This document shows positions 1 through 64,000 of a stretch of DNA of 64,000 nucleotides, piece after piece. The translations under genes and the position numbers were made by a program. The stretch is taken from assembly GCF_003932715.1 (NCBI RefSeq), contig NZ_CP020700.1:3184501-3248500 (forward strand). Reading direction: 5' to 3'. Each line of letters begins with the position of its first letter. The stretch's first letter is position 1. The notes under the pieces are model-generated. The model was not told the origin of the DNA and did not search any database. It worked only from the letters and a program-made list of their open reading frames with translations. This DNA is from Streptomyces tsukubensis (GTDB taxonomy: Bacteria; Actinomycetota; Actinomycetes; Streptomycetales; Streptomycetaceae).

Positions 1-636
1 CGCGCCCGCTCCGTGCAGGAGGACTGGTTCTGGCACTTCCGCCTCACCGGTCCGTCGCTCGGTGTGGGCATCAGTATCACCGACCGCGGCTACCCCGCGG
101 GGCTCATCGAGGTCCACAAGTCGCGGGTGGTCCAGGAAGTCACCTACGACGGCCGGCCGCTCCAGCTGCTGGCCAATGCCGACAGCAGCGGCTGGCAGGG
201 CATATGGACCGGCCCGCACCACTGTCTGATCATGGAGTTCTCCGGCAACCGGGTCGACGCGGGCGCGGTCACCCAGGTTCTCGACCGGCTCTCCCTCACC
301 GACACCAGGGCCGGTCTGGTCGTCAAGCCGCGCTCCCGCGATCTGCGGGCGTGGAGCATGTACGGCGTCAAGTTCACCTCCGGCGGCTCCGTGACGATCT
401 ACCCCGCCGACGACGCCACCCAGCTGGTGCCGGAGAGCGCGGGCAAGTCCGTGGAGAACGGCGAGGTGTGGGTCAAGACGATGGGGATCGCCGGGGTGAC
501 CCGGGGCCGGAAGTTCCTGCACTCCGGGCCCAAGGCGGTCTGCCTCGTCGACGACGACGCCTCGGCCGATATCGGGGTCTCCACCGCCGACCAGGAGGAG
601 CTGCTCCAGTCGCTCGACGTGCGCTGGGGGGCGTGA
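1..636 (+). CDS. Unassigned protein, 5'-truncated by window edge
   Basis: The reading frame is open from base 1, so the gene probably begins upstream; the first internal GTG is at 13. About 210 residues are visible and I do not recognise the family. There is no signal peptide or membrane segment in the visible part. It contains a Trp/Phe-rich start (WFWHF) and mixed beta-like segments, and it ends in VRWGA. It stops 3 bases before the GTG of a MauD-like thioredoxin protein, which itself overlaps a Tat-exported Cys-rich protein, so the three look like one operon. By context it may belong to maturation or export of that cysteine-rich protein, but this is inference only. Confidence 0.6.
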   Translation, partial: RARSVQEDWFWHFRLTGPSLGVGISITDRGYPAGLIEVHKSRVVQEVTYDGRPLQLLANADSSGWQGIWTGPHHCLIMEFSGNRVDAGAVTQVLDRLSLTDTRAGLVVKPRSRDLRAWSMYGVKFTSGGSVTIYPADDATQLVPESAGKSVENGEVWVKTMGIAGVTRGRKFLHSGPKAVCLVDDDASADIGVSTADQEELLQSLDVRWGA

Positions 637-639
637 GGC

Positions 640-1182
640 GTGCAGAGCCTTCTGTGGGCCCTCCTGATCCTCGCCTGGGTCGCCGTGGTCTTCCTGACGT
701 TCGGTTATGCCGGGCTCGTCGCCAAGGTGCGGGAGCTGGAGGTGAACGGCGGCGGGTCCGGGTCCCCGGCGAACGACCGGTCGCGGCAGTGGCCCGATCT
801 GGCCGCCCCCGACACCGCGCACCGCACGCTGGCGCTGGTGGTCTCCTCCACCTGCCCCACCTGCGAGGAGGTCGCACCGGCCTGGTCCGGGCTGCGGGGC
901 GCCCTCACCGCTGCCGGACACCGCGCGGTCCTGGTCGACATCGACGGCTCGGGCACCTGGGACTCCATCGGCGCCGGTGAGATCGCCTCCGGCCCGGGGC
1001 TGTCCTCGCCGCTGCTGCTCGCCTACCAGCCGGCCCTGCTGGTCCTCGACGCGGACGGTTCGCTGCTGGCGGCGGAGCCCGTCGGCTCCGTCGAATCGCT
1101 GACCGCACTCACCGAGGAGTACTCCGGCGGCACCACCCCGCCGTCCACCACCTCTTCCCTCACGACGGGAGTCGCATCATGA
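640..1182 (+). CDS. MauD/TlpA-like membrane-anchored thioredoxin-fold protein
   Basis: This 180-aa protein has one N-terminal membrane segment (about residues 4-26, hydrophobic and Val/Leu/Ala-rich). A thioredoxin-type CPTC motif lies near residue 71 in the context SSTCPTCEEVAP, and a Ser/Thr-rich tail follows. The layout of anchor plus extracytoplasmic CxxC domain is that of MauD/TlpA/ResA thiol-disulphide proteins, which make or isomerise disulphides outside the membrane. The start is the GTG at 640, just after the previous stop. The stop overlaps the next start as ATGA, so translation of the two is probably coupled. The natural substrate would be the next gene's six-cysteine exported product. 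Fold assignment is fairly safe; substrate is inferred. Confidence 0.7.
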   Translation: MQSLLWALLILAWVAVVFLTFGYAGLVAKVRELEVNGGGSGSPANDRSRQWPDLAAPDTAHRTLALVVSSTCPTCEEVAPAWSGLRGALTAAGHRAVLVDIDGSGTWDSIGAGEIASGPGLSSPLLLAYQPALLVLDADGSLLAAEPVGSVESLTALTEEYSGGTTPPSTTSSLTTGVAS

Positions 1183-1694
1183 GCAGTGCCTTCCTTCAGT
1201 CCATCCCCGAAGTGACCACGACGCCCACCTCGGGCGACCTGCGCTCCACCGCGCCGGTGCCGTCCCCCGCCCCGGCCGTGAAGACCTCGGGCGGTTTCGG
1301 CCGCCGGACCTTCGTACGGACCGCGATGGCGGGCGCGGCGACCCTGGCGATCACCGGTCTCGGCTGGGTCGGCGGCACCCCGTCCTGGGCCTTCAGCCGT
1401 ACCTCGCGCCACCCGGCGCACTGCATGAACGTCGATGTCCCCGGTGACACGCCGTGTTGGGGCCGCCAGTACATCAGCTCGGTGTACTGCGCCTCGGACG
1501 GCTACCACCGCACCGACACCGAGACCCACCAGTGGTACACCCGCAAGTACGGCTGGGAGGCCGCCTGCGGCGGCTACGCGGGCTGGTACTGGCGGATGGC
1601 GAACGGTTCGACCGTGCACTGCTGGGACGGCTACTTCGAGGACATCAAGCCCGGCCACTCGGCGCGTTTCACCACGAGCTGCAAGAGCGGCTGA
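1179..1694 (+). CDS. Tat-exported Cys/Trp-rich protein, loosely like methylamine dehydrogenase light chain
   Basis: This 171-aa protein has a Tat signal (RRTFVRTAMAG around residues 42-52, followed by a hydrophobic stretch and a WAFS cleavage region). The mature part of about 90 residues has six cysteines, enough for three disulphides, and many Trp/Tyr residues (PCWG, YGWEAACGG, GWYW, HCWDGYF). The gene is coupled by a 4-base overlap to a MauD-like thioredoxin gene. MauD is the disulphide factor for the Tat-exported, disulphide-rich light chain of methylamine dehydrogenase, which carries a cross-linked Trp cofactor. The size, Tat signal and partner fit that theme, but the mature sequence does not visibly align, and no heavy chain is in view. 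It could equally be an unrelated secreted disulphide protein. Confidence 0.65.
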   Translation: MSSAFLQSIPEVTTTPTSGDLRSTAPVPSPAPAVKTSGGFGRRTFVRTAMAGAATLAITGLGWVGGTPSWAFSRTSRHPAHCMNVDVPGDTPCWGRQYISSVYCASDGYHRTDTETHQWYTRKYGWEAACGGYAGWYWRMANGSTVHCWDGYFEDIKPGHSARFTTSCKSG

Positions 1695-1864
1695 GGCACC
1701 GCCCGGCCCGGACGCCCGGCGCCGCGGGGCACCCCGGCCGCCGTCGCTCCTCCCGCGCGACGGCGGCCGGCGGACCGCGTCGCCGCCGACCGGGAGACCG
1801 CACCGGTCTCCCGGGGCCGTCCGGGCCCGGCACGCCTCCCGAGCCCGCTCGTATCCGAAGAGGT

Positions 1865-1907
1865 CCTGTCCGGGCGGTCCCGGGTCCGCCGAGACCGCCC
1901 GGACAGG
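1865..1907 (+). terminator. Strong intrinsic hairpin after the thioredoxin/Tat operon
   Basis: A perfect 15-bp inverted repeat (1865-1879 with 1893-1907, arm CCTGTCCGGGCGGTC) with a 13-base loop lies 170 bases after the Tat-protein stop. There is no T-run, as is usual in Streptomyces. It probably ends the operon transcript. Confidence 0.6.
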
Positions 1908-1926
1908 GCCCGGGCCAAGGACACCC

Positions 1927-1966
1927 GAGGACACCTGAGGACACCTGACGACATCTGAGGACATCT
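1927..1966 (+). repeat. Four tandem decamers ending exactly at a start codon
   Basis: The decamer GAGGACACCT is repeated four times with small changes (GAGGACACCT twice, GACGACATCT, GAGGACATCT). It runs straight into the ATG at 1967. Each unit contains a purine-rich GAGGA, or the variant GACGA, that resembles a ribosome binding site. Confidence 0.75.
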
Positions 1967-2173
1967 ATGGCGCTCACGCATCCGCCGGAAACCCGGCGCC
2001 CCAGCACCCCCGGAGTCTCCGCACTCGTCGCGGGGACGGTCGGCCTGTTCATGACGGCCGTCGCCGCCGCCGGGGCGGCCTGGGGCCCGGCCGCCCTGCA
2101 CGGGGTGCTCACCGCGGTCGCCGCCTGCGCGGTGGCCGTACTGGCCGGCTATTCGCTCTCGGGATCCGTTTGA
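1967..2173 (+). CDS. Small membrane protein, unassigned
   Basis: This 68-aa protein has a short polar N-terminus (to about residue 17) followed by two hydrophobic segments, roughly residues 18-38 and 46-63, rich in Ala/Val/Gly. It is therefore probably a two-pass membrane protein. I do not recognise a family. The ATG follows four tandem decamers that supply GAGGA-like ribosome-binding sequences, the last starting 10 bases upstream. Its composition matches neighbouring genes. It lies between the Cys-rich operon and another membrane protein gene on the same strand, 54 bases before the latter. Confidence 0.5.
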   Translation: MALTHPPETRRPSTPGVSALVAGTVGLFMTAVAAAGAAWGPAALHGVLTAVAACAVAVLAGYSLSGSV

Positions 2174-2227
2174 AGCCACAACTCAGCGGGTCTGCTGACC
2201 TCGTCGGTCTGGCGGGGAACGAGAAAC

Positions 2228-2761
2228 GTGCAGTACTTCGTCCGGGGACTGTTCCTCGGCGGCTTCGCCACCGGGCTGCTTCTGCTGCTGCCCGCGGCAC
2301 TGGTCCAGGCAGTGGCGCCCGATACGGTGCGCACGGCCGCCTTCACGGCGGCGGCGGTCGTCTTCCTCGCCATCGAGATCCGGCTCCTGCCGTTCCGCAT
2401 GCCGCAGAACGCCCGGCTGGTGCCCAGTGACATCGTGGTCCGCACGGACGGCAGCGGCGCGCTCCAGTTCGGCTTCGAGATGGGGACCGGTCTGCGGACC
2501 TTCGTACCGTCCCATCTGCCGTACGTGGCGATCGCGGCGCTCCTGTTCGCGGGACCGTGGTGGGCGACCCCGCTCGGCGGGCTGGCCTTCGCGCTGGGGC
2601 GGGCGCTGATGGTGCGCTCGTCGGTCCGCTCGGGCGACGCGTCCGCGTGGGACGCGGCCTTCGTCGAGCGGCGGCGGCGAATCCTGTGGCTGCTGTGGGT
2701 GATCGCGGTCTGCGCGGGCACGGTGGCGGTGCTGATCCGGCACGGGAACCTGCCGTGGTGA
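2228..2761 (+). CDS. Polytopic membrane protein, unassigned
   Basis: This 177-aa protein starts at GTG 2228. Hydrophobic segments occur near residues 6-28, 32-52, 100-120 and 155-172, so it probably has four membrane passes. The stretch between segments two and three carries charged and aromatic residues. A basic ERRRR motif precedes the last segment. No family or catalytic motif is recognised. It is on the same strand as the small membrane protein upstream. A three-fold 9-bp repeat (GCCCTGTCC, 2780-2806) and a strong hairpin follow it. Confidence 0.55.
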   Translation: MQYFVRGLFLGGFATGLLLLLPAALVQAVAPDTVRTAAFTAAAVVFLAIEIRLLPFRMPQNARLVPSDIVVRTDGSGALQFGFEMGTGLRTFVPSHLPYVAIAALLFAGPWWATPLGGLAFALGRALMVRSSVRSGDASAWDAAFVERRRRILWLLWVIAVCAGTVAVLIRHGNLPW

Positions 2762-2779
2762 CACGGACCGGATGATTCC

Positions 2780-2875
2780 GCCCTGTCCGCCCTGTCCGCC
2801 CTGTCCGGCTCTGTCGGCGGGGCGGGGCCGGACGGAGAAACGCCCGGCCCCGGGGGAGTGACCCCGGGGCCGGGC
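2780..2875 (+). terminator. Tandem 9-mer repeat and perfect GC hairpin terminator
   Basis: GCCCTGTCC is repeated three times at 2780-2806. It is followed by a perfect 14-bp hairpin, arms 2842-2855 (GCCCGGCCCCGGGG) and 2862-2875, with a 6-base loop GAGTGA. It sits between the membrane protein stop and murF and should insulate the two units. Confidence 0.65.
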
Positions 2876-2977
2876 TCCGCCGTGTACGGGCCCCCTGCGC
2901 CCCGCCCGTTGCAGAATGGGCCGGTGCGCCCGCCCGGGGCGGGCGCGGGAGTTCCGTCCCGTCCCCCGAGGAGAACA

Positions 2978-4363
2978 GTGATCCCTCTGACCCTGGCCGA
3001 GATCGCGGAGTCGACCGGCGGCACGCTTCACCGGATCGGCGATCCCGCGGCCCGGGTGACCGGCCCGCTGTCCTTCGACACCCGGGACATCGCGCCCGGC
3101 GGGCTCTTCGCCTGTCTGCGCGGCCGGTCCGCCGACGGGCACGACTACGCGGACCGGGCGGTGGCCGAGGGCGGCGCGGTCGCGGTGCTGGCGGCGCGCC
3201 CGGTCGGCGCGCCCGCAGTCGTCGTCGACGACGTCCTCGACGCTATGGCCCGGATCGCGCGGCTGGTCGCCGCCCGGTACCAGGGCACGGTCGTCGGGAT
3301 CACCGGTTCGGCGGGGAAGACGTCCACCAAGGACGTTCTGGAGACGGTCCTGGCCGCGCACGGTCCGACGGTCGCGAACGCCCGCAGCTTCAACAACGAG
3401 ATCGGCTTCCCGGTGACGGTCTCCCGGGTCGAACCGGACACCCGCTTCCTGGTGCTGGAGATGGGCGCGCGGGGGAAGGGCCATATCGCTGAACTGTGCG
3501 GGGTCGTCCGCCCGCGGGTGGCGACCGTCCTCAATGTCGGCTCGGCGCATCTGGGCGAGTTCGGCAGCCGGGAGGCGATCGCGGACGCAAAGGCGGAGAT
3601 CGTACGGGCGCTGCCGCCGGACGGTGTCGCGGTGCTCAACGGGGACGATCCCCTGGTGGCGGCCATGGCCGGGGAGACTGCGGCCCGGGTGCTGACGTTC
3701 GGCACCGCACCGGGGTGCACGGTACGGGCGGAGGACGTCCGGACCGCATCGGGGCATCCCGCTTTCACGCTGTCGTACGGTGCCGAGCGCGCCGGTGTCG
3801 TCCTGCACGGCATCCACGGCCGCCACCACGTCACCAACGCACTGGCCGCGGCGGCGACGGCGCTGGCGGCCGGCGTGCCCTTCGCTACGGTCGCCGCCGG
3901 ACTGCCGCGGGCCCGGATCTCCTCCGGCGGCCGGATGCAGGTCCTGGAGCGGGGCGACGAGGTGACCGTCGTCAACGACGCCTTCAACGCCTCCCCGGAG
4001 GCCGTGCTCGCCGCCCTCGACGCGCTCGCGGACATCGCGGGCCCGGCGCGCCGCAGGGTCGCCGTCCTCGGTGAGATGGCGGAACTCGGGCCGGACGCGG
4101 GCGACTGGCACGACGCGGTCGCCCGCAAGGTCGTCGCGACGGGCGTCCACCGCACGATCGGCGTCGGCGGCGAGCTGGCGGCCCGGATGGTGACGGCGAT
4201 CCGCGCGGCGGGCCTGGACGCCTACCACGCCGAGGGCGCCCGCGGCCCGGCCCTGACGGACCGGGTCCACGGCGAACTGCGCCCCGGGGACGTGGTCCTG
4301 GTGAAGGGAGCGAACTCGCTGGGCCTGGAGGGCGTCGCCAACGATCTGGCGGGGCGGGCGTAG
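2978..4363 (+). CDS. murF: UDP-N-acetylmuramoyl-tripeptide--D-alanyl-D-alanine ligase
   Basis: MurF adds D-Ala-D-Ala to UDP-MurNAc-tripeptide in the cytoplasm, finishing the peptidoglycan pentapeptide precursor. The protein is 461 aa, normal for MurF. It shows the Mur ligase order: an N-terminal substrate domain with FDTRDI, the ATP loop GITGSAGKTSTKD near residue 112, NARSFNNEIGFP for the central domain, the LEMGARGKGHI block, and VNDAFNASPEA plus VAVLGEMAELG in the C-terminal domain. The GTG at 2978 is chosen because GAGGAG lies just upstream; the frame is open further 5' but has no better start. It stands outside any division/cell-wall gene cluster, so it may be a second copy rather than the housekeeping one. 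Confidence 0.85.
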   Translation: MIPLTLAEIAESTGGTLHRIGDPAARVTGPLSFDTRDIAPGGLFACLRGRSADGHDYADRAVAEGGAVAVLAARPVGAPAVVVDDVLDAMARIARLVAARYQGTVVGITGSAGKTSTKDVLETVLAAHGPTVANARSFNNEIGFPVTVSRVEPDTRFLVLEMGARGKGHIAELCGVVRPRVATVLNVGSAHLGEFGSREAIADAKAEIVRALPPDGVAVLNGDDPLVAAMAGETAARVLTFGTAPGCTVRAEDVRTASGHPAFTLSYGAERAGVVLHGIHGRHHVTNALAAAATALAAGVPFATVAAGLPRARISSGGRMQVLERGDEVTVVNDAFNASPEAVLAALDALADIAGPARRRVAVLGEMAELGPDAGDWHDAVARKVVATGVHRTIGVGGELAARMVTAIRAAGLDAYHAEGARGPALTDRVHGELRPGDVVLVKGANSLGLEGVANDLAGRA

Positions 4364-4379
4364 CCCGTACACGCAGCCG

Positions 4380-4946
4380 TCAGCAGGCCGTGGGCGTACC
4401 GTCCAGCATCGAGTACGCGTCCACCTCCACCTGCTTCCTCACAGGGTCCGCGCGCGCCGAGTTCACGGGTGCGAAGCCGACGGTCACCACCACGTCCCCG
4501 TTCTTCAGCCGCTTCTCGAAGCAGAGGTCGGCGGGGTCGTGGGGATCGTCCCCAGCGCTCACGACCGGGCGGCGCGTCCAGCCGTCCCGCTCCGCGACGG
4601 CGCGCAGCCGGTCGGCGACGTCCTGCCGGTCCCCGGTGAGCCGGAACACCGTGTGGCCCGTGACGAGTTCGTCGCCGCTGTCGTCGAGGCAGCCCGCCGA
4701 GGCGCCGGGGGTCTCGAAGCCCTTGACCGGCGCGGTGCCGGGCGGGGGTCCGGCGAAGAACGGCAGGGCGTCGATCTCCCGCTCCAGCGGGCCGGTCGCC
4801 GCACAGTCGTCGAAGGTGTTGAGGAATCCGGTGTCGAGATAACGGAGGATCCGCTCCTTCGTGGTGACCCCCAGGGCGAGCAGCAGCGCGACCGCCGACA
4901 GCACGGCCATGACCTTCTGCCGCTCCCGGTTGCGCTGCACCCACAT
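4380..4946 (-). CDS. Membrane-anchored extracytoplasmic protein, unassigned
   Basis: This 188-aa protein has a short basic N-terminus, one hydrophobic segment (residues 13-28) with no obvious cleavage site, and an extracytoplasmic domain with four cysteines (DDCAATG, AGCLDD, DLCFEK and the C-terminal TAC), possibly two disulphides. No family is recognised; the pattern resembles small Streptomyces membrane proteins of unknown role. It converges with murF, ending 16 bases beyond the murF stop. It is transcribed away from the SGNH hydrolase gene. Confidence 0.55.
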   Translation of the reverse strand: MWVQRNRERQKVMAVLSAVALLLALGVTTKERILRYLDTGFLNTFDDCAATGPLEREIDALPFFAGPPPGTAPVKGFETPGASAGCLDDSGDELVTGHTVFRLTGDRQDVADRLRAVAERDGWTRRPVVSAGDDPHDPADLCFEKRLKNGDVVVTVGFAPVNSARADPVRKQVEVDAYSMLDGTPTAC

Positions 4947-5078
4947 GCCGCCACCCGCCCCACTCGGTTATCGGAGATCGAACATACACAGGATTAAACA
5001 GCCGTACGATCCCCAGAGACTTCCCCCAACTCCCCCACTCTTGTGGCTTGTTGAGCCACCGGAAGGCGGTACGGCACC

Positions 5079-6371
5079 ATGCGCCTGGCGCTCCGGCACC
5101 TCTCCCTGACCTCCGTCGCGGCGGTCGTCACCACCGCGCTCGCCCTGACCCCCGCTCCGGCGACGGCCGCGCAGGCCCCGCACGGGGACGGCGGCTGGGC
5201 GGCTTCCTGGGGGGTGTCGCACAAGTATCCGGGCGCGCCCGCGGGGTGGCCGCCCAACTGGTCGTCCGACGGCTTCACCGACGAGAGCGTCCGCCAGGTC
5301 CTGCGGGTCTCGGCGGCGGGCTCCCAGGTCCGGCTGCGGGTGTCGAACCGGTACGGCACCAGGCCGCTCGTGGTCACCGCCGCGACGGTCGCCCGCAGCG
5401 GGGAGGGGGCCGCGGTCCGGCCCGGCACGGTACGGACCCTGCGGTTCCAGGGCGGTCGGGGGCTCACCGTACCGGCGGGGAAGGACGCCGTATCGGACGC
5501 GGTGGCCCTGCCCGTACGCCCGCTGGAGAAGCTCACGGTCACCCTGCACTTCGCACCCGGTGGCACCGGCCCCGTCTCGTACCACCCCGAAGGGCTGACG
5601 GCGAGCTACCGGGCGGCGGGCGATCGGACCCGCGACACGTCCGGGCAGCCCTTCGCGGGTGACTCCAGTTACGCCTACTACGTGATCTCCGGGGTCGAGG
5701 TCTCCGGGCGGCGGACGGAGGGCACCGTCGTCGCGTTCGGGGACTCCATCACCGACGGCGCCGGCTCCACACCGGGCGCCGACAACCGCTACCCCGACCA
5801 GTTGGCGGAGCACCTGCTCGCCGCCCGGTCACGGCTCTCGGTGGTCAACGCCGGAATGAGCGGCAACACGCTCCTGACGGACTCGCCCTGCTTCGGCCAG
5901 AAGGGCGTCGACCGCTTCCGCCACGATGTGCTGGACCGGCCGGGCATCCGTACCGCCGTCGTCCTGATCGGCATCAACGACATCGGCGCGGGCGGCGGAC
6001 CGGACTTCGGCTGCGGTGTCGCCCCCGAGGTCACCGCCCGGGACGTCATCGACGGCCACCGGGCCCTGATCCGGATGGCGAAGGCCCGCGGGGTGAAGAT
6101 CGTCGGCGCGACCATCACCCCCTTCAAGGGCATCCAGTACGACGGCTACTACTCGGAGGCCAAGAACGCGGTCCGCAAGGAGGTCAACCAGTGGATCCGC
6201 ACCGGCGGCGCGTACGACGCGGTCGCGGATCTGGACCTGGCCCTCCGCAACCCCGCCGACCCGGACACCCTGCTCCCCGCCTACGACTCGGGCGACCGGA
6301 TCCACCCGGGCGACGCGGGCATGGACGCGATCGCCCGGACGGTCCTGCCGCAGGTGACCGGCGAGGAGTGA
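5079..6371 (+). CDS. Secreted SGNH/GDSL-family hydrolase
   Basis: This 430-aa protein has a Sec signal peptide (residues 1-31, ending ATAAQA). About 185 residues of beta-rich N-terminal domain precede the hydrolase domain. Block I is VVAFGDSITDG with the nucleophile Ser, at about residue 222. The other blocks are VVNAGMSGN, LIGINDIG and DRIHPGDAG with the catalytic Asp-His pair. SGNH enzymes hydrolyse esters such as acetylated sugars or lipids; the substrate cannot be read from sequence. GGAAGG lies about 12 bases before the ATG. The protein is exported and probably released into the medium. Confidence 0.85.
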   Translation: MRLALRHLSLTSVAAVVTTALALTPAPATAAQAPHGDGGWAASWGVSHKYPGAPAGWPPNWSSDGFTDESVRQVLRVSAAGSQVRLRVSNRYGTRPLVVTAATVARSGEGAAVRPGTVRTLRFQGGRGLTVPAGKDAVSDAVALPVRPLEKLTVTLHFAPGGTGPVSYHPEGLTASYRAAGDRTRDTSGQPFAGDSSYAYYVISGVEVSGRRTEGTVVAFGDSITDGAGSTPGADNRYPDQLAEHLLAARSRLSVVNAGMSGNTLLTDSPCFGQKGVDRFRHDVLDRPGIRTAVVLIGINDIGAGGGPDFGCGVAPEVTARDVIDGHRALIRMAKARGVKIVGATITPFKGIQYDGYYSEAKNAVRKEVNQWIRTGGAYDAVADLDLALRNPADPDTLLPAYDSGDRIHPGDAGMDAIARTVLPQVTGEE

Positions 6372-6389
6372 CCCGGAAGGGCGGCCCGG

Positions 6390-6959
6390 TCAGTCGTCCC
6401 CGTCGTCCCCTTCACGGTCTTCGCGGTCTTCCCGGTCTTCGCCCCACTCGCGATCCCAGCCACGGTCCCAGCCGCGGTCCCGGTCCCGGTCCTTGCCCCG
6501 GACGCCGTCGGGACGCGTGGTCGGGCGGGGGTCGGGGCGGGGCGTGGGGTGGGCTGCGGGGCGGGGGGTGCTCCGTGGGGGCGGCGGGGCGGCCGCGGGG
6601 CGGGCGGGTGCCGCAGCGGGTTCGGCGGCCGCCGCCGGGCCGCCGATGGGCGGCTGGTGGGTACGGGGCGGCGCCGGGGGCTCGGTGCGCGGTGCGGCCG
6701 CGGGGGCCGGGGCGGCGGCCGGCGCCGGGGGCTCACCGAGGTCGAGATCGGCCGAGCCCGCGTTCCGGTCGTCGGCGCGGGCGCCGGTGCCGTCGTCCTG
6801 CGCGAGGAGCGCCGTACTCGCCACGCCCGCGCTGAGGGTCAGCGCCACCCCCGTACCCAGCAGTGTCCGCCCGACCCGCGACAGCGGGGACAGCGGTGTC
6901 TCGTCGGTCAGCCATATGCCGTCCCCCGCACGGTGACGGCCCTTCGTCCTGCGCACCAT
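6390..6959 (-). CDS. Membrane-anchored Ala/Pro-rich protein with charged C-terminal repeats
   Basis: This 189-aa protein starts with MVRRTKGRHR. Upstream in-frame codons add a Cys-containing stretch with no sign of selection, so ATG 6959 is preferred. A hydrophobic segment (about residues 33-52) is followed by a Pro/Ala-rich region (to about 150) typical of cell-wall-spanning linkers. The tail is rich in Asp, Arg, Trp and Glu, built of DRDRDRGWDRGWDRE-like units and ending EGDDGDD. No family is recognised. It may be a surface or wall-associated protein with a polyampholyte tail. The GC-rich low-complexity composition makes even the gene call moderate. Confidence 0.45.
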   Translation of the reverse strand: MVRRTKGRHRAGDGIWLTDETPLSPLSRVGRTLLGTGVALTLSAGVASTALLAQDDGTGARADDRNAGSADLDLGEPPAPAAAPAPAAAPRTEPPAPPRTHQPPIGGPAAAAEPAAAPARPAAAPPPPRSTPRPAAHPTPRPDPRPTTRPDGVRGKDRDRDRGWDRGWDREWGEDREDREDREGDDGDD

Positions 6960-7055
6960 GGCGGACACTATGCAGTACCCGCGCGCCTCCGGGCAGGGGT
7001 CTTCACAGAACGCGACCGTTGCTCCGTGCACCCACCCGGCCGCCCGGGGCCGCGG

Positions 7056-9056
7056 CTACTTCAGCTCGTCGGGGCAGGGCGTGCCGCGCGGTACGTCGTA
7101 GGGGCCGGCGATCCGGTAGGTCCCGGCGTGCGGGGCGAGCAGTTCCGTCCACTCGTCGCCCTCGGTGTCCTTCTCGGTCTTGATGAGACAGCCGTTGACG
7201 TTGGTGAAGCTCTTCGGTTCGCCGTCCCCGCGCTGCTTGGACTCCTCCGTCTCCTCCGGGCCCTTCATCCGCTTGCCCTTCTCGTCGACGATGCTCAGCC
7301 AGGGCGAGTAGGGGATCCGGATGAGGACCCGGCCGGGGTCCTCGACGGTGATCCGCAGCTGGTCGGCGCCGGTGTACTCGACCTTCGCGGGGGTGTCGGC
7401 CAGCGGCACCGGGTCCTTGACGGCGAAGATCTGCCAGTTGGCGTCGCCCCAGACCCGGGTGAGATACGGCAGCCCGCTCTTGACCAGCTCGGCCTCCTGC
7501 TTGGCGCCCACGTCCGGGGTGCCTTCGGGCAGGACCACGTAGCGCACGGCCCAGCGGTCCAGCCAGGCCCGGTAGTCGGCGGCGGTGAGGGTCTTCTCGT
7601 TGTCGTAGAAGAGGGGGTTGCGCTCCATATCGGCCTGGCGGTTCCAGCCGCGGGCCAGGATGACGTACGGGGCGAGCGCGGAGGCCTCGCGGTGGCTGCG
7701 GGCCGGGACCACCTCGACCCGGCCGCGTTCGGCGTCGAGATCCTTCAGCTTGTCGACCAGCGGTGCCAGCTCGAAGTTCCAGGAGGCGGTCGGCGCGGTG
7801 CGCACGACGTCGTCGACGGCCTTGAAACCGATCCAGAAGTTCAGCCCGGCGAAGGCGACGACCAGCGCGTACCAGCGGCGCGAGCGCGGTACCGCGTAGG
7901 GCAGGGCGGCCAGCAGCACGACGCCCGCGAAGAGCATCGCGAGACGGGTGATGTTCGAACCGATCTGCGAGTCGATCACCCAGGTCAGTACGGTCCCGAG
8001 GGCGTAGACGGCGGACGCGGTACGGACCGTGCGCCACTCCTTCGGGACCAGCACGAACACCAGCACCGAGAAGATGAACGGCAGCGACACCGTCCCCAGC
8101 GACATGGGCTGGGTGCCCGAGAAGGGGAACAGCCAGGAGGAGAGGGCGACGACCGCGACCGGTGCCAGCCCCAGTGCGTAGGAGCCCGGGCGGCGTTTGT
8201 TCAGGAAGAGCGCCGCAGCGACGACTCCGAGGAAGAGCCCGGCGACCGGGCTGGAGGCGGTGGCCAGTCCGGCCAGCGGGGCGGCGACGGCGGCCTTCGC
8301 CCAGCGCTTGGTGCGCCAGCGGTGCGGCCAGCAGAAGACCGCGGCGACCGCGCCGATCGCGAACATCATGCCGAGCCCGAAGGTGACCCGGCCGGAGAGC
8401 GCGTTGCACAGGAAGGCGAAGACCCCGGCGAGCGCGCAGGGCAGCGGATTGCGGACCGCCCTGACCCGGACCAGGACCAGCGCGGTCAGCGCGGCGGAGA
8501 CCGTACCGGCGACCATCATCGTGGGCCGGACGCCGATGATGGACATCAGATAGGGGGAGACCACGCTGTACGAGACCGGGTGCATCCCGCCGTACCAGGC
8601 GAGGTTGTACGCGGAGTCGGGGTGGCGTCCGACGAACTCGGCCCAGGCGTCCTGGGCGGCCAGATCGCCGCCGGTGTTCGCGAAGAAGAAGAACCAGACC
8701 AGATGGCCGACCGCGGCGACCGCGGTGGTGACGACGACCGGGCGGCGGGTCAGCCGGTCCCAGAGGTCGGCGAACACCCCGGGCCGGGTGCCGGAGGGGC
8801 CGGGGAAGCCGGAGGGCCCCCGTGATCCCGCAGCACCCGCAGCACCCGATGATCCCGCAGATCCCGACGGTCCGGACGCATCCGCCGGAGCGGATGAACC
8901 GGACTTTCCGGACGGTCGGGGTACGAGGAGTGAGCCGGACGATTCGGTCCCGTCCACGGGCGGGCGCCGTATTCGCGACCCCGTCCCGGGTCCGCCGCCG
9001 TCGGTCCTGACCGGCTCCGCGGTGCTCACTGCAGCTCTCCCCGTCTGTCGTGTCAC
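7056..9056 (-). CDS. Large polytopic membrane protein with extracytoplasmic domain (GT-C-like?)
   Basis: This 666-aa protein has a Ser/Gly/Pro-rich cytoplasmic N-terminus of about 90 residues. Some ten hydrophobic segments follow (about residues 97-395), and then a soluble domain of about 270 residues. An early loop carries AAQDAWAEF, and after a membrane segment comes AWYGGMHPVSYS. An acidic residue in the first large loop followed by multiple membrane passes and a soluble C-terminal domain resembles GT-C glycosyltransferases or related envelope proteins. I cannot match a named family, and transport is possible. It is transcribed in the same direction as the D-Ala-D-Ala carboxypeptidase, separated by a terminator hairpin. 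Confidence 0.6.
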   Translation of the reverse strand: MTRQTGRAAVSTAEPVRTDGGGPGTGSRIRRPPVDGTESSGSLLVPRPSGKSGSSAPADASGPSGSAGSSGAAGAAGSRGPSGFPGPSGTRPGVFADLWDRLTRRPVVVTTAVAAVGHLVWFFFFANTGGDLAAQDAWAEFVGRHPDSAYNLAWYGGMHPVSYSVVSPYLMSIIGVRPTMMVAGTVSAALTALVLVRVRAVRNPLPCALAGVFAFLCNALSGRVTFGLGMMFAIGAVAAVFCWPHRWRTKRWAKAAVAAPLAGLATASSPVAGLFLGVVAAALFLNKRRPGSYALGLAPVAVVALSSWLFPFSGTQPMSLGTVSLPFIFSVLVFVLVPKEWRTVRTASAVYALGTVLTWVIDSQIGSNITRLAMLFAGVVLLAALPYAVPRSRRWYALVVAFAGLNFWIGFKAVDDVVRTAPTASWNFELAPLVDKLKDLDAERGRVEVVPARSHREASALAPYVILARGWNRQADMERNPLFYDNEKTLTAADYRAWLDRWAVRYVVLPEGTPDVGAKQEAELVKSGLPYLTRVWGDANWQIFAVKDPVPLADTPAKVEYTGADQLRITVEDPGRVLIRIPYSPWLSIVDEKGKRMKGPEETEESKQRGDGEPKSFTNVNGCLIKTEKDTEGDEWTELLAPHAGTYRIAGPYDVPRGTPCPDELK

Positions 9057-9210
9057 GGTGTGATCGTGACGGTCGTGGTCCGTGGGACCGCTGTGGTCGG
9101 TCTACCGACGGTACCCGAGAGGGTCGTCCTTCCATCAGGACGCCGGACCGGGCGGCCGGGGTTGCCCCGCCCGGGCGGGTCCCGGCCCCGGCGGCTCCGG
9201 GACGCTAACA

Positions 9211-9243
9211 CGGGGGCGCCCCGGAATCCGGGACACCCCCGTG
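9211..9243 (-). terminator. Hairpin after the carboxypeptidase gene
   Basis: The inverted repeat ACGGGGG...CCCCCGT (9211-9243) contains an inner CCCGG/CCGGG stem. It lies 45 bases past the stop of the minus-strand carboxypeptidase gene and before the start of the next minus-strand gene. Confidence 0.55.
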
Positions 9244-9287
9244 GCCGCTCCCCGCCCGGACAGGTACCGAGGCGGGAGCTCCCGCCG

Positions 9288-11831
9288 TCAGCCCAGGCGG
9301 GTCAGCTTGTCGGTCAGGCTCGGCTCGGTCAGATTTTCCCGGAGGGCGACCGGCACGATCTCCCTCGCCGGTCCCGAACCGATCGACAGCTCGCCGATCA
9401 CATCGCCCGCGTTGCCGGAGCGCGGCAGGTCACCCTTTTTCATGGTGAGGTTCAGCCGCAGCTCCAGACCGCCCCAGCCGACCGCCTTCAGATCCTTGGT
9501 GGCGACGACGGGCACCCGGCCGCCGAGGCCGTTGTCGAGATAGCCGACGGGCTCGCCCTTCTTCACGATCGTCGCCCCCGCCAGACCCTTACGGGCCGCG
9601 TTGATCATCGCAACGCTGTAGTCGATCGCCTTCTGCGTCTTCTGGTACGGCGAGTCCCCGCTCCGGGCGTTCATCGCGATGCCGTTGACCCGGTAGAGCG
9701 TGCCGTCGATGGGCTTCACGAACGACCAGAGGAGATTGCCGCCCGCCGGGGTGGAGGAGCCGGTCTTGATGCCGTCGACACCGTCGAGCAGCAGCGCCCG
9801 GTCGTTGCCGTTGCGAATCGACCCGGCACCCGGGACATCCGTCATGGTGGTGTTGGTGATCTCCCGCAGCACCTCGTCGTTCATCACCGCTTCGGCCAGC
9901 TTGAGCTGGTCCTCCGGGGTGGAGGTGGTGGTCTTCTTGAAACCGCTGGGGTCGGTGTAGACGGTGCTGTTCATGCCGAGGCTCTTCGCAGCCTCGTTCA
10001 TCTTTGCGACGAAGGCCGCCTCGGAACCGGAGTGCCAGCGGGCGAGCAGCCGGGCGGCGTTGTTCCCGGACGGGATCATCATGAGCTGGAGCATCTGCTT
10101 CTGCGTGTACTCCTGCCCTTCGGAGAGCTCCGCGACGGACTCGGAGTCACGCCGCTTGGTCTCCTCCGCCGCCTGCTTGTCGACCGTGATCTTCTTCCCC
10201 TCCTGGCCCTTCTTCAGGGGCCGGTCGCGGAGGACGACGTACGCGGTCATGGCCTTGGCGACGCTGGCGGTCGGGGCGACCTCCTGCGGTCCGTAGGTCC
10301 CGATGGTGCCGACGCCCTCGACGGCGACGGCGCCCTGACCGTCCGCCGGGAACGGCAGGGTGAGCTTGGCGCCCTTGAAGGTGAAGGTGGGCTGCGTGGA
10401 CAGCTCCAGGTCCGGCGGCGGCAGCGGGCGCAGTATCTGCGCCACCGCGCCGACGACCATGAGCAGCAGCACCAGCGGGGTCCAGATCTTGAACCGCCGG
10501 GCCACCTTGCGCATGGGGGTGGGCGGGGTGTTCGTCAGCTCGGCGAGCAGGTCCATCGGCGGCAGCGGCGGCATCGGCTGCTGACGGGTCCGCTCGGCCT
10601 CGGCGAACGCGGCGGCCTCCGGGACGGGCGGCGCGGCGGCCGGAACCGGGGCCGGGGCCGCGGCCGGGGGTACGGCGGGGGCGGGCTTCGGCTCGGTGGT
10701 CTTCAGCGGTACGAAGGTGCTCGCCCTGCGGTCGGCCCCGTCACCGGCCTTGTCGTCACCCTTGTCACCGCCCTTGCCGTCGCCCTTGTCACCGCTCTTG
10801 CCGTCGGGCTCGGCGTCGGACTTGCTGCCGGTCTCGGCGTCCGCGGCGGCCGGGTCGCTCTCCGGGCGGGGCGCGGGGGGCAGCTTCAGTGCGGTGGTGG
10901 GGCTGTCCACGGCGGGCGCGCCCGCGACCGGCTTGCGCAGGGAACCGAGAACGGCGGTCGGCGTGTCGACGGCCGGCTTGTCGTCGCCCTTGCCGTCACC
11001 CTTGCCGTCACCCTTGCCGTCGTCTTTCTCGTCGTCTTTCTCGTCACCGCTCTCGTCCGCGTCGTCGTCCGCGTCCGCATCGGCGGCGTCGCCGGCGTCC
11101 TCATCGGCATCCTGGTCCGTATCGGACCCGGCCTCGGGCTCCTCGCGCGTCACGGTGGCCACTGCGCCGCGGCCACCGTCACCTTCGCCCTCGTCCGCGC
11201 CCACCGTCGCGGCCGCGGAACCTGCCGCAAGGACGGTCGTCGCGCGGTCCACCGAACCGGTTCCGTCCTCGTCGGCCGCGACCTCGTCGGTGGCGTCCGC
11301 GGCATTCCGGGGTCCGCCCTCGTCGCTGCCGCCGTCCGCGACGGCGTCCGGTGCGCCCTCAGCGGCCTCCGTGGCCTCTTCCGCATCCTCGGGAGCCTCC
11401 GGGGCCTCCCGGGGCTTCTCCGGAGCGCTCAGCGTCAGCGCGGGTACCACCGCGGTCACTTCGGCGGTGGGAGCGTCCGCTCCGGCCGCCAGTGCGCGCA
11501 GCCCGGCCTCCCGTACTGCCGCGTCCTCGTTCTCGTTCTCGTCCGCGTCGGTGTCGGTGTCGGTGTCGGAGTCGGAGTCGGAGTCGGCCTCAACATCGGC
11601 ATCGACATCGGCATCGGCGGAGGCATCGGCGTCCGGACCGGCTTCCGACTCGCTGCCGGTGTCCCCGTCCGTCTCCCCGTCCGCTTCCGCGTCCGGATCG
11701 GGCGGCAGGGTGAAGACCGCCGTCGGCTGGTCGGGGTGGACCGCCGTCGCAAGCCGAGGGTCGCGCTCACCCGGAGCCGTCTCCCCCGACGACTTCCGCT
11801 GCTCCGACTTGTCGGGGGACTCGCCCGCCAC
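9288..11831 (-). CDS. D-alanyl-D-alanine carboxypeptidase with long acidic cytoplasmic N-terminus
   Basis: This penicillin-binding serine peptidase trims the terminal D-Ala of peptidoglycan pentapeptides outside the membrane. GTG 11831 is preferred because GAGGAGG sits just before it; an in-frame ATG at 11852 lacks such a site. That gives 847 aa. The first 450 or so residues are low-complexity, rich in Asp/Glu/Ala/Gly with Asp-Ser, Asp-Thr and Lys-Gly-Asp runs. One membrane segment (WTPLVLLLMVVGAVAQI) follows, then the catalytic domain with SVAK (SxxK), SGNN (SxN) and IKTGSS (KTG). The catalytic part is of normal size for the PBP5-like class; the tail is not. Five scattered copies of a Pro-Thr-Thr/Ala-Val-Phe/Leu-like motif mark the tail, discussed separately. 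Confidence 0.85.
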   Translation of the reverse strand: MAGESPDKSEQRKSSGETAPGERDPRLATAVHPDQPTAVFTLPPDPDAEADGETDGDTGSESEAGPDADASADADVDADVEADSDSDSDTDTDTDADENENEDAAVREAGLRALAAGADAPTAEVTAVVPALTLSAPEKPREAPEAPEDAEEATEAAEGAPDAVADGGSDEGGPRNAADATDEVAADEDGTGSVDRATTVLAAGSAAATVGADEGEGDGGRGAVATVTREEPEAGSDTDQDADEDAGDAADADADDDADESGDEKDDEKDDGKGDGKGDGKGDDKPAVDTPTAVLGSLRKPVAGAPAVDSPTTALKLPPAPRPESDPAAADAETGSKSDAEPDGKSGDKGDGKGGDKGDDKAGDGADRRASTFVPLKTTEPKPAPAVPPAAAPAPVPAAAPPVPEAAAFAEAERTRQQPMPPLPPMDLLAELTNTPPTPMRKVARRFKIWTPLVLLLMVVGAVAQILRPLPPPDLELSTQPTFTFKGAKLTLPFPADGQGAVAVEGVGTIGTYGPQEVAPTASVAKAMTAYVVLRDRPLKKGQEGKKITVDKQAAEETKRRDSESVAELSEGQEYTQKQMLQLMMIPSGNNAARLLARWHSGSEAAFVAKMNEAAKSLGMNSTVYTDPSGFKKTTTSTPEDQLKLAEAVMNDEVLREITNTTMTDVPGAGSIRNGNDRALLLDGVDGIKTGSSTPAGGNLLWSFVKPIDGTLYRVNGIAMNARSGDSPYQKTQKAIDYSVAMINAARKGLAGATIVKKGEPVGYLDNGLGGRVPVVATKDLKAVGWGGLELRLNLTMKKGDLPRSGNAGDVIGELSIGSGPAREIVPVALRENLTEPSLTDKLTRLG

Positions 11832-12142
11832 CGTGCCTCCTCGATGAACCATGAACGTCGCTCTGCACCTGCCGCCGGGAACCGCAGCCGCCCGTACGTC
11901 CGTCGGACGATCCGGTGGGTGGTCCAGCAGAAGATCCTTCAGAAATACAGGCGGTCGCTGCGCTCCGCCCAACCGGGGCCCGTGTTGTCCGAACCATCTC
12001 TCAGTGTCCTGTGTGAGAACACGTTCCCTGCCCCTAGACGAGAACGACATACCTACTGGTTCCCGTACAAAGCACTCAGGCACTCTCGACAGACCAATGT
12101 GAGAGGGGTCACCCTGTCATTCATCCACGCGGGGAGGCATGG
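11832..12142. other. Divergent intergenic region, carboxypeptidase / GPP34
   Basis: These 311 bases separate two divergent starts and should carry both promoters. The right half is less GC-rich than its surroundings. I see no convincing -35/-10 pair, strong palindrome or small gene. Confidence 0.4.
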
Positions 12143-12874
12143 ATGGGCAGGAGCCGCAGAACACTTCCGGAAGAGCTGCTGCTGCTCGCTCTGGACCCGG
12201 CCACGGGTACCACAGCGCAGCCGCAGTCGCTCGACCTCGGCCTTGCCGGAGCCCAGCTTGTGGAGCTGGCTCTGGCGGGACGGATAGCCCCGGACGGGGA
12301 TCGTATCGCCGTGGTGATGCCACGGCCGACAGGAGATCCGACACTGGACTCCGCACTGGAGTTGCTGCGCCGCCGCGGCAGCCCGGTCCGGGCGGTCCAT
12401 TGGATCGGCGGACCCCGGCTGGGTCTCCGTCAGATCTACCTCGCGCATCTGGAGCGCTGCGGCATGGTCCATGCCGTCGCGGGCCAGATGTGCGGCGTAC
12501 TGCCGACGACTCGCTACCAGGCGACGGACACGGCGATCAGCCGCGACATCAGGGCCCGGCTGGACAGTGCGATCCGCACCGGTGTGCCGCCGGACCCGCG
12601 GACCGCGGCGCTCGCCGCGCTGGCCCATGCGGTCGGGCTCGGCAAGCATCTGTACCCGGGCAACGAGGGCCGCTCGTCACGTTCCCGCCTGCGGGACCTG
12701 ATCAGGCACGACCCGATGGGCGGTCTCGTGGCGCACGCCGTGATGGACGTCCAGAACGGCGCGGCCGTGCAGCCGCGCCGGGCCCCGGGTACCCCGGGCG
12801 GCAGCAACCGGCAGAGCGCGAGTGTCGCGATGCCGGCGCGCCGCTCCGGGATGGCACGGGTCGCCGCGCACTGA
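12143..12874 (+). CDS. GPP34 (GOLPH3-like) family protein
   Basis: This 243-aa protein begins MGRSRRTLPEELLLLALD, the characteristic opening of bacterial GPP34/GOLPH3-like proteins. Other family signs are LGLAGAQLVELALAGRI, LRQIYLAHLERCGMV and the conserved AALAHAVGLGKHLYPG near residues 165-180. The eukaryotic relatives bind phosphatidylinositol-4-phosphate at the Golgi. The bacterial members, abundant in Streptomyces, have no established role and are cytosolic by sequence. A Gly/Pro/Arg-rich C-terminal tail of about 40 residues is disordered. The ATG at 12143 is immediately followed by the family start, so it is favoured. Confidence 0.85.
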   Translation: MGRSRRTLPEELLLLALDPATGTTAQPQSLDLGLAGAQLVELALAGRIAPDGDRIAVVMPRPTGDPTLDSALELLRRRGSPVRAVHWIGGPRLGLRQIYLAHLERCGMVHAVAGQMCGVLPTTRYQATDTAISRDIRARLDSAIRTGVPPDPRTAALAALAHAVGLGKHLYPGNEGRSSRSRLRDLIRHDPMGGLVAHAVMDVQNGAAVQPRRAPGTPGGSNRQSASVAMPARRSGMARVAAH

Positions 12875-12940
12875 CACGTACGGACCGTGCCGCCTCGTAA
12901 CGGCGGCGCGGGTCCGCGACGTTCGGGAGCCGCACGAAGG

Positions 12941-12974
12941 ATGCGCGGGGCCGGCCGTGGGCCGCCCCGCGCAT
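12941..12974 (+). terminator. Hairpin after the GPP34 gene
   Basis: The arm ATGCGCGGGG at 12941-12950 pairs with 12965-12974, and the stem continues inwards through CGGCC/GGCCG with one bulged base. It lies 66 bases after the GPP34 stop. Confidence 0.6.
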
Positions 12975-13069
12975 CCCCCTGTCCCGGCCCGCCGCCCGCC
13001 CGACCCCATAGCAGGCCGTCGCCCGTGTGGCCATTTCGCAGCGCACCGGCATCCGTTGGTGGCAATCTG

Positions 13070-13090
13070 CTGAGCAGTAAGTACGCTCAG
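13070..13090 (+). promoter_or_regulatory. Inverted repeat before the HTH gene, possible operator
   Basis: CTGAGC, 9 bases, GCTCAG forms an inverted repeat 25 bases before the GTG of the HTH regulator. Its position fits an autoregulatory operator, but no second copy was found, so this is tentative. Confidence 0.35.
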
Positions 13091-13114
13091 CTACTTCAGC
13101 GGAGGTGCTGTTCC

Positions 13115-13978
13115 GTGGCATCCAACGTCAACCCCACCGTCCGGCGGCGCCGTCTGGGCCAGGAGCTGCGCCGGCTGCGCGAGCTCCAGGGCATGACGGC
13201 GGAGGAGGTGGCCGATCGTCTCCTGGTCTCCCAGTCGAAGATCAGCAGACTGGAGAACGGCCGCAGGTCCATCAGTCAGCGGGATGTCCGGGACCTCTGC
13301 GGGGTGTACGCGGTCGAGGACCACCGGGTCGTCGAATCGCTGATGCAGATGGCCAAGGACTCCCGGCAGCAGGGCTGGTGGCACGCCTTCGGCGATATCC
13401 CGTACAGCGTCTACATCGGTCTGGAGACCGACGCGGCCAATCTGCGGGTGTACGAACCGCAGGTGGTGCCGGGGCTGCTGCAGATCCGGCCGTACGCCGA
13501 AGCCGTCGTCGCGGGTGCCGCGCCGGAGAACAGCCAGGCCGAGATCGACAAACGGGTCAACGTCCGGATGCGCCGCCAGGGCCGGGTGAAGGACGATACG
13601 CAGCCGCTGCGCCTGTGGGCGGTGATCGACGAGGCGGCGCTGCGCCGGGTCATCGGCAGCCGGCATGTGATGCAGGAGCAGTTGGAGTATCTGGTCGAGA
13701 TGGGCCAGCTTCCGCATGTGACCGTGCAGGTGCTGCCGTTCGACATGGGCGCCCACCCCGGGATCAACGGGCAGTACGCGATTCTGGAGTTCCCGGACGC
13801 GGCCGACTCCAGCGTCGTCTACATCGAGGGCGTCACCAGCGATCTCTATCTGGAGAAGAGCGGGGACGTCCACAAGTACACGGTCATGTACGAGCACCTG
13901 CGGGCGCAGGCGCTGAACGTGGAGCAGTCGCGGGCCTTTATCGAGGGCATCGCGAAGGAGTACGCGCGCAGGCCCTGA
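13115..13978 (+). CDS. XRE-type HTH regulator with DUF5753 domain
   Basis: This 287-aa protein has an N-terminal XRE helix-turn-helix (about residues 14-70, with MTAEEVADRLLVSQSKISRLE). A long C-terminal domain with LRVYEPQVVPGLLQIRPYAEA and VTVQVLPFDMGAHPG identifies DUF5753, the partner domain in Streptomyces HTH/DUF397 pairs. Such pairs, relatives of WhiJ/BldB-associated systems, influence development and antibiotic production; one kind has been proposed to act as a toxin-antitoxin pair. The GTG at 13115 has GGAGG 10 bases upstream and a palindrome further up. The cognate DUF397 gene follows at 14261. Confidence 0.85.
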   Translation: MASNVNPTVRRRRLGQELRRLRELQGMTAEEVADRLLVSQSKISRLENGRRSISQRDVRDLCGVYAVEDHRVVESLMQMAKDSRQQGWWHAFGDIPYSVYIGLETDAANLRVYEPQVVPGLLQIRPYAEAVVAGAAPENSQAEIDKRVNVRMRRQGRVKDDTQPLRLWAVIDEAALRRVIGSRHVMQEQLEYLVEMGQLPHVTVQVLPFDMGAHPGINGQYAILEFPDAADSSVVYIEGVTSDLYLEKSGDVHKYTVMYEHLRAQALNVEQSRAFIEGIAKEYARRP

Positions 13979-14260
13979 GGCCGTTCCGCCCGGGGCCGTA
14001 AAAGTGGCCTCCGGAAGGGAACTGCGGAAGATACACCCCTGTCTGCGCGTGGCGGAAGGGTCGGATGGAATATGCCATCCGACCGAGTGAATGGCGGCTC
14101 CGCCCTCGGGGTCCGGCGAGTAGCGTCGAAGACGTCAACGGTTCACCAACAAAGCACCAACACAGCGTCAACGGAGGGCACGGGAGCACTCGCTTCCACC
14201 GCACGTTGTCGGTGCTCGGTCCCCTTACTCACTGCCGGAATTTCCGAAGCGGAGACAATC

Positions 14261-14470
14261 ATGGCCATCATTCAGGGCGCCACCGACAGCTGGACCAAGT
14301 CCTCCTACTCCGGGGGCAACGGTGCCTGCGTCGAGGTGAAGTCCCCCGTCGCCGCCGAGATCGCGGTCCGCGACTCGAAGGTGCCCGCGGGCCCACGGCT
14401 GACGTTCGTGCCCGATGCGTGGAACGCCTTCGTGTCCGAGGCCGGCCGGGGCGCCTTCCGTACAAGCTGA
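14261..14470 (+). CDS. DUF397 small protein, partner of the HTH gene
   Basis: This 69-aa protein has the DUF397 signature: WTKSSYSGGNGACVEV at the N-terminus, then EIAVRDSKVPAGPRLTF and a C-terminal helix with WNAFVSEA. DUF397 proteins are encoded next to XRE/DUF5753 regulators and are thought to bind or modulate them. GGAG lies 7 bases before the ATG. The spacing of 282 bases from the HTH gene suggests its own promoter, although no clear one was found. Confidence 0.85.
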   Translation: MAIIQGATDSWTKSSYSGGNGACVEVKSPVAAEIAVRDSKVPAGPRLTFVPDAWNAFVSEAGRGAFRTS

Positions 14471-14495
14471 GCCCCCTCGGAAGAATGACCTCCCC

Positions 14496-14515
14496 GGGCG
14501 GCCGGACAGCCGCCC
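14496..14515 (+). terminator. Short hairpin after the DUF397 gene
   Basis: A 7-bp stem, GGGCGGC at 14496-14502 and GCCGCCC at 14509-14515, with a 6-base loop, lies 25 bases after the DUF397 stop. Confidence 0.4.
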
Positions 14516-14649
14516 ACGGCACGAAGAGCACCAAGCGCACGAAGCATGCGTGAAGAGCACGAAGAGCCCTCTCGACTGGTCCGCCGTCCCGGCCGAGGGG
14601 GCTCGGCCCTTTCCGGCAGACCGCCTGCCGCCGTCTCGTCTCGGCCGGC

Positions 14650-15552
14650 TCATCTCAGCCGGTCGACATAGCGGTCCGTCCCGGGGACCGTGGGGACGAA
14701 CGGCGCCACCAGTTCGACCCGGCCGAGGCCCGTGGCCGCCACCGCTTCACCGAGGCCGCCGAACCGCTCCTCCCACTGGTCGCGGGGGTCCTCCTCCAGG
14801 AACCAGAGCAGGGTGAGCCGGGTGTCCACCCCCTCGACCTGTTTCACATAGGTCATCCGGTCGCCGGGCAGCGGGGTGGGCCGGAAGACGGTCACCATGG
14901 CGGCAGCGGAGCCCCGGAGCCGCCCGGGCAGCCGCCGGGTCCGCAGCCACTCCAGCAGGGCGTTCCGCCGCTCCGGCCCGGCCGCGTCGACGACTTCCAG
15001 CACGAGCCCCGCATAGGGGTGGTCCAGTGCGTGGTGATCGCGGGGACCGGCGGCGCCGTCGCGGTAGACGGTCGCCGCATGGTCGTGGAAGGCGGTGAAG
15101 ACATGGGTCCGCCCGTGGTGGACGCGGCCGTCCCGGTTGAGGCGCCGGTTGATGCCGACGGTCCACTTCATATGCTCGTCGTAGCGGCCCTCCGTGATCC
15201 AGTACGTGGAGAGGTAGCAGCCCGCCGTGACCGGGGAGGCGACCGCGGAGTCCGCCGGATAGCGGAGCAGTTGCAGGTCCCGGGGGGCGACCCAGCGCCG
15301 TCCTGCGTAGATCCACGGCATGGCCATGGCCCCGGCGATGTAGTGGTCGTCCTCGTACCAGCGGTTGTAGGAGTACTCGTGGCCGGGGTGCGGTTCGACC
15401 ATGGTGATCAGGGCGTGGCCGGGGCGGACTCCGTACGGCCCCACCGAGGCCAGCTCCGCGTAGTCCGCCGCCCGGGTGTCCGCCGGATCCGGCTCCCCCG
15501 GCTCCCCCGTACCGTCCGCCTCCGCCCCGCCGCCGCCGTTCTCGGATCGCAT
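14650..15552 (-). CDS. Dimeric alpha/beta-barrel (EthD-like) protein, unassigned
   Basis: This 300-aa cytosolic protein has an acidic Gly/Pro-rich N-terminus of about 30 residues. The core contains HALITMVEPHPGHEYSYNRW, a dimeric ferredoxin-like barrel look, with Tyr/His/Asp-rich segments (WYEDDHYIAGAM, STYWITEGRYDEH). A second half-barrel-like segment, ALITMVE against MVTVFRPT, suggests two fused barrel units. No exact family is recalled. It is divergent from an SDR gene, and a perfect CTGACGGTCCGTCAG palindrome lies between the starts. That links it to the similarly controlled catabolic genes near 63 kb. It may act on a lipid-, steroid- or polyketide-like substrate; this is inference. Confidence 0.6.
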   Translation of the reverse strand: MRSENGGGGAEADGTGEPGEPDPADTRAADYAELASVGPYGVRPGHALITMVEPHPGHEYSYNRWYEDDHYIAGAMAMPWIYAGRRWVAPRDLQLLRYPADSAVASPVTAGCYLSTYWITEGRYDEHMKWTVGINRRLNRDGRVHHGRTHVFTAFHDHAATVYRDGAAGPRDHHALDHPYAGLVLEVVDAAGPERRNALLEWLRTRRLPGRLRGSAAAMVTVFRPTPLPGDRMTYVKQVEGVDTRLTLLWFLEEDPRDQWEERFGGLGEAVAATGLGRVELVAPFVPTVPGTDRYVDRLR

Positions 15553-15647
15553 CGCTTCTCTCCTCCCTGAGTCTCTGAGTCTCTGAGCCGCCGAGCCCCT
15601 GAGCCCGTCCGGGTGCGGTCTTCCCTCCTCCGGTGAACCCCCCTACT

Positions 15648-15662
15648 CTGACGGTCCGTCAG
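15648..15662. promoter_or_regulatory. Perfect 15-bp palindrome, probable TetR-type operator
   Basis: CTGACGGTCCGTCAG is a perfect inverted repeat about an odd centre, placed between divergent genes and 30 bases before the SDR start. Variants of the same CTGAC/T-N5-GTCAG layout occur at 63039 and 63099, in front of another SDR/LLM gene group. Confidence 0.7.
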
Positions 15663-15691
15663 GTAAGCCGCCAGTACCGGGAGGGATCCGG

Positions 15692-16474
15692 ATGCCGCTC
15701 CGGGACAGGACCGTCGTCGTCTCGGGCGTGGGTCCCGGCCTGGGGCACCGGGTCGCGGCGGCCGTGATCCGCGACGGCGGGCGGGCGGTCCTCGGCGCAC
15801 GGACCGGGGACCGGCTCGCCGCGACGGCCGCCGCCGTCGATCCGGCCGGGGACCGTACGGCCTGGCGGCCGACCGACATCACCGACGAGGCGCAGTGCGC
15901 GGCCCTCGCCGCACTCGCCGTCGAACGCTTCGGCGGGATCGACGCGGTGGTCCATGTCGCCGCGCTCGACCGGCACTTCGGCGGGCTCGACGACGCCGAC
16001 TTCGCCGTCTGGGCCCGGGTCGTCGACGTCAATCTGCTGGGCACCCTCCGGATGACCAGGGCCTGTCTGCCCGCGCTGCGCGTCCGCGGCGGCTCGGTGG
16101 TCCTGATCGGCACGCAGTCGGCCGTGGCGGCCCCCACCCGGGTGCGGCAGACCGCCTATGCGGCGTCGAAGGGTGCGCTGACCTCGGCGATGTACGCGCT
16201 GGCGCGGGAGCTGGGACCGGACCGGATCCGGGTGAACACCGTACTGCCGGGGTGGATGTGGGGTCCGCCGGTGGAGGCGTACGTCCGGGGCACGGCGCGG
16301 GCGGAGGGCGTACCGGAGCCGGAGGTACGGGCCCGGCTCACCGAGCGGATGGCGCTGCCGGAACCGGCGACGGACGGGGACGTCGCCGAAGCGGTGGTCT
16401 TCCTCGCCTCCGACCGGGCCCGGTCCATCACGGGCCAGTCGCTGCTGGTGAACGCGGGCGAGCTGATGCGCTGA
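15692..16474 (+). CDS. SDR-family oxidoreductase
   Basis: This 260-aa classical short-chain dehydrogenase/reductase is of usual length. The cofactor loop is VVSGVGPGLGHRVA near residues 9-22, a GxGxGLG variant of TGxxxGxG seen in several Streptomyces SDRs. The Asp for adenine appears in PTDIT, the active-site YAASK near residue 157 with an upstream Ser in IGTQSAV, and the PG turn in TVLPGWMWGPP. It ends with the typical ITGQSLLVNAGE. It oxidises or reduces an unknown alcohol/ketone with NAD(P). It is divergently arranged with the barrel protein under a shared palindrome. Confidence 0.85.
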   Translation: MPLRDRTVVVSGVGPGLGHRVAAAVIRDGGRAVLGARTGDRLAATAAAVDPAGDRTAWRPTDITDEAQCAALAALAVERFGGIDAVVHVAALDRHFGGLDDADFAVWARVVDVNLLGTLRMTRACLPALRVRGGSVVLIGTQSAVAAPTRVRQTAYAASKGALTSAMYALARELGPDRIRVNTVLPGWMWGPPVEAYVRGTARAEGVPEPEVRARLTERMALPEPATDGDVAEAVVFLASDRARSITGQSLLVNAGELMR

Positions 16475-16494
16475 CGGACCGGCCGGTCACGGGC

Positions 16495-19095
16495 TCAGGC
16501 TCCGGCCGGACGGGGCGCGCTCCACGTGTAGTCCGTCGACCGCCCGTACATCACGGTCAGATGCGACGGCAGGGCGGACGGCAGCAGATAGTCGCCCTCG
16601 GGGATCACCAGCGTCCGCAGGCCGGGGAAGGCGTCGAGCCACCGCCGCTCCGAATGCAGATAGCCCTCCCGCAGCCAGAGATGGGTGAGCAGTCCGGGGT
16701 CGAGGTTCTCGGTGAGGTCGTGGGGGAGGTACGGACCGGCGATCTGGACGCGGGACCGGCCGCCCAGCTCCCGCAGCGCCAGCAGATGGTCGAGGTTGTG
16801 GGCGGTGAAGTAGAGGCCGTCGGGGTCGAGGTGGGCGATGATCTCCCGGGCGTACCGCTCGGTGTCGAACCGGTCCCACGACCACACGAGCTGCCGCCGC
16901 ACCCGGCGGGACGGGTGGCCGCGGTAGCGGACCAGCACCGAGAGGGCGGCGTCGGTGCCGATGTGCGTGGCGGTGGTGACCACGTTCAGCGCCTGCTCGT
17001 GGGTGAGCCCCTCGGGTCCCGGCAGCATCCGCGGCACCAGTGGTCCGCCGGCCTCGGCGAGCATCCGCGCAAAGGGCGCGCTGGGCGGCGGCAGCAGCTC
17101 CGACACCAGGCCCTTGACCCGCTGGCTGACGTCGGGGTCGATCTCGACGGCCTGGTCGAGACAGGAGGCGGCGAGCAGCAGGCTCCGTACCGTACGGGAA
17201 CCGAGGCCGCGCTCCCCTCCGACATAGCCCAGCAGCCCCTTGATGACCCGCTTCCGCTCGGCGGGGCGGCCCAGCGCCACCGCCATCCGGACCACGTCCT
17301 CCCACTGGTCGTTGAGGGCGTTGTCCAGCAGCAGCGGGAAGTCGCCCTCCTCGACCAGCGCCTTGGCGGCCAGATAGTCCTGGAAGGTGCGGTGGACGAA
17401 ATCGAGCCGTCCGGCGGCGGGTTCGCGCAGCAGCCCGGAGCGTTCGATGAGATGGCGCAGCACCCGCTCGGGCGCCTCCTGCACATGGCCCATAAAGCCG
17501 AGGGTGCGCTCCAGCTGGGCGAGGGCGTCCTCGTGGGACATCTCCAGCCGGTTGTTGCGGATCATCCAGTGCGCCAGCTTCTGGAGCAGGGCGATGCTGG
17601 TGTCGGTGGAGAACCGCAGCTCGTTCTCCGTCACTACGCCGCGCTCCACGTCGCGCCGTTCCAGCAGCATGCGCAGGGCGGCCTCGTACAGCTCCTTGCG
17701 GCCCTGCGGGAGGAAGCCGCGGCGCTCCCGGTGCAGCGCGCACAGCAGTCCGCACATCAGGGGGTTGACGGCGAGCCTGCCGAGGTCGTCGTTGGTGTGG
17801 ATGGCGTCGATCAGCGCATCGCCGAGGCCCTCTTCGGCGCGGGCCGCGGTATGCCAGCGGCGGACGAAACGCTCGACCTCGGTGCGCTGCATCGCGGAGA
17901 GGTTCAGCTCGGTGAACTGCTCCCCGGTCAGCCAGCCTTCGCCCACGGACGAGGGGCGGGTGGTGACCAGCCACAGATTGCCGGGGAACTCCGCCATCAG
18001 CTCCCGCATCCAGCGGCGGGTGGCTTCGCGTTCGTACCGCGGGATCTCGTCCATGCCGTCGACGAGGAGGAGGGCGCGGCCCGCGCGCAGCACCCGGTCG
18101 GCCCAGCCGGCGGGCTGGGCGCCCGCGACGGTGCTCCGCACGGCGTGCAGGAAGGTGTCGGGCGTCGGCGGTTCTCCGTCGCGCATCACCCGGCGCAGCG
18201 GGAGGACGAACGGGACCCGGCCGACGAGATGGCTGAGCCGGCCGCCGAGTTCGTCGAAGTTCTGCCGGGCGGTGGCGACGGCGAGCCACTGCACCAGGGT
18301 CGTCTTCCCCGATCCGGCCGGTCCGCGCAGCAGCACCCGGTCCCGGCCGGAGAGGGCCCGCTCGGCGGGCAGCGGGACGGGGATGTCGTCGGGCCCCGCG
18401 GTGGTGGCCTCCAGGGAGACGTACGCGGCGTCGAGCGGCCACTCGCGGGCGTGGTTGAGGTCGAGGCCGTAGATCGTCAGCTCGCCGTACTTGTGGCGGA
18501 CGTGCTCGGCGTACCGCTGCTCGAAGCGGGTGTCCTCGGCGAGCCGGGACGGAATCCGGTCGAGGAGCAGATCGGTGGCGGCGATCAGCCGGTCGATGGC
18601 CCGGGTCTGCTCGACGAGGGTGCGCGGGACGAAGGTGGAGCGGGTGCTGAAGAAGTTGAGGATGTGGAGGCAGGCGGTCTCCAGGAGGGGGTCGAAATAC
18701 GCCTCGGTCTCCGCGGCCATCGCGCGGGGGCGGGTGAGCCGGGCGGCGAGCGCCTCGGGCCCGAGCGCCACGGCCTGGACGTCCTCCATGTCGAGGTCGC
18801 CCAGGCTGTGGAGGGCGACGACGAGGGCTTGGATGAGCTGGTGGCGTACGAAGACGGGCATGGCCTCGTGCGGCCCGCGCTCCTGGACCGCACGGGCGAC
18901 CAACTCGGTCGCGAGAACCCGCAGATGGGACTCCCCGAGCGTGGCCTGCTCCTCGCCGCGGAAGGAGACCAGCTTCGCTATCCGCACCGGCCGGTCGGTG
19001 AGCCCGGCCCCCGCGGTCCCGGGCACGAAAAGCTTCTTGACCAGGGGGGCGATGGCACTGGACGCGATACGGACGGTGACGGCGGAGGCATCCAT
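16495..19095 (-). CDS. NACHT-domain NTPase (bacterial NLR-like)
   Basis: This 866-aa protein has an N-terminal all-helical domain of about 240 residues and then a NACHT module: Walker A GPAGSGKTT at 258-266, Walker B ALLLVDGMDEIP near 341-352 and LVTTRPS near 376-382. Winged-helix-like LAVNPLMCGLLCALHRERR and the FVHRTFQDYLAAKAL motif follow. The C-terminal third has HEAT/LRR-like leucine-rich segments. Bacterial NACHT proteins of this form include antiphage NLR relatives that sense phage and trigger cell death. This protein could also be a signalling STAND ATPase of development. It ends 21 bases from the convergent SDR gene. No separate effector gene is adjacent, so any effector is within the N-terminal domain. 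Confidence 0.85.
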   Translation of the reverse strand: MDASAVTVRIASSAIAPLVKKLFVPGTAGAGLTDRPVRIAKLVSFRGEEQATLGESHLRVLATELVARAVQERGPHEAMPVFVRHQLIQALVVALHSLGDLDMEDVQAVALGPEALAARLTRPRAMAAETEAYFDPLLETACLHILNFFSTRSTFVPRTLVEQTRAIDRLIAATDLLLDRIPSRLAEDTRFEQRYAEHVRHKYGELTIYGLDLNHAREWPLDAAYVSLEATTAGPDDIPVPLPAERALSGRDRVLLRGPAGSGKTTLVQWLAVATARQNFDELGGRLSHLVGRVPFVLPLRRVMRDGEPPTPDTFLHAVRSTVAGAQPAGWADRVLRAGRALLLVDGMDEIPRYEREATRRWMRELMAEFPGNLWLVTTRPSSVGEGWLTGEQFTELNLSAMQRTEVERFVRRWHTAARAEEGLGDALIDAIHTNDDLGRLAVNPLMCGLLCALHRERRGFLPQGRKELYEAALRMLLERRDVERGVVTENELRFSTDTSIALLQKLAHWMIRNNRLEMSHEDALAQLERTLGFMGHVQEAPERVLRHLIERSGLLREPAAGRLDFVHRTFQDYLAAKALVEEGDFPLLLDNALNDQWEDVVRMAVALGRPAERKRVIKGLLGYVGGERGLGSRTVRSLLLAASCLDQAVEIDPDVSQRVKGLVSELLPPPSAPFARMLAEAGGPLVPRMLPGPEGLTHEQALNVVTTATHIGTDAALSVLVRYRGHPSRRVRRQLVWSWDRFDTERYAREIIAHLDPDGLYFTAHNLDHLLALRELGGRSRVQIAGPYLPHDLTENLDPGLLTHLWLREGYLHSERRWLDAFPGLRTLVIPEGDYLLPSALPSHLTVMYGRSTDYTWSAPRPAGA

Positions 19096-19160
19096 GGCCC
19101 GATGCTAGCCAACACCCCCGACAACCGGTCCGGTTGACGGAGTTGCCCGAAGTGGAGCGG

Positions 19161-19184
19161 GCGGGCCGCTGATCCGCGGCCCGC
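19161..19184 (-). terminator. Hairpin between the dimethylformamidase-like and NACHT genes
   Basis: A perfect 9-bp stem (GCGGGCCGC at 19161-19169, GCGGCCCGC at 19176-19184) with a 6-base loop lies downstream of the minus-strand gene ending at 19216. Confidence 0.55.
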
Positions 19185-19215
19185 CTCCGCGGCCGCCGCC
19201 TTGGGGGCGGCGAGG

Positions 19216-20814
19216 TCAGCGGGGGGCGCCCGCCGTCATCCGGCTGACCAGGTTGGCCGTCGCCCGCCGGATCTTCGCCTTGGTGACGGCGTTCGCCTTG
19301 ACCGCGTTCCGGGCGTAGATGTCGTCGTCGACCAGGGTCAGCGGCCAGTGGAAGGTGCCCGCCATGAACACCATCCCGCCGCCCGCGTGTTCCGTGACGG
19401 CGGTCTGCTGGATTTTCGTCTTCGCCTGCTTGGAGTCCTGGTAGCGGGACTCCGCGAGGAGCGTACGGCGGCCCTCGGGCGCCGGGGAGGCCGCGTCGTA
19501 CCCGTCGGCCTCCACACCGACGAGACGGGGGAACTGCTCGCCGTCCCGGACCCCGGTGCCGCGCCACAGCCAGTGGCCGGGCTGCCGCACCACGAGCGGC
19601 GTGGGCTCCTTCACGATGCCGTTGAACTGGATGCCCAGCAGCCGCTGCTCGGCCAGCGACCGGTCGGGGCGGATCGACCGCCAGATGGTGGTGGGTCCCG
19701 CCTCGTCGGGCGCGGGGTCCGTGGTCGTCTTGTAGCAGGCCATGAGCCGGTCGGGGCGTCCCTGCGGGGAGCGCTCCATCCGCACGTGGTAGTAGACGTT
19801 GTTGGCGCCGAGGAAGGCGAGGTTGCGTCCGGCGGCGACGGCACGGCTCGCGGAGGCGTACATCGGCTCCGACCAGTACTCGTCGTGGCCGGGGAAGAAC
19901 ACCGCACGGTAGCGGGCCGGGTCGACCGTACCGTCGTGCAGGTCGAGACTGCTGGCGTAGGTGATGTCGTAGCCGCGTTCCTCGGCCCAGCGGACGAAGG
20001 CGGTGTCCATGTTGAACCACGCCGGGGCGCCGGAGCCCGCGTACGGCCGGTCGAAGGAGACCTTGAGGGCCCGGGTGGCGGTGCCGCCGATCGCCCCGGT
20101 AGGGAGGTAGCCGCGGTAGAGGTCCTTGCCGGTCCTCCCGTCCTTGGGCCACATGTTGTACGCCTGGTACGTGGTGAACGGGATCACGCACAGCAGCGCC
20201 GAAGCCCGCTCCGGCTCCCGCACCGTGAACGGCGTACTGCTGCGATAGCCGTCATCGGTGGTGAACACCGCCTGGTAGAGACCGGAACGCCAGCTCGCGG
20301 GGATGCGGATGCTCCAGGAGCGGGCCCAGGAGCAGCTGATCGCACCGGTCGCGGCATCCGTCACCGGCGCCGCCTGGCGGCGGCCGGTCAGAGCGGCGCT
20401 GGTGGTCATCAGCCGGGCCCCGAGACCCCCGTAATGGCCGATCCGGAAGACCGACACCCGGTACGTCCGGGCACTGCGCACCGAAATATGGAAGTCGACG
20501 GTCTCCCCGTGCCCCGCGGAGGTGGTGGAGGCGTACCCCATGATGTGCCCGTAGCCGTCGGCGGAGGCGCGGCGGATGTTCTGGTCCGGAATCCAGTTCC
20601 GGGAGCCCGGGAGCCGGTTCTCCTCGCTGATGCTCGGGAGCTGGGCGGTGACGTTGGCGAGGGGCTCGACCGCTTCGAGCGGTACCGGCGCCTCGGCGGC
20701 GAGCCGGCCGGGGCGGAGCAGCTTCTCGCGCAGCGTGTGGGCGGCGGCCACGGTACCGGCGGTGGCCAGGGCGAACATGGACAGTACGGCGCGGCGCGGA
20801 ACTCTTGATGACAT
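19216..20814 (-). CDS. Exported N,N-dimethylformamidase beta-like protein, copy 1
   Basis: This 532-aa protein has a Tat-like signal (VPRRAVLSMFALATAGTVAAA); AGGAG lies 6 bases before ATG 20814. The body matches the large-subunit C-terminal domain of N,N-dimethylformamidase: YTxSAGHG-like start, FPGHDEYWSEPM, LAFLGANNVYYHVR, and a late GTFHWPLTL. In the known enzyme an iron is held by two Tyr, a His and a Glu; the His-Asp-Glu-Tyr run fits two of these. Members in Streptomyces are exported and the natural substrate is unknown. A second copy lies immediately upstream at 20946-22538, and parts of the two are nearly identical in DNA. Confidence 0.75.
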   Translation of the reverse strand: MSSRVPRRAVLSMFALATAGTVAAAHTLREKLLRPGRLAAEAPVPLEAVEPLANVTAQLPSISEENRLPGSRNWIPDQNIRRASADGYGHIMGYASTTSAGHGETVDFHISVRSARTYRVSVFRIGHYGGLGARLMTTSAALTGRRQAAPVTDAATGAISCSWARSWSIRIPASWRSGLYQAVFTTDDGYRSSTPFTVREPERASALLCVIPFTTYQAYNMWPKDGRTGKDLYRGYLPTGAIGGTATRALKVSFDRPYAGSGAPAWFNMDTAFVRWAEERGYDITYASSLDLHDGTVDPARYRAVFFPGHDEYWSEPMYASASRAVAAGRNLAFLGANNVYYHVRMERSPQGRPDRLMACYKTTTDPAPDEAGPTTIWRSIRPDRSLAEQRLLGIQFNGIVKEPTPLVVRQPGHWLWRGTGVRDGEQFPRLVGVEADGYDAASPAPEGRRTLLAESRYQDSKQAKTKIQQTAVTEHAGGGMVFMAGTFHWPLTLVDDDIYARNAVKANAVTKAKIRRATANLVSRMTAGAPR

Positions 20815-20945
20815 GGGTTTCTCCTGGGGTTTCACAGAAGGCAGATGCACGGGGCGGGTGCCGGGTTGCACCGGATGTGCGCCGTGTGGCCCGCGCCACG
20901 GTCGGGTGCCGGAGGGTCTGCCGGGTGCCGGTCGGCCTGCCGGGG

Positions 20946-22538
20946 TCAGCGCGGTGACGGCTTCGTGAGGCGGTTGACCAGGTTGGCCGTGGCCCGCCGG
21001 ATCTTCGTCCTGGTGGCGGTGTCGATGTTCAGTTCCTCGGTGTAGGGGTCGCCGTCGACCAGGGCGAGCGGCCAGTGGAAGGTGCCCGCCATGAACACCT
21101 GTCCGCCACCCCGGTGTTCGGTGAGGGCGGTGTGCTGGACCTGCGGTACGGTGCGCCGGTCGTCGTGGTAGCGGGAGTCGGCGAGGAGGGTGCGGCGGGC
21201 GCCCCGCGGGTCCGGGGACTTCGCGTCATGGGCGTCGGCCTCCACTCCGACGAGGTCGGCGAGCTCTTCGCCGTCCCGGACTCCGGTGCCGCGCCACAGC
21301 CAGTGGCCGGGCTGCCGCACCACGAGCGGCGAGGGTTTCTGCACGATGCCGTTGAACTGGATGCCGAGCAGCCGCTGCTCGGAGAGTGAGGCGTCACGGC
21401 GGATCTGCCGCCAGCGGGTGGTGGGCCCGGCGGCGCCGGGGGCGGGGTCGTCGTACGACTTGTAGCAGGCCATGAGCCGGTTGGGCCGGCCGTTCGCGGA
21501 CTTCTCCATCCGAACGTGGAAGTACACGTTGTTGGCGCCGAGGAAGGCGAGATTGCGTCCGGCGGCGACGGCTCGGCTCGCGGAGGCGTACATCGGCTCC
21601 GACCAGTACTCGTCGTGGCCGGGGAAGAACACCGCACGGTAGCGGGCCGGGTCGACCGTACCGTCGTGCAGGTCCAGGCTGCTGGCGTAGGTGATGTCGT
21701 AGCCCTGTTGTTCGGCCCAGCGGACGAAGGCGGTGTCCATGTTGAACCACGCCGGGACGCCCGCTCCCGCGTACGGCCGGTCGAAGGACACCTTGGACGC
21801 GCGCCGGTCGAAGCCTCCGACGGTGCCGTCGCGGAGGTAGCCGCGGTAGAGGTTCTTGCCGTTCTTCCCGTCCTTGGGCCACATGTTGTACGCCTGGTAC
21901 GTGGTGAACGGGATCACGCACAGCAGCTCCGAGGCCCGCTCCGGCTCGCGCACCACGAACGGCGTACTGCTGCGGTAGCCGTCGTCGGTGAGGAACACCG
22001 CCTGGTAGAGCCCGGAACGCCAGCCCTTGGGGATCCGGACGCTCCAGGAGCGGGCCCAGGAGCAGACGACGGCGCCCGTCTTCGGGTCGGTCTTCGGGGG
22101 CGGCTGCCGGTAGCCCTTCAGCGGGGTGCTGATGGACATCAGCCGGGCGCCCGCGCCCATGTAGTGGCCGATACGGAAGATCCCGACCCGGTAGGTACGG
22201 GCGCTGCGCACCGAGACATGGAAGTCGACGACCTCGCCGTGCCCCGCCGAGGTGGTGGAGGCGTATCCCATGATGTGGCCGTAGCGGTCGCTGGAGGCGC
22301 GGTTGGCGCTCTTGTCCTTCAGCCAGTCCAGGGAACCGGGCAGCCGGTTCTCCTCGGCGATGCTCCCGGTCTGCGGAGCGGAGGACACGGGGGGCTCGGT
22401 CACCGGCGGCGGGGTCGGTGCGGCGGTGGGCCGGGCCGGACCCGCTTCACCGCGGAGGGAGCAGGCGGCGGCCCCCGTACCGGCGGTGGCGACGGCGATC
22501 AGGGACAGCAGGGCACGGCGGCGGGTTCTCGGTGACAC
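20946..22538 (-). CDS. Dimethylformamidase beta-like lipoprotein, copy 2
   Basis: This 530-aa paralogue of the downstream gene starts at GTG 22538 with AGGAGG 6 bases before it. The signal ends in the lipobox-like GTGAAAC preceded by TRRRALLSLIAVA, so it is probably a Tat- or Sec-exported lipoprotein, unlike copy 1. A Pro/Thr linker follows (to about residue 60), then the same domain with HDEYW, FLGANNVYFHVRM and GTFHWPLALVDG. The retained lipobox in one copy and its absence in the other implies different locations: membrane-anchored versus released. The gene lies divergent to an AfsR-type regulator, 122 bases apart, which may control it. Confidence 0.75.
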   Translation of the reverse strand: MSPRTRRRALLSLIAVATAGTGAAACSLRGEAGPARPTAAPTPPPVTEPPVSSAPQTGSIAEENRLPGSLDWLKDKSANRASSDRYGHIMGYASTTSAGHGEVVDFHVSVRSARTYRVGIFRIGHYMGAGARLMSISTPLKGYRQPPPKTDPKTGAVVCSWARSWSVRIPKGWRSGLYQAVFLTDDGYRSSTPFVVREPERASELLCVIPFTTYQAYNMWPKDGKNGKNLYRGYLRDGTVGGFDRRASKVSFDRPYAGAGVPAWFNMDTAFVRWAEQQGYDITYASSLDLHDGTVDPARYRAVFFPGHDEYWSEPMYASASRAVAAGRNLAFLGANNVYFHVRMEKSANGRPNRLMACYKSYDDPAPGAAGPTTRWRQIRRDASLSEQRLLGIQFNGIVQKPSPLVVRQPGHWLWRGTGVRDGEELADLVGVEADAHDAKSPDPRGARRTLLADSRYHDDRRTVPQVQHTALTEHRGGGQVFMAGTFHWPLALVDGDPYTEELNIDTATRTKIRRATANLVNRLTKPSPR

Positions 22539-22660
22539 GGGTTCCTCCTGGGAGCTCACAGGAGGTAGGTGCGGTGGGCCGGAGGTTGCGTTGCAGGGGA
22601 TTTGAGGGCCGGGCGCCGCGGGCCGGGTGAGGCTTTCCGGGCACGGCCTACGCTGGGCGC

Positions 22661-25600
22661 ATGCGATTCGGGGTGCTGGGACCGCTTGCCGTCTGGGACG
22701 GGGACGGGGAGCCCGTCGGGGTGACCGGGGCCAGGGTGCGCGGGCTGCTGGCCCGGCTGCTCGTCGCGCCGGGCCGGGCGGTGTCGGAGGAGAGACTCGT
22801 CGACGGCCTGTGGGGGGATACGCCGCCCGACCATCCGCGCAATACGCTCCAGGGCCAGGTCTCCCGGCTGCGGTCCGCGCTGGAGCGGGCCGTCGGGCCC
22901 GGGGGCCGGGGGCTCGTGGTCCGCGACACGGCCGGATACCGGCTGCACGCCGACGCGGAGGACGTGGACGCGGAGGTGTTCCTGCGCTTGGTGCGGCGGG
23001 CGCGCGGGACCGGCGATCCGGAGGCCCGCGGGGCCCTGCTGTCGGAGGCGCTCCGGCTGTGGCGCGGCCCCGCGTTCGCCGGGTACGCGGACGAGCCGTT
23101 CGCGCTCGCCGCGGCCCGGCGGCTGGAGGAGGAGCGGCTCGGCGCCGTGGAGGAGGAGCTGGCGGTACGGGCCGGGCTCGGTGACCCCGCCGCACTGGCC
23201 GCGGAGCTGGAGGCGCTGGTCGCCCGGCATCCGCTGCGCGAACGCCTGCGCGTCGTCCAGTTGCGGGCGCTGTACGCGGCGGGCCGGCAGACGGACGCGC
23301 TCGCGGTGTACGAGGGGTTCCGGCGGCGGCTCGACGAGGAGCTGGGCCTGCTGCCCGGCCCGGAACTGGTGGCGCTCCAGCAGGCGGTGCTCCGCCACGA
23401 TCCGGACCTCGGTAAGCCTGCGGAGCGGGAAGCCGTACCGCACCCGAAGCCACCTCCGGACGCGTCCGGCCTGTCCGCCCCGGCGGGGAATCTGCCGAGC
23501 CCCGTCGCCGCGCTCGTCGGCCGCGACGGCGCCGTCTCCGAACTGGCGGAGCTGCTGGCGCACTCCCGGCTGGTGACCCTCACCGGCCCCGGCGGCGTCG
23601 GCAAGACGCGGCTCGCGCTGGAGGCCGGGCACACGCTCCGGGAGCGGTTCCCCGACGGGGTGTGGCTCGTGGAGCTGGCGGGGCTGCCCGCGGGGGACGC
23701 AGCAGCCGTACCGGGGGCGCTGACCTCGGCCCTCGGTGTACGGGAGACCTCCGTCACCGCCCTCGCCCGCGCCCTGCGGGACCGCAGGCTGCTGCTCGTC
23801 CTCGACAACTGCGAGCACCTCGTCGAACCCGTCGCCGCCGCGCTGGCCGCGCTGCTGCCCGCCGTACCCGGGCTGAGCGCGCTCGCCACCAGTCAGGAGG
23901 CCCTCGGTGTGCCCGGGGAACTGCCCCGGCCCGTGGCGCCCCTGGAGACCGCCGACGCGGTCCGCCTGTTCCTGGCCCGGGCCGCCGTACCGCCCGCCGA
24001 ACTGGACGCCGTCGCCGAACTCTGCGCCCGGCTCGACGGGATCCCGCTCGCCCTGGAGCTCGCCGCCGCCCGGGTCCGCGCCCTCGGGGTGCGGGGGCTG
24101 CTGGCCCGGCTCGACGACCGGTTCGCCGTGCTGTCCGGCGGCGGGCTGCGCGGACTGCCCGCCCGGCAGCGCACCCTGCGCGCGGTGATCGACTGGAGCT
24201 GGGGGCTGCTGACCGGCCCCGAACGCCTCGTACTGCGGCGGCTCGCGGTCCAGGCGGAGGGGCTGACTCAGACGGCGGCGGTAGCGGTGTGCGCGGGCGG
24301 CGAGGTCCGCCCGGAGGACGTACCGGAGCTGCTGGGCCGGCTCGCCGAACGGTCCCTCGTCGTCCTGGTGGACCGTGCAGAAGGGCCCGTGCACCGGCTG
24401 CTGGAATCGGTGAAGGAGTACGCCCGCGAACAGTTGGCGGCGGCCGGGGAGGCACGGGAGGTACGGGCCCGGCATCTGGTCCACCACAGCGAACTGGCGC
24501 TCCGGACCGCCCCGCTGCTCCACGGGCCGGGTCAGGCCCGGGCGCTGGAGCTGCTCGACGGCGCGGCGGCGGAGCTGCGGCTCGCGCTGGACACGGCCCT
24601 GGACCCGGCGGCGGGCGATCCGCTGCGGGCGCTGCGGACGGTGGACGCGCTGGCCTGGTACTGGGTGCTGCGGGGGCGCGCGGTCGCGGCCCGGGATCTG
24701 CTCGACCGGGCCCTGGCGTACGGCGTTGGCACTGGGACTGGCACTGGCACTGGGACTGGCAGGGACGTGGCCCGGGAGCGGGCGCGGGCGGTGGTCTGGC
24801 GTACCGGCATCGGCCTGATGGAGGGCGAGGTCACCGGGGCCGCGGACCGGATCCGGGCCGCGCTCGCCCCGTACGGTACGGGAGCCGTCGACGACCCCGA
24901 GGGGCACGCCCGCGCCCTGTGGTTCCTGGGCGCCGCGCAGCTCGGTGCCGGTGACACCGGTACGGGCGAACAGCTGCTGGAGCGCGCCCTCGACGCGTAC
25001 GCGGCCGTCGCCGGTCCGCAGGGGAGCTGGGGGACGGCGGCGGCGCTGAGCGTACGGTCCCGGCATGCGCTGGCCCGGGGCGATCTCGGCGCCGTCCGCG
25101 GCGACGGCGAGGAGAGCGCCCGGCTGTTCGCGGCGCTCGGTGACGCCTGGGGCAGGCTCCAGACCGTGTTCCCGCTGGCGGCGCTCCACGAGATCGCGGG
25201 CGAGTACCAGCGGGCGGGTGATCTGCACCGCGACGGCCTCGCCCTCGCCGAACACCTCGGGCTGCCCGTCGAGGCCGCCAAACGCCATACCGGCCTCGGC
25301 AGGCTCGCCCTCCTCACCGGCGATCCGGCCCGGGCCCGCGCCCACCACGAACGGGCCCTGCGGATCGCCCGGGAGCAGGACTTCCGCTCCGGCGAGGCCG
25401 ATGCCCGGCTCGGGCTGGCACTCGGCGCCCGCCGCGAGGGCGACCTCGACGGCGCGCAGGCGCATCTCCACGAACTGCTGGCGTGGTTCCGGGAGACCGG
25501 TTACGGGCCGGGCCGGGCGCTGGTCCTGGCCGAGCTGGGGTTCGTCGCGGAGGAGCGCGGGGACGCGGCGGCCGCGTACGAACGCCACGCGGAGGGGCTG

Positions 25601-25978
25601 GAGACGGCGCGCGATCTGGGCGACCCGCGTGCGGTCGCCCTCGCCCTGGAGGGGCTGGCGGGAGCGCATGCCCTGGCCGGGGAGCCGGAGCGGGCCGCCG
25701 CGCTGCTGGGCGCTGCGGCGGCGGCCCGGGAGTCGGCGGGCGCACCGCTGCCCGCGGGTGAACGGCGGGATGTGGAACGGGTGTCGGCGGCGGCCCGGGC
25801 GGCGCTGGGCGACGGGCGGTACGCGGCGGCGTACGCGGGGGGACCGGAATCGCCGGGATTGCTGGGATTGCCGGAGTCGCGATCGGCACTCGGCGGCGGC
25901 GCCGGGCCCGCGGCGGCCGGGGAAGCGCAGGAGGTACGGGTACGGGGCCGGGCGCTGCCGCCGGGAGGCCCGTCCTGA
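22661..25978 (+). CDS. AfsR-type SARP regulator (HTH-BTAD-NB-ARC-TPR)
   Basis: This 1105-aa protein has an OmpR-like winged helix (residues 1-90, with LVDGLWGDTPP and NTLQGQVSRLRSAL). A BTAD domain follows (about 95-245, with RHPLRERLRVVQLRALY), then an ATPase of NB-ARC type with P-loop LTGPGGVGKTRLALE near residue 306 and LLLVLDNCEHL. C-terminal TPR repeats end near 1060. Large SARPs of this kind bind repeats upstream of biosynthetic or resistance genes and activate transcription. A hexanucleotide run gives (Gly-Thr)5 near residue 690. It is divergent from the dimethylformamidase-like genes and upstream of an MFS exporter, either of which could be its target. Confidence 0.85.
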   Translation: MRFGVLGPLAVWDGDGEPVGVTGARVRGLLARLLVAPGRAVSEERLVDGLWGDTPPDHPRNTLQGQVSRLRSALERAVGPGGRGLVVRDTAGYRLHADAEDVDAEVFLRLVRRARGTGDPEARGALLSEALRLWRGPAFAGYADEPFALAAARRLEEERLGAVEEELAVRAGLGDPAALAAELEALVARHPLRERLRVVQLRALYAAGRQTDALAVYEGFRRRLDEELGLLPGPELVALQQAVLRHDPDLGKPAEREAVPHPKPPPDASGLSAPAGNLPSPVAALVGRDGAVSELAELLAHSRLVTLTGPGGVGKTRLALEAGHTLRERFPDGVWLVELAGLPAGDAAAVPGALTSALGVRETSVTALARALRDRRLLLVLDNCEHLVEPVAAALAALLPAVPGLSALATSQEALGVPGELPRPVAPLETADAVRLFLARAAVPPAELDAVAELCARLDGIPLALELAAARVRALGVRGLLARLDDRFAVLSGGGLRGLPARQRTLRAVIDWSWGLLTGPERLVLRRLAVQAEGLTQTAAVAVCAGGEVRPEDVPELLGRLAERSLVVLVDRAEGPVHRLLESVKEYAREQLAAAGEAREVRARHLVHHSELALRTAPLLHGPGQARALELLDGAAAELRLALDTALDPAAGDPLRALRTVDALAWYWVLRGRAVAARDLLDRALAYGVGTGTGTGTGTGRDVARERARAVVWRTGIGLMEGEVTGAADRIRAALAPYGTGAVDDPEGHARALWFLGAAQLGAGDTGTGEQLLERALDAYAAVAGPQGSWGTAAALSVRSRHALARGDLGAVRGDGEESARLFAALGDAWGRLQTVFPLAALHEIAGEYQRAGDLHRDGLALAEHLGLPVEAAKRHTGLGRLALLTGDPARARAHHERALRIAREQDFRSGEADARLGLALGARREGDLDGAQAHLHELLAWFRETGYGPGRALVLAELGFVAEERGDAAAAYERHAEGLETARDLGDPRAVALALEGLAGAHALAGEPERAAALLGAAAAARESAGAPLPAGERRDVERVSAAARAALGDGRYAAAYAGGPESPGLLGLPESRSALGGGAGPAAAGEAQEVRVRGRALPPGGPS
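24728..24757 (+). repeat. Hexanucleotide repeat inside the AfsR-type gene
   Basis: Five in-frame copies of GGCACT or GGGACT encode alternating Gly-Thr in a linker between TPR segments. Being a multiple of three, changes in copy number would alter length without breaking the frame. Confidence 0.7.
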
Positions 25979-26070
25979 CGGACCAGCGCCCCTGGGCCGT
26001 GCCCGCCTGGGCTCCCCCGGCCCGGGTCTATTCGCTGGTGGAGCGGGGGCGGCCCGGGCACGGTGGGCGC

Positions 26071-27474
26071 ATGTCTTCCGAGCCCGCGAGCACCTCCCGC
26101 ACCCCGGACACCTCAGGGCCCTCCGGACCCGCCGTCTCCTCCGCGCCTCCCCGTACCCCCGAACCTCCGTCCTCCCCTCGTCCCTCGTCTGCCTCCCCTC
26201 CCCCGCCTGCTTCTCCTCCCCCGGCTGAAAGCCTCTGGCAGGACCGCGATTTCCGGACGTTCTTCTCCGCCGTCGTCCTCAGCCAGCTCGCCACCCAGGT
26301 CAACTTTGTCGCCATACCCCTGATCGCGGTCCTCGCGCTCGGCGCCGGGCCCGGAGAGGTCGGGCTGCTGGCGACACTCGGCACGGTGTCGTTCCTGCTC
26401 ATCGGGCTGCCCGCGGGGGCCTGGCTGGACCGGCTGGACCATCGCAGGGTGATGATCTGCGCCGAACTGGTCCGGGGGACGCTCTTCCTCTCCCTGCCCC
26501 TGGCCTGGGCGCTGGACGTGCTCACGCTCTGGCAGCTGGCCGCGGTGACGCTGCTGACCGGATGCGCGATGGTCTTCTTCGACGTGGGAACCCAGAGCAT
26601 GCTGCCGACGCTGGTGGGCCCGGCGCGGCTGGTGCAGGCGAACGCGGCGGTCGTCGGTCTCCAGGCGGCCGGGCAGATCGCGGGGCGGGGCGGGGCCGGA
26701 CTGGCCGTCCAGGTGTTGTCGGCGCCGGTGGCGGCGGTGGCGACCGGACTGATGTTCCTGGGCTCCGTACTGCGGCTGACCGCCGTCCGCGTCCCGGCCG
26801 CCACCGGAGCGAGGAAGCCGCCCGGCAAGGGTCCCGGGCTGGCCGGGCAGATCGCGGAGGGGCTGCGGCACGTCCTCGGCTCGCGCGAGTTGCGGGCGCT
26901 GGCGGCCGTGGGCGTACTGTCCAATCTGGGCGGAACGTTTCTGATGACGCTGATGCCGGTGCTGTTCACCCGTGAACCGGGGCTGTCGGCGGGGACGCTG
27001 GGCCTGTTCTGGTCGGTCGGCGGCGTCGGGATCTTCCTGGGCTCCCGGTTCGCGCGGCGCTGGGGCGAGCGGTACGGCTACGGGCGCACGATCACGGTGT
27101 CGGCGCTGGTCCTCTCCCCCGGCGCCCTGCTGATGCCCCTGGTCGGCGGCGGCTGGTGGCTGGCCGTGGCGATCGCGGGCCTGCTGCTGGACACGGTCCG
27201 GCTGGGCGCGTTCAACGTGCTGGCTGTGACCCTGCGCCAGAGCCTGACCCCGGTGGAACTGCTCGGCCGGATGAACGCCACGTTCCGGTTCCTGCTGTTC
27301 GGGGCGATGGCGGTGGGTGCCGCGCTGGCGGGCGTGGTCGGCCAGTACGCGGGCATCCGTACCGCGATGTGGATCGGGGCGGGCTGTCTGATGCTGACGT
27401 TCCTGCCGGGACTGACCGGGCTGCGGGGCGGGCGGTGGTGGCGGGGCGCACCGGGGCGAACTCCGCTGCGGTAA
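26071..27474 (+). CDS. MFS transporter, EntS-like exporter
   Basis: This 467-aa protein starts at ATG 26071. The first 50 or so residues are a Pro/Ser-rich cytoplasmic tail. The first segment follows DFRTFFSAVVLSQLATQV, and GAWLDRLDHRRVMI between segments 2 and 3 is the MFS signature loop. Twelve hydrophobic segments can be counted, and the loop after the sixth carries RKPPGKG. Similar proteins (EntS/MFS_3 group) export siderophores or drugs. It begins 93 bases after the AfsR-type gene on the same strand. Substrate unknown. Confidence 0.8.
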   Translation: MSSEPASTSRTPDTSGPSGPAVSSAPPRTPEPPSSPRPSSASPPPPASPPPAESLWQDRDFRTFFSAVVLSQLATQVNFVAIPLIAVLALGAGPGEVGLLATLGTVSFLLIGLPAGAWLDRLDHRRVMICAELVRGTLFLSLPLAWALDVLTLWQLAAVTLLTGCAMVFFDVGTQSMLPTLVGPARLVQANAAVVGLQAAGQIAGRGGAGLAVQVLSAPVAAVATGLMFLGSVLRLTAVRVPAATGARKPPGKGPGLAGQIAEGLRHVLGSRELRALAAVGVLSNLGGTFLMTLMPVLFTREPGLSAGTLGLFWSVGGVGIFLGSRFARRWGERYGYGRTITVSALVLSPGALLMPLVGGGWWLAVAIAGLLLDTVRLGAFNVLAVTLRQSLTPVELLGRMNATFRFLLFGAMAVGAALAGVVGQYAGIRTAMWIGAGCLMLTFLPGLTGLRGGRWWRGAPGRTPLR

Positions 27475-27663
27475 GGGCTCCGGCGGGCGGCCAGGGATGT
27501 GATGCGGTGGCCGGATCGCGCGGGGCGGGATCACCGGGATCACCGGTCTCGGCCGCTTCGGCGGTTCCCACGGGATTAAACGCGGGGCGCGCATGTTGTC
27601 GACTACATGCCCACTTCGCAGCCGCCCTCCGGAAAGCCGTTCCCGCGCTCGTATGCTCGAACC

Positions 27664-30252
27664 ATGACAGAAGACCAGGTCGGACGCCCCACCGCCAACG
27701 CCATGCGGCGTGCTCTCCGGCGTGCCAGGGACGGGGTCGCCCTCGATGCCGGTGAGGCGGCCGTGCTGTTGCAGGCGCGCGGCGAGGATCTGACGGATCT
27801 GTGTGCCTCGGCGGCCCGGGTGCGGGACGCGGGCCTGGAGGCCGCCGGACGGCCCGGGGTGATCACGTACTCGAAGAGCGTGTTCATTCCGCTGACCCGG
27901 CTCTGCCGGGACAAATGCCACTACTGCACCTTTGTGACCGTGCCGGGGAAGCTCCGGCGGGACGGGCACGGGATGTTCATGTCGCCGGACGAAGTGCTGG
28001 CCGTGGCGCGGCGGGGGGCCGAGCTGGGGGTCAAGGAGGCCCTGATCACCCTCGGGGACAAACCGGAGGACCGGTGGCCCGAGGCGCGGGAGTGGCTGGA
28101 GGCCGAGGGATACGACTCCACCATCGACTACGTCCGGGCGATGTCCGTCCGGATCCTGGAGGAGACGGGCCTGCTGCCCCATCTCAATCCCGGCGTGATG
28201 AGCTGGACCGACTTCCAGAAGCTGAAGCCCGTGGCCCCCTCCATGGGGATGATGCTGGAGACCACGGCGGTCCGGCTCTGGAGCGAACCGGGCGGTCCGC
28301 ACCACGGTTCGCCCGACAAGGAACCCGCCGTGCGGCTCCGGGTGCTGGAGGACGCGGGCCGCAGCTCCGTGCCCTTCACCAGCGGGCTGCTCATCGGGAT
28401 CGGTGAGACGTACGAGGAGCGGGCCGAGTCCCTGTTCGCGCTGCGCCGGATCTCCCGGGCCTACCACGGTATCCAGGAGCTGATCCTGCAGAACTTCCGC
28501 GCCAAGCCCGATACGGCGATGCGCGGTATGCCGGACGCCGAGCTGGACGAGCTGGTCGCCACGGTCGCCGTCGCCCGGCACATCATGGGGCCCTCGGCCT
28601 GTCTCCAGGCCCCGCCGAATCTGGTGGACGGCGAGTACGCCCGGCTGATCGCGGCCGGGATCGACGACTGGGGCGGGGTCTCCCCGATCACCATCGACCA
28701 TGTCAATCCGGAGCGCCCGTGGCCCCGGATCGACACCCTCGCGGAGCAGTCCGCCGCGGCCGGCTTCCGGCTGGAGGAACGGCTCTGCGTCTACCCCGAG
28801 TTCGTGCTGCGCGGCGAACCGTGGCTCGACCCCCGGCTGATGCCGCACGTCGCCGCGCTCGCCGATCCGGAGACCGGTCTCGCCCGGCCCGAGGCCCTCC
28901 CGCAGGGGCTGCCCTGGCAGGAGCCCGACGAGGCGTTCACGGCCTTCGGCAGCGGCCGTACCGATCTGCACCGCACCATCGACACCGAGGGCCGTACCGG
29001 CGACCGGCGCGACGACTTCGACGTGGTGTACGGGGACTGGGAGGCGCTGCGGGAGGCCGCCGTGCCCGGGATGGTGCCCGAGCGCATCGACACGGACGTC
29101 ATGACCGCGCTGCGGACCGCCGCCGACGACCCGACCCGGCTCACCGACGGCGAGGCCCTCGCCCTGCTGCACGCGGACGGCCCCGCGCTGGACGCCCTCA
29201 CCCGGATCGCGGACGAGCTGCGCCGGTCCGTCGTCGGCGACGACGTCACCTATGTCGTCACGCGGAACATCAACTTCACCAACGTCTGCTACACCGGCTG
29301 CCGGTTCTGCGCCTTCGCCCAGCGCCGTACGGACGCCGACGCCTACACCCTCTCCCTGGACCAGGTCGCGGACCGGGCCGCCCAGGCGTGGGACGTCGGC
29401 GCGGTGGAGGTGTGCATGCAGGGCGGTATCCACCCCGATCTCCCCGGCACGGCGTATTTCGACATCGCCCGCGCGGTGAAGCAGCGGGTCCCCGGTATCC
29501 ATGTGCACGCCTTCTCCCCGATGGAGGTCGTCAACGGCGCCTCCCGTACCGGGATGTCCATCGAGGACTGGCTGACCGCCGCGAAGGAGGCGGGCCTGGA
29601 CTCCGTCCCGGGCACGGCCGCGGAGATCCTCGACGACGAGGTCCGGTGGATCCTCACCAAGGGCAAACTGCCCGCCGCGACCTGGATGGAGGTGATCTCC
29701 ACGGCGCACCGGCTGGGACTGCGCTCCTCGTCGACGATGATGTACGGCCATGTCGACCAGCCTCGCCACTGGCTGGGCCATCTGCGGACGCTGGCCCGTA
29801 TGCAGCAGGAGACGGGCGGCTTCACCGAGTTCGTGACGCTGCCGTTCATCCACACCAACGCGCCCGTGTATCTGGCCGGGATCGCCCGCCCCGGCCCGAC
29901 GGTCCGCGACAACCGCGCGGTGACCGCGATGGCCCGGCTGCTCCTCCACCCCCATATCACCAATATCCAGACCAGTTGGGTCAAACTGGGTGCGGAGGGT
30001 GCGGCGGAGATGCTCCGCTCCGGGGCGAACGACCTCGGCGGCACCCTGATGGAGGAGACCATCTCCCGGATGGCGGGCTCGCGTTACGGCTCCTACCGCT
30101 CCATCAAGGACCTGGTGTCGATAGCGGAGCTGGCGGGCCGCCCGGCGAAGCCGCGGACCACGCTCTACGGGGAGGTCCCGGAGGAGCGGGTGCGGGCGGC
30201 GGAGGCCTCGGACGGCCATCTGCCGAAGCTGCTGCCGCTGACCACGGACTGA
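27664..30252 (+). CDS. fbiC: FO synthase (bifunctional CofG/CofH radical SAM enzyme)
   Basis: FbiC makes FO, the deazaflavin chromophore of F420, from 5-amino-6-ribitylaminouracil and tyrosine. It is 862 aa, standard for the fused form. The N-terminal CofG domain has CRDKCHYC (Cys81, Cys85, Cys88). The C-terminal CofH domain has CYTGCRFC (Cys542, Cys546, Cys549); each triad holds a 4Fe-4S cluster for S-adenosylmethionine cleavage. ATG 27664 is preferred by the family start; an in-frame ATG at 27607 gives a 19-residue extension. No strong ribosome site is seen. It supplies the cofactor used by LLM-type enzymes such as those at 55-56 kb. Confidence 0.92.
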
Positions 30253-30257
30253 CATCG

Positions 30258-30355
30258 GGCGGGGTCCACGGCCCCGCCGGTCTGCCCGGGGAAGCCCGGG
30301 CACCCTCGCCCGCCGGTCCGGAGCCGCCTGCGCGACCCCAGGCGCCGGACCGGCG
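30258..30355 (+). terminator. Three successive hairpins after fbiC; rest of spacer empty
   Basis: Stems at 30258-30278 (GGCGGGG/CCCCGCC), 30283-30302 (TGCCCGGG/CCCGGGCA with tetraloop) and 30311-30355 (perfect 11-bp outer stem CGCCGGTCCGG) follow the fbiC stop within 6-100 bases. Nothing else is seen up to the next start at 30567. Confidence 0.6.
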
Positions 30356-30566
30356 GACTCCCCGGTCCCGGATCCCGACCGAGCGGCCCCCGTGCCCGGG
30401 CGGTGCTCCGGGCCCCACGCGCCGCCGCCGTACGGACCGGCACTCCAACCGCACGCCGAGGAGTCGTCGCGGGGTGGGGCGCATGGGGCGCACAGAGGCG
30501 TGCGCCTGTCGGCGGGCGGGGCGTGGCTGGAAGACTGGGCGCTCCAGCGGCGGGAGGCAGTGGTTC

Positions 30567-31268
30567 ATGAGGGATCGGGCGGGCGTGGCACCGGCGGGCC
30601 GCGACGAGGAGGCCCGGGCCGACCTCGACCGGGCACCGGAGCCGGACCGGGACCTGGCGGAAGCGTGGTTCCTCCGGGCAGGGGTACGGGACCGCAACGG
30701 CGATCCCGAGGGGGCGTACGAAGACCTCGACACCGTGCTGGCGATCGACCCGGACCATGTGGGCGCGCTCCTCGCCCGCGCCGGAGCCGACTTCACGGCC
30801 GGGCGGTACGAGGCCGCGCTCACCGATCTCGACCGGGCTCTCTTCGAAACGGACGACCCGTCGGCGGTCCTGGGGCTCCGGGGCCGGGTGCTGCACGGTC
30901 TGGGCCGTACGGCGGAAGCCCTGGAGGATCTGGCGCGGGCCGTCGAACTCGACCCGTCCGCAGAGCGCATCGTGCTGGAGCCGGCGGGGCTCCACCCGGC
31001 CGAGGACCGGCCCCTGGGGGCCCTGGCCCCGCTCGTCCGCGACACCGGCAGCACCGACGGCCACGGCGAGGCCCTGCTCCTGCGGGCCCGGGCGCAGCTG
31101 ATCCCGGGCGATACGGCCGCCGCCCTCGCGGACATCGAGCGGGCGGCGGCCCTCGGGGAACGCGCGGGCGCCCGCGCCGTCCTGGCGGATCCGGCGCTCG
31201 CCGCCGTACCGGAAGCGCGTGTTCTGAGTCACGGGCTTACGGATGCGAGCGGGGGCTCGGGGACGTGA
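30567..31268 (+). CDS. Tetratricopeptide-repeat protein
   Basis: This 233-aa cytosolic protein starts at ATG 30567 with GGGAGG about 10 bases upstream. At least four TPR-like units can be seen: LAEAWFLRAGVRDRNGDPEG, VGALLARAGADFTAGRYEAA, AVLGLRGRVLHGLGRTAEAL and ALLLRARAQLIPGDTAAALA. The rest is charged and Ala/Asp-rich. TPRs bind partner proteins; no partner or catalytic domain is visible. It is probably an independent gene between fbiC and the ARH-like gene, 118 bases before the latter's start on the same strand. Confidence 0.65.
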   Translation: MRDRAGVAPAGRDEEARADLDRAPEPDRDLAEAWFLRAGVRDRNGDPEGAYEDLDTVLAIDPDHVGALLARAGADFTAGRYEAALTDLDRALFETDDPSAVLGLRGRVLHGLGRTAEALEDLARAVELDPSAERIVLEPAGLHPAEDRPLGALAPLVRDTGSTDGHGEALLLRARAQLIPGDTAAALADIERAAALGERAGARAVLADPALAAVPEARVLSHGLTDASGGSGT

Positions 31269-31386
31269 GCCGGATCCCTTCCCCGCCTGCCGGGCGGTGC
31301 GTTCGATTACAGTGCTGGGCCGGGCGGGCCGTCGACGGGGACGGCCGTACGGGACCGATCGCGGGCGACGTCGAAGGGGACGCGGA

Positions 31387-32514
31387 GTGAGCGCAGCGGC
31401 CACGGGCGTCTGGGGACGCGCCGAACAGCAGGACTTCCGCTCCCGGGTGCGCGGCGCCCTGCTCGGTGCCGCTGTCGGGGACGCGTTCGGCGCGGGTGTC
31501 ACCGCGGCCGCCACGGCAGCGCCCACGGTGGCAAGCGGCGAGATCCCCGGCCCGGACGGGGTCACCGAACTCGTTCCGGCGCACGGCCGGCGGGGCGCGG
31601 TGACCGCCGTGACCCAGCTGACCCTGTTCACCGTGGACGGGCTGATCCGGGCGCAGGTCCGCCGGGACACCGGCGCCTGGCATCCGCCGACCGACGTCCA
31701 CCGGGCCTATCTGCGCTGGGCGGCCACCCAGCGCGACTGGGGGCCCGACGAACGCCGCAAGGACAACGGCTGGCTGGCGTGCGAGGAGTGGCTCTACGTC
31801 CGCCGGGACCCCGACAGGGCGAGCCTCCTCGGTCTCGCCGACGACCTCATGGGCACCCTGGACACCCCGAAGAACCCGACTGCCGGTGACGGCGGGGCGC
31901 TGGCCCGTTCGGCGCCGTTCGGTCTGCTGGTGGGCTGGGAGCCTCAGCTCGTCTGCCAGTTGGCGGTCGAGTGCGCGGCCCAGACCCACGGCGCACCCGC
32001 CGCCTGTGTCGCAGCGGGCGCCTTCGCGGTGATCGTCCACGGGCTGGCGCGCGGCGGGACGCTGGAGTCCGCCGTCCACCGCGCCCTCGAACTGATCGCG
32101 CCCCGCCCCGGCCACGAGCCCGTCACCGACGGCCTGCAGGGCGCGCTCGACGCCGTACGCCAGGGGGTCCCCGGCCCGGAACGGGTCGCGGCCCTGGGCG
32201 ACGCCCACCGTGCCGAAGGCGCCCTCGCGGTCGCCGTCTATGCCTCCCTGGTGGCCGAGGACATCCGCCACGGCCTGCGTCTGGCGGCCAACCACGGGGG
32301 CCCGTCCGCCACGACGGCGTCCCTGACCGGCGCGCTCCTGGGCGCCCTGCACGGCGAGACGGCCCTCCCCCCGGCCTGGCTGGCCGAGCTGGAGGGCCGT
32401 CCGACGGTGCTGGAGCTGGCCGACGACTTCGCGATGGAGATGACGCAGGGCCCGGCGCTGCACAGCCCTACGCACTCGTCACCGGGTTGGCTGGCCCGCT
32501 ACCCGCGCGCCTGA
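31387..32514 (+). CDS. ADP-ribosylglycohydrolase-fold protein, metal ligands lost
   Basis: This 375-aa protein has the ARH fold markers: VRGALLGAAVGDAFGAG near residue 20, TLFTVDGLIRAQVRR, GLLVGWEPQLVCQLA, and a C-terminal ASLTGALLGALHGE. Active ARH enzymes bind two magnesium ions through a TDDT motif after the first helix and a GDxDS/T motif near the end. Here the first reads TAVT and the second GGPSAT, so the aspartates are gone. I infer a non-catalytic, possibly ADP-ribose-binding, relative. GTG 31387 follows GACGCGGA. It converges tightly with the arginine deiminase gene (1 base apart). Confidence 0.8.
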   Translation: MSAAATGVWGRAEQQDFRSRVRGALLGAAVGDAFGAGVTAAATAAPTVASGEIPGPDGVTELVPAHGRRGAVTAVTQLTLFTVDGLIRAQVRRDTGAWHPPTDVHRAYLRWAATQRDWGPDERRKDNGWLACEEWLYVRRDPDRASLLGLADDLMGTLDTPKNPTAGDGGALARSAPFGLLVGWEPQLVCQLAVECAAQTHGAPAACVAAGAFAVIVHGLARGGTLESAVHRALELIAPRPGHEPVTDGLQGALDAVRQGVPGPERVAALGDAHRAEGALAVAVYASLVAEDIRHGLRLAANHGGPSATTASLTGALLGALHGETALPPAWLAELEGRPTVLELADDFAMEMTQGPALHSPTHSSPGWLARYPRA

Positions 32515-32515
32515 G

Positions 32516-34459
32516 TCAGCGCCGCCACCAGGCCGCCGAGGTGTCGCGCAGGGTGTTGGTGCCGCAGTGCACCTCGCCGCTGCCCAGGTGGTACGGGTAG
32601 TAGTCGTCGATGTACGAGACCTTCATCCCGGCCCCGCTGTAGGCGGCGGAGACGGCGGTGGTGAAGATGTCCTTGCCGCCGATGACGGGACCCCACTGCT
32701 TGGGCGCCAGGTAGCGGTCCTTGCCGAGCAGCAGACCGTTCACAGCGCCGGGCACATAGGCGCTGGTCGGCTCGGGTGCCGCGGCGGAGCGGCGGGCACT
32801 CGCGGCGCCTTCCCGGGCCGCTTCGGGCAGGGCTGCGCTCCGCTGGTCGTACGTGCGGGCGCTGTCGGACGACGCGTCGGGGGAGGCCCCCAGCCGCGAC
32901 AGGCGGCCGGCGTCTCCGCCCCACTTGCTGGCGCGGCTGAACAAGGCCGGGACCCGCACGATCTCGGCGTCCGTGATCCCGGTCTCGCGCTTCAGGACCT
33001 CGACGTTCTCCGCGATCTTCCGGGCGGCGAGTTCGTTGTCCTCACGGAGCTGCTTCGAGGCGAGCACCTGGTCGATGCTGTCCTTCGGCGAGGGGTAGCG
33101 GCTGCGCTCGGGCCGGGAGAACATCCGGGTCCCGCCGTGCCCGGCCTGCTGGGCGTCCTTCAGCAGCTTCGTCCCCAGCTCCGGGTCGGCCACCGCCATC
33201 CGCCAGCCGCGCGGGGTGTCCGCGGGCAGGAACTGCACGAACTCGTCGACGTGGCCGACGTGCAGCCAGCCGGTGTCCAGCAGCAGCGGGCTCTGCATGC
33301 CCTGCGAGGCGAGCATCGTCCGCATCGACTTGGCGGGCTTGGCCCGCTCCACCGGGTTCTCGCCCATGATGATCCGCCCGGCGGGGTACGCCTTGCCGTT
33401 GTGGGCGTGCGGCGGGACGGTCTCCAGGTTGCCCATGGAGTTGAGCGTCGCCTCGTACGGGTTGGTCAGGCTGCCGCCGGGGAGCTGGACCCCGCCGACA
33501 CCGGGGCCGCGCAGATGCGTGAAGACCTGGCGGCCCGCGGTCCGCCACGACTGGGCGGAGCGGATCATGACACGTATCGCCTGGGGACGTCCCCCGGGGC
33601 CGGTCATGCTGGTGTAGCCGGGCTCCAGGAAGTCCTGGGTCCAGATGTCGTCGTCGCCGTCGAGGATCTTCATCCCGGGCAGCTTGGCGGCCTGGTTGTG
33701 GCCCGCCAGGTCCTTGACGAACTTCTGCTGGGCCTTGGAGTCGACGTCCTTGCCCTTGACCCGGGTCACCAGGACCCGCTGGGTCTTCTGGGCGTGGTGG
33801 TGGGTCAGCAGCGGGGCGACGCGGAGGGTGACGTCGTCGGTGGAGCTCTTCCCCCCGGAGACGACGGTGAGCCGGACGACGGCCCGGCCGTCCCACACGG
33901 CCCGGTCGCGGATGATGTCGAGGCCCTCGATGCCCAGCTCCACCCCGGCGCGCAGTTCGGCGGCGGTCAGCTTCGTCTTGGGTGTGACGGGGCTCCACTT
34001 CCCGGCCCGCTTGATGTGCAGCCGGGTGTACTTGGCCCCGGTCACGATCCGGACCCCGCCGGTCGCCCCCTTGGCCAGGTTCTTGACGGGTACGGTACGC
34101 AGCCGCGCGAGGTCGTCCGCGTCGGCCGCGCCGTTGATCACGGTGTCGGCGGCGTCGTTGCAGCGCGCGAGCTGGGCGTCGGAGAGCTTCTTGCCCTTCG
34201 GCCCGGTGGTCGGACAGCGCTTGGTGTCGTCGTCGATATTGGGCAGGAAGACCGCGCCGCGGCCGGTGGACCAGGTGTCCTCGCCCGCGGTGTCGGTGGT
34301 GCCTGTGGTGTCCACGGTGCCGTCGCGGTCGACGTCGGCCCGGAGATCGGCGGCCGGCGGAGCGGCGGCGTGGACGGGAGAAGCCAGGGTGCCTGTGGTC
34401 AGCAGGGCGGTGGCCGCGGACACAACGAGTGCGGCTCGTCTGGCGGTGGGGATGCGCAC
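32516..34459 (-). CDS. Secreted protein-arginine deiminase (PAD family)
   Basis: PADs convert protein arginine to citrulline. This 647-aa protein has a Sec signal (residues 1-32, ending VHAAA). A DVDRDGTVD stretch resembles a calcium loop. The C-terminal catalytic domain carries DIWTQDFLEPGY (Asp276), WLHVGHVDEF (His403, Asp405) and SGEVHCGTNTLRD (Cys632), corresponding to the Asp-His-Asp-Cys set of animal PADs. This is the animal-type domain, not the arginine deiminase of the arginine catabolic pathway. The central region has beta-rich segments, like the immunoglobulin-like part of PADs. It is exported, so substrates would be envelope, extracellular or foreign proteins. Confidence 0.85.
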   Translation of the reverse strand: MRIPTARRAALVVSAATALLTTGTLASPVHAAAPPAADLRADVDRDGTVDTTGTTDTAGEDTWSTGRGAVFLPNIDDDTKRCPTTGPKGKKLSDAQLARCNDAADTVINGAADADDLARLRTVPVKNLAKGATGGVRIVTGAKYTRLHIKRAGKWSPVTPKTKLTAAELRAGVELGIEGLDIIRDRAVWDGRAVVRLTVVSGGKSSTDDVTLRVAPLLTHHHAQKTQRVLVTRVKGKDVDSKAQQKFVKDLAGHNQAAKLPGMKILDGDDDIWTQDFLEPGYTSMTGPGGRPQAIRVMIRSAQSWRTAGRQVFTHLRGPGVGGVQLPGGSLTNPYEATLNSMGNLETVPPHAHNGKAYPAGRIIMGENPVERAKPAKSMRTMLASQGMQSPLLLDTGWLHVGHVDEFVQFLPADTPRGWRMAVADPELGTKLLKDAQQAGHGGTRMFSRPERSRYPSPKDSIDQVLASKQLREDNELAARKIAENVEVLKRETGITDAEIVRVPALFSRASKWGGDAGRLSRLGASPDASSDSARTYDQRSAALPEAAREGAASARRSAAAPEPTSAYVPGAVNGLLLGKDRYLAPKQWGPVIGGKDIFTTAVSAAYSGAGMKVSYIDDYYPYHLGSGEVHCGTNTLRDTSAAWWRR

Positions 34460-34650
34460 GGGGGGTGTTTCCCTTCGTGGTGCTGCATGGTCACCGGGGA
34501 GGACGGGACACCTGTGCTGAAGCGTTGCTTCTGGGGCGAACGGGGCTGAAACCAGGTGTCGACTGTCCGGTTTGCAGCGCGTTCGCCGGATATTCCCCTA
34601 CCGGGGAGGGGTGTTCGTCCCCGGTGGTCCCACCTGATCGGGAGAAGGCT

Positions 34651-34864
34651 CTAGGCCGTGTCTGACAAATAGCATCGTCCGCCCGTAGGGCGGGGCCTGC
34701 GGCGGTCGGTGCGTGCAATCGCAAGGCGGAGGGTTTCCCTCGTACTGGACGTACTCGGGAAATCCCGACAACGCTGGGGGCACCTCCCGTGCCCGAAGGG
34801 CACAGGGGGAGAGTGTGCGTGCCGAGCGTCGCGGGCCAGACGGGATTTGTCAGACACGGCCTAG
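34651..34864. mobile_element. MITE with perfect 20-bp terminal inverted repeats
   Basis: A 214-bp element with ends CTAGGCCGTGTCTGACAAAT (34651-34670) and its exact complement at 34845-34864. It has no coding capacity; the interior contains imperfect palindromic segments (for example CGTCCGCCCGTAGGGCGG). It lies in the 401-base spacer 34460-34860, upstream of the arginine deiminase gene, and its right end overlaps the stop codon of the next minus-strand gene. The layout fits a non-autonomous element mobilised by an IS transposase in trans. The left part of the spacer (34460-34650) shows nothing else apart from the deiminase promoter region. Confidence 0.8.
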
Positions 34865-35406
34865 GGGGTGCCCCCGCCGTCGCCCGTCTCCCTGTGGGCG
34901 TTCATGGCAGCAAGCCGGATGGACCACTCGCGTTCGGCGACGGTGAAGGCATGCTCCAGCGTCTCGACGAACGAGGTCCGGCTCACCGTTACCACCGCTG
35001 ATGCCCGCGGAGCCGTTTGACCGCGTACCCGGCAGGCGAGGTGGATCCGGTCCCCGTCGGGGAAGGCGAACGCCAGCACATCGTTGGTGCACTCGCCCCA
35101 GTCCAGGATCTCGCAGTCCGCGAACTCGGCCCCGAAGGCGTCTCCGGTCCCGGCGTCGCCGTACGTCCAGACCGCCTCCGCGACGCGAAAGGCCTCGGAC
35201 GGCGAGCCGAAGCCGACCGGCGGCGCGGCCGGAGTACGGAAACGCCGAAGCTCGTCCCCGAGCTTCTTGACCAGGAGGGGTGGGTAGAACGCGTTGTCCC
35301 AGGAGTTCACATGGAGCCCGCCGACGAAGATGTCGAGGCACAGCAGCCCCGGGTCCCGTTCGATATGGAACTCCAGGCCGAATCCGGCCCGCGACCCCAA
35401 CACCAC
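34861..35406 (-). CDS. Unassigned protein whose stop lies in a MITE end
   Basis: This is a 181-aa protein from GTG 35406, which has GGAGAGG 7-8 bases upstream; the frame is open further 5' but would run into the NADAR gene. The sequence has the look of a compact alpha/beta protein (FHIERDPGLLCLDIFVGGLHV, DILDWGECTNDVLAFAFPDG-like). I do not recognise a family; immunity-type or SMI1-like small proteins are possible. The C-terminal residues GGGTP and the TAG stop come at the junction with the MITE, so the original C-terminus may have been replaced. Confidence 0.5.
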   Translation of the reverse strand: MVLGSRAGFGLEFHIERDPGLLCLDIFVGGLHVNSWDNAFYPPLLVKKLGDELRRFRTPAAPPVGFGSPSEAFRVAEAVWTYGDAGTGDAFGAEFADCEILDWGECTNDVLAFAFPDGDRIHLACRVRGQTAPRASAVVTVSRTSFVETLEHAFTVAEREWSIRLAAMNAHRETGDGGGTP

Positions 35407-35506
35407 GACGCCCCTCTCCGTACTGACGCTACGCCTGTCCCCAGCACACCCTGCGGTCCCTCGCCCCTGCGCTGCCGGTCGCCACCCGGAGCGGCCCTGC
35501 CCTTCT

Positions 35507-35953
35507 TCACCCTGCTTCGGCACGGAGCCGGCTGCGGGTACGCATCAGGATCCGGCCGAGCATGTTCTTCCCGGTCCCGGTCCTGCCGCGGCCCCAGTAG
35601 TGGTCGGTGCCGGTGTCCTCGACGATCTCCTGGTCTCCGGTGGACAGCAGGATGCCGCGGATATCGGCATGCGCCCGGAACTTGGCGCCCACAGCCTGCC
35701 GCATCACCTCGTCCTTGACCCGCTCCCAGTCCCGCCGCAGCGGCCGGGACGGGTCACGCCCCAACTCGGCGGCGCGCAGCGGCGTACGGGCCCGGCGGAC
35801 GAGCTCCGCATGGCGGGTGCCGATGAACTTCTGGGCCTGGAAGTAGTGCTCCGAGGTCGGCCACAGCTGCCCGTCGAGTTCCATGTCATGCGCGGAGAAG
35901 TTGGAGAAGCAGCCGTAGGGAACATCGTCCGCGCCGTAGAAGTAGATCGTCAT
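35507..35953 (-). CDS. NADAR-domain (YbiA-like) N-glycosidase
   Basis: This 148-aa protein has the NADAR pattern: MTIYFYGADDVPYGCFSNFS, LWPTSEHYFQAQKF near residues 30-43 and late TGTDHYWGRGRTGTGKNMLG. It is of normal length and starts at ATG 35953; upstream open codons have repeat-like composition. Family members cleave N-glycosidic bonds, including riboflavin-pathway intermediates (YbiA) and ADP-ribose attached to guanine in DNA (antitoxin-like members beside DarT). No toxin gene is adjacent. It shares this 4-kb stretch with an ADP-ribosylglycohydrolase relative. Confidence 0.85.
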   Translation of the reverse strand: MTIYFYGADDVPYGCFSNFSAHDMELDGQLWPTSEHYFQAQKFIGTRHAELVRRARTPLRAAELGRDPSRPLRRDWERVKDEVMRQAVGAKFRAHADIRGILLSTGDQEIVEDTGTDHYWGRGRTGTGKNMLGRILMRTRSRLRAEAG

Positions 35954-36070
35954 CCGGGCCTCGTCGCAGTTGCGGGAACGGCACGATCCCAGGCACCGGG
36001 CGCCGGCCGCAACCCGGATTCGACCGATGGAGCCGGTCGCGGCGCCGGCCCGCCCGTTCGGCCTCCGCTC

Positions 36071-36115
36071 TCTCGGTATCCGCCATCTCGGTATCCGCTC
36101 TTTCGGTATCCGCTC
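36071..36115. repeat. Three tandem 15-bp repeats upstream of the NADAR gene
   Basis: TCTCGGTATCCGCCA, TCTCGGTATCCGCTC and TTTCGGTATCCGCTC are consecutive, followed by a decayed fourth. They lie in the 323-base spacer between the divergent NADAR and secreted-protein genes. Nothing else of note is seen there. Confidence 0.75.
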
Positions 36116-36276
36116 TTCCGGGGTCCCGGTCGTCCGCATCTCCCGGCGGAACGGGACCGCTGCCTCATGTGCCCGGGACACCGGGACCAGCAGCATGAGA
36201 CTCGTCAACGACCACCGCAGGGGCCGGATCCACGACGGGCCCGGCCGTCCCTGCGTGGATTCTCCGGGGAGGACAA

Positions 36277-36789
36277 ATGTCCGGCACCTTACGCCGACGT
36301 GCCACGATCGGCGCGATCAGCCTGATCCTGGCCGTGCCGCTGGGCCTCACGGCCCCCGCCGCCGGGGCCGCCGAGAAGCCCGCGAAGAACACCACTGCGG
36401 CCATGACCGTCGCGCAGCTTCAGCAGAACTACGGCGACCTCAACGGTCTCCGGCTGCAGAACGTCGACGGAACCAGTGGCGTCTGGGTCGTCATCGACGG
36501 CAAGCGCCACGGGGTCCCCGACATGTGGACGTACAACAACCTGTTCGCCAACTGGAAGATCGTCACGCTGTACGACCTCTACAACATCCCGTACGGCGGG
36601 CACCTCACCCACGATGCCCATCTGATCACGTCCCCGTCATCGGACACGGTCTGGCTGCTCACCAACAACGAGAAGCGGGGGATCACGGGCCGGGCCTTCG
36701 CGAAGTACGAGTTCGACGGAAACAAGATCCAGTCGGTGCGCGACATCGTGCTCAATGCGATCCCGCGGGGCCCGAACATCGACCTCTGA
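36277..36789 (+). CDS. Secreted protein with two VWL/V-KR repeats
   Basis: This 170-aa protein has a Sec signal (residues 1-31, ending GAAE). The mature part holds two similar units of about 50 residues. The first runs LRLQNVDGTSGVWVVIDGKR to NIPYG. The second runs HLITSPSSDTVWLLTNNEKR to AIPRG. Each has a VW(V/L) strand, a basic KR turn, an aromatic/charged middle (NWKIV / DGNKIQ) and an Ile-Pro-x-Gly end. Such repeats occur in secreted actinobacterial proteins, sometimes attached to enzymes; function unknown. Here the repeats are the entire protein. Confidence 0.7.
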   Translation: MSGTLRRRATIGAISLILAVPLGLTAPAAGAAEKPAKNTTAAMTVAQLQQNYGDLNGLRLQNVDGTSGVWVVIDGKRHGVPDMWTYNNLFANWKIVTLYDLYNIPYGGHLTHDAHLITSPSSDTVWLLTNNEKRGITGRAFAKYEFDGNKIQSVRDIVLNAIPRGPNIDL

Positions 36790-36848
36790 CCCCGTGCGCG
36801 GGCACCGGACCGCATCCGCATCGGGTTTCCCTCGGGCCGGAACGTGAC

Positions 36849-36881
36849 GGAGCCCGGGAGCATGTCCAGCTCCCGGGCTCC
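36849..36881. terminator. Perfect 13-bp hairpin, probably bidirectional
   Basis: GGAGCCCGGGAGC (36849-36861) pairs perfectly with 36869-36881 around a 7-base loop. It stands 60 bases after the plus-strand secreted protein gene and about 50 bases beyond the minus-strand tRNA-like units, so it could end both transcripts. Confidence 0.65.
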
Positions 36882-36933
36882 AGCTTGCCACCCATTTGCG
36901 CACACCGACGGCGTTTAAGAACCGCGGGTCATA

Positions 36934-37012
36934 TTGAGATCGACGTGTTCTGCCTTTGAACTACAGCGCCACGAGAGAGGCGCCGGGGGGACTTGAACCC
37001 CCATCCGTCGAT
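36934..37012 (-). tRNA. Second tRNA-like unit, circularly permuted
   Basis: On the minus strand the 3' half comes first: anticodon-stem strand CGACG (37010-37006), T arm GGGGG-TTCAAGT-CCCCC (37002-36986), acceptor strand CGGCGCC (36985-36979) and base 73 T. A 7-base spacer CTCTCGT follows, then the 5' half: acceptor strand GGCGCTG (36970-36964), TA, D arm GTTC-AAAGGCA-GAAC (36961-36947), A and CGTCG (36945-36941), ATCTCAA. Acceptor strands pair 7/7 with one G-U. The anticodon strands pair perfectly and the pairing extends to 7 bp. The loop suggests anticodon CUC (Glu), but this depends on the unknown joining point. No CCA is encoded, and the variable loop is only 3 bases. Confidence 0.7.
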
Positions 37013-37076
37013 GTTCGCCCACGTTCGGTCGATCCGGTGTTCGGCGGCGAATACTGAGACTGGAGCGAGAATCTGA

Positions 37077-37160
37077 GTTTGACGGGGCCGCCTCTGCCGG
37101 GCTTGGGCCACCCCCGCATGTGGTGCGGGGAGAGGGATTCGAACCCCCAACTGACACCCC
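37077..37160 (-). tRNA. First tRNA-like unit, circularly permuted, CCA encoded
   Basis: On the minus strand the order is again 3' half then 5' half. The 3' half has GGGGT (37160-37156), variable loop GTCAGTT, T arm GGGGG-TTCGAAT-CCCTC (37148-37132), acceptor TCCCCGC (37131-37125) and A-CCA (37124-37121). A 3-base spacer CAT follows. The 5' half has acceptor GCGGGGG (37117-37111), TG, a D arm with GCC/GGC stem and 13-base loop with GG, G, GCCCC (37088-37084) and GTCAAAC. The acceptor pairs 7/7 with one G-U; the anticodon stem pairs 5/5 with one G-U. The loop reads CAA (Leu) if joined there, although a Leu tRNA normally has a long variable arm. The unit lies 77 bases after the stop of the 243-aa gene on the same strand. 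Confidence 0.7.
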
Positions 37161-37236
37161 TTCTTCAGCTTCAACATCAGTTTCAGCTTGCGCTCATCGC
37201 GCACCCTCCGCTCGTAACGGAGGGCGTATACGGGGG

Positions 37237-37968
37237 CTACCGGAAGAGGTAGCCGAATACCGCGTCGCCGACCCGCTGGTCGGTGACCTCGGTGTTGTTC
37301 GCCTCCTCGCGGGCGAACTTGACGGACTGCTGGAGCTTCTCGACGCGGTCGAGGAGTTCGTTGACCCGCCGGGCGGGCAGCGCGCCGGAGAACTTCACCG
37401 TGGTCCAGTAGCCGACCGGGACGTCCTCGTAGTACACCTCGACCTGCGCCGGGTGCTTCTCCGTGGCCTCGGCCTTCACGTGGTTGCGCGGAACCTTCTT
37501 CGTGCGGATGGTCCGCACCGGGTCGGTCTTCCACGAGTCCGTCGAGGGGTCCAGGTTCCACGATTCGGAGGCGTCGAGCACCGGCAGCTTGCGCACGAAG
37601 GTGTGCAGATCGGTGAGCTGCTTCTCCAGGAACAGCAGGTACGGGACGGGCACCTGGGGCAGCAGCACCGTGCCGTCGACCACCACGTCCGCGGCTGCGG
37701 ACCGGTTCGCCCAGTCCTTCGTCGCGGTCACGTCGAAGAGGCGCGTCAGCGTCCCGGCGGTCGTCCGCAGAGCGTCCTCGGCCTTGATCTGCACCCGCGT
37801 GGACTCGGGCGGCAGCTGCTCGCCCTCTTCGTCCTTGGGCTGGTAGGTCCGGGAGATACCGGCCAGCAGGGCGGGCTTCTGCACGTCCTGGTGGGCCTGG
37901 GTGAGCTCTTGGAGAGCCTTGGACTTGACGCCCTTTTCGACTGCGATGATCTGATTCAGCTTCGGCAC
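37237..37968 (-). CDS. Conserved actinobacterial protein, function unassigned
   Basis: This 243-aa soluble protein has no signal or membrane segment. It has a strong alpha/beta look, with a Lys/Glu-rich N-terminal helix (IIAVEKGVKSKALQELTQAH), the block LLAGISRTYQPKDEEGEQLP, the central VVVDGTVLLPQVPVPYLLFLE and DLHTFVRKLPVL, and a C-terminal coiled segment. I have a sense of a widely conserved actinobacterial family but cannot name a function. GTG 37968 has no ribosome site; TAGGTT ending about 6 bases upstream could be a -10 element, so the mRNA may be leaderless. Its stop lies 77 bases before the two permuted tRNA-like units on the same strand, so it may be cotranscribed with and act on them. 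Confidence 0.75.
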   Translation of the reverse strand: MPKLNQIIAVEKGVKSKALQELTQAHQDVQKPALLAGISRTYQPKDEEGEQLPPESTRVQIKAEDALRTTAGTLTRLFDVTATKDWANRSAAADVVVDGTVLLPQVPVPYLLFLEKQLTDLHTFVRKLPVLDASESWNLDPSTDSWKTDPVRTIRTKKVPRNHVKAEATEKHPAQVEVYYEDVPVGYWTTVKFSGALPARRVNELLDRVEKLQQSVKFAREEANNTEVTDQRVGDAVFGYLFR

Positions 37969-38168
37969 ACGGCGAACCTAACAACCCCGCGCCGCAAGCA
38001 CATCCGATTAATTGCGCGAGGGATGGAGGAACCTGTGCGGGACGGTTTTTCCGATGGTTTCTCTACGCGGACGGCGCACGCCACCCACCGGTGGACCTGA
38101 TGTGCCCTTCCGGCACCTGAGCCGGCACGTCCGCAGGGGGGCACGGCGGTGGTGAGGGTACGGCGCCG

Positions 38169-39074
38169 TCAGCGCCGCTCCTTCTCCCAGGCGGCCACGC
38201 CCAGCTTTCCGGTGGTCCCGAGGTCCAGCTCCGGAATCAGCATCACCGGGCTCGCACCCGGCTTGGCGACCAGCCGCACATAGGGCCCGTTCGCCGCCTT
38301 GCCGAAGCCCTCGTGCGTGTTCCGCCACATCAGACTGCTCCGGGCCGCCTCGCCCGGGGCCAGGCTGAGCCGGCGCGGGCTCGTGGTGCCGAGACCGGTC
38401 GAGATCTCCGCGCCGCCGCGCAGCACCCGGACGCCGGTGAGCGGCCGGTGCTGCTCGTCCAGGGGGGTCACCCGGGGATATCCGTCGAGTGCGTACGGCC
38501 GGGTCCCGCAGTTCTCCAGCCGTACGCCGACGGCCCGCAGCCCCATCGCCGCGTCGCCCTGGTCGGCCGTCACGCGCACACCGGACCGGGGGCAGGGCCC
38601 GGCCGGTGAGCCCAGTTCGTCCACGGGAACGCTCCGCACCTTGAAGATCTTCACCCCGGCCGTCCCGGCGGAGTCCGGGCCCTGCGCGGGGGTGGCCGTA
38701 AAACTGGTCCTGACGGTCGCGCCGCCCGGTACGGAGGGCACCGCCACCGGGGTGCTCTCGTACGCCTGCCCGGCCGCGTCCGTCACCGAGAACGTGACGG
38801 TGTAGGCGTACGGCTCCTTCTTGGGGCTGGTCACCTCGAAGGCGACGGACGCCACCCCCGACGAACAGCCGGGCGTGCTCGCCCCGAGGCCCTTGGTGCC
38901 GGTGATCCGGACGCCGTCCTTGGCCTCCCCGAGCGGCGGCCCGGCCTCCCGGCACTTCTCCGTCTCCTCTTCCGCCGCTCCGATCGGCGCGGTGTCGCTG
39001 CCGCAGCCGGTCAGCAGAAGGAGGCCCGCGAAGACGGCCGCGGCCAGGGGCAGTGGGGTACGGGGACGGCGCAT
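38169..39074 (-). CDS. Lipoprotein with DUF4232-like domain
   Basis: This 301-aa protein has a lipoprotein signal: basic MRRPRTP, hydrophobic core and lipobox LLTGC at about residues 20-24. The mature protein has two beta-rich halves. The second, from RSGVRVTADQGDAAMGLRAV to YVRLVAKPG, resembles DUF4232 (PGEAARSSLMWRN near the end). There are several cysteines (KCREAG, TPGCSSG, GPCPRSG, ENCGTRP), suggesting two disulphides. Such lipoproteins are common on Streptomyces membranes and their role is unknown. It is divergent from the imine-reductase-like gene. Confidence 0.75.
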   Translation of the reverse strand: MRRPRTPLPLAAAVFAGLLLLTGCGSDTAPIGAAEEETEKCREAGPPLGEAKDGVRITGTKGLGASTPGCSSGVASVAFEVTSPKKEPYAYTVTFSVTDAAGQAYESTPVAVPSVPGGATVRTSFTATPAQGPDSAGTAGVKIFKVRSVPVDELGSPAGPCPRSGVRVTADQGDAAMGLRAVGVRLENCGTRPYALDGYPRVTPLDEQHRPLTGVRVLRGGAEISTGLGTTSPRRLSLAPGEAARSSLMWRNTHEGFGKAANGPYVRLVAKPGASPVMLIPELDLGTTGKLGVAAWEKERR

Positions 39075-39227
39075 CGGGCCACCTCAGCAGGGCGGGCTGC
39101 TGGGCGCTATGACCGGCGCCACATCACCGTGTCCCGGCCTGCGGACCGGACCGACAGCGGACCGGCAGCCGACCGACAGCGCCCGCCGCCAACCTGATCC
39201 CACCAACCCCCGAAAGGACCACCCGCC

Positions 39228-40112
39228 ATGACCACCACCTCTTCTTCCACCTCCGTCTCCGTGATCGGGCTCGGCAACCTCGGTCAGGCGCTGGCCGGGG
39301 CGTTCCTCGACGCGGGCCACCCGACGACCGTCTGGAACCGCAGCGCCGCCAAGGCGGACGCGCTCGTCGCCCGGGGTGCCGTCCGGGCGGCCACCGCGGC
39401 CGAGGCAGTCGCCGCGAGCGACCTGGTCGTGGTCGCCGTCATCGACCAGGACACCGCGCGGACCGTCCTGGAGTCCGCGGCGTCCGCGCTTCCCGGCCGT
39501 ACCGTGGTGAACCTGACCACCTCGACCCCTGAGCCCGCCCGTGCCCTGGCGGACTGGGCGACCACCCAGGGCGCCGACTACCTGATGGGCGCGGTGTACG
39601 CCGTACCGCAGACCATCGGCACGGACGACGCGTTCATCCTCTACAGCGGATCGGCCGACGCCCACGAGCGCTTCCGCGCGCCGCTCGGCCTGCTGGGCGG
39701 CGACACGTTCGTCGGCAGCGACCCGGGTCTGGCGTCGGTCCACGACGTGGCGATCCTCAGCGGGATGTACGGCCTGTTCTCCGGCTTCTTCCAGGCGGTG
39801 GCCCTCGGCCGCTCCGAGGGCATCAAGGCGGTGGACCTCACCGGCCATCTGAACCGGTGGATCCAGGGAGTCCTGGCGGTCCTGCCCGAGTTCGCGGCGG
39901 AGATCGACGCGGAGTCGTACGAGACGGAGGCGTCCAGCCTGGACATGAACGCGACGGGCCTGCGGAACATCCTGGCGGCGACGGAGGCCCAGGGCCTGAG
40001 CACGGACCTGCTGTCCCCGCTCCAGCGCCTCCTGGACGACCAGGTCGCCCAGGGCCACGCCCGCAAGAGCCTGTCGCGGGCGGTGGAGTCCCTGGAATCC
40101 CGGAAGCGGTGA
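39228..40112 (+). CDS. NAD(P)-dependent imine reductase-like oxidoreductase
   Basis: This 294-aa protein has an N-terminal Rossmann domain of the 6-phosphogluconate dehydrogenase/beta-hydroxyacid class (VSVIGLGNLGQALAGAF, WNRSAAKADAL, VNLTTSTPEPARALA). A helical C-terminal dimerisation domain follows, with HDVAILSGMYGLFSGFFQA and a late DMNATGLRNILAATEAQGL. The Ser/Thr-Thr-Pro stretch at the domain border and the alpha-helical tail match imine reductases (IREDs), which reduce cyclic imines with NADPH. The physiological substrate is unknown. GAAAGG lies about 11 bases before the ATG. It is a single gene, with the next gene 27 bases downstream on the same strand. Confidence 0.75.
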   Translation: MTTTSSSTSVSVIGLGNLGQALAGAFLDAGHPTTVWNRSAAKADALVARGAVRAATAAEAVAASDLVVVAVIDQDTARTVLESAASALPGRTVVNLTTSTPEPARALADWATTQGADYLMGAVYAVPQTIGTDDAFILYSGSADAHERFRAPLGLLGGDTFVGSDPGLASVHDVAILSGMYGLFSGFFQAVALGRSEGIKAVDLTGHLNRWIQGVLAVLPEFAAEIDAESYETEASSLDMNATGLRNILAATEAQGLSTDLLSPLQRLLDDQVAQGHARKSLSRAVESLESRKR

Positions 40113-40139
40113 TCAGGACGCTCTTCATAGGATCGCGCC

Positions 40140-40622
40140 ATGACAGCCGACGCACGTGTGACGCGGGCCCTGTTCTCCCGCCGCCTCAAGCCGATATCCA
40201 AGCCCAGGCCGCTGTCCCAACTGCCGGAGCGCCTCTGGTCCGACGAGGACTGGGACCGTATCCAGCGCGGTTATGCGGCCCGGGACATGGACGAGAAGTG
40301 GAACGTCTTCACCGAGGACGAGACGGTCTTCCTGCACCGCAGCTGGACCGGCCACGGGGTCTTCGAGGCGACCTTCGCCCCGGTGGACGGCGGCGGCCGG
40401 CGGATCTCGGGTGCGGTCGTGGAGCGTCATTCCAAGTTCTACGGCAGCACCGACGACGCGTACGACTGCGTGATGCTGGAGCTGGTGCTCAGCTCCATCG
40501 TCCTGGGCGAACCCTCGACGGGCCTCCGCACCCGGCTGGTCGAGACGGCACAACTGCGTTCTCCCGACGCCCCTCCCGGAGTCCTCCTGCACAGCCACCT
40601 GGGGCAGCGCACGGACTCCTGA
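40140..40622 (+). CDS. Unassigned 160-aa protein
   Basis: A soluble protein of 160 aa with a basic N-terminus (RALFSRRLKPISKPRP) and a central aromatic/charged region (DRIQRGYAARDMDEKWNVFTE). The latter half has DAYDCVMLELVLSSIVLG, probably helical. No family is recognised. The gene follows the IRED gene by 27 bases on the same strand, so the two may be cotranscribed. A perfect 12-bp terminator hairpin lies 14 bases after its stop. Confidence 0.55.
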   Translation: MTADARVTRALFSRRLKPISKPRPLSQLPERLWSDEDWDRIQRGYAARDMDEKWNVFTEDETVFLHRSWTGHGVFEATFAPVDGGGRRISGAVVERHSKFYGSTDDAYDCVMLELVLSSIVLGEPSTGLRTRLVETAQLRSPDAPPGVLLHSHLGQRTDS

Positions 40623-40635
40623 CCGCCCCACCGAA

Positions 40636-40670
40636 GGAGCCCCGCCCCATGCACAACAGGGCGGGGCTCC
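40636..40670. terminator. Convergent terminator hairpin
   Basis: GGAGCCCCGCCC (40636-40647) pairs perfectly with 40659-40670 over an 11-base loop, between convergent genes ending at 40622 and 40688. Confidence 0.7.
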
Positions 40671-40687
40671 TCGGGGTCTGCTGTACG

Positions 40688-40906
40688 TCAGCTCAACTCA
40701 GCAGCCCGGGCCAGCGCCACAAGCCCCGCAAAGGCACCAGCGGACATCGTCAGCACGGGACCGCTCGGCCGCTTACTGTCCCGAACCGGGACTATGCCGG
40801 TGCCGGATACATGCTCGGGCGCCCATTCAATGCATTCGCCCCCGTTCGGAGCGCTGTAGCTGGACTTCACCCAACGCATCTGGGAAAAGCTGGGGATGGT
40901 CGTCAT
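40688..40906 (-). CDS. DUF397 protein, copy A
   Basis: This 72-aa protein has the DUF397 order: MRWVKSSYSAPNGGECIEW, VSGTGIVPVRDSKRPSGPVL and a C-terminal SAGAFAGLVALARAAELS. The start ATG 40906 follows GGGG/AAGG. It is the second of two tandem DUF397 genes behind an XRE/DUF5753 gene on the same strand. It is nearly identical to copy B over its last 45 residues, while the first 15 differ, showing a recent partial duplication or conversion. Confidence 0.85.
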   Translation of the reverse strand: MTTIPSFSQMRWVKSSYSAPNGGECIEWAPEHVSGTGIVPVRDSKRPSGPVLTMSAGAFAGLVALARAAELS

Positions 40907-41006
40907 GGGATGCCCCTTCGCACCTCGTCGATCGTGGGTACAGAGCCCGCCTGCGAAGCTGCTTCGGCTTGATGGCTGATGGCGGGCTCTTCGTCCCATC
41001 AAAGGG

Positions 41007-41216
41007 TCAACTCAGGTCCACGGCCCGGGCCAGCGCCACAAGCCCCGCAAAGGCGCCAGCAGACACCATCAGCACGGGACCGCTCGGCCGCTTACTGTCC
41101 CGAACCGGAACTATGCCGGTGCCGGATACATGCTCGGGCGCCCATTCGATGCAATTGCCGCCCTGCTGACTGTAGGAGGACTTCGTCCACTCGGCGGTCG
41201 CCAGGTCAACGCTCAT
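41007..41216 (-). CDS. DUF397 protein, copy B, overlapping the HTH gene
   Basis: This 69-aa DUF397 protein (TAEWTKSSYSQQGGNCIEWA, VPVRDSKRPSGP, ALARAVDLS) begins inside the last codons of the HTH gene, an 11-base overlap with the ATG preceding the HTH stop, so translation is probably coupled. It is immediately followed by copy A. The pair with the HTH gene reproduces the standard regulator/DUF397 module. Confidence 0.85.
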   Translation of the reverse strand: MSVDLATAEWTKSSYSQQGGNCIEWAPEHVSGTGIVPVRDSKRPSGPVLMVSAGAFAGLVALARAVDLS

Positions 41217-42045
41217 CGTGAAGTTCCTTCCGGACAGCTCTGATCAGGTCAAGGGAGGACGCCGGGGACAGTGCGCCCGCCTGAAGTTGATCGTATGCCC
41301 TCTCCCAGACCTCCAAGAGGTCCTCTTCGCGCTCCAGATATCCGCGACTGGCAGACTCCGTGTAGCCCACCAGGGTCCGGTCACGCATGGTCAGCAGAAT
41401 CGCCGGAAGCAACAAGGGCCTTAGGTTCCCGAGGCTGAACGGGACAAGCTGAACCGTGACGGACGGCAACGTGGCAATGTCGGCGAGGTGGTCGAGCTGT
41501 TCGACCATGACACGCCGTCCGCCGACCAGACGACGCAGGCAGCTTTCGTCAAGCACCGCGTAGACCAGTGGTGCATCCCGAGCATGCAGCAGGCGCTGCT
41601 GGCGCGTCGCCAGAAGGCCGACGCGCTCTCCGGCCATGTCTGCCGTGATGGCCCCCCGTTCCATGTCTGCGCGGGCAAGGGCCTCGGCATAGCAGGTCGT
41701 CTGGAACACACCCGGGATCACGCCCAGCTCGAACGTGCGGAACCTGGCTGCCTTGAGCTCCTGTTGCAGGTACTCCGGGAAGCCCTCCAGAAGCACTGTG
41801 TCCCGGATGGCCTGCCACATGACTTCGAAGGTAGCGCCCGCGCCGAGTGCCAGATCGGCCTTCCTCGCGAAGTTCAACGAGGGGGATTTGCGGCACGTTT
41901 CCACAGCAGAGACATGCGTTCCGGAGTAGCCCATACGTTCGGCTAATTCGTCCTGAATCCAACCATGCATCTCGCGTGAGCTGCGAAGTTGCACAGCGAA
42001 CGCTGCTTGCGGGGAGGACTTCGGATCAACCTCTTTACGATTCAT
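41206..42045 (-). CDS. XRE HTH/DUF5753 regulator
   Basis: This 279-aa protein has an N-terminal HTH (MHGWIQDELAERMGYSGTHV, VETCRKSPSLNFARKADLAL). The C-terminal DUF5753 shows FRTFELGVIPGVFQTTCYAE and VTVQLVPFSLGNLRP. It pairs with the two DUF397 genes directly downstream on the same strand. Its 5' side faces two small plus-strand genes about 100 bases away, an arrangement repeated near 43.4 kb. Regulation of the divergent small genes by this protein is plausible. Confidence 0.85.
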   Translation of the reverse strand: MNRKEVDPKSSPQAAFAVQLRSSREMHGWIQDELAERMGYSGTHVSAVETCRKSPSLNFARKADLALGAGATFEVMWQAIRDTVLLEGFPEYLQQELKAARFRTFELGVIPGVFQTTCYAEALARADMERGAITADMAGERVGLLATRQQRLLHARDAPLVYAVLDESCLRRLVGGRRVMVEQLDHLADIATLPSVTVQLVPFSLGNLRPLLLPAILLTMRDRTLVGYTESASRGYLEREEDLLEVWERAYDQLQAGALSPASSLDLIRAVRKELHDER

Positions 42046-42151
42046 GATCTTCGTCGAATCCTCTTGATCTTGGGACAGGTTGAAGACTCATCGACTCTAG
42101 GCCAGTCTGATCCGCCCTGGCAGTGAAACCGCTACAGAGCGGAGGAATGGC

Positions 42152-42367
42152 ATGGGCAGAGGCAGCTCGGAGACTCCCCATCAACCGTACGGAGGTTCGG
42201 ACCTGAACCATGATTCGGAATGCCGAAAGTGCGCGAACCTTCGTGCGGGGCTGAAGCGGGCGGTACGGCGCGGAAATGCATCCCGCGTCATCGACTACCG
42301 CGTACTTCTCCGGCGGCATCCGCAGCACGACGGCGTCCCCGTCCCAGCCACGGAGACGAGCACATGA
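42152..42367 (+). CDS. Small basic protein
   Basis: This 71-aa protein begins MGRGSSETPHQPYGG and contains SECRKCANLRAGLKRAVRRG, a CxxC pair in a basic context, perhaps a small zinc-binding motif. No named family is recalled. It overlaps the next gene as ATGA, indicating coupled translation. It is divergent from the HTH/DUF5753 gene. No strong ribosome site; start uncertain. Confidence 0.5.
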   Translation: MGRGSSETPHQPYGGSDLNHDSECRKCANLRAGLKRAVRRGNASRVIDYRVLLRRHPQHDGVPVPATETST

Positions 42368-42633
42368 CCGCCGGCTTCCGTGACTGGGTACTGAAGCAGG
42401 TGCCGTCCCACGGCGTCAGCGTCCGTGTCCAGTGCGCGGCAGAGAAGTGCGGTGCCGAACCGCCCGCGCCCGCCAATGCCCGGGACGTCGATCACGACTA
42501 CGCCGAGATATGGACGGCGTATCACTTTGAGCGGACCGGTCACCGGGACTACTGCCGTGGCGTCGACGACACGGTCCGGTGGTACCCGCCCACCAGCGAC
42601 GAGTTCCTGAGCCTTCCGAACGCGTCGCAGTAA
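42364..42633 (+). CDS. Small DUF7848-like protein
   Basis: This 89-aa protein has AAEKCGAEPPAPANARDVDHDYAE-type sequence and ends in a His/Tyr-rich region (ERTGHRDYCRG). Its two Cys and His residues suggest a possible metal site. From memory it resembles a small Streptomyces family (DUF7848) found beside HTH/DUF397 genes; this identification is uncertain. It is translationally coupled to the preceding gene by ATGA and followed 10 bases later by a terminator hairpin. Confidence 0.55.
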   Translation: MTAGFRDWVLKQVPSHGVSVRVQCAAEKCGAEPPAPANARDVDHDYAEIWTAYHFERTGHRDYCRGVDDTVRWYPPTSDEFLSLPNASQ

Positions 42634-42643
42634 CGACAAGAAC

Positions 42644-42678
42644 GCCCCGACGGACCGACGCAACCGGTCCATCGGGGC
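42644..42678 (+). terminator. Hairpin after the small-gene pair
   Basis: GCCCCGACGGACCG (42644-42657) pairs with 42665-42678 with one mismatch and a 7-base loop. It directly follows the DUF7848-like gene. Confidence 0.65.
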
Positions 42679-42711
42679 TCCCGCCGATCAGCTTTTGGGA
42701 GCTGAACCGAC

Positions 42712-43020
42712 ATGCGAAACCTTATCGTCCAGGCGTTCTCATGGGTGCTGCATCAGTTACTTCCCGCCAGGGGACGACACCGTGCACCCGTCCGCTCCGT
42801 GCCCACCCCAACCCACTCCACCTGTCCCTCAGCCTGGTCCCGCCCGTGGACCGGGCCGAGTTCGGACACCGCGCGCACGATCTTCACCGCGGAAGAGGCC
42901 CGAGGGCTCACCGACGAGCAGTGCGAACGCTTCTACGCGACCGCATGGGCGGAACTCGGCTGGGACTACCCGTACACCGCCGAGGGTGTGCACCAGGTCT
43001 CCGCGGAGGTGCGCGCATGA
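42712..43020 (+). CDS. Unassigned 102-aa protein
   Basis: An N-terminal hydrophobic patch (LIVQAFSWVLHQLL) is followed by a basic/Pro-rich stretch and a more ordered C-terminal part with TIFTAEEARGLTDEQCERF and AELGWDYPYTAEGV. No family is recognised. The C-terminal half looks like the selected part; the N-terminal half is weaker, and the real start may lie within. It overlaps the next gene as ATGA, suggesting an operon of two small genes ahead of the HTH gene at 43395. Confidence 0.45.
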   Translation: MRNLIVQAFSWVLHQLLPARGRHRAPVRSVPTPTHSTCPSAWSRPWTGPSSDTARTIFTAEEARGLTDEQCERFYATAWAELGWDYPYTAEGVHQVSAEVRA

Positions 43021-43235
43021 CCCGCGAGGCCCTGCTCAACACTCCGGAGCCGTTCACCCCACCATGCGTCCGCTGCGGACGCGCCACTGCCGCGCCGGTT
43101 GTCGTCGGAGTCACCGAACGCGCCAGCGGACCTCCGATGGTCCAGTACGCATGCCCGCAGGACGCGACCCGCTACGGCGCGGGCCCGAGCCCCGACGACG
43201 AGATCGGGCAGCTCCCGCCCGGCCGACTGGCATGA
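43017..43235 (+). CDS. Small Cys-containing protein
   Basis: This 72-aa protein has FTPPCVRCGRATAAPV near residues 13-28 (CxxC) and YACPQD near residue 45, suggesting a zinc ribbon-like fold. A charged tail follows. No family is recognised; such tiny zinc-ribbon proteins are common in Streptomyces accessory DNA. Start ATG 43017 overlaps the previous stop. Confidence 0.55.
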   Translation: MTREALLNTPEPFTPPCVRCGRATAAPVVVGVTERASGPPMVQYACPQDATRYGAGPSPDDEIGQLPPGRLA

Positions 43236-43394
43236 CCACGCCTCCAGAACGCAGCTCGTGCAAGGAGGCGCAAACCGCTCGAACCGCAGACGTCCACAGC
43301 ACTACGGTTCAGCGGGTCCAACGCATCCCGTGAGCGTGGCAACCCACCGGAAAGCTACTCCGTGCAACCCCGTGAAACCTGGAAGGTCCGACTC

Positions 43395-44243
43395 ATGTCC
43401 GCGTCCCGGTCATCCAACGCTCAGACCGCCCGCGAAGCCATCGCCGCTCGCCTTGGGACCATCCGGCGGAATGCGGAGTTGACCGGACAGGAGCTGGCTC
43501 TCCGGTGCGGCTGGAGTCCGGCCAAATCTTCACGTATCGAGCGGGCCAGGACTCCCGCCTCCGATGCCGACATCCGTGCATGGTGCAAGGCTTGCGGAGC
43601 GGAGGATGAGACCGTCGACCTGATCGCGGTGAATCAGCAAGCCGATCAGATGTACGTGCACTGGCAGAAGCTTCATCGCCATGGCATGCGCAGAGCTCAG
43701 GAGGAAGCCGTCCCCCTCTACACAGGAACACGTCGCTTCCGCGTGTACTGCTCGAACGTGATCCCTGGGATTCTCCAGACCGAGACGTACGCGGCGGCCC
43801 TCCTGTCCACGATCGCAGCGTTCCAGGGGACGCCGGACGACTCGAAATCGGCAGCCACCTCCCGAGTCGAGCGCTCGCGTGTCCTCCATGAGGGAAACCG
43901 CCGGCTCGCCCTGCTTCTGGAAGAAACCGTGCTCCGTTACCGCATCGGCAACGATGCAACCATGGTCAGCCAACTCGGCTATCTGCTAGCGGTGATGGCA
44001 CTTCCGAACGTGAGCCTCGGGGTGATCCCCTTCACTGCCCAGCGCCGCGTCTGGCCGTTGGAAGCCTTCTATCTCTTCGACAACCGACAGGTGAGCGTCG
44101 AGCTGCTCACGGCCGCCGTCAACGTCTCTGCGCCCAGTGAAGTGGCAACGTACGCGCAGGCCTTCTCCGAACTGTCCGAGATCGCCGTTCATGGAGCCGC
44201 TGCCAGGGCTCTGATCTCGGAAGCAATCAACTCCATCGGGTAG
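43395..44243 (+). CDS. XRE HTH/DUF5753 regulator
   Basis: This 282-aa protein has an XRE HTH (ELTGQELALRCGWSPAKSSR, IERARTPASDADIRAW). The DUF5753 C-terminus shows FRVYCSNVIPGILQTETYAA and VSLGVIPFTAQRRVWPLEAF. GGAAGG lies 8 bases before ATG 43395. A DUF397 gene follows at 44403. This is the third such module in the window and is more divergent in sequence than the other two. The DNA upstream of the HTH is less GC-rich, as is typical of accessory islands. Confidence 0.85.
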   Translation: MSASRSSNAQTAREAIAARLGTIRRNAELTGQELALRCGWSPAKSSRIERARTPASDADIRAWCKACGAEDETVDLIAVNQQADQMYVHWQKLHRHGMRRAQEEAVPLYTGTRRFRVYCSNVIPGILQTETYAAALLSTIAAFQGTPDDSKSAATSRVERSRVLHEGNRRLALLLEETVLRYRIGNDATMVSQLGYLLAVMALPNVSLGVIPFTAQRRVWPLEAFYLFDNRQVSVELLTAAVNVSAPSEVATYAQAFSELSEIAVHGAAARALISEAINSIG

Positions 44244-44402
44244 TTCGCATGCAAGGTCATGCAAGAACGTGGATCCCTCGCCGACGCCCTCTCTAACGTC
44301 GACCTCGTGCTCGCAGCCAACACATCGAGCACCGGACGCACGCCCTATGGGCGGGCACGGCCGACTCCCGCTCGGCCGTACAGCAGATCAGGAAGGACCA
44401 CG

Positions 44403-44627
44403 ATGACCGACCTGTACGCACTCGACATCGACGCAGTCGCCTTCTCCAAGGCTTGCGGCGGCAACACTCATCCGGACGGCGAGGCGTGCGTGACCCTCGC
44501 CAGGATCGGCCCGGACGCCTGGGCCATGGGCGACAGCAAGCGGCCGGACGCCGAGCCGCTCAGGTTCACCACAGCAGAGCTGGACGCGGCGGGCATCGAC
44601 CCCGCCCGGTTCGACCTCTCCGCCTGA
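44403..44627 (+). CDS. DUF397-like protein
   Basis: This 74-aa protein, MTDLYALDIDAVAFSKACGG, carries the features of a divergent DUF397 (EACVTLARIGPDAWAMGDSK, RPDAEPLRFT). It starts at ATG 44403 with AGGAAGG 7 bases upstream. It is the likely partner of the HTH gene, 159 bases downstream of it. Confidence 0.75.
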   Translation: MTDLYALDIDAVAFSKACGGNTHPDGEACVTLARIGPDAWAMGDSKRPDAEPLRFTTAELDAAGIDPARFDLSA

Positions 44628-44645
44628 ACCCAGAGCACCACCGGA

Positions 44646-44685
44646 CCGACGGCCCCGCCCGCACGCCGACCGGCGGGGTCGTCGG
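44646..44685 (+). terminator. Hairpin after the DUF397-like gene
   Basis: CCGACGGCCCCGCC (44646-44659) pairs with 44672-44685 with one G-T, in the 80-base gap before the next gene. Confidence 0.5.
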
Positions 44686-44707
44686 CATTCCCCGAGACGG
44701 AGCGGCA

Positions 44708-45190
44708 GTGCACCACCACGGTTACGCATGGGCCGGGGAGAAGAAGGCCTTCGACAACGAGGCACTGCGGCGACCCCCGCATCCGACTCCGCCTCCTCCC
44801 GCCTCCAGGGAGGACGCGGCCGCTCAGCGGCTGGCGGACCGCTACCGGGAAGTGGTCGCGGAGTTCGGCATCACGAACCTCCCGCCTCTGCAGACCGCCC
44901 ACTGGCTGATGAAACCGGCCGGCGCGGTCAGGGGCACCTGGGAGGAGCCCAAGGAGGCCGGGGAGTGGCTCGGTCTCCAGCTTGCCGAGGCCGCTCCCCG
45001 GTTCGCCTCGGAAGCGGACCGGGACGCGACCCGGCTGGTCCTCCTGGTGACGGCTGCGGTGGAGCGGCTCGCCTGGGGCGGGGACGTGTCCCTGGGGCAC
45101 TACCTGACCGGCACGCTCTTCCACTCCGTCGCCCTGGTGACCTGCTCCCCGAACCGCTCCGGCCCCGAACTGCCCTGCCCTCTCGCATAG
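44708..45190 (+). CDS. Unassigned cytosolic protein
   Basis: A 160-aa protein starting at GTG 44708 with GGAG just upstream. Residues 20-45 are Pro-rich, then come mostly helical segments with QTAHWLMKPAGAVRG, TRLVLLVTAAVERLAWGG and LTGTLFHSVALVTC. No family is known to me. It is the last plus-strand gene of this module and ends 40 bases before the convergent 212-aa gene. Confidence 0.5.
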   Translation: MHHHGYAWAGEKKAFDNEALRRPPHPTPPPPASREDAAAQRLADRYREVVAEFGITNLPPLQTAHWLMKPAGAVRGTWEEPKEAGEWLGLQLAEAAPRFASEADRDATRLVLLVTAAVERLAWGGDVSLGHYLTGTLFHSVALVTCSPNRSGPELPCPLA

Positions 45191-45230
45191 AGGTGCAGCC
45201 GCCGCCCGCGCCTCGGGGCCAGGCGCGCGA

Positions 45231-45869
45231 TCAGCCCCGGCAGACAGCCGGGTCGAACAGGACGGCCGAGTCCCCGACGGGCCTGTCGGGGACGCCATAG
45301 CCGGTCAGGGTCAGGAAGTCCGCCTCCACGGGCGCCAGTTCCGCGCACAGCTCGTCGAGTGGATACGTGTCGACGAAACGGGCTCGGGTGCCGGTGACGA
45401 GCAGCACCGCAAGGGGCTTGTGGCCGGGCATCGGGAGGCCGGGGTCGATGTCTCCGCCCCAGTACATGACCGGCTCCTCGGTGCCGGAGTGCGCGAAACG
45501 ACCCGCTCCGGCCAGCATCAGCAGCTGGGTCTGCGTACTGGTCGGCTCCCCGTGGTAGTCGTACAGATAGACCTCAAGCGCACCGTCACGGTGTCGGAGC
45601 AGATCGCCGCCGTCCACACCGCGCGGGGCGAGCAGCTGCCGGGGAGTCTTCTCCCGGTCGGCACGGATCCCGGCCACCGCCTGCGGGTAGTGGGCGGCGA
45701 TGCCGGTCAGGTCCCAGTCCGGATCGGTGCCGTCCGCGGCCCACCCCGCGTACATCGCGGACGGGTTCTCGATGAGGTCGAGACCCGGCAGGGGCGTGCT
45801 CAGCCACTCGTCGAAGCCGTCGCGCGCCATCGGTATCCGTGCCGCCAACATGAACGAACGAGCGCCCAT
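45231..45869 (-). CDS. Unassigned 212-aa protein
   Basis: This 212-aa soluble protein starts at ATG 45869 with GAGGAGG 7 bases before it. It has an aromatic/acidic content (GFDEWLSTPLPGLDLIE, EVYLYDYHGEPTSTQTQL, MYWGGDIDPGLPMPGHKPL). No family is recognised. The start is placed within the degraded tail of the upstream phosphotransferase-like gene, which now ends at the same base. A role cannot be proposed. Confidence 0.55.
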   Translation of the reverse strand: MGARSFMLAARIPMARDGFDEWLSTPLPGLDLIENPSAMYAGWAADGTDPDWDLTGIAAHYPQAVAGIRADREKTPRQLLAPRGVDGGDLLRHRDGALEVYLYDYHGEPTSTQTQLLMLAGAGRFAHSGTEEPVMYWGGDIDPGLPMPGHKPLAVLLVTGTRARFVDTYPLDELCAELAPVEADFLTLTGYGVPDRPVGDSAVLFDPAVCRG

Positions 45870-46513
45870 CAAATGCCTCCTCGGGAAAAGTGCCTTGCAC
45901 GATAGCCCGACCGGTGACGCCACCCGCTCCGGCGCGGGGCGTTTCCCGCCCTCCGGTAGGTGATGCCTCGGGTCGGCCAGGCCCAGTCCACCGCCCAACT
46001 GTCCTCCGTGCCGACGAGGAGGTTGCCGGGCGCCACGTCCCCGTGAATGAGGCTGTCGCCCCGGAAGAGTCGAGCTTCCGATGCGTCGGCCGCGAAGGCG
46101 TCCCACCGCGTTTCATGCCAATCCGCGACCAACGTCGGCAGGGAAATCTCCCCGATCCGGCCGAGCAGGTCCAGCACCGCCGGGAGGTCCGGGGAACCGG
46201 GCTCGAAGCGGCTCGGCCGGCCTCCCACCTGTTCGAATCCCAGGGCCATCCAGCGGTCGTTCTCCGTGTGCCGGCACAAGCGGGGCGAGACCGGCCGAAC
46301 GAATCTGTTGATCAACCGCTCACGGACCAGCGAGTCCCGACGCCCCCCTGCGCGGTTCATGACCCCTTTGACGAAGAAGCGTCCAAGGCAACCGTCGATC
46401 AACACCAGAACATCGGACATGAACCCGCGTTCGGTGGGCCGCACCTCCTTTACGGGGCCGGTGAAGGGCTCCACCAGGTCCAGGAAATCAGGGTCGGGGA
46501 GGCGTTCGGTCAT
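45869..46513 (-). pseudogene. Truncated aminoglycoside-phosphotransferase-like kinase
   Basis: This 214-residue frame has kinase-fold signatures of the APH family: RFFVKGV for the ATP-binding lysine, LIHGDVAPGNLLV (catalytic Asp and Asn) near residue 156, and VDWAWPTRG (metal-binding Asp) near 173. Intact relatives continue for about 100 residues more. Here the reading frame turns into an Arg-rich, non-homologous tail after WPTRG and stops exactly at the start of the next gene. The APH C-terminal helical part, which binds substrate, is missing. I therefore call it a truncated pseudogene. It could conceivably still fold as a minimal kinase, but this is unlikely. Confidence 0.6.
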
Positions 46514-46554
46514 ATAAGTCGGCTACCTTGCGGGCTAAGGCCTGTTAGTGCTGG

Positions 46555-46690
46555 TCACAGCCATTCGTTGATGGCCCCGATCAGCACGGTCACTTCGTAG
46601 CGGACGGCGAGTCCGTCGTATCTGGTGGCGACGGCGGTGGCGCTTGAGCCGGTGCATCCCGCATTCGACTGCGGGCAACGGCTCCAGCCG
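46555..46690 (-). pseudogene. Relic of an IS5-type transposase C-terminus
   Basis: The minus strand translates to VATRYDGLAVRYEVTVLIGA, then INEWL and a stop, the familiar C-terminal end of IS5-family DDE transposases. The preceding stretch, which should read as CxNRLKxxR, appears in another frame (CGMHRLKRHRRR), showing a frameshift. Only about 45 residues remain; no catalytic DDE residues are in view. Flanking DNA to 47479 may contain further remains of the insertion. Confidence 0.65.
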
Positions 46691-47479
46691 ATTCCACTGT
46701 TCTCGTCCGTCAGGTCTCCCCGTCTCACGCAGGCCGGCCGACACACCGCGCCTTCTCGTTCCGCCTTTGCCCCAGGCCAGTTTCGGGGCCGGAGGATGGC
46801 AGGTCTCCCCTGGCTCCAGCCAGCCGCAGCCGCCACCTCGCAGATTTCACACATGCACAATGTTGCGACGTGTGCGACACATAGGCAGTGGCAGGCCTCT
46901 TCCGAAGTCGGATCGACCGATTGTCCAATTGATGTGTGCCTCCTGGCCGCCAACCCCGGCCGGGCACAGCGTTCAACGGTACATGGGTGACGGCCGACCG
47001 CTGGTGTGCCTGGCCGCGGTGAGAACGACGCCCTGATGGCTCGTCCCTCTTCTGAGAAACGCACCCCGACCGCTCCGGACGAGAATGCTCATGATCATCC
47101 GCCCCGCCACAGCCGCGGTGTACCGCGGTCCGGGTCCGGTCCGTCCTCGGATAACCGGCCTACCCGGCGGCTCCCACGACCACGGCCCCCGCCGCCGCCG
47201 ATGGGGACGGCCGTCAGCTATGTGCCGTCCGGGCAGAGGCACCCCCCCTTGCCATACCCGCAGTCTCAGCCGCGCTGCGCCTGGCCTGCCCGGGCCTTCG
47301 GGGGCCGTTGCTCCGGCGGCCTTGCGTCGATCCGGGCAGGCCAGGCACAGCACCCGAGTCGTCCGGGATCCGAGATCCCCGTGCCACGACGTCCGCCACC
47401 TGCTGCGGACGAGTCCGGCCCTGCACACGCCCCATACGTTCCTCATGGAACGAGGGGCATCCATTCCCGGAGGGAACAA
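46691..47479. other. Spacer upstream of the terpene locus
   Basis: About 790 bases without a convincing gene. Open frames on both strands exist, but their composition (Arg/Pro/Ser-rich, no family features) argues against them. One minus-strand stretch (CHCLCVAHVATLCMCEICEV) is Cys-rich and unexplained. The segment next to the terpene gene should carry its promoter, though no clear -35/-10 pair is seen. Confidence 0.45.
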
Positions 47480-48478
47480 ATGATTGAGGTACCGCCGTTC
47501 TGGTGCCCCCTGCCCATTGCGATCCATCCCGCGGCCGACCAGGCGGAGAAGGATGCCCGGGCGTGGGCGGAGCGGTACGGCGTGCGACTGAGAATCGCGG
47601 ACCAGGTACAACCGGGCCGGCTGGGGGCCTACTGGGCTCCTCATGGCACCTATGAAGGCATGCTGGCCGTTGGCTGCTGGAACTTCTGGGCCTTCGCGTT
47701 CGACGACCATCTCGACGAACCACTCCCGCTCGACGTCCCCGTCACCACCAGTCTCGTCCAGCAAGCCGTCGACATCCCCAGCCCGCCGATCACTGATGAC
47801 CCATGGGCGGCAGGAGCCCAGGCCGTCTTCAACATGTTCCGCGACCTGGCGACGCCGACCCAAGTGCGGTACTGCGCAGACAACCACCGCCGGTGGCTGC
47901 ACGGCGCCTGCTGGCGCCACAGCAACCACGTCAACCGCCGACTGCCCCCGCTCGCCGAGTACATCCCGCTGCGGATGCAGGATGCGGCAGCTCAGGCAAC
48001 CTGCCTGATCGCCGTTCTGATCGGCTCGGACATCAGCGTGCCCGAACAGGAGATGGACTCGCCACGGGTGCGCGCGCTGCTGGAAACCGCGAGCTGGACC
48101 GCGACCATCGACAGCGACCTGCACTCCTTCCAACTTGAGGACACGCAGCGCCCGGTCTCGCAGCACATCGTCTCCGTCCTGATGCACGAACGCGGGATCG
48201 GCGTGGACGAAGCACTCAGGCAGAGCGTCGCACTCCGCGACCGCTTCATGACACGGTTCCTGCACCTCCAGCAGGAATGCGCACGGACCGGTAGCAGCGA
48301 ACTGGCACGCTTCGCCCACACACTCGGATACGTCATCAGCGGCTACCTCCAATGGGCCGTCGACACCAGCCGCTACGGACAGACAGAAGCCACATTCAGC
48401 TTCACCGACACTCCCCGGGACGACACCCCGGAACCACCTCCCGGCATCCCCTCGGTTGAATGGCTGTGGACGCTATGA
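47480..48478 (+). CDS. Class I terpene synthase
   Basis: This 332-aa protein has GGAGGG 6 bases before ATG 47480. The metal-binding motif is FDDHLDE (Asp75, Asp76), a DDxxD/E variant. The second motif region reads SDLHSFQLE (residues 212-220), where the usual NSE triad has Asn at 212; here it is Ser, with Ser216 and Glu220 kept. The RY pair near the C-terminus (TSRYGQTE) is present. The fold is the single alpha-domain of bacterial mono-, sesqui- or diterpene synthases, which ionise an isoprenyl diphosphate in the cytosol. Product unknown. Two Rieske oxygenase genes follow, 61 and 84 bases apart, as a likely operon. Confidence 0.85.
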   Translation: MIEVPPFWCPLPIAIHPAADQAEKDARAWAERYGVRLRIADQVQPGRLGAYWAPHGTYEGMLAVGCWNFWAFAFDDHLDEPLPLDVPVTTSLVQQAVDIPSPPITDDPWAAGAQAVFNMFRDLATPTQVRYCADNHRRWLHGACWRHSNHVNRRLPPLAEYIPLRMQDAAAQATCLIAVLIGSDISVPEQEMDSPRVRALLETASWTATIDSDLHSFQLEDTQRPVSQHIVSVLMHERGIGVDEALRQSVALRDRFMTRFLHLQQECARTGSSELARFAHTLGYVISGYLQWAVDTSRYGQTEATFSFTDTPRDDTPEPPPGIPSVEWLWTL

Positions 48479-48539
48479 CCGGCGTCACATCCTCATCCGC
48501 GGTCTCGTCTGTCAATCGCAGCATTAAGGACGGAGTGAA

Positions 48540-49622
48540 TTGAACGTCAACGAACATCCGCCCTGCTCGCTCTCAAAGAGGAACATGAAGGGGACCGTCG
48601 CGCTGTCGTCGATGAAACGGCAAGGTCCCGCACACCTGCCTTACCCGGACGGCTGGTTCGCAGTGGCATTCAGCCGTGACATTCCCCCAGGGCGAGTGCT
48701 GTGCCAGAAGTTCATGGGTGGCGAGGTCGTCATCTACCGTACGCGCAGCGGGTTACTTCGGGTTACGGAACCCTACTGCCCCCACCTCGGGGCGCATTTG
48801 GGCCACGGGGGGACGGTGGAGGCGGAGAACCTGGTCTGTCCTTTTCATCATCTCGCCTTCTCCCCTGCCGGAGAATGTGTGGGCGCAGGGCGTCGCGTAT
48901 CGCCGCCACGGAATGCACGTCTGACCCTGCTGGAATCGCGTGAAGTCGATGGCATTGTGATCGTGTGGCATCACGCACAGGGTGCGCCGCCCACCTGGGA
49001 AGTGAAGTCCGATGCGGGACGAGAGCTGATGGAACCGGTGCATCACCTGTTCACTCTCACCGATCACCCACAGGAAGTTCTGGAGAACGGGGTAGATCTG
49101 GGTCACTTCCCAGTCGTTCATGGAACCACCCTGGAATACACGGAAGAGCCCGTCTACGACGGTCCGTCCGTGAGGAGCAAGGCTGTCTTCACCCCCAGCA
49201 ACCCCAGGTTCGGAGGGTTGCTGTCATCCGTCCGGGTCGAGGCGGAGGCCACCTTCCACGGCCTCGGCTGGCTGTCGGCCAACGTGCGGCTGCCCGCGCT
49301 CCGGCTGTCCATCCGGATCTGGGTGCTGCCTACTCCCATCGACCCCCACCACACGGAGGTCCAGCTCGCCGTGAGCATGCCGCGGCCTCGGCGCCGACTG
49401 CGCACGCTGCCACCCGTGGGCAAGGTTCTGCTTTCCAAGGTGTTCCTCTCGCTGGCGCTCCGAGGGTTTTGCTGGGACTTCAGAAAGGACATCGACCTCT
49501 GGGCGAACAAGATCTATCTGGAACGCCCCAGGCTCACCTCCTGCGACCGGATGGTCATGCCGTTCCGGCGCTGGGCCAAGCAGTTCTACAGCACCACTCC
49601 GCAGCAGGGGACGCCTGTCTGA
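48540..49622 (+). CDS. Rieske non-haem iron oxygenase 1
   Basis: This protein is 360 aa from TTG 48540, with AAGGACGGAG about 5 bases upstream; an in-frame ATG at 48585 is an alternative. The Rieske centre is CPHLGAHL (Cys80, His82) and CPFHHL (Cys100, His103). The catalytic iron site is ENGVDLGHFPVVHG (Asp186, His189, His194). This layout matches oxygenase alpha subunits that use a separate ferredoxin/reductase, which is not encoded nearby. It probably hydroxylates or desaturates the terpene scaffold. The N-terminal 25 residues are not typical and may be a spurious extension. Confidence 0.85.
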   Translation: MNVNEHPPCSLSKRNMKGTVALSSMKRQGPAHLPYPDGWFAVAFSRDIPPGRVLCQKFMGGEVVIYRTRSGLLRVTEPYCPHLGAHLGHGGTVEAENLVCPFHHLAFSPAGECVGAGRRVSPPRNARLTLLESREVDGIVIVWHHAQGAPPTWEVKSDAGRELMEPVHHLFTLTDHPQEVLENGVDLGHFPVVHGTTLEYTEEPVYDGPSVRSKAVFTPSNPRFGGLLSSVRVEAEATFHGLGWLSANVRLPALRLSIRIWVLPTPIDPHHTEVQLAVSMPRPRRRLRTLPPVGKVLLSKVFLSLALRGFCWDFRKDIDLWANKIYLERPRLTSCDRMVMPFRRWAKQFYSTTPQQGTPV

Positions 49623-49706
49623 GCTTCCCAGGAGTGCATTCATCGGCGTTGTGGCGGTCTGTCATACGGCAGATAGGCCAAGAGTATTAGGGCGGAGAGG
49701 GTCGAC

Positions 49707-50744
49707 ATGCGAATGCGTCAGCACGCAAAGTACAGCCGGGCAGATCGAACCAGGCCTGCGAACGAACTCCTCCGGCCAGGACTCCCTCACCCCAACGGCT
49801 GGTTCTGCGTCGGGTTCAGCCGGGAATGGCAGCCCGGTACGGTCCGCAGCCGGCCCTTCATGGACGGCGAGGTAGTGATCTACCGGACCCGCAGCGGACT
49901 CCTGCGGGCCACCCGCCCGTACTGCCCACACCTCGGGACGCACCTGGGCGTCGGCGGTACCGTCGACGGAGAGTATCTCGTCTGCCCGTTCCACAGCTTC
50001 GCCTTCTCTCCCGAGGGCCCCTGTGTCCGCACTCCCTACGGTCCACCGCCGAAGGCTTCACTCAGCCTGCTGCCCGTGCGAGAAGCGAACGGAATCGTGT
50101 GGGTCTGGAACTCCCACGACGACACGCCACCGGACTGGGAAGTGCCCGAGCTCACCACTGTCGGACGCGCACTCTCGTACCGGACGGCCGACTTGGCCGG
50201 CTACCCCCAGGACATTGCAGAGAACGCCGTGGACTTTGGACACCTCCCCGAAGTCCACGGCGTCAGCGTTCTCGAAACGCCCCCGAAACCCACAAGCGAC
50301 GGCCCCTACTACCACGTGGAAGGCTACGTCGGACGCCCCGTCCCCCTCCTGGGGACCATCGCCTCTCGAACCCGCCTCCACTTCGTCGGCCTGGGGGGCA
50401 CCCACCTCCTCTTCGAATTTCCGCAGGTCGGTGTGCGTGCCTCCGCATGGCTGCTGGTCACTCCGATCGGCCCGCTGCGCATCCGCTGGTGGACGGTGGT
50501 GAACGCCGCGCCGAACGATCCACCACGCGTGCTCATGCCACTGCATCGTCTCCTTGCGCGCCCCCTGGAGCAGGCACTCAGCCACGCCATCTGTCTATGG
50601 ACCCACAAGGACGTGGAGAGAGACCTCGTCATCTTCAACCACAGGCAGTATCTGCCGCACCCCAGGCTCAACAGCAAGGAAGGCCCTATCGGGTCGCTAC
50701 GGCAGTGGGCGCGACAGTTCTACCCTCCGACGCAACCCTCCTGA
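49707..50744 (+). CDS. Rieske non-haem iron oxygenase 2
   Basis: This 345-aa protein starts at ATG 49707 with GGAGAGGG 5 bases upstream. It has CPHLGTHL (Cys73, His75), CPFHSF (Cys93, His96) and ENAVDFGHLPEVHG (Asp176, His179, His184). The two oxygenases are paralogues with the same design, about 40-50% similar by eye, so the pathway likely has two successive oxidations. No ferredoxin or reductase gene is seen in the neighbourhood. It ends the terpene operon; the next gene is about 600 bases away with its own promoter. Confidence 0.85.
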   Translation: MRMRQHAKYSRADRTRPANELLRPGLPHPNGWFCVGFSREWQPGTVRSRPFMDGEVVIYRTRSGLLRATRPYCPHLGTHLGVGGTVDGEYLVCPFHSFAFSPEGPCVRTPYGPPPKASLSLLPVREANGIVWVWNSHDDTPPDWEVPELTTVGRALSYRTADLAGYPQDIAENAVDFGHLPEVHGVSVLETPPKPTSDGPYYHVEGYVGRPVPLLGTIASRTRLHFVGLGGTHLLFEFPQVGVRASAWLLVTPIGPLRIRWWTVVNAAPNDPPRVLMPLHRLLARPLEQALSHAICLWTHKDVERDLVIFNHRQYLPHPRLNSKEGPIGSLRQWARQFYPPTQPS

Positions 50745-51249
50745 CGTGGTTGGAGGCGCACGGCCGGAGGCCCCCAGTCCGACCCGGATCCACCCGTCGG
50801 GACGGGCAACTTTCGAAACACGCGCCAGTTCCTCGGAGTACAACTGGAGCCAGGACGCCCTGGGCCGCACTCCTCGGGGACGGTTCCTGGGTTGCACTGG
50901 TTTCCCCAGTAGTCATCGGCTCGGACATCCGGTCCGAGTAGTACGGGAAGGCCGGCATGGTGGCTTCGTGCTGGAAGATCACCCACCACTCGTTCGTGAC
51001 GGGCAACACTACGAAGGCCTCGGGCTCTGATCAGGTAGGGATCACGTGGGAGGGGGTGCAGGGTCGCCCCTGCTGGGGTCAAGGCAGCTTTGGGGGAGAT
51101 TGAGGCGCAGGAGCTGCCCGCACCCCGTGGGCAACCGCGCCCCCGCCGGACGGCGATCCGTCAGGATTCGAGAAGCCTGGCCCCCTCCGACCCGCCTAGC
51201 GTGGGGAGCACTCCGGAGGCTCCGCCCCAGTGATCAAAAATGTCACTGT
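50745..51249. other. Long spacer between Rieske gene and UvrA-like gene
   Basis: This ~500-base stretch has no convincing gene. A minus-strand frame (51009-50686) begins TNEWWVIFQHEATMPAFPYY, which looks more protein-like than chance, then degenerates; it may be a relic of a small gene. The remainder is GC-rich with no terminator or repeat noticed. Confidence 0.4.
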
Positions 51250-51278
51250 TTGAACGAATTGGTGCGGGTTGCGATACT
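51250..51278 (+). promoter_or_regulatory. Housekeeping-type promoter of the UvrA-like gene
   Basis: TTGAAC (51250-51255), a 17-base spacer, and GATACT (51273-51278) form a good sigma-HrdB type promoter 62 bases before the start at 51341. The AT-rich context here contrasts with the surroundings. Confidence 0.6.
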
Positions 51279-51340
51279 GGGACGCCGCGCCCGCGGGCCC
51301 TGCCCCGGACCCCGGACCCAGGCCCCGTAGGGAGATCGAC

Positions 51341-53752
51341 ATGACCAAGGCAGCCAGGCCACGGCGGCCCGCCGCCGTGCCCGCCGAGCCGCACGCCGCC
51401 GACAGCCATGAGCTGATCCGCGTGCACGGCGCCCGTGAGAACAACCTCAAGGACGTCAGCATCGAGATCCCCAAGCGCCGGCTCACGGTGTTCACGGGCG
51501 TCTCCGGGTCCGGCAAGAGTTCCCTGGTCTTCGACACGATCGCCGCCGAGTCGCAGCGGCTGATCAACGAGACGTACAGCTCCTTCGTTCAGGGCTTCAT
51601 GCCGACGCCCGGCCGCCCCGAGGTCGACGTGCTCGACGGGCTGACCACCGCGATCATCGTGGACCAGGCGCGGATGGGCGCGGACCCCCGCTCCACCGTC
51701 GGGACCGCGACCGATGCCAACGCGATGCTGCGGATCCTCTTCAGCCGGCTCGGCAAGCCGCATATCGGCCCGCCGAGTGCCTACGCCTTCAATGTGCCGT
51801 CGGTACGGGCCAGTGGGGCGATCACCGTCGAGCGCGGCAACCAGAAGGCGGTGAAGGCGACCTTCAACCGCACGGGCGGCATGTGTCCGCGCTGCGAGGG
51901 CCGGGGCTCGGTCTCGGACATCGACCTCGCCCAGCTCTACGACGACTCGAAGTCGATCGCGGAGGGCGCTTTCACCATCCCGGGCTGGAAGTCGGACAGC
52001 TTCTGGACCGTACGGCTGTACGCGGAGTCCGGTTTCCTGGACCCGGACAAGCCGATCCGCAGGTTCACCAAGCGGGAGATGCAGGACTTCCTCTACCGGG
52101 AGCCGACGAAGGTCAAGGTCGAGGGCGTCAACCTCACCTACGAGGGCCTGATCCCCAAGATCCAGAAGTCGTTCCTCTCGAAGGACAAGGAGGCGATGCA
52201 GCCGCATATCCGCGAGTTCGTGGAGCGCGCCGTCACCTTCACCGCCTGCCCCGACTGCGACGGGACCCGGCTCAGCGAGGGCGCCCGGTCCTCGAAGATC
52301 AAACGGATCAGCATCGCCGACGCCTGCGCGATGCAGATCAGCGATCTGGCGGAGTGGGTGCGGGGGCTCAGGGAGCCGTCGGTGGCGCCGCTGCTGACCG
52401 CACTGCAGCGGACCCTGGACTCGTTCGTCGAGATCGGTCTCGGCTATCTCGCGCTGGACCGGCCCGCGGGCACCCTCTCGGGCGGCGAGGCGCAGCGGGT
52501 GAAGATGATCCGGCACCTCGGTTCGTCGCTCACGGATGTGACGTACGTCTTCGACGAGCCGTCCGCCGGGCTGCACCCCCATGACGTCCAGCGGATGAAC
52601 GGCCTGCTGCTGCGGCTGCGGGACAAGGGCAACACGGTGCTGGTGGTGGAGCACAAGCCGGAGCTGATCGCGATCGCCGACCATGTCGTCGATCTCGGCC
52701 CCGGTGCCGGTACGGAGGGCGGCACGGTCTGTTACGAGGGTTCGCTGGAGGGTCTGCGGGCGGCCGGTACGGTCACCGGGCGCCATCTCGACGACCGGGC
52801 GAAGGTCAAGGAGTCCGTACGGAAGCCGACCGGCGTGCTGGAGATCCGCGGCGCCACGGCGAACAATCTGCGGAAGGTGGACGTCGATCTTCCGCTGGGG
52901 GTGCTCACGGTCGTCACCGGAGTCGCCGGGTCGGGGAAGAGTTCGCTGGTCCACGGGTCGATTCCGGCCGGTGCGGGTGTGGTGTCGGTCGACCAGAGCC
53001 CGATCCGCGGTTCCCGGCGCAGCAATCCGGCGACGTACACCGGTCTGCTGGACCCGATCCGGAAGGCGTTCGCCAAGGTCAACGGGGTGAAGCCGGGGCT
53101 GTTCAGCGCCAATTCGGAGGGTGCCTGCCCGACGTGCAGCGGCGCGGGCGTGATCTACACGGATCTGGCGGTGATGGCCGGGGTCGCGATCCCCTGCGAG
53201 GACTGCGAGGGGCGGCGGTTCCAGGCCTCGGTGCTGGAGTACAAGCTCGGCGGCCGGGACATCAGCGAGGTGCTGGCGATGCCGGTGGCCGAGGCGGAGG
53301 AGTTCTTCGGCGGCGGCGAGGGCGGGGGCGAGTCGCATATCCCTGCGGCGCACCGGATCCTGGACCGGCTCTCCGACGTCGGGCTGGGCTATCTCACCCT
53401 GGGCCAGCCGCTGACCACGCTCTCGGGTGGTGAGCGGCAGCGGCTGAAGCTGGCGACGCATATGGCGGACAAGGGCGGGGTGTACGTCCTCGACGAGCCG
53501 ACGACCGGTCTCCATCTGGCCGATGTGGAGCAGTTGCTGGGGCTGCTGGACCGGCTGGTCGACTCGGGGAAGTCGGTGATCGTCGTGGAGCACCACCAGG
53601 CGGTGATGGCGCATGCGGACTGGGTGGTGGATCTGGGGCCGGGTGCCGGTCACGACGGCGGCAAGGTCGTCTTCGAGGGCACCCCGGCGGAGCTGGTCGC
53701 GGCCCGCTCGACGCTGACGGGCGAGCATCTCGCGGAGTACGTCGGCGGGTGA
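51341..53752 (+). CDS. UvrA-like ABC ATPase (UvrA2/drug-resistance type)
   Basis: This 803-aa protein has two ABC ATPase modules: P-loops [10 protein letters not shown] near residue 48 and [10 protein letters not shown] near 526, signature sequences LSGGEAQR and LSGGERQR, and Walker B DEPS/DEPT. There are four zinc-type Cys pairs (CPRCEG, CPDCDG, CPTCSG, CEDCEG). It is shorter than the housekeeping UvrA (about 940 aa), mainly through loss of the UvrB-interacting/insertion region. That group (UvrA2/DrrC type) protects against DNA-binding drugs or bulky adducts. It is placed after the terpene/Rieske operon, but with its own promoter and a spacer, so a self-resistance role for that pathway is only possible. 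It converges with a TetR gene. Confidence 0.85.
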
Positions 53753-53765
53753 GCGGGCACGCCCG

Positions 53766-53837
53766 GGCGGAACGCCACGGGGGTGCGTTCCGCCGGGCGG
53801 GTACGGCGCAGGGTCCCGGAGGCCCTGCGCCGTACCC
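53766..53837. terminator. Two strong hairpins between convergent UvrA-like and TetR genes
   Basis: GGCGGAACGC (53766-53775) pairs with 53785-53794, and a perfect 15-bp stem at 53799-53813 with 53823-53837 follows. Both lie in the 91-base gap between the convergent stop codons. Confidence 0.7.
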
Positions 53838-53843
53838 GTACGT

Positions 53844-54440
53844 CTATGCGCCCTCCGGGCCCGCGCTGCCGCCCACGATCCGGTCCACCGCCGCCGTCAC
53901 CAGCGCGTCCCGGTCCTCCGCCGGGTAGAGGTCCGGCAGCGTGAGCTGTTCGAAGATCAGCCAGTTGAGGGTCAGTATCAGCAGCCGGACGGCCGTGGCG
54001 TCCCCGGGCAGGCCGGACTGTTCGTGGTAGGCGACGTTCGCCTCGACATCGGCCCTGATCCGTTCCGTGAGCACCTTCCGCAGCTCGGGGCGGCGCACGG
54101 CCTCCAGCCGCAGCTCCAGGAGGGCGAGATAGCCGGTGCGGAAGGACGCCACGCGCTCGACGAGTTCGCGCATCAGCTGTGCGTACGTCTCCCGGTCGCG
54201 TCCCGCCGTCTCCGTCCTGGCGACGGTGGCCTCGTCGGGCTGGTACCGCTCGTAGACCCGGGCCCCGGCCTGGGTGAGCAGATCGTCGCGGTTGGCGAAG
54301 TAGTTGGAGGCGGTCCCGCCCGGGACCCCGGCTTCGGTGTCCACCGCCCGGAACGTCAGTCCCCGCGCACCTTCGCGGGCCAGTACCTCGATCGCGGCGT
54401 CGACGAGTGCGGCCCGCCGTTCGTCGTTCCTTCTCACCAT
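53844..54440 (-). CDS. TetR-family repressor
   Basis: This 198-aa protein has the N-terminal TetR HTH: RRAALVDAAIEVLAREGARG, LTFRAVDTEAGVPGGTASNYF near residues 28-48 and NRDDLLTQAG. The C-terminal ligand domain is helical with a Leu-rich middle (LALLELRLEAVRRPELRKVL). It is divergent from a RibD-C/dihydrofolate-reductase-like gene 95 bases away. Two direct repeats containing GTACTAC lie in that gap and are the probable operator, so it likely represses itself and the reductase. Inducer unknown. Confidence 0.85.
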   Translation of the reverse strand: MVRRNDERRAALVDAAIEVLAREGARGLTFRAVDTEAGVPGGTASNYFANRDDLLTQAGARVYERYQPDEATVARTETAGRDRETYAQLMRELVERVASFRTGYLALLELRLEAVRRPELRKVLTERIRADVEANVAYHEQSGLPGDATAVRLLILTLNWLIFEQLTLPDLYPAEDRDALVTAAVDRIVGGSAGPEGA

Positions 54441-54465
54441 GGGCTTCGCACCGGACTTCCCACCA

Positions 54466-54521
54466 TTGACACCACTCCATGTGTAGTACTACGTTCTGAC
54501 CACTCCACACAGAGTACTACG
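54466..54521. promoter_or_regulatory. TetR operator repeats over a promoter
   Basis: Two 21-base direct repeats with the core GTACTACG (54473-54493 and 54501-54521), 28 bases apart, lie between the divergent TetR and reductase genes; the first contains the palindrome GTAGTACTAC (54483-54492). TTGACA (54466-54471) and TACGTT (54490-54495, spacer 18) form a possible promoter for the reductase overlapping the first repeat. Confidence 0.6.
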
Positions 54522-54535
54522 GAAGGACTGCTCAG

Positions 54536-55135
54536 ATGCGAAAGCTCGTGTACTACGTCGGCGTGACCCTCGACGGCCGTATCGCCGGTCCCGGCGGTGA
54601 GTTCGACTTCTTCCCCGCGGGTGACGAAAAGCAGGATGCCGCGTACACCGCCTGGATGGCCGCGGCCTATCCGGAGACGGTTCCGACCGCCTTCCGGGCC
54701 GCGTCCGGCGTCGCCGACACACCGAACCGCACCTTCGACACCGTCGTGATGGGGCTCGGCACCTGGCTGCCGGGCCTGGCGGTGGGGATGACCAGCCCGT
54801 ACGCCCATCTGCGGCAGTACGTCGTCTCCAGCACTCTCGACCCCGCCACCGATCCGGCGCTCACCGTCGTACCGGACGATCCGCTCGGCCTGGTACGGAA
54901 GCTCAAGCAGGAGGAACAGGAGGAAAACAGCCTCGATATCTGGCTCTGCGGGGGCGGCAAGCTGGCGGGGGCGCTGCTGCCCGAGATCGACGAGCTGGTC
55001 TTCAAAAGCTATCCGGTGGTCGCCGGTGCGGGGATCCCGGCCTTCGACGGCGGTTTCGATCCGACGGCCTTCGACGTCGCCCAGCGGACGACGTTCGACA
55101 ACGGGGTCTGCGTCACCCGCTTCGTACGCCGCTGA
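54536..55135 (+). CDS. RibD-C/dihydrofolate reductase-family protein
   Basis: This 199-aa protein starts at ATG 54536. It begins MRKLVYYVGVTLDGRIAGPG, the motif of RibD C-terminal/DHFR-like reductases, followed by FDTVVMGLGTWLPGL and a late DIWLCGGGKLAGALLPEIDELV (NADPH-binding Gly-Gly-Gly). Proteins like this are widespread, but the substrate is often unknown; it need not be dihydrofolate. Control by the divergent TetR suggests induction by a small molecule, so a detoxification or resistance role is plausible. Confidence 0.8.
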   Translation: MRKLVYYVGVTLDGRIAGPGGEFDFFPAGDEKQDAAYTAWMAAAYPETVPTAFRAASGVADTPNRTFDTVVMGLGTWLPGLAVGMTSPYAHLRQYVVSSTLDPATDPALTVVPDDPLGLVRKLKQEEQEENSLDIWLCGGGKLAGALLPEIDELVFKSYPVVAGAGIPAFDGGFDPTAFDVAQRTTFDNGVCVTRFVRR

Positions 55136-55167
55136 GAGGGCGCGCCCCGGGGTGCGGGGAAGGCCCC

Positions 55168-55216
55168 GGGGTGCGGGGAGGGAGGGCCCTCGGCCCCTCG
55201 CCCCTCCCCGCACCCC
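55168..55216. terminator. Convergent terminator hairpin
   Basis: GGGGTGCGGGGAGGG (55168-55182) pairs perfectly with 55202-55216 over a 19-base loop, between the reductase and the convergent LLM oxidoreductase gene. Confidence 0.6.
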
Positions 55217-55225
55217 CGTATCGCC

Positions 55226-56068
55226 TCAGTCCAGATACCGCGCGAAACCGTCGAGCGCCCGCAGCATCCCGTCCCCCTCCTCCGCGGGCATCAGCATCAC
55301 GACCTCCTCGATGCCCAGTTCCGCGAAGGTGTCCATCCGCTCGGGCGTGGGGGTGACCGCGTACGGCACGACCTGGAGCGCGGCCGGGTCACGGCCGGCG
55401 TCCTCCCAGGCGGTACGGAGGACGGGCAGCGTCTCCCGCAGGCCCGAGCCGTTGAGGGGCAGCCAGCCGTCCCCGTACTCCACGATGTGGGAGAAGAGCT
55501 TGGGCCCGGCCGCGCCGCCCAGCATGGTCCGCGGGGCGCCGCCGCGTACCGGCTTCGGATGGGCGAAGGACGCGCTCACCGAGCCGAACACCCCCTTGTA
55601 CTCGGTGGGCTCGTCCGCCCAGAGCGCCCGCATCAGGCGCATCCGGTCCAGGACCAGCTCCCGGCGGCTCGACCATGCGACGCCGTGGTCGGCCGCCTCC
55701 TCCCGGTTCCAGCCGTAGCCGACGCCGAGGGTGAACCGGCCGCCGGAGACATGGTCCAGGCTGGCGGCCTGTTTGGCGACGACGATGGGGTCGTGCTGGG
55801 CGAGCAGCAGGACCCCGATGCCGAGGTGCAGCCGGGAAGTGACGGCCGCGGCCTGGGACAGGGCGACGAAGGGGTCGATCAGCCTCCCGTACCAGCGGGC
55901 GACCTCCCCCCTCTCGTCCGCGTACGGGAAGGGGGTGGCGCGCTCGACGGGGATATGGGTGTGCTCGGGTACGTAGAGTCCGTGGAAGCCGCGCTCCTCC
56001 AGCTCCTGTGCCAGTCCGATCGGCGTGATCGTCTCGTCGGTCAGGGCGGCGGTCACCGCGATGCGCAT
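55226..56068 (-). CDS. LLM-class oxidoreductase, probably F420-dependent
   Basis: This 280-aa protein starts at ATG 56068 with AAGGAG 6 bases upstream. It has the luciferase-like fold: GFHGLYVPEHTHIPVERATP, TSRLHLGIGVLLLAQHDPIV, ASLDHVSGGRFTLGVGYGWN near residues 95-117 and AGGA/GAP. Actinobacterial members of this length usually use F420 and reduce or oxidise a wide range of substrates. fbiC in this window provides the cofactor chromophore. Substrate unknown. It converges with the RibD-like gene. Confidence 0.8.
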   Translation of the reverse strand: MRIAVTAALTDETITPIGLAQELEERGFHGLYVPEHTHIPVERATPFPYADERGEVARWYGRLIDPFVALSQAAAVTSRLHLGIGVLLLAQHDPIVVAKQAASLDHVSGGRFTLGVGYGWNREEAADHGVAWSSRRELVLDRMRLMRALWADEPTEYKGVFGSVSASFAHPKPVRGGAPRTMLGGAAGPKLFSHIVEYGDGWLPLNGSGLRETLPVLRTAWEDAGRDPAALQVVPYAVTPTPERMDTFAELGIEEVVMLMPAEEGDGMLRALDGFARYLD

Positions 56069-56276
56069 CCCAGCTCCTTCGTGGTCGACGGTCGGGCTGT
56101 GTGCGACGCCGCGGCGGGCCGTACGGTGTGCCGTTCCCGTTCCCCGTCCCCGCCCGCCCCGGCGGCACCACTGGTCAACGGCAACACCGTTGCCGTAGCT
56201 CTTCCTTCCCACGGCGGCGGAGTCCGAACAGTCGTTCACGGCGCGGTCGGGGGTGCCGGAGCGGGGCCGGGTACGC

Positions 56277-56313
56277 GGAAACGGGCCGGGCCCCCGAGGC
56301 CCGGCCCGTTTCC
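56277..56313 (-). terminator. Perfect 16-bp hairpin after the APC permease gene
   Basis: Arms 56277-56292 and 56298-56313 (GGAAACGGGCCGGGCC) with a 5-base loop lie 56-92 bases past the permease stop, reading on the minus strand. Confidence 0.75.
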
Positions 56314-56328
56314 GGTGCCGGTATCGCT

Positions 56329-56352
56329 GTCGGTGTCGGTGTCGGTGTCGGT
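56329..56352. repeat. GTCGGT hexamer repeat
   Basis: Four perfect copies of GTCGGT lie between the permease gene and its terminator, not coding. Confidence 0.7.
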
Positions 56353-56368
56353 GTGACGGTGGCGTACG

Positions 56369-57928
56369 TCAGTCGTCGATCACCAGCGACGGCGTGTCCC
56401 GCTTGAGGACCTCGCCACGGAAGAACGCCGGGCTCGTGCGGCGCATCACCAGCATGATGACCAGGCCGAGGAGGAGCAGGCCCACGCCGATGACGAAGAC
56501 CGTGCCGACGCCGCCGACGGAGGAGCCGCTGTAGGACGGGTCCCACATGTCGTAGAGGGTCTTCGCGAAGACCGCGGCGAGCATCAGTCCGCCGAGGACC
56601 GGGAAGAGGCCCTTGTAGACGAAGTCGCGGCCGGTGCGGAAGATCTCGCGACGGAAGTACCAGGCGCAGGCGAAGGCCGTCAGCGAGTAGTAGAAGCAGA
56701 TCATGAGGCCGAGGGCGTAGATGGTGTCCGTGAGGACGTTCTCGCTGAGGAGCGTCATGACGGTGTAGAAGGCGCCGGTGCCGACACCGGCCACGACGGT
56801 CGCCAGGCCGGGGGTCTTGAAGCGCGGGTTGACCTTCGAGAAGGAGGCCGGGAGCGCCTCGTACGCCGACATCGCCAGCACGGTCCGGGCGACCGGGATG
56901 AACGTGGTCTGGAGGCTGGCGGCGGCGGACGCGAGGACCGCGACGAAGAGCAGGACGCCGAGGCCGGTGCCCATGATCGGGCCGGCCAGTACGGCGAAGA
57001 CGTTGTCGGAGGTCTCGGGGTTGGCGAGGCCGAGGCCCGTGTCCCCGGAGCCGACCGCCATCTGGGCCACGACACCGGTGACGAGGTACGAGCCGACGAG
57101 GACGACCATCGCGATCAGCGCGGCCCGGCCGGGGGTCTTGCCGCTGCCGGTGGTCTCCTCGTTGGCGCTGAGACAGGCGTCCCAGCCCCAGTACATGAAG
57201 ATCGACAGGGAGAGTCCGGCGGTGAAGGCGGCGAAGGACTCGATGGCGAAGGGGTTCAGCCATTCGGCGGAGAAGGAGAGGGAGGTGTCGAACTCCCCGG
57301 CCTTGCCGAGCGCCATCACGACGAAGATCGCGAGCACCAGGAGCTGGAGCCCGACGAGGGCGTACTGGACGCTCTTGGTGGCCGTCATGCCCCGGTAGCT
57401 GATCGCGGTGGCGATCGCGATCAGGGCCAGGACGGTGAGGATGTGGACGGCCTTGTTGTCGTTGAGCGCGGCCACCGAATCACTGCCGGTGATCTCGCCC
57501 GCGAGCAGCCAGAAGAAGGAGGTCGCGACCCCGGCGAGATTGGAGAGCACGATGATCGTGGCGACGACCAGGCCCCAGCCGCACATCCAGCCGATCTTCG
57601 GCCCGAAGGCCTTGACCGTCCAGGTGAAGGAGGTGCCGCAGTCGGGCATGACCCGGTTCAGCTCACGGTAGGCGAAGGCGACCAGCAGCATCGGCAGGAA
57701 GCCGGCCAGGAAGACCGCGGGCATCTGGAGGCCGACCTCGCCCGCGGTGGAGCCGAGGGTGGAGGTGAGGCAGTAGACGGGCGCGACGGTGGAGATGCCG
57801 ATGACGGCGCTGCCCATCAGCCCGACGGAGTTGCCGCCGAGCCCTTTGCCGCGTACGCCACCGCCCCCGCCGGGGGCGGCGCCCCTTACCGTGTCTCCGG
57901 CCTGCGGCCGGGCTTCCAACTGAGTCAT
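56369..57928 (-). CDS. APC-family amino acid/polyamine permease
   Basis: This 519-aa protein has a cytoplasmic N-terminus of about 30 residues. Twelve or so hydrophobic segments follow, with GNSVGLMGSAVIGISTVAPV in the first and GTSFTWTVKAFGPKIGWMCG in the third, both typical for APC transporters. The C-terminus is short and basic (LKRDTPSLVIDD). Substrate not readable; amino acids or polyamines are usual. ATG 57928 lacks a clear ribosome site. It is monocistronic by position, with a strong terminator. Confidence 0.85.
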   Translation of the reverse strand: MTQLEARPQAGDTVRGAAPGGGGGVRGKGLGGNSVGLMGSAVIGISTVAPVYCLTSTLGSTAGEVGLQMPAVFLAGFLPMLLVAFAYRELNRVMPDCGTSFTWTVKAFGPKIGWMCGWGLVVATIIVLSNLAGVATSFFWLLAGEITGSDSVAALNDNKAVHILTVLALIAIATAISYRGMTATKSVQYALVGLQLLVLAIFVVMALGKAGEFDTSLSFSAEWLNPFAIESFAAFTAGLSLSIFMYWGWDACLSANEETTGSGKTPGRAALIAMVVLVGSYLVTGVVAQMAVGSGDTGLGLANPETSDNVFAVLAGPIMGTGLGVLLFVAVLASAAASLQTTFIPVARTVLAMSAYEALPASFSKVNPRFKTPGLATVVAGVGTGAFYTVMTLLSENVLTDTIYALGLMICFYYSLTAFACAWYFRREIFRTGRDFVYKGLFPVLGGLMLAAVFAKTLYDMWDPSYSGSSVGGVGTVFVIGVGLLLLGLVIMLVMRRTSPAFFRGEVLKRDTPSLVIDD

Positions 57929-58152
57929 GGACAGGACGGTAAACGCTGCGGTTTCCACATCCGGAGGCCATGCGTCCGGATATCGAACCCTTGATTTCGG
58001 GGGCAAGTCCGGCTCATTGCCTGCATATGAAAGCTTGATGACGATCGTCAAGCGCAGCATGTAAGGCCTGACGGCGTTTTTACGGAGTACGATAACCGCA
58101 GCCCTGCCCGTTTTGCACCTTTTGAAATTTTCCACTGAGCCCTCAGCGAACA

Positions 58153-58182
58153 CCTGTCCGGGGCGCCTCCGCCCCGGACAGG
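58153..58182 (-). terminator. Hairpin after the aldehyde dehydrogenase gene
   Basis: CCTGTCCGGGGCG (58153-58165) pairs perfectly with 58170-58182 around a 4-base loop, 4 bases beyond the stop of the minus-strand dehydrogenase. Confidence 0.75.
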
Positions 58183-58186
58183 GCGG

Positions 58187-59683
58187 CTAGCGCCCCGGCC
58201 AGACCAGGGACTGGATCTCGCTGTACGCGTGCAGGGCGTACGAGCCCACGTCGCGGCCCACTCCGCTCATCCTGAAGCCCCCGAACGGCGCCTCCATATG
58301 GCGGGCGACCGTGTTCACGCCCACGCCTCCCGAGCGCAGCAGGCCCGCGACCCGGAACGCCCTCGCCGGGTCGCCCGACCAGACGTAGTCGATCAGGCCG
58401 TAGTCGCTGTCGGACGCCAGGGCGATGCCCTCCTCCTCCGTATCGAAGGGGAGGACCACGACCACCGGCCCGAAGATCTCCTCCCGGACCACCCGCATCC
58501 CGCTCGTACAGTCCGCGAGGAGCGTCGGGGCCGTGTAGCAGCCGCGGTCCAGGGCGCCGCCGGTCGGGCGTTCGCCGCCCGTGACCAGCCGGGCGCCCTC
58601 CTTGCGGCCCAGTTCGACGTACGACTCCACCCGGTCCCGGTGGGCGGCGGAGATCAGCGGGCCGACGACCGTCGCCGGGTCCGCCGGATCGCCGACCGGG
58701 AGCTTCGCCGCGTACGCCGCCAGCATGCCGGTGATCCGCTCGTACACGCCCCGCTGCGCGAGCACCCGGGTCGGGGCCGTACAGATCTGCCCGCTGTAGA
58801 AGGAGAACGTCGTCCCGATCCCGGCGACCGCCGCGCCCAGGTCGGCGTCGTCGAAGACCAGGGCCGCGCCCTTGCCGCCCAGCTCCATCAGCTGGCGTTT
58901 CATCCCGCGCCCGCAGACCTCCGCGATCCGCCGGCCGACGGCGGTGGAGCCGGTGAAGCTGACCATGTCGACGCCGGGGGCTTCGACCGCCGCCTCCCCG
59001 GCTTCCGGGGACGAGCCGGTGACCACGTTCACCACGCCCGGCGGGACGCCCGCCTCCGCCAGGGCCGCCGCCAGCCGGAACACCGACAGCGGATCCTGCG
59101 GGGCGGGTTTGACGACGACCGTGTTCCCCATGGCCAGCGCCGGGGCGATCTTGCCCGCCGGATTGGCCCACGGGTTGTTGTAGGAGGTGATGCAGGTGAC
59201 GACGCCGACCGGGCGGCGGACCGCGAGCGCGCCCAGCAGCCCGCCGCCGCCCATCGGCCCGGCGGGGGTGAGCTGCGGCGGCAGGGGCTGTTCGACCGGT
59301 TCCAGGGCGCCCCTGGCATAGCGGCGGAAGCGGGCCGCGGCGACGCCGACCTGCATGGCCCGCGCGGTCCCGGTGGTCGCCCCGCTCTCCCGCCGGGCCA
59401 GCTCCGCCGATTCCGCGGCGTCCCGCTGGATGATCCCGGCGGCCGTGTCCAGGATCCGGGCGCGCTCCTCGGGGCGGGTGCGCGACCAGGGCCCGAAGGC
59501 GTCCCGGGCGGCCGAGACCGCCTCGTACACCTGGGCGCGGCTCGCCTCCGGCGCGGACCCGACGGTCTCCCCGTTCGCCGGGTCGGTGATGGCGTACTGC
59601 CCGCCGTCGGGCTCCACCCACTCCCCGCCGATGAACAGCCGACCCGCCACGGGAGGGCCCTCCGGGCCCCTGGTGCCGGTCAC
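58187..59683 (-). CDS. Aldehyde dehydrogenase
   Basis: This 498-aa protein of normal length has the glutamate in LMELGGKGAALVF near residue 260 and the nucleophilic Cys in YSGQICTAPTR near 294. Cofactor motifs FTGSTAVGRR and NPWANPAGKIAPALAMGNTV are visible, as is IFGPVVVV near the end. It oxidises an aldehyde with NAD(P). GTG 59683 overlaps the TGA of the amidohydrolase as GTGA, so the two are translated together. It is the last gene of the SDR-LLM-amidohydrolase-ALDH run. Confidence 0.88.
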   Translation of the reverse strand: MTGTRGPEGPPVAGRLFIGGEWVEPDGGQYAITDPANGETVGSAPEASRAQVYEAVSAARDAFGPWSRTRPEERARILDTAAGIIQRDAAESAELARRESGATTGTARAMQVGVAAARFRRYARGALEPVEQPLPPQLTPAGPMGGGGLLGALAVRRPVGVVTCITSYNNPWANPAGKIAPALAMGNTVVVKPAPQDPLSVFRLAAALAEAGVPPGVVNVVTGSSPEAGEAAVEAPGVDMVSFTGSTAVGRRIAEVCGRGMKRQLMELGGKGAALVFDDADLGAAVAGIGTTFSFYSGQICTAPTRVLAQRGVYERITGMLAAYAAKLPVGDPADPATVVGPLISAAHRDRVESYVELGRKEGARLVTGGERPTGGALDRGCYTAPTLLADCTSGMRVVREEIFGPVVVVLPFDTEEEGIALASDSDYGLIDYVWSGDPARAFRVAGLLRSGGVGVNTVARHMEAPFGGFRMSGVGRDVGSYALHAYSEIQSLVWPGR

Positions 59684-61419
59684 CGGGTCGGCACCGTTCT
59701 CGTGTCCCGGCCGGACCGCAGCACGGTCCCCGGTACGGCTCCGGTCACCCGGTCGTCGCGGATCGTCTCGACCCCGTTGACCCGCACCGACACCACCCCG
59801 ATCGCCTTCGCATCGAGCCGGGGGCTGCCGCCGGGCAGATCGTGGACGAGCTGTGCGGGCCCGGCGTCGATCCGTTCGGGGTCGAAGAGTACGAGGTCGG
59901 CGTGGTGGCCCTCGGTGATCCGGCCGCGTCCGCGCAGCCCGAACAGGCGGGCGGGATCGTCGGTGAGCATCCGGACCGCCGTCTCCAGCGGCACCAGCTT
60001 CCGGCCGCGCAGACAGTCCCCGATGAAGCGGGTGGTGTACGGGGCTCCGCACATCCGGTCCAGATGGGCGCCCGCGTCGGAGCCGCCGAGGAGCACGTCC
60101 TCGTGCTCCCAGGTGCGCCGCCGCAGCTCCCAGGAGGCGGGGTCGTTGTCGGTGGGCATCGGCCAGAGCACGGTCCGCAGTCCGTCGCGGGCGCAGATCT
60201 CGACCAGGCAGTGGAAGGGGTCCTGCCCGCGTTCGGCGGCGATATTGGCGACGACCCGGCCGGTGAGCCCCTCGTTCTCGGTGCTGTACGTGTCCCCGAT
60301 GACGTACCGGGCGAAGTCCGCGAGCCGCCGGAACACCCCGGCCTCCGGGGAGTCGGCGCGGCGCAGCAGCTCCGCCCGTACCTCCGGATCGCGCAGTCGC
60401 GCGATCCGCTCCGGCACCGGGAGGCCGAGGACCTCGCCCCAGCCGGGGATCAGGTTGAGCGCGCAGAAGGTGCCGAGGGACATGTTCATGGGGGCGAGGA
60501 TCGGCATGGTGAGGGCGACGATCCGGCCGCCCGCGGCCCGGGCCCGTTCGCTCGCCAGCAGCTGCCGGGGCACCCGGTCCGGGACGGCGGCGTCGACGGT
60601 GAGGACGTTCCAGTTGAGCGGGCGTCCGGCCGCTGCGGTCATGGCGACGAAGAGGTCGATCTCGTCGTCGCTGAAGCGGTCGAGGCAGCCGGCGACGATC
60701 GCCTCCAGCTGGGTGCCTTCGTGTGCGCCGACGGCCCGGGAGAGCGCGAGGAGTTCGTCGGGGCGGGCGTGGCGGGAGGCGACGGGCCTGCCGTCCCCGT
60801 CGGAGTGGGTGCCGGACTGGGTGGTCGACAGTCCCCAGGCACCGGCGCGCAGAGCGTCGTGGAGCAGGTCCACCATCGCCGTGAGCTGTTCGGCGGTGGG
60901 CCGGCCGCCGATCGCGTCCTCGCCCATGACGTGCCGCCGCAGCGCGCAGTGGCCGACCATGAATCCGGCGTTGACGGCGATCCGGCCCTCCAGCGCGTCG
61001 AGGTATTCGCCGAAGGTGTGCCAGTTCCAGGGCGCGCCCTCTTCCAGGGCGATCAGGGACATGCCTTCGACGCGGGCCAGCATCCGCCGGGTGTAGTCGG
61101 CGTCGGCGGGGCGGGCGGGGTGGAGGGGGGCGAGGGTGAAACCGCAGTTGCCGCCCGCGACGGTGGTGACGCCGTGGTTGAGGGACGGGGTGGCGTAGGG
61201 GTCCCAGAAGAGCTGGGCGTCGTAGTGGGTGTGCGGGTCGACGAAGCCGGGGGCGAGCACCAGACCGGCGGCGTCCTCCGTGGTGCGGGCCGTCTCGGTG
61301 ACGGTGCCCGGCGGGGCGACGACGGCGATCCGGCCGTTCCGCAGGCCGACGTCGGCGGGGTACGCGCTCGTTCCGGTGCCGTCCACGACGGTCGCGGACC
61401 GGACGAGGTGGTCGAGCAT
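59680..61419 (-). CDS. N-acyl-D-amino-acid deacylase-like amidohydrolase
   Basis: This 579-aa metallohydrolase has the N-terminal FVDPHTHYDAQLFWDP (metal His-x-His) near residue 62. Later come VTTVAGGNCGFTLAP, MVGHCALRRHVMG, and DVLLGGSDAGAHLDRMCG (metal Asp) near 440. These features fit the D-aminoacylase branch. It cleaves an N-acyl amide bond; real substrate unknown. AGGGAGGAG lies 9 bases before ATG 61419. It is coupled to the aldehyde dehydrogenase downstream. Confidence 0.85.
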   Translation of the reverse strand: MLDHLVRSATVVDGTGTSAYPADVGLRNGRIAVVAPPGTVTETARTTEDAAGLVLAPGFVDPHTHYDAQLFWDPYATPSLNHGVTTVAGGNCGFTLAPLHPARPADADYTRRMLARVEGMSLIALEEGAPWNWHTFGEYLDALEGRIAVNAGFMVGHCALRRHVMGEDAIGGRPTAEQLTAMVDLLHDALRAGAWGLSTTQSGTHSDGDGRPVASRHARPDELLALSRAVGAHEGTQLEAIVAGCLDRFSDDEIDLFVAMTAAAGRPLNWNVLTVDAAVPDRVPRQLLASERARAAGGRIVALTMPILAPMNMSLGTFCALNLIPGWGEVLGLPVPERIARLRDPEVRAELLRRADSPEAGVFRRLADFARYVIGDTYSTENEGLTGRVVANIAAERGQDPFHCLVEICARDGLRTVLWPMPTDNDPASWELRRRTWEHEDVLLGGSDAGAHLDRMCGAPYTTRFIGDCLRGRKLVPLETAVRMLTDDPARLFGLRGRGRITEGHHADLVLFDPERIDAGPAQLVHDLPGGSPRLDAKAIGVVSVRVNGVETIRDDRVTGAVPGTVLRSGRDTRTVPTR

Positions 61420-61752
61420 CGTCTCTCTCCTCCCTGGGGCGCGGTCGCCTAGGCGGAGCGGCCGCGGGTCTTGACCTCTCGCTCCCGGTCTCTCCCGGGC
61501 GGGCGGCGGGCCGTCCCGCCCCGGCACCCGGCGGGCCGGGGGGCCCGGCGTTCCGGCCGCCGGTGGACCCGGCGGACCCAGCGGACCTGGTGGGCCCGGC
61601 GGTTCCGGCGGTTCCGGCCGCCGGTGGGCCCGGTGGACCCTGCGGTTCCGGCCGCCGGTCCGGGCGCGCCGGACACATCAGACGGCCGGACGGCTCCGGC
61701 GGAGCACGTCGGGCCCGTCAGACGGCGGGACCGCTCCGGCGCGGCGCGGCGG
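61420..61752. other. 333-bp Gly/Pro-type low-complexity spacer
   Basis: Between two minus-strand genes lies a GC-rich segment built of degenerate 9-bp units such as GGTGGACCC/GGCGGACCC. Read in frame on one strand it gives collagen-like Gly-x-Pro strings. No start with good support was found, so I do not annotate a gene. Confidence 0.5.
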
Positions 61753-62883
61753 TCACGCCGCTCCGGTCGCCGTCTGCCGGAAGCGGGTGGTGCGGTGCAC
61801 CGGATCGGTGTCGATATGCGGGATCACGTGCTCACCGATCAGCCGGATCGTGGTCATGGTGTCCTCGTACGAGATGCCGATCGGCAGCCCGAAGGACAGC
61901 TGGTCGGCGCCCGCCTGCTCCCAGCGCTTGCACTGCCTGCGGACCTCGTCCGGGTCGCCGCAGATCATCAGCTCCTCTGCGATGAGGAGTTCGACGATCT
62001 CGGCGGTGTAGTCGGGCAGCAGCTCGGGCCATTCGGGGATGCCCTCGGGGCGCGGGAACGTGTCGTGGTAGCGGAAGAGCAGCGACTGGAGGTAGTTGAG
62101 CCCGCCGGAGACGGCGATCTCGACGGCCTTGTCGTGGGTCTCCGCGCAGATCGCGGTGGAGGTCACCATGACGTTGTCGTTGACGAAGGCGCCGACGGGC
62201 TCCGCCTCTCCGACCGCCGTCTTGTAGGACTCCAGGACCCACTCCATATCGGAGACCTTCTGGACGCTGAAGCCGAGGACGCCGAGGCCCTTCCGTCCGG
62301 CCATGGCGTACGAGGGCGGCGAACCCGCCGCGTACCACATGGGCGGATGGGCCGCCCCGTACGGCTTGGGGAGCACCTTCCGCGGCGGCAGGGACCAGTG
62401 GCGGCCGGTGAAGCCCTCGTATTCGTCCTGCAGCCACATCTTCGGGAACTCCGCGATCGTCTCCTCCCACATCTCCTTGGTGTGGTTCATATCGGTGATG
62501 CCGGGGAGGAAGCCGAGGATCTCGTGGCTGCCCGCGCCGCGTCCGGAGCCGAATTCGAACCGGCCCTCGGAGAGGTGGTCGAGCATCGCGACCTTCTCCG
62601 CGACCTTGACCGGGTGGTTGACGGGGGCGAGGGGGTTGAAGATGCCGGAGCCGAGGTGGATGCGGTCGGTGGCGTGGGCGAGGTAGCCGAGGAAGACGTC
62701 GTTGGCGGAGAGGTGGGAGTACTCCTCCAGGAAGTGGTGCTCGGAGGCCCAGGCGTATTTGAAGCCGGCCCGGTCGGCGGCGACGATGTACTCGGTCTCC
62801 TCCATGAGCGCCTTGTGCTCGGCGAGCGGGTCGGTCTCGGCGCGCTTTCCGACGTATCCCTGTACGAAGATCCCGAATTCCAC
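61753..62883 (-). CDS. LLM-class flavin/F420 oxidoreductase
   Basis: This 376-aa protein starts at GTG 62883. It has luciferase-like features: MEFGIFVQGYVGK at the N-terminus, the AWASEHHFLEEYS motif, LGSGIFNPLAPVNHPVKVAE and LSEGRFEFGSGRGAGSHEI. Its length and sequence are those of bacterial luciferase-like monooxygenases rather than the shorter F420 reductases. Two inverted repeats (CTGAC/T-N5-GTCAG) precede it, so it is probably the first gene of the regulated unit. It may oxidise the substrate whose product is handled by the downstream amidohydrolase and aldehyde dehydrogenase. Confidence 0.82.
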   Translation of the reverse strand: MEFGIFVQGYVGKRAETDPLAEHKALMEETEYIVAADRAGFKYAWASEHHFLEEYSHLSANDVFLGYLAHATDRIHLGSGIFNPLAPVNHPVKVAEKVAMLDHLSEGRFEFGSGRGAGSHEILGFLPGITDMNHTKEMWEETIAEFPKMWLQDEYEGFTGRHWSLPPRKVLPKPYGAAHPPMWYAAGSPPSYAMAGRKGLGVLGFSVQKVSDMEWVLESYKTAVGEAEPVGAFVNDNVMVTSTAICAETHDKAVEIAVSGGLNYLQSLLFRYHDTFPRPEGIPEWPELLPDYTAEIVELLIAEELMICGDPDEVRRQCKRWEQAGADQLSFGLPIGISYEDTMTTIRLIGEHVIPHIDTDPVHRTTRFRQTATGAA

Positions 62884-63038
62884 GGGTGGTTCACCGTCCT
62901 CGGTTCTGGAGGTTCTGGGTCCCGGCGGGGTTCGTGCGCGATGGTGTCGGCTCCCGGGCGCTCTCGTTCCGGGCCTTCCCGGTGGTGCGGCGGCCCGGCG
63001 CTCCGGCATCCGCCGCATCCATCCCCGACCCACCACAA

Positions 63039-63113
63039 CTGACACATCGTCAGATAACTGCGGTCGACTGTTCCACCGCCCCTCCGCGACGTCAATAGCT
63101 GATGGTGCGTCAG
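63039..63113 (-). promoter_or_regulatory. Two operator-like inverted repeats
   Basis: CTGACACATCGTCAG (63039-63053) and CTGATGGTGCGTCAG (63099-63113), centres 60 bases apart, share the CTGAC/T-N5-GTCAG layout with the perfect palindrome at 15648. They lie upstream of the LLM gene and downstream of the SDR gene, both on the minus strand. Confidence 0.65.
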
Positions 63114-63135
63114 ATACATTCGGTACGGGACGGGG

Positions 63136-63993
63136 TCAGACCGCGGTGACCCCGGCCAGCCAGCCCCCGTCGATGACGATCGGCTGCCCGGTGATGTACG
63201 AGGAGTCCTCGCAGCTCAGGAAGAGCACCAGCCGGGCGATCTCCTCCGGCCGCCCGGCCCGGCCCAGCGGCACCAGCTTGCGGTAGAGCGCCGCGGCCGA
63301 CTCACGGGCCTCCTCGGGATCGGCGCGCGGGTTGAGCACGGTCGGGTCGGTCATCGGGGTGTCCACCGCCCCCGGGCAGACCGCGTTCACCCGGATACCC
63401 TTGGCCGCCAGTTCCAGTGCCGCGACCCGGGTCAGCCCGATCACCGCGTGCTTGGAGGCGGTGTACGCGCCCAGATATGCCATGCCCGTCATACCCGCGT
63501 ACGAGGCGATGTTGACGATCGTGCCGCCGCCGGCCGCCTCGATCTCGGGCGCCACGGCCTTGATGCCGAGGAAGACCCCGACCTGGTTGACCTGGGTGAT
63601 CTCCTGGAACTCGGCCGCCGGGGTGCGGACCAGTCGGTTGAAGCGCGATACGCCCGCGTTGTTGACCAGTCCGTCGATCCGCCCGAACCGGTCCTTGGCG
63701 GTGGCGACGGCGGCCGCCCAGTCCTCCTCCCGGCTCACGTCGAGCCGGACGTAGACCGCGGTCTTCTCGCCCAGGTCGGCGGCGACGGCCGCGCCCTGCT
63801 CGTCGAGGATGTCCCCGAGGACGACCCGGGCGCCCTCGGCGGCGAAAAGCCGGGCTTCCGCCTCGCCCTGTCCGCGCGCGGCCCCCGTGATCAGCACGGT
63901 CCGCCCGGCCAGCTTCCCGCCGCCCGCGCCCCCGCCCGTATCCGTACCCGCGTCCGTACCCGTACCCGCGTCCGTACCCGTACCGCTGCTCAT
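63136..63993 (-). CDS. SDR-family oxidoreductase with repeat-coded N-terminus
   Basis: This 285-aa protein starts at ATG 63993, 7 bases from the window edge. Residues 1-26 are Gly/Thr/Asp-rich, encoded by a CGTACC-type repeat (63938-63984). The SDR domain has TVLITGAARGQGEAEARLF, LDVSREED, NNAGVSRFN, the active-site YTASK near residue 182 and PGAVDTPM, ending SSYITGQPIVIDGG. It oxidises or reduces an alcohol/ketone with NAD(P). It probably belongs with the LLM/amidohydrolase/ALDH genes, although the operator-bearing gap separates it from them. Confidence 0.85.
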   Translation of the reverse strand: MSSGTGTDAGTGTDAGTDTGGGAGGGKLAGRTVLITGAARGQGEAEARLFAAEGARVVLGDILDEQGAAVAADLGEKTAVYVRLDVSREEDWAAAVATAKDRFGRIDGLVNNAGVSRFNRLVRTPAAEFQEITQVNQVGVFLGIKAVAPEIEAAGGGTIVNIASYAGMTGMAYLGAYTASKHAVIGLTRVAALELAAKGIRVNAVCPGAVDTPMTDPTVLNPRADPEEARESAAALYRKLVPLGRAGRPEEIARLVLFLSCEDSSYITGQPIVIDGGWLAGVTAV

Positions 63994-64000
63994 CGGCCCA

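Follow-up and report, generated by a model that had tools for sequence, protein, structure and literature searches.

The DUF7873 gene (PF25283) of Streptomyces tsukubensis lies on the minus strand at 37237..37968 of the window, by which we mean the whole 64-kb (64,000-nucleotide) stretch of DNA analysed, and encodes a protein of 243 amino acids. It is located directly upstream of a predicted structured RNA of approximately 377 nt (36848..37224, minus strand), of which its product is the presumed protein partner. The RNA, whose ends are inferred, was mapped by hand from an RNAalifold consensus of 45 dereplicated loci from named genomes. The same strand carries a NADAR-domain gene near the element (36208-35507, Pfam E 3.6e-39) and a gene of the protein-arginine deiminase family (PAD; 34459-32516, Pfam E 2.9e-115). 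ARAGORN found no ordinary tRNA in the 64-kb window and no Rfam family reached its cut-off there.

Within this RNA we identified two tRNA-like modules, units A and B, in which the 3′ half precedes the 5′ half; all features described below are on the minus strand. Unit A (37084..37160), delineated by a descriptor and the consensus fold, runs from the 3′ strand of the anticodon stem (37160-37156) through the T arm (37148-37132) to the 3′ acceptor strand (37131-37125), which is joined by the loop ACCACAT to the 5′ acceptor strand (37117-37111), followed by the D arm (37108-37090) and the 5′ anticodon strand (37088-37084). Its stems comprise the anticodon stem GGGGT/GCCCC, the T arm GGGGG-TTCGAAT-CCCTC, the acceptor TCCCCGC/GCGGGGG (7/7 pairs) and a D stem of 3 bp. 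Unit B (36941..37010), delineated by the descriptor, has the same order: 3′ anticodon strand (37010-37006), T arm (37002-36986), 3′ acceptor strand (36985-36979), the loop TCTCTCGT, 5′ acceptor strand (36970-36964), D arm (36961-36947) and 5′ anticodon strand (36945-36941). Here the stems are CGACG/CGTCG (anticodon), GGGGG-TTCAAGT-CCCCC (T arm), CGGCGCC/GGCGCTG (acceptor, 7/7 pairs) and GTTC/GAAC (D stem, 4 bp), and the acceptor, T and D helices are 100 % paired in 30 sequences.

The permuted-tRNA descriptor, which combines permuted acceptor, T, D and anticodon stems, scored 23.70 for unit B and 22.70 for unit A, the two top places in the window, and none of 100 random 64-kb Markov sequences reached 22.7 (best 22.0). 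Under earlier descriptor limits, which barred the 13-nt D loop of unit A, this unit reached only 20.85, compared with a maximum of 20.55 among 20 random sequences. The third-best place in the window (50195-50290, minus strand) scored 21.85 and may have arisen by chance, since 2 of 100 random sequences scored as high. At a threshold of 21.5 at least one unit was present downstream of DUF7873 in 77 of 80 genome loci and 46 of 52 viral loci, while controls on 132 DUF7873 loci gave matches in 0/132 mononucleotide shuffles, 0/132 antisense strands and 2/132 upstream stretches. The original prediction of two tandem circularly permuted tRNA-like units, each with acceptor, D, anticodon and T stems, is thus confirmed, with conservation providing the decisive evidence.

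To search for the element in other genomes we used a covariance model (R1) of unit B and its stalk, based on a 30-row alignment chosen from loci already judged to be unit-B-positive. R1 matches positions 36901..37040 at 136.2 bits, this locus (L014) itself being one of its 30 rows. DUF7873 is present in 23 of 41 sampled genomes of the same genus, and the descriptor placed a unit B module after the gene in all 23 and a unit A module in 16. By eye, the stalk strands are retained in the seven loci in which unit A was not detected, where they enclose a short hairpin or a linker of reduced length. With R1, all 23 genomes that carry DUF7873 and none of the 18 that lack it gave matches above 60 bits, but these positives are not independent of the model because 16 of its 30 training rows come from the 41 genomes searched.

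A wider set of named genomes comprised 80 loci kept of 503 relatives, among the matches listed. These include members of Streptomyces, Kitasatospora, Actinacidiphila, Catenulispora, Nonomuraea, Planomonospora, Lentzea, Kutzneria, Actinoplanes, Actinoallomurus, Rhizocola and Ktedonospora, the last of which we take to belong to the Chloroflexi. Among the named loci listed, 78/80 contained unit B at 81.9 bits or more with R1, and 65/80 also contained a second match. L088 and L110, the two loci in which the RNA is missing, are on MAG contigs labelled as Chloroflexi and Proteobacteria respectively.

On viral contigs R1 identified at least one unit after DUF7873 in 50 of 52 assessable loci. Forty-nine of the 53 viral loci matched at 48 bits or more and L183 gave a weaker match with both units present; L169 and L170, which have identical downstream sequence, were without the RNA, and L191 ends within the gene, hence the 52 assessable loci. 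This set shares contigs with a set of 18 loci, so that the two are not independent. We found DUF7873 in 73 phage records, from phages of Vibrio (29), Gordonia (12), Rhizobium (12), Klebsiella (7), Serratia (6), Arthrobacter (3), Pseudanabaena (2), Rhodococcus (1) and Microcoleus (1). At least one permuted unit lay 3′ of the gene in 10 of the 11 records examined, from Gordonia, Arthrobacter, Rhodococcus, Pseudanabaena, Vibrio, Rhizobium and Klebsiella phages, with that in KpLz-2_45 identified with R1; the Microcoleus phage (L048) gave a weak descriptor match only. Eight of the 10 phages have no annotation in the stretch following DUF7873; in the other two, Ziko and Vibrio D505, a small hypothetical CDS overlaps with it. 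The linkage of the RNA to DUF7873 and its spread over actinobacteria and phages are shown computationally by these searches. In phages Racecar, Phendrix, NiceHouse and TM21B the DUF7873 gene is located within a tRNA array. The Gordonia phage Phendrix array also contains an Rfam tmRNA match of 89 bits (cut-off 47) at L044:4072-4600, where no feature is annotated.

The fold of the RNA is supported by covariation. The whole-element consensus was obtained from 45 of the 80 genome loci, L088, L110, L099 and L151 having been left out and the rest dereplicated via shared 8-mers, and consists of a hairpin at the 5′ end, the stalk and module of unit A, the outer, Y, X and anticodon stems and module of unit B, and a 3′ hairpin. 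Cell counts from these 45 loci represent raw pairing, and the shuffle comparison applies to the 30-row unit B alignment only. In that alignment 91.3 % of 1134 cells were paired versus 69.1 % in shuffles and 37-44 % when the structure was slid by 1-3 columns; double-change cells numbered 257 versus 76.7, and 0/500 shuffles reached either the pairing or the double-change value. Compensatory changes in homologous loci, named in the original prediction as a check, are strong: the stems are conserved and the permuted acceptor helix of unit B is paired in 210/210 cells with double changes at 7/7 pairs. The anticodon stem of unit B was paired in 54.8 % of cells in the R1 alignment, a low value which we ascribe to misaligned spacers because 4-5 of the 5 pairs form in each sequence. 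In the 45-locus fold the X, Y and outer stems enclose this stem, which is paired in 191/222 cells and shows double changes at 5/5 pairs. The modules themselves are almost completely paired in this fold, with acceptor 229/230, T 165/165 and D 132/132 cells for unit A and acceptor 313/315, T 225/225 and D 178/180 cells for unit B.

The flanks of both modules form stalks. For unit B the inner stalk (36902..37040) consists of stem Y (37040-37034/36908-36902) and stem X (37027-37019/36928-36919), which flank the conserved motifs AUCGACYG and CUUAAACG; in the 30-row alignment Y is paired in 98.9 % of cells and shows double changes at 6/6 pairs, and X is paired in 89.9 % of cells and shows them at 9/9 pairs. 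An outer stem closes the unit (36887..37048), pairing GCCGCC (37048-37043) with GGUGGC (36892-36887), with 258/262 cells paired and double changes at 4/6 pairs across the 45 loci. The unit A stalk (37053..37195) pairs GCUGA (37187-37183) with UCAGU (37057-37053) together with nearby CUGA/UCAG-type helices, the first helix being paired in 222/225 cells and the others in 233/270 and 162/180 by RNAalifold of the 45 loci. Covariation lends this stalk little support because it is nearly invariant, with one double-changed pair in all. A possible additional pairing of GAGCG (37195-37191) with CGCTC (37067-37063) was seen by eye. The flanks had originally been predicted to pair again beyond the anticodon stems, and both unit B pairings hold and covary; the pairing proposed for unit A (37184-37177/37076-37069) represents one register of several permitted by the CUGA/UCAG repeats, the consensus fold preferring GCUGA/UCAGU.

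The RNA is bounded by a hairpin at either end. The 5′ hairpin CCCTCCG/CGGAGGG (37204..37224) corresponds to a helix paired in 190/237 cells with double changes at 3/6 pairs. The 3′ hairpin (36848..36882) has 14 bp and a 7-nt loop, TGGACAT, and its 12-pair equivalent in the consensus fold is paired in 483/514 cells of the 45 loci with double changes at 10/12 pairs. Loops akin to TGGACAT (TGGATAT, CGGATAT and AGGATAC) cap 3′ hairpins elsewhere, ranging from Streptomyces to cyanophage Pam2, although the loop search missed many Streptomyces loci, in which by eye the stem is bulged.

The protein encoded upstream belongs to Pfam PF25283 (E=7.9e-121, 402.8 bits versus a gathering threshold of 27), a family of at least 7560 members at E ≤ 0.001. 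Its AF2 model (mean pLDDT 89.6, pTM 0.73) combines long helices with long beta strands and had no confident fold match in the structure libraries searched. The predicted pI is 6.5, near neutral. Residues invariant among 28 sequences include N88, K116, K158, H172-P173, Q175, R220 and N224. From its linkage to the RNA we hypothesise that DUF7873 is a candidate RNA-binding protein. We found no literature naming DUF7873 or describing this RNA in a search whose reach excluded most subscription journals. Among 14 control genomes Deinobacterium chartae was the only one positive for DUF7873 and also the only one positive for TROVE (Rsr/Ro60).

We consider it likely that the element is one structured RNA of approximately 380 nt with two stalked tRNA-mimic modules, which probably forms a ribonucleoprotein (RNP) with DUF7873. 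We infer that it is transcribed as one RNA, a non-coding species which may be the 3′ part of the DUF7873 transcript, and which would fold into the 5′ hairpin, the two stalked modules and the conserved 3′ hairpin. The chain would ascend the stalk into the anticodon stem, pass through the T arm, the loop-closed acceptor stem and the D arm, and return down the stalk. Since the tRNA-like fold is entered through the anticodon stem, the elbow and acceptor helix would be displayed without an anticodon loop and the RNA should not decode. The modules may thereby offer tRNA-binding proteins a tRNA elbow and an acceptor helix, with DUF7873 perhaps binding the stalk or core by analogy with the binding of Ro60 to Y RNA stems. 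They could serve to attract or tie up enzymes that handle tRNA (for example RNase P, TruB, Dus, PNPase or a tRNA-directed nuclease), and for tRNA-rich phages the simplest use would be the guarding or redirecting of tRNA metabolism during infection. The near-neutral pI of DUF7873, the lack of a confident fold match, the four loci without the RNA (L088, L110 and L169/L170) and the weak match in L048 are points against the proposed tRNA-mimic RNP.

A broader proposal, which we judge to be evenly balanced, is that these elements constitute an unrecognised Ro60-independent RNP class with two tRNA mimics per RNA, present in actinobacteria, at least one member of the Chloroflexi and unrelated phages, several of them tRNA-rich, and acting on tRNA metabolism, for example as a scaffold or decoy against tRNA-directed nucleases in infection. 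Bacterial Y RNAs that mimic tRNA have been described as tied to one protein family, Ro60/Rsr. If the proposal is correct, a second and apparently unrelated family would have its own double tRNA mimic, on host chromosomes and on phages of several host phyla, and scaffolding RNAs derived from permuted tRNA would have arisen or diversified repeatedly. The stretches that lack annotation in the tRNA arrays of some phages would likewise be accounted for, and DUF7873, with its thousands of members, would become a testable candidate for RNA binding.

The modules could instead belong to a permuted multi-piece RNA, from which RNase P and RNase Z excise the loop joining the acceptor strands and so free (CCA) ends for charging or binding. 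The acceptor, T and D arms are tRNA-perfect, two-piece tmRNA provides a precedent (PMC3985003), and 21 of 86 unit rows, for example those of the Rhizobium and Vibrio phages examined, have N-CCA at the start of the joining loop, a feature that would be needless in a pure mimic. CCA is, however, absent from the other 65 rows and shows no clean match to what the tRNA genes of the respective contig do, of which 1/8 (L035) and 2/12 (L037) encode it yet the units carry TCCA; the Rfam tmRNA_permuted model scores 13.6 bits against a cut-off of 47. We regard this reading as unlikely. The linkage to DUF7873 could alternatively mean that the RNA regulates the gene, and a cis-acting 3′ UTR structure which controls the DUF7873 mRNA or ends transcription, with no role in trans, would agree with its position directly after the stop codon and its strong terminal hairpin. 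We give this little weight, as a terminator or stability element would seem to need neither an RNA of this size nor its two intact tRNA elbows and its several covarying domains.

The order of 3′ half, spacer and 5′ half with all four stems would also be expected of true permuted tRNA genes, and the original prediction had envisaged a precursor that is cut within the anticodon loop and ligated there to yield functional tRNAs. RtcB, which it had suggested looking for, is indeed encoded in the genome, approximately 1.45 Mb away. A decoding tRNA requires U33, but the base at this position is T in only 15/50 unit B rows and 10/36 unit A rows (L042, L029 and L048 were left out of this set, and a spurious second L060 row was kept among the 50). 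We therefore see no sign of a cut-and-rejoined anticodon loop, since U33 is unconserved and the anticodon stem continues into covarying helices; in addition unit A is undetected in some relatives, the seven of 23 noted above. As described in PMC3978253 and PMC3218864, processing of permuted tRNAs in algae and archaea is BHB-dependent, the known cases using a BHB motif and the tRNA-splicing endonuclease (PMC3978253), and bacterial tRNA introns are group I/II; no group I/II intron family in Rfam matched. Splicing to functional tRNAs is in our judgement very improbable, and the flank pairings are better read as the stalk of a tRNA-mimic RNA than as a splicing substrate. A remnant of tandem ordinary tRNA genes, in which a 3′ half also precedes a 5′ half mid-pair, has a practically negligible probability. 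A tRNA-Asn pair in the same genome does score 48.1 bits with R1 and 40.7 with the Rfam YrlA model, but the units have no flanking halves, ARAGORN detects no tRNA, and the stalks, which have no counterpart in tRNA, show covariation and are conserved all the way from phages to a Chloroflexi genome.

Among known systems, the units resemble the circularly permuted tRNA genes of red algae and Thermofilum in that the 3′ half precedes the 5′ half with cloverleaf stems. They differ in having a stalk in place of a cut-and-rejoin junction and no anticodon loop with U33 after joining, and their sequence gives no sign of a decoding tRNA. In two-piece tmRNA, as described in PMC3985003, the gene is permuted, and RNase P and tRNase Z are the probable processing enzymes. 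The present element shares with it a tRNA-like domain with acceptor strands joined by a loop in the precursor; it differs in its lack of an Rfam match at cut-off and in having two tRNA-like modules, each with a D stem and a stem in the anticodon position.

In architecture the element resembles YrlA Y RNA (RF02553), in which, as described in PMC8394870, a basal stem holds Rsr/Ro60 and tRNA-like D, T and acceptor arms are modified by DusA and TruB, with PNPase tethered. This layout of stem and tRNA-like domain occurs two times over in the present element. The Rfam YrlA model aligns end to end with both units at 28.1 and 22.4 bits, below the cut-off of 69, and in 12 viral or phage loci the element had no gathering-level Rfam match. 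Such an alignment does not amount to membership, because the ordinary tandem tRNA-Asn pair of the same genome (L072:440-591) scores higher. Such a pair can give rise to spurious assignments to YrlA or to permuted tRNA. No TROVE match was found in the S. tsukubensis genome, nor in the other eight of the nine TROVE-negative genomes among the 23 with DUF7873, and we rejected membership of YrlA given the sub-cut-off score, this lack of TROVE and the tandem ordinary tRNAs that outscore the units. TROVE is not associated with DUF7873, because (partial) matches occur at similar frequencies in DUF7873-positive (14/23) and negative (11/18) genomes of the genus. In four of six comparison regions from the same genus (L068-L071) a TROVE match lies near two YrlA-like stretches, all under the Rfam cut-off and at a different locus; of the other two, L072 is the tRNA control and L073 had no RNA match. 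The element nevertheless shares with YrlA a tRNA-like module that is entered via its anticodon stem and comprises a D arm, a T arm and a closed acceptor arm, and a basal stem formed from paired flanks. It is distinguished from YrlA by its two modules, its different stalk motifs, its additional 5′ and 3′ hairpins and the presumed replacement of Ro60 by DUF7873.
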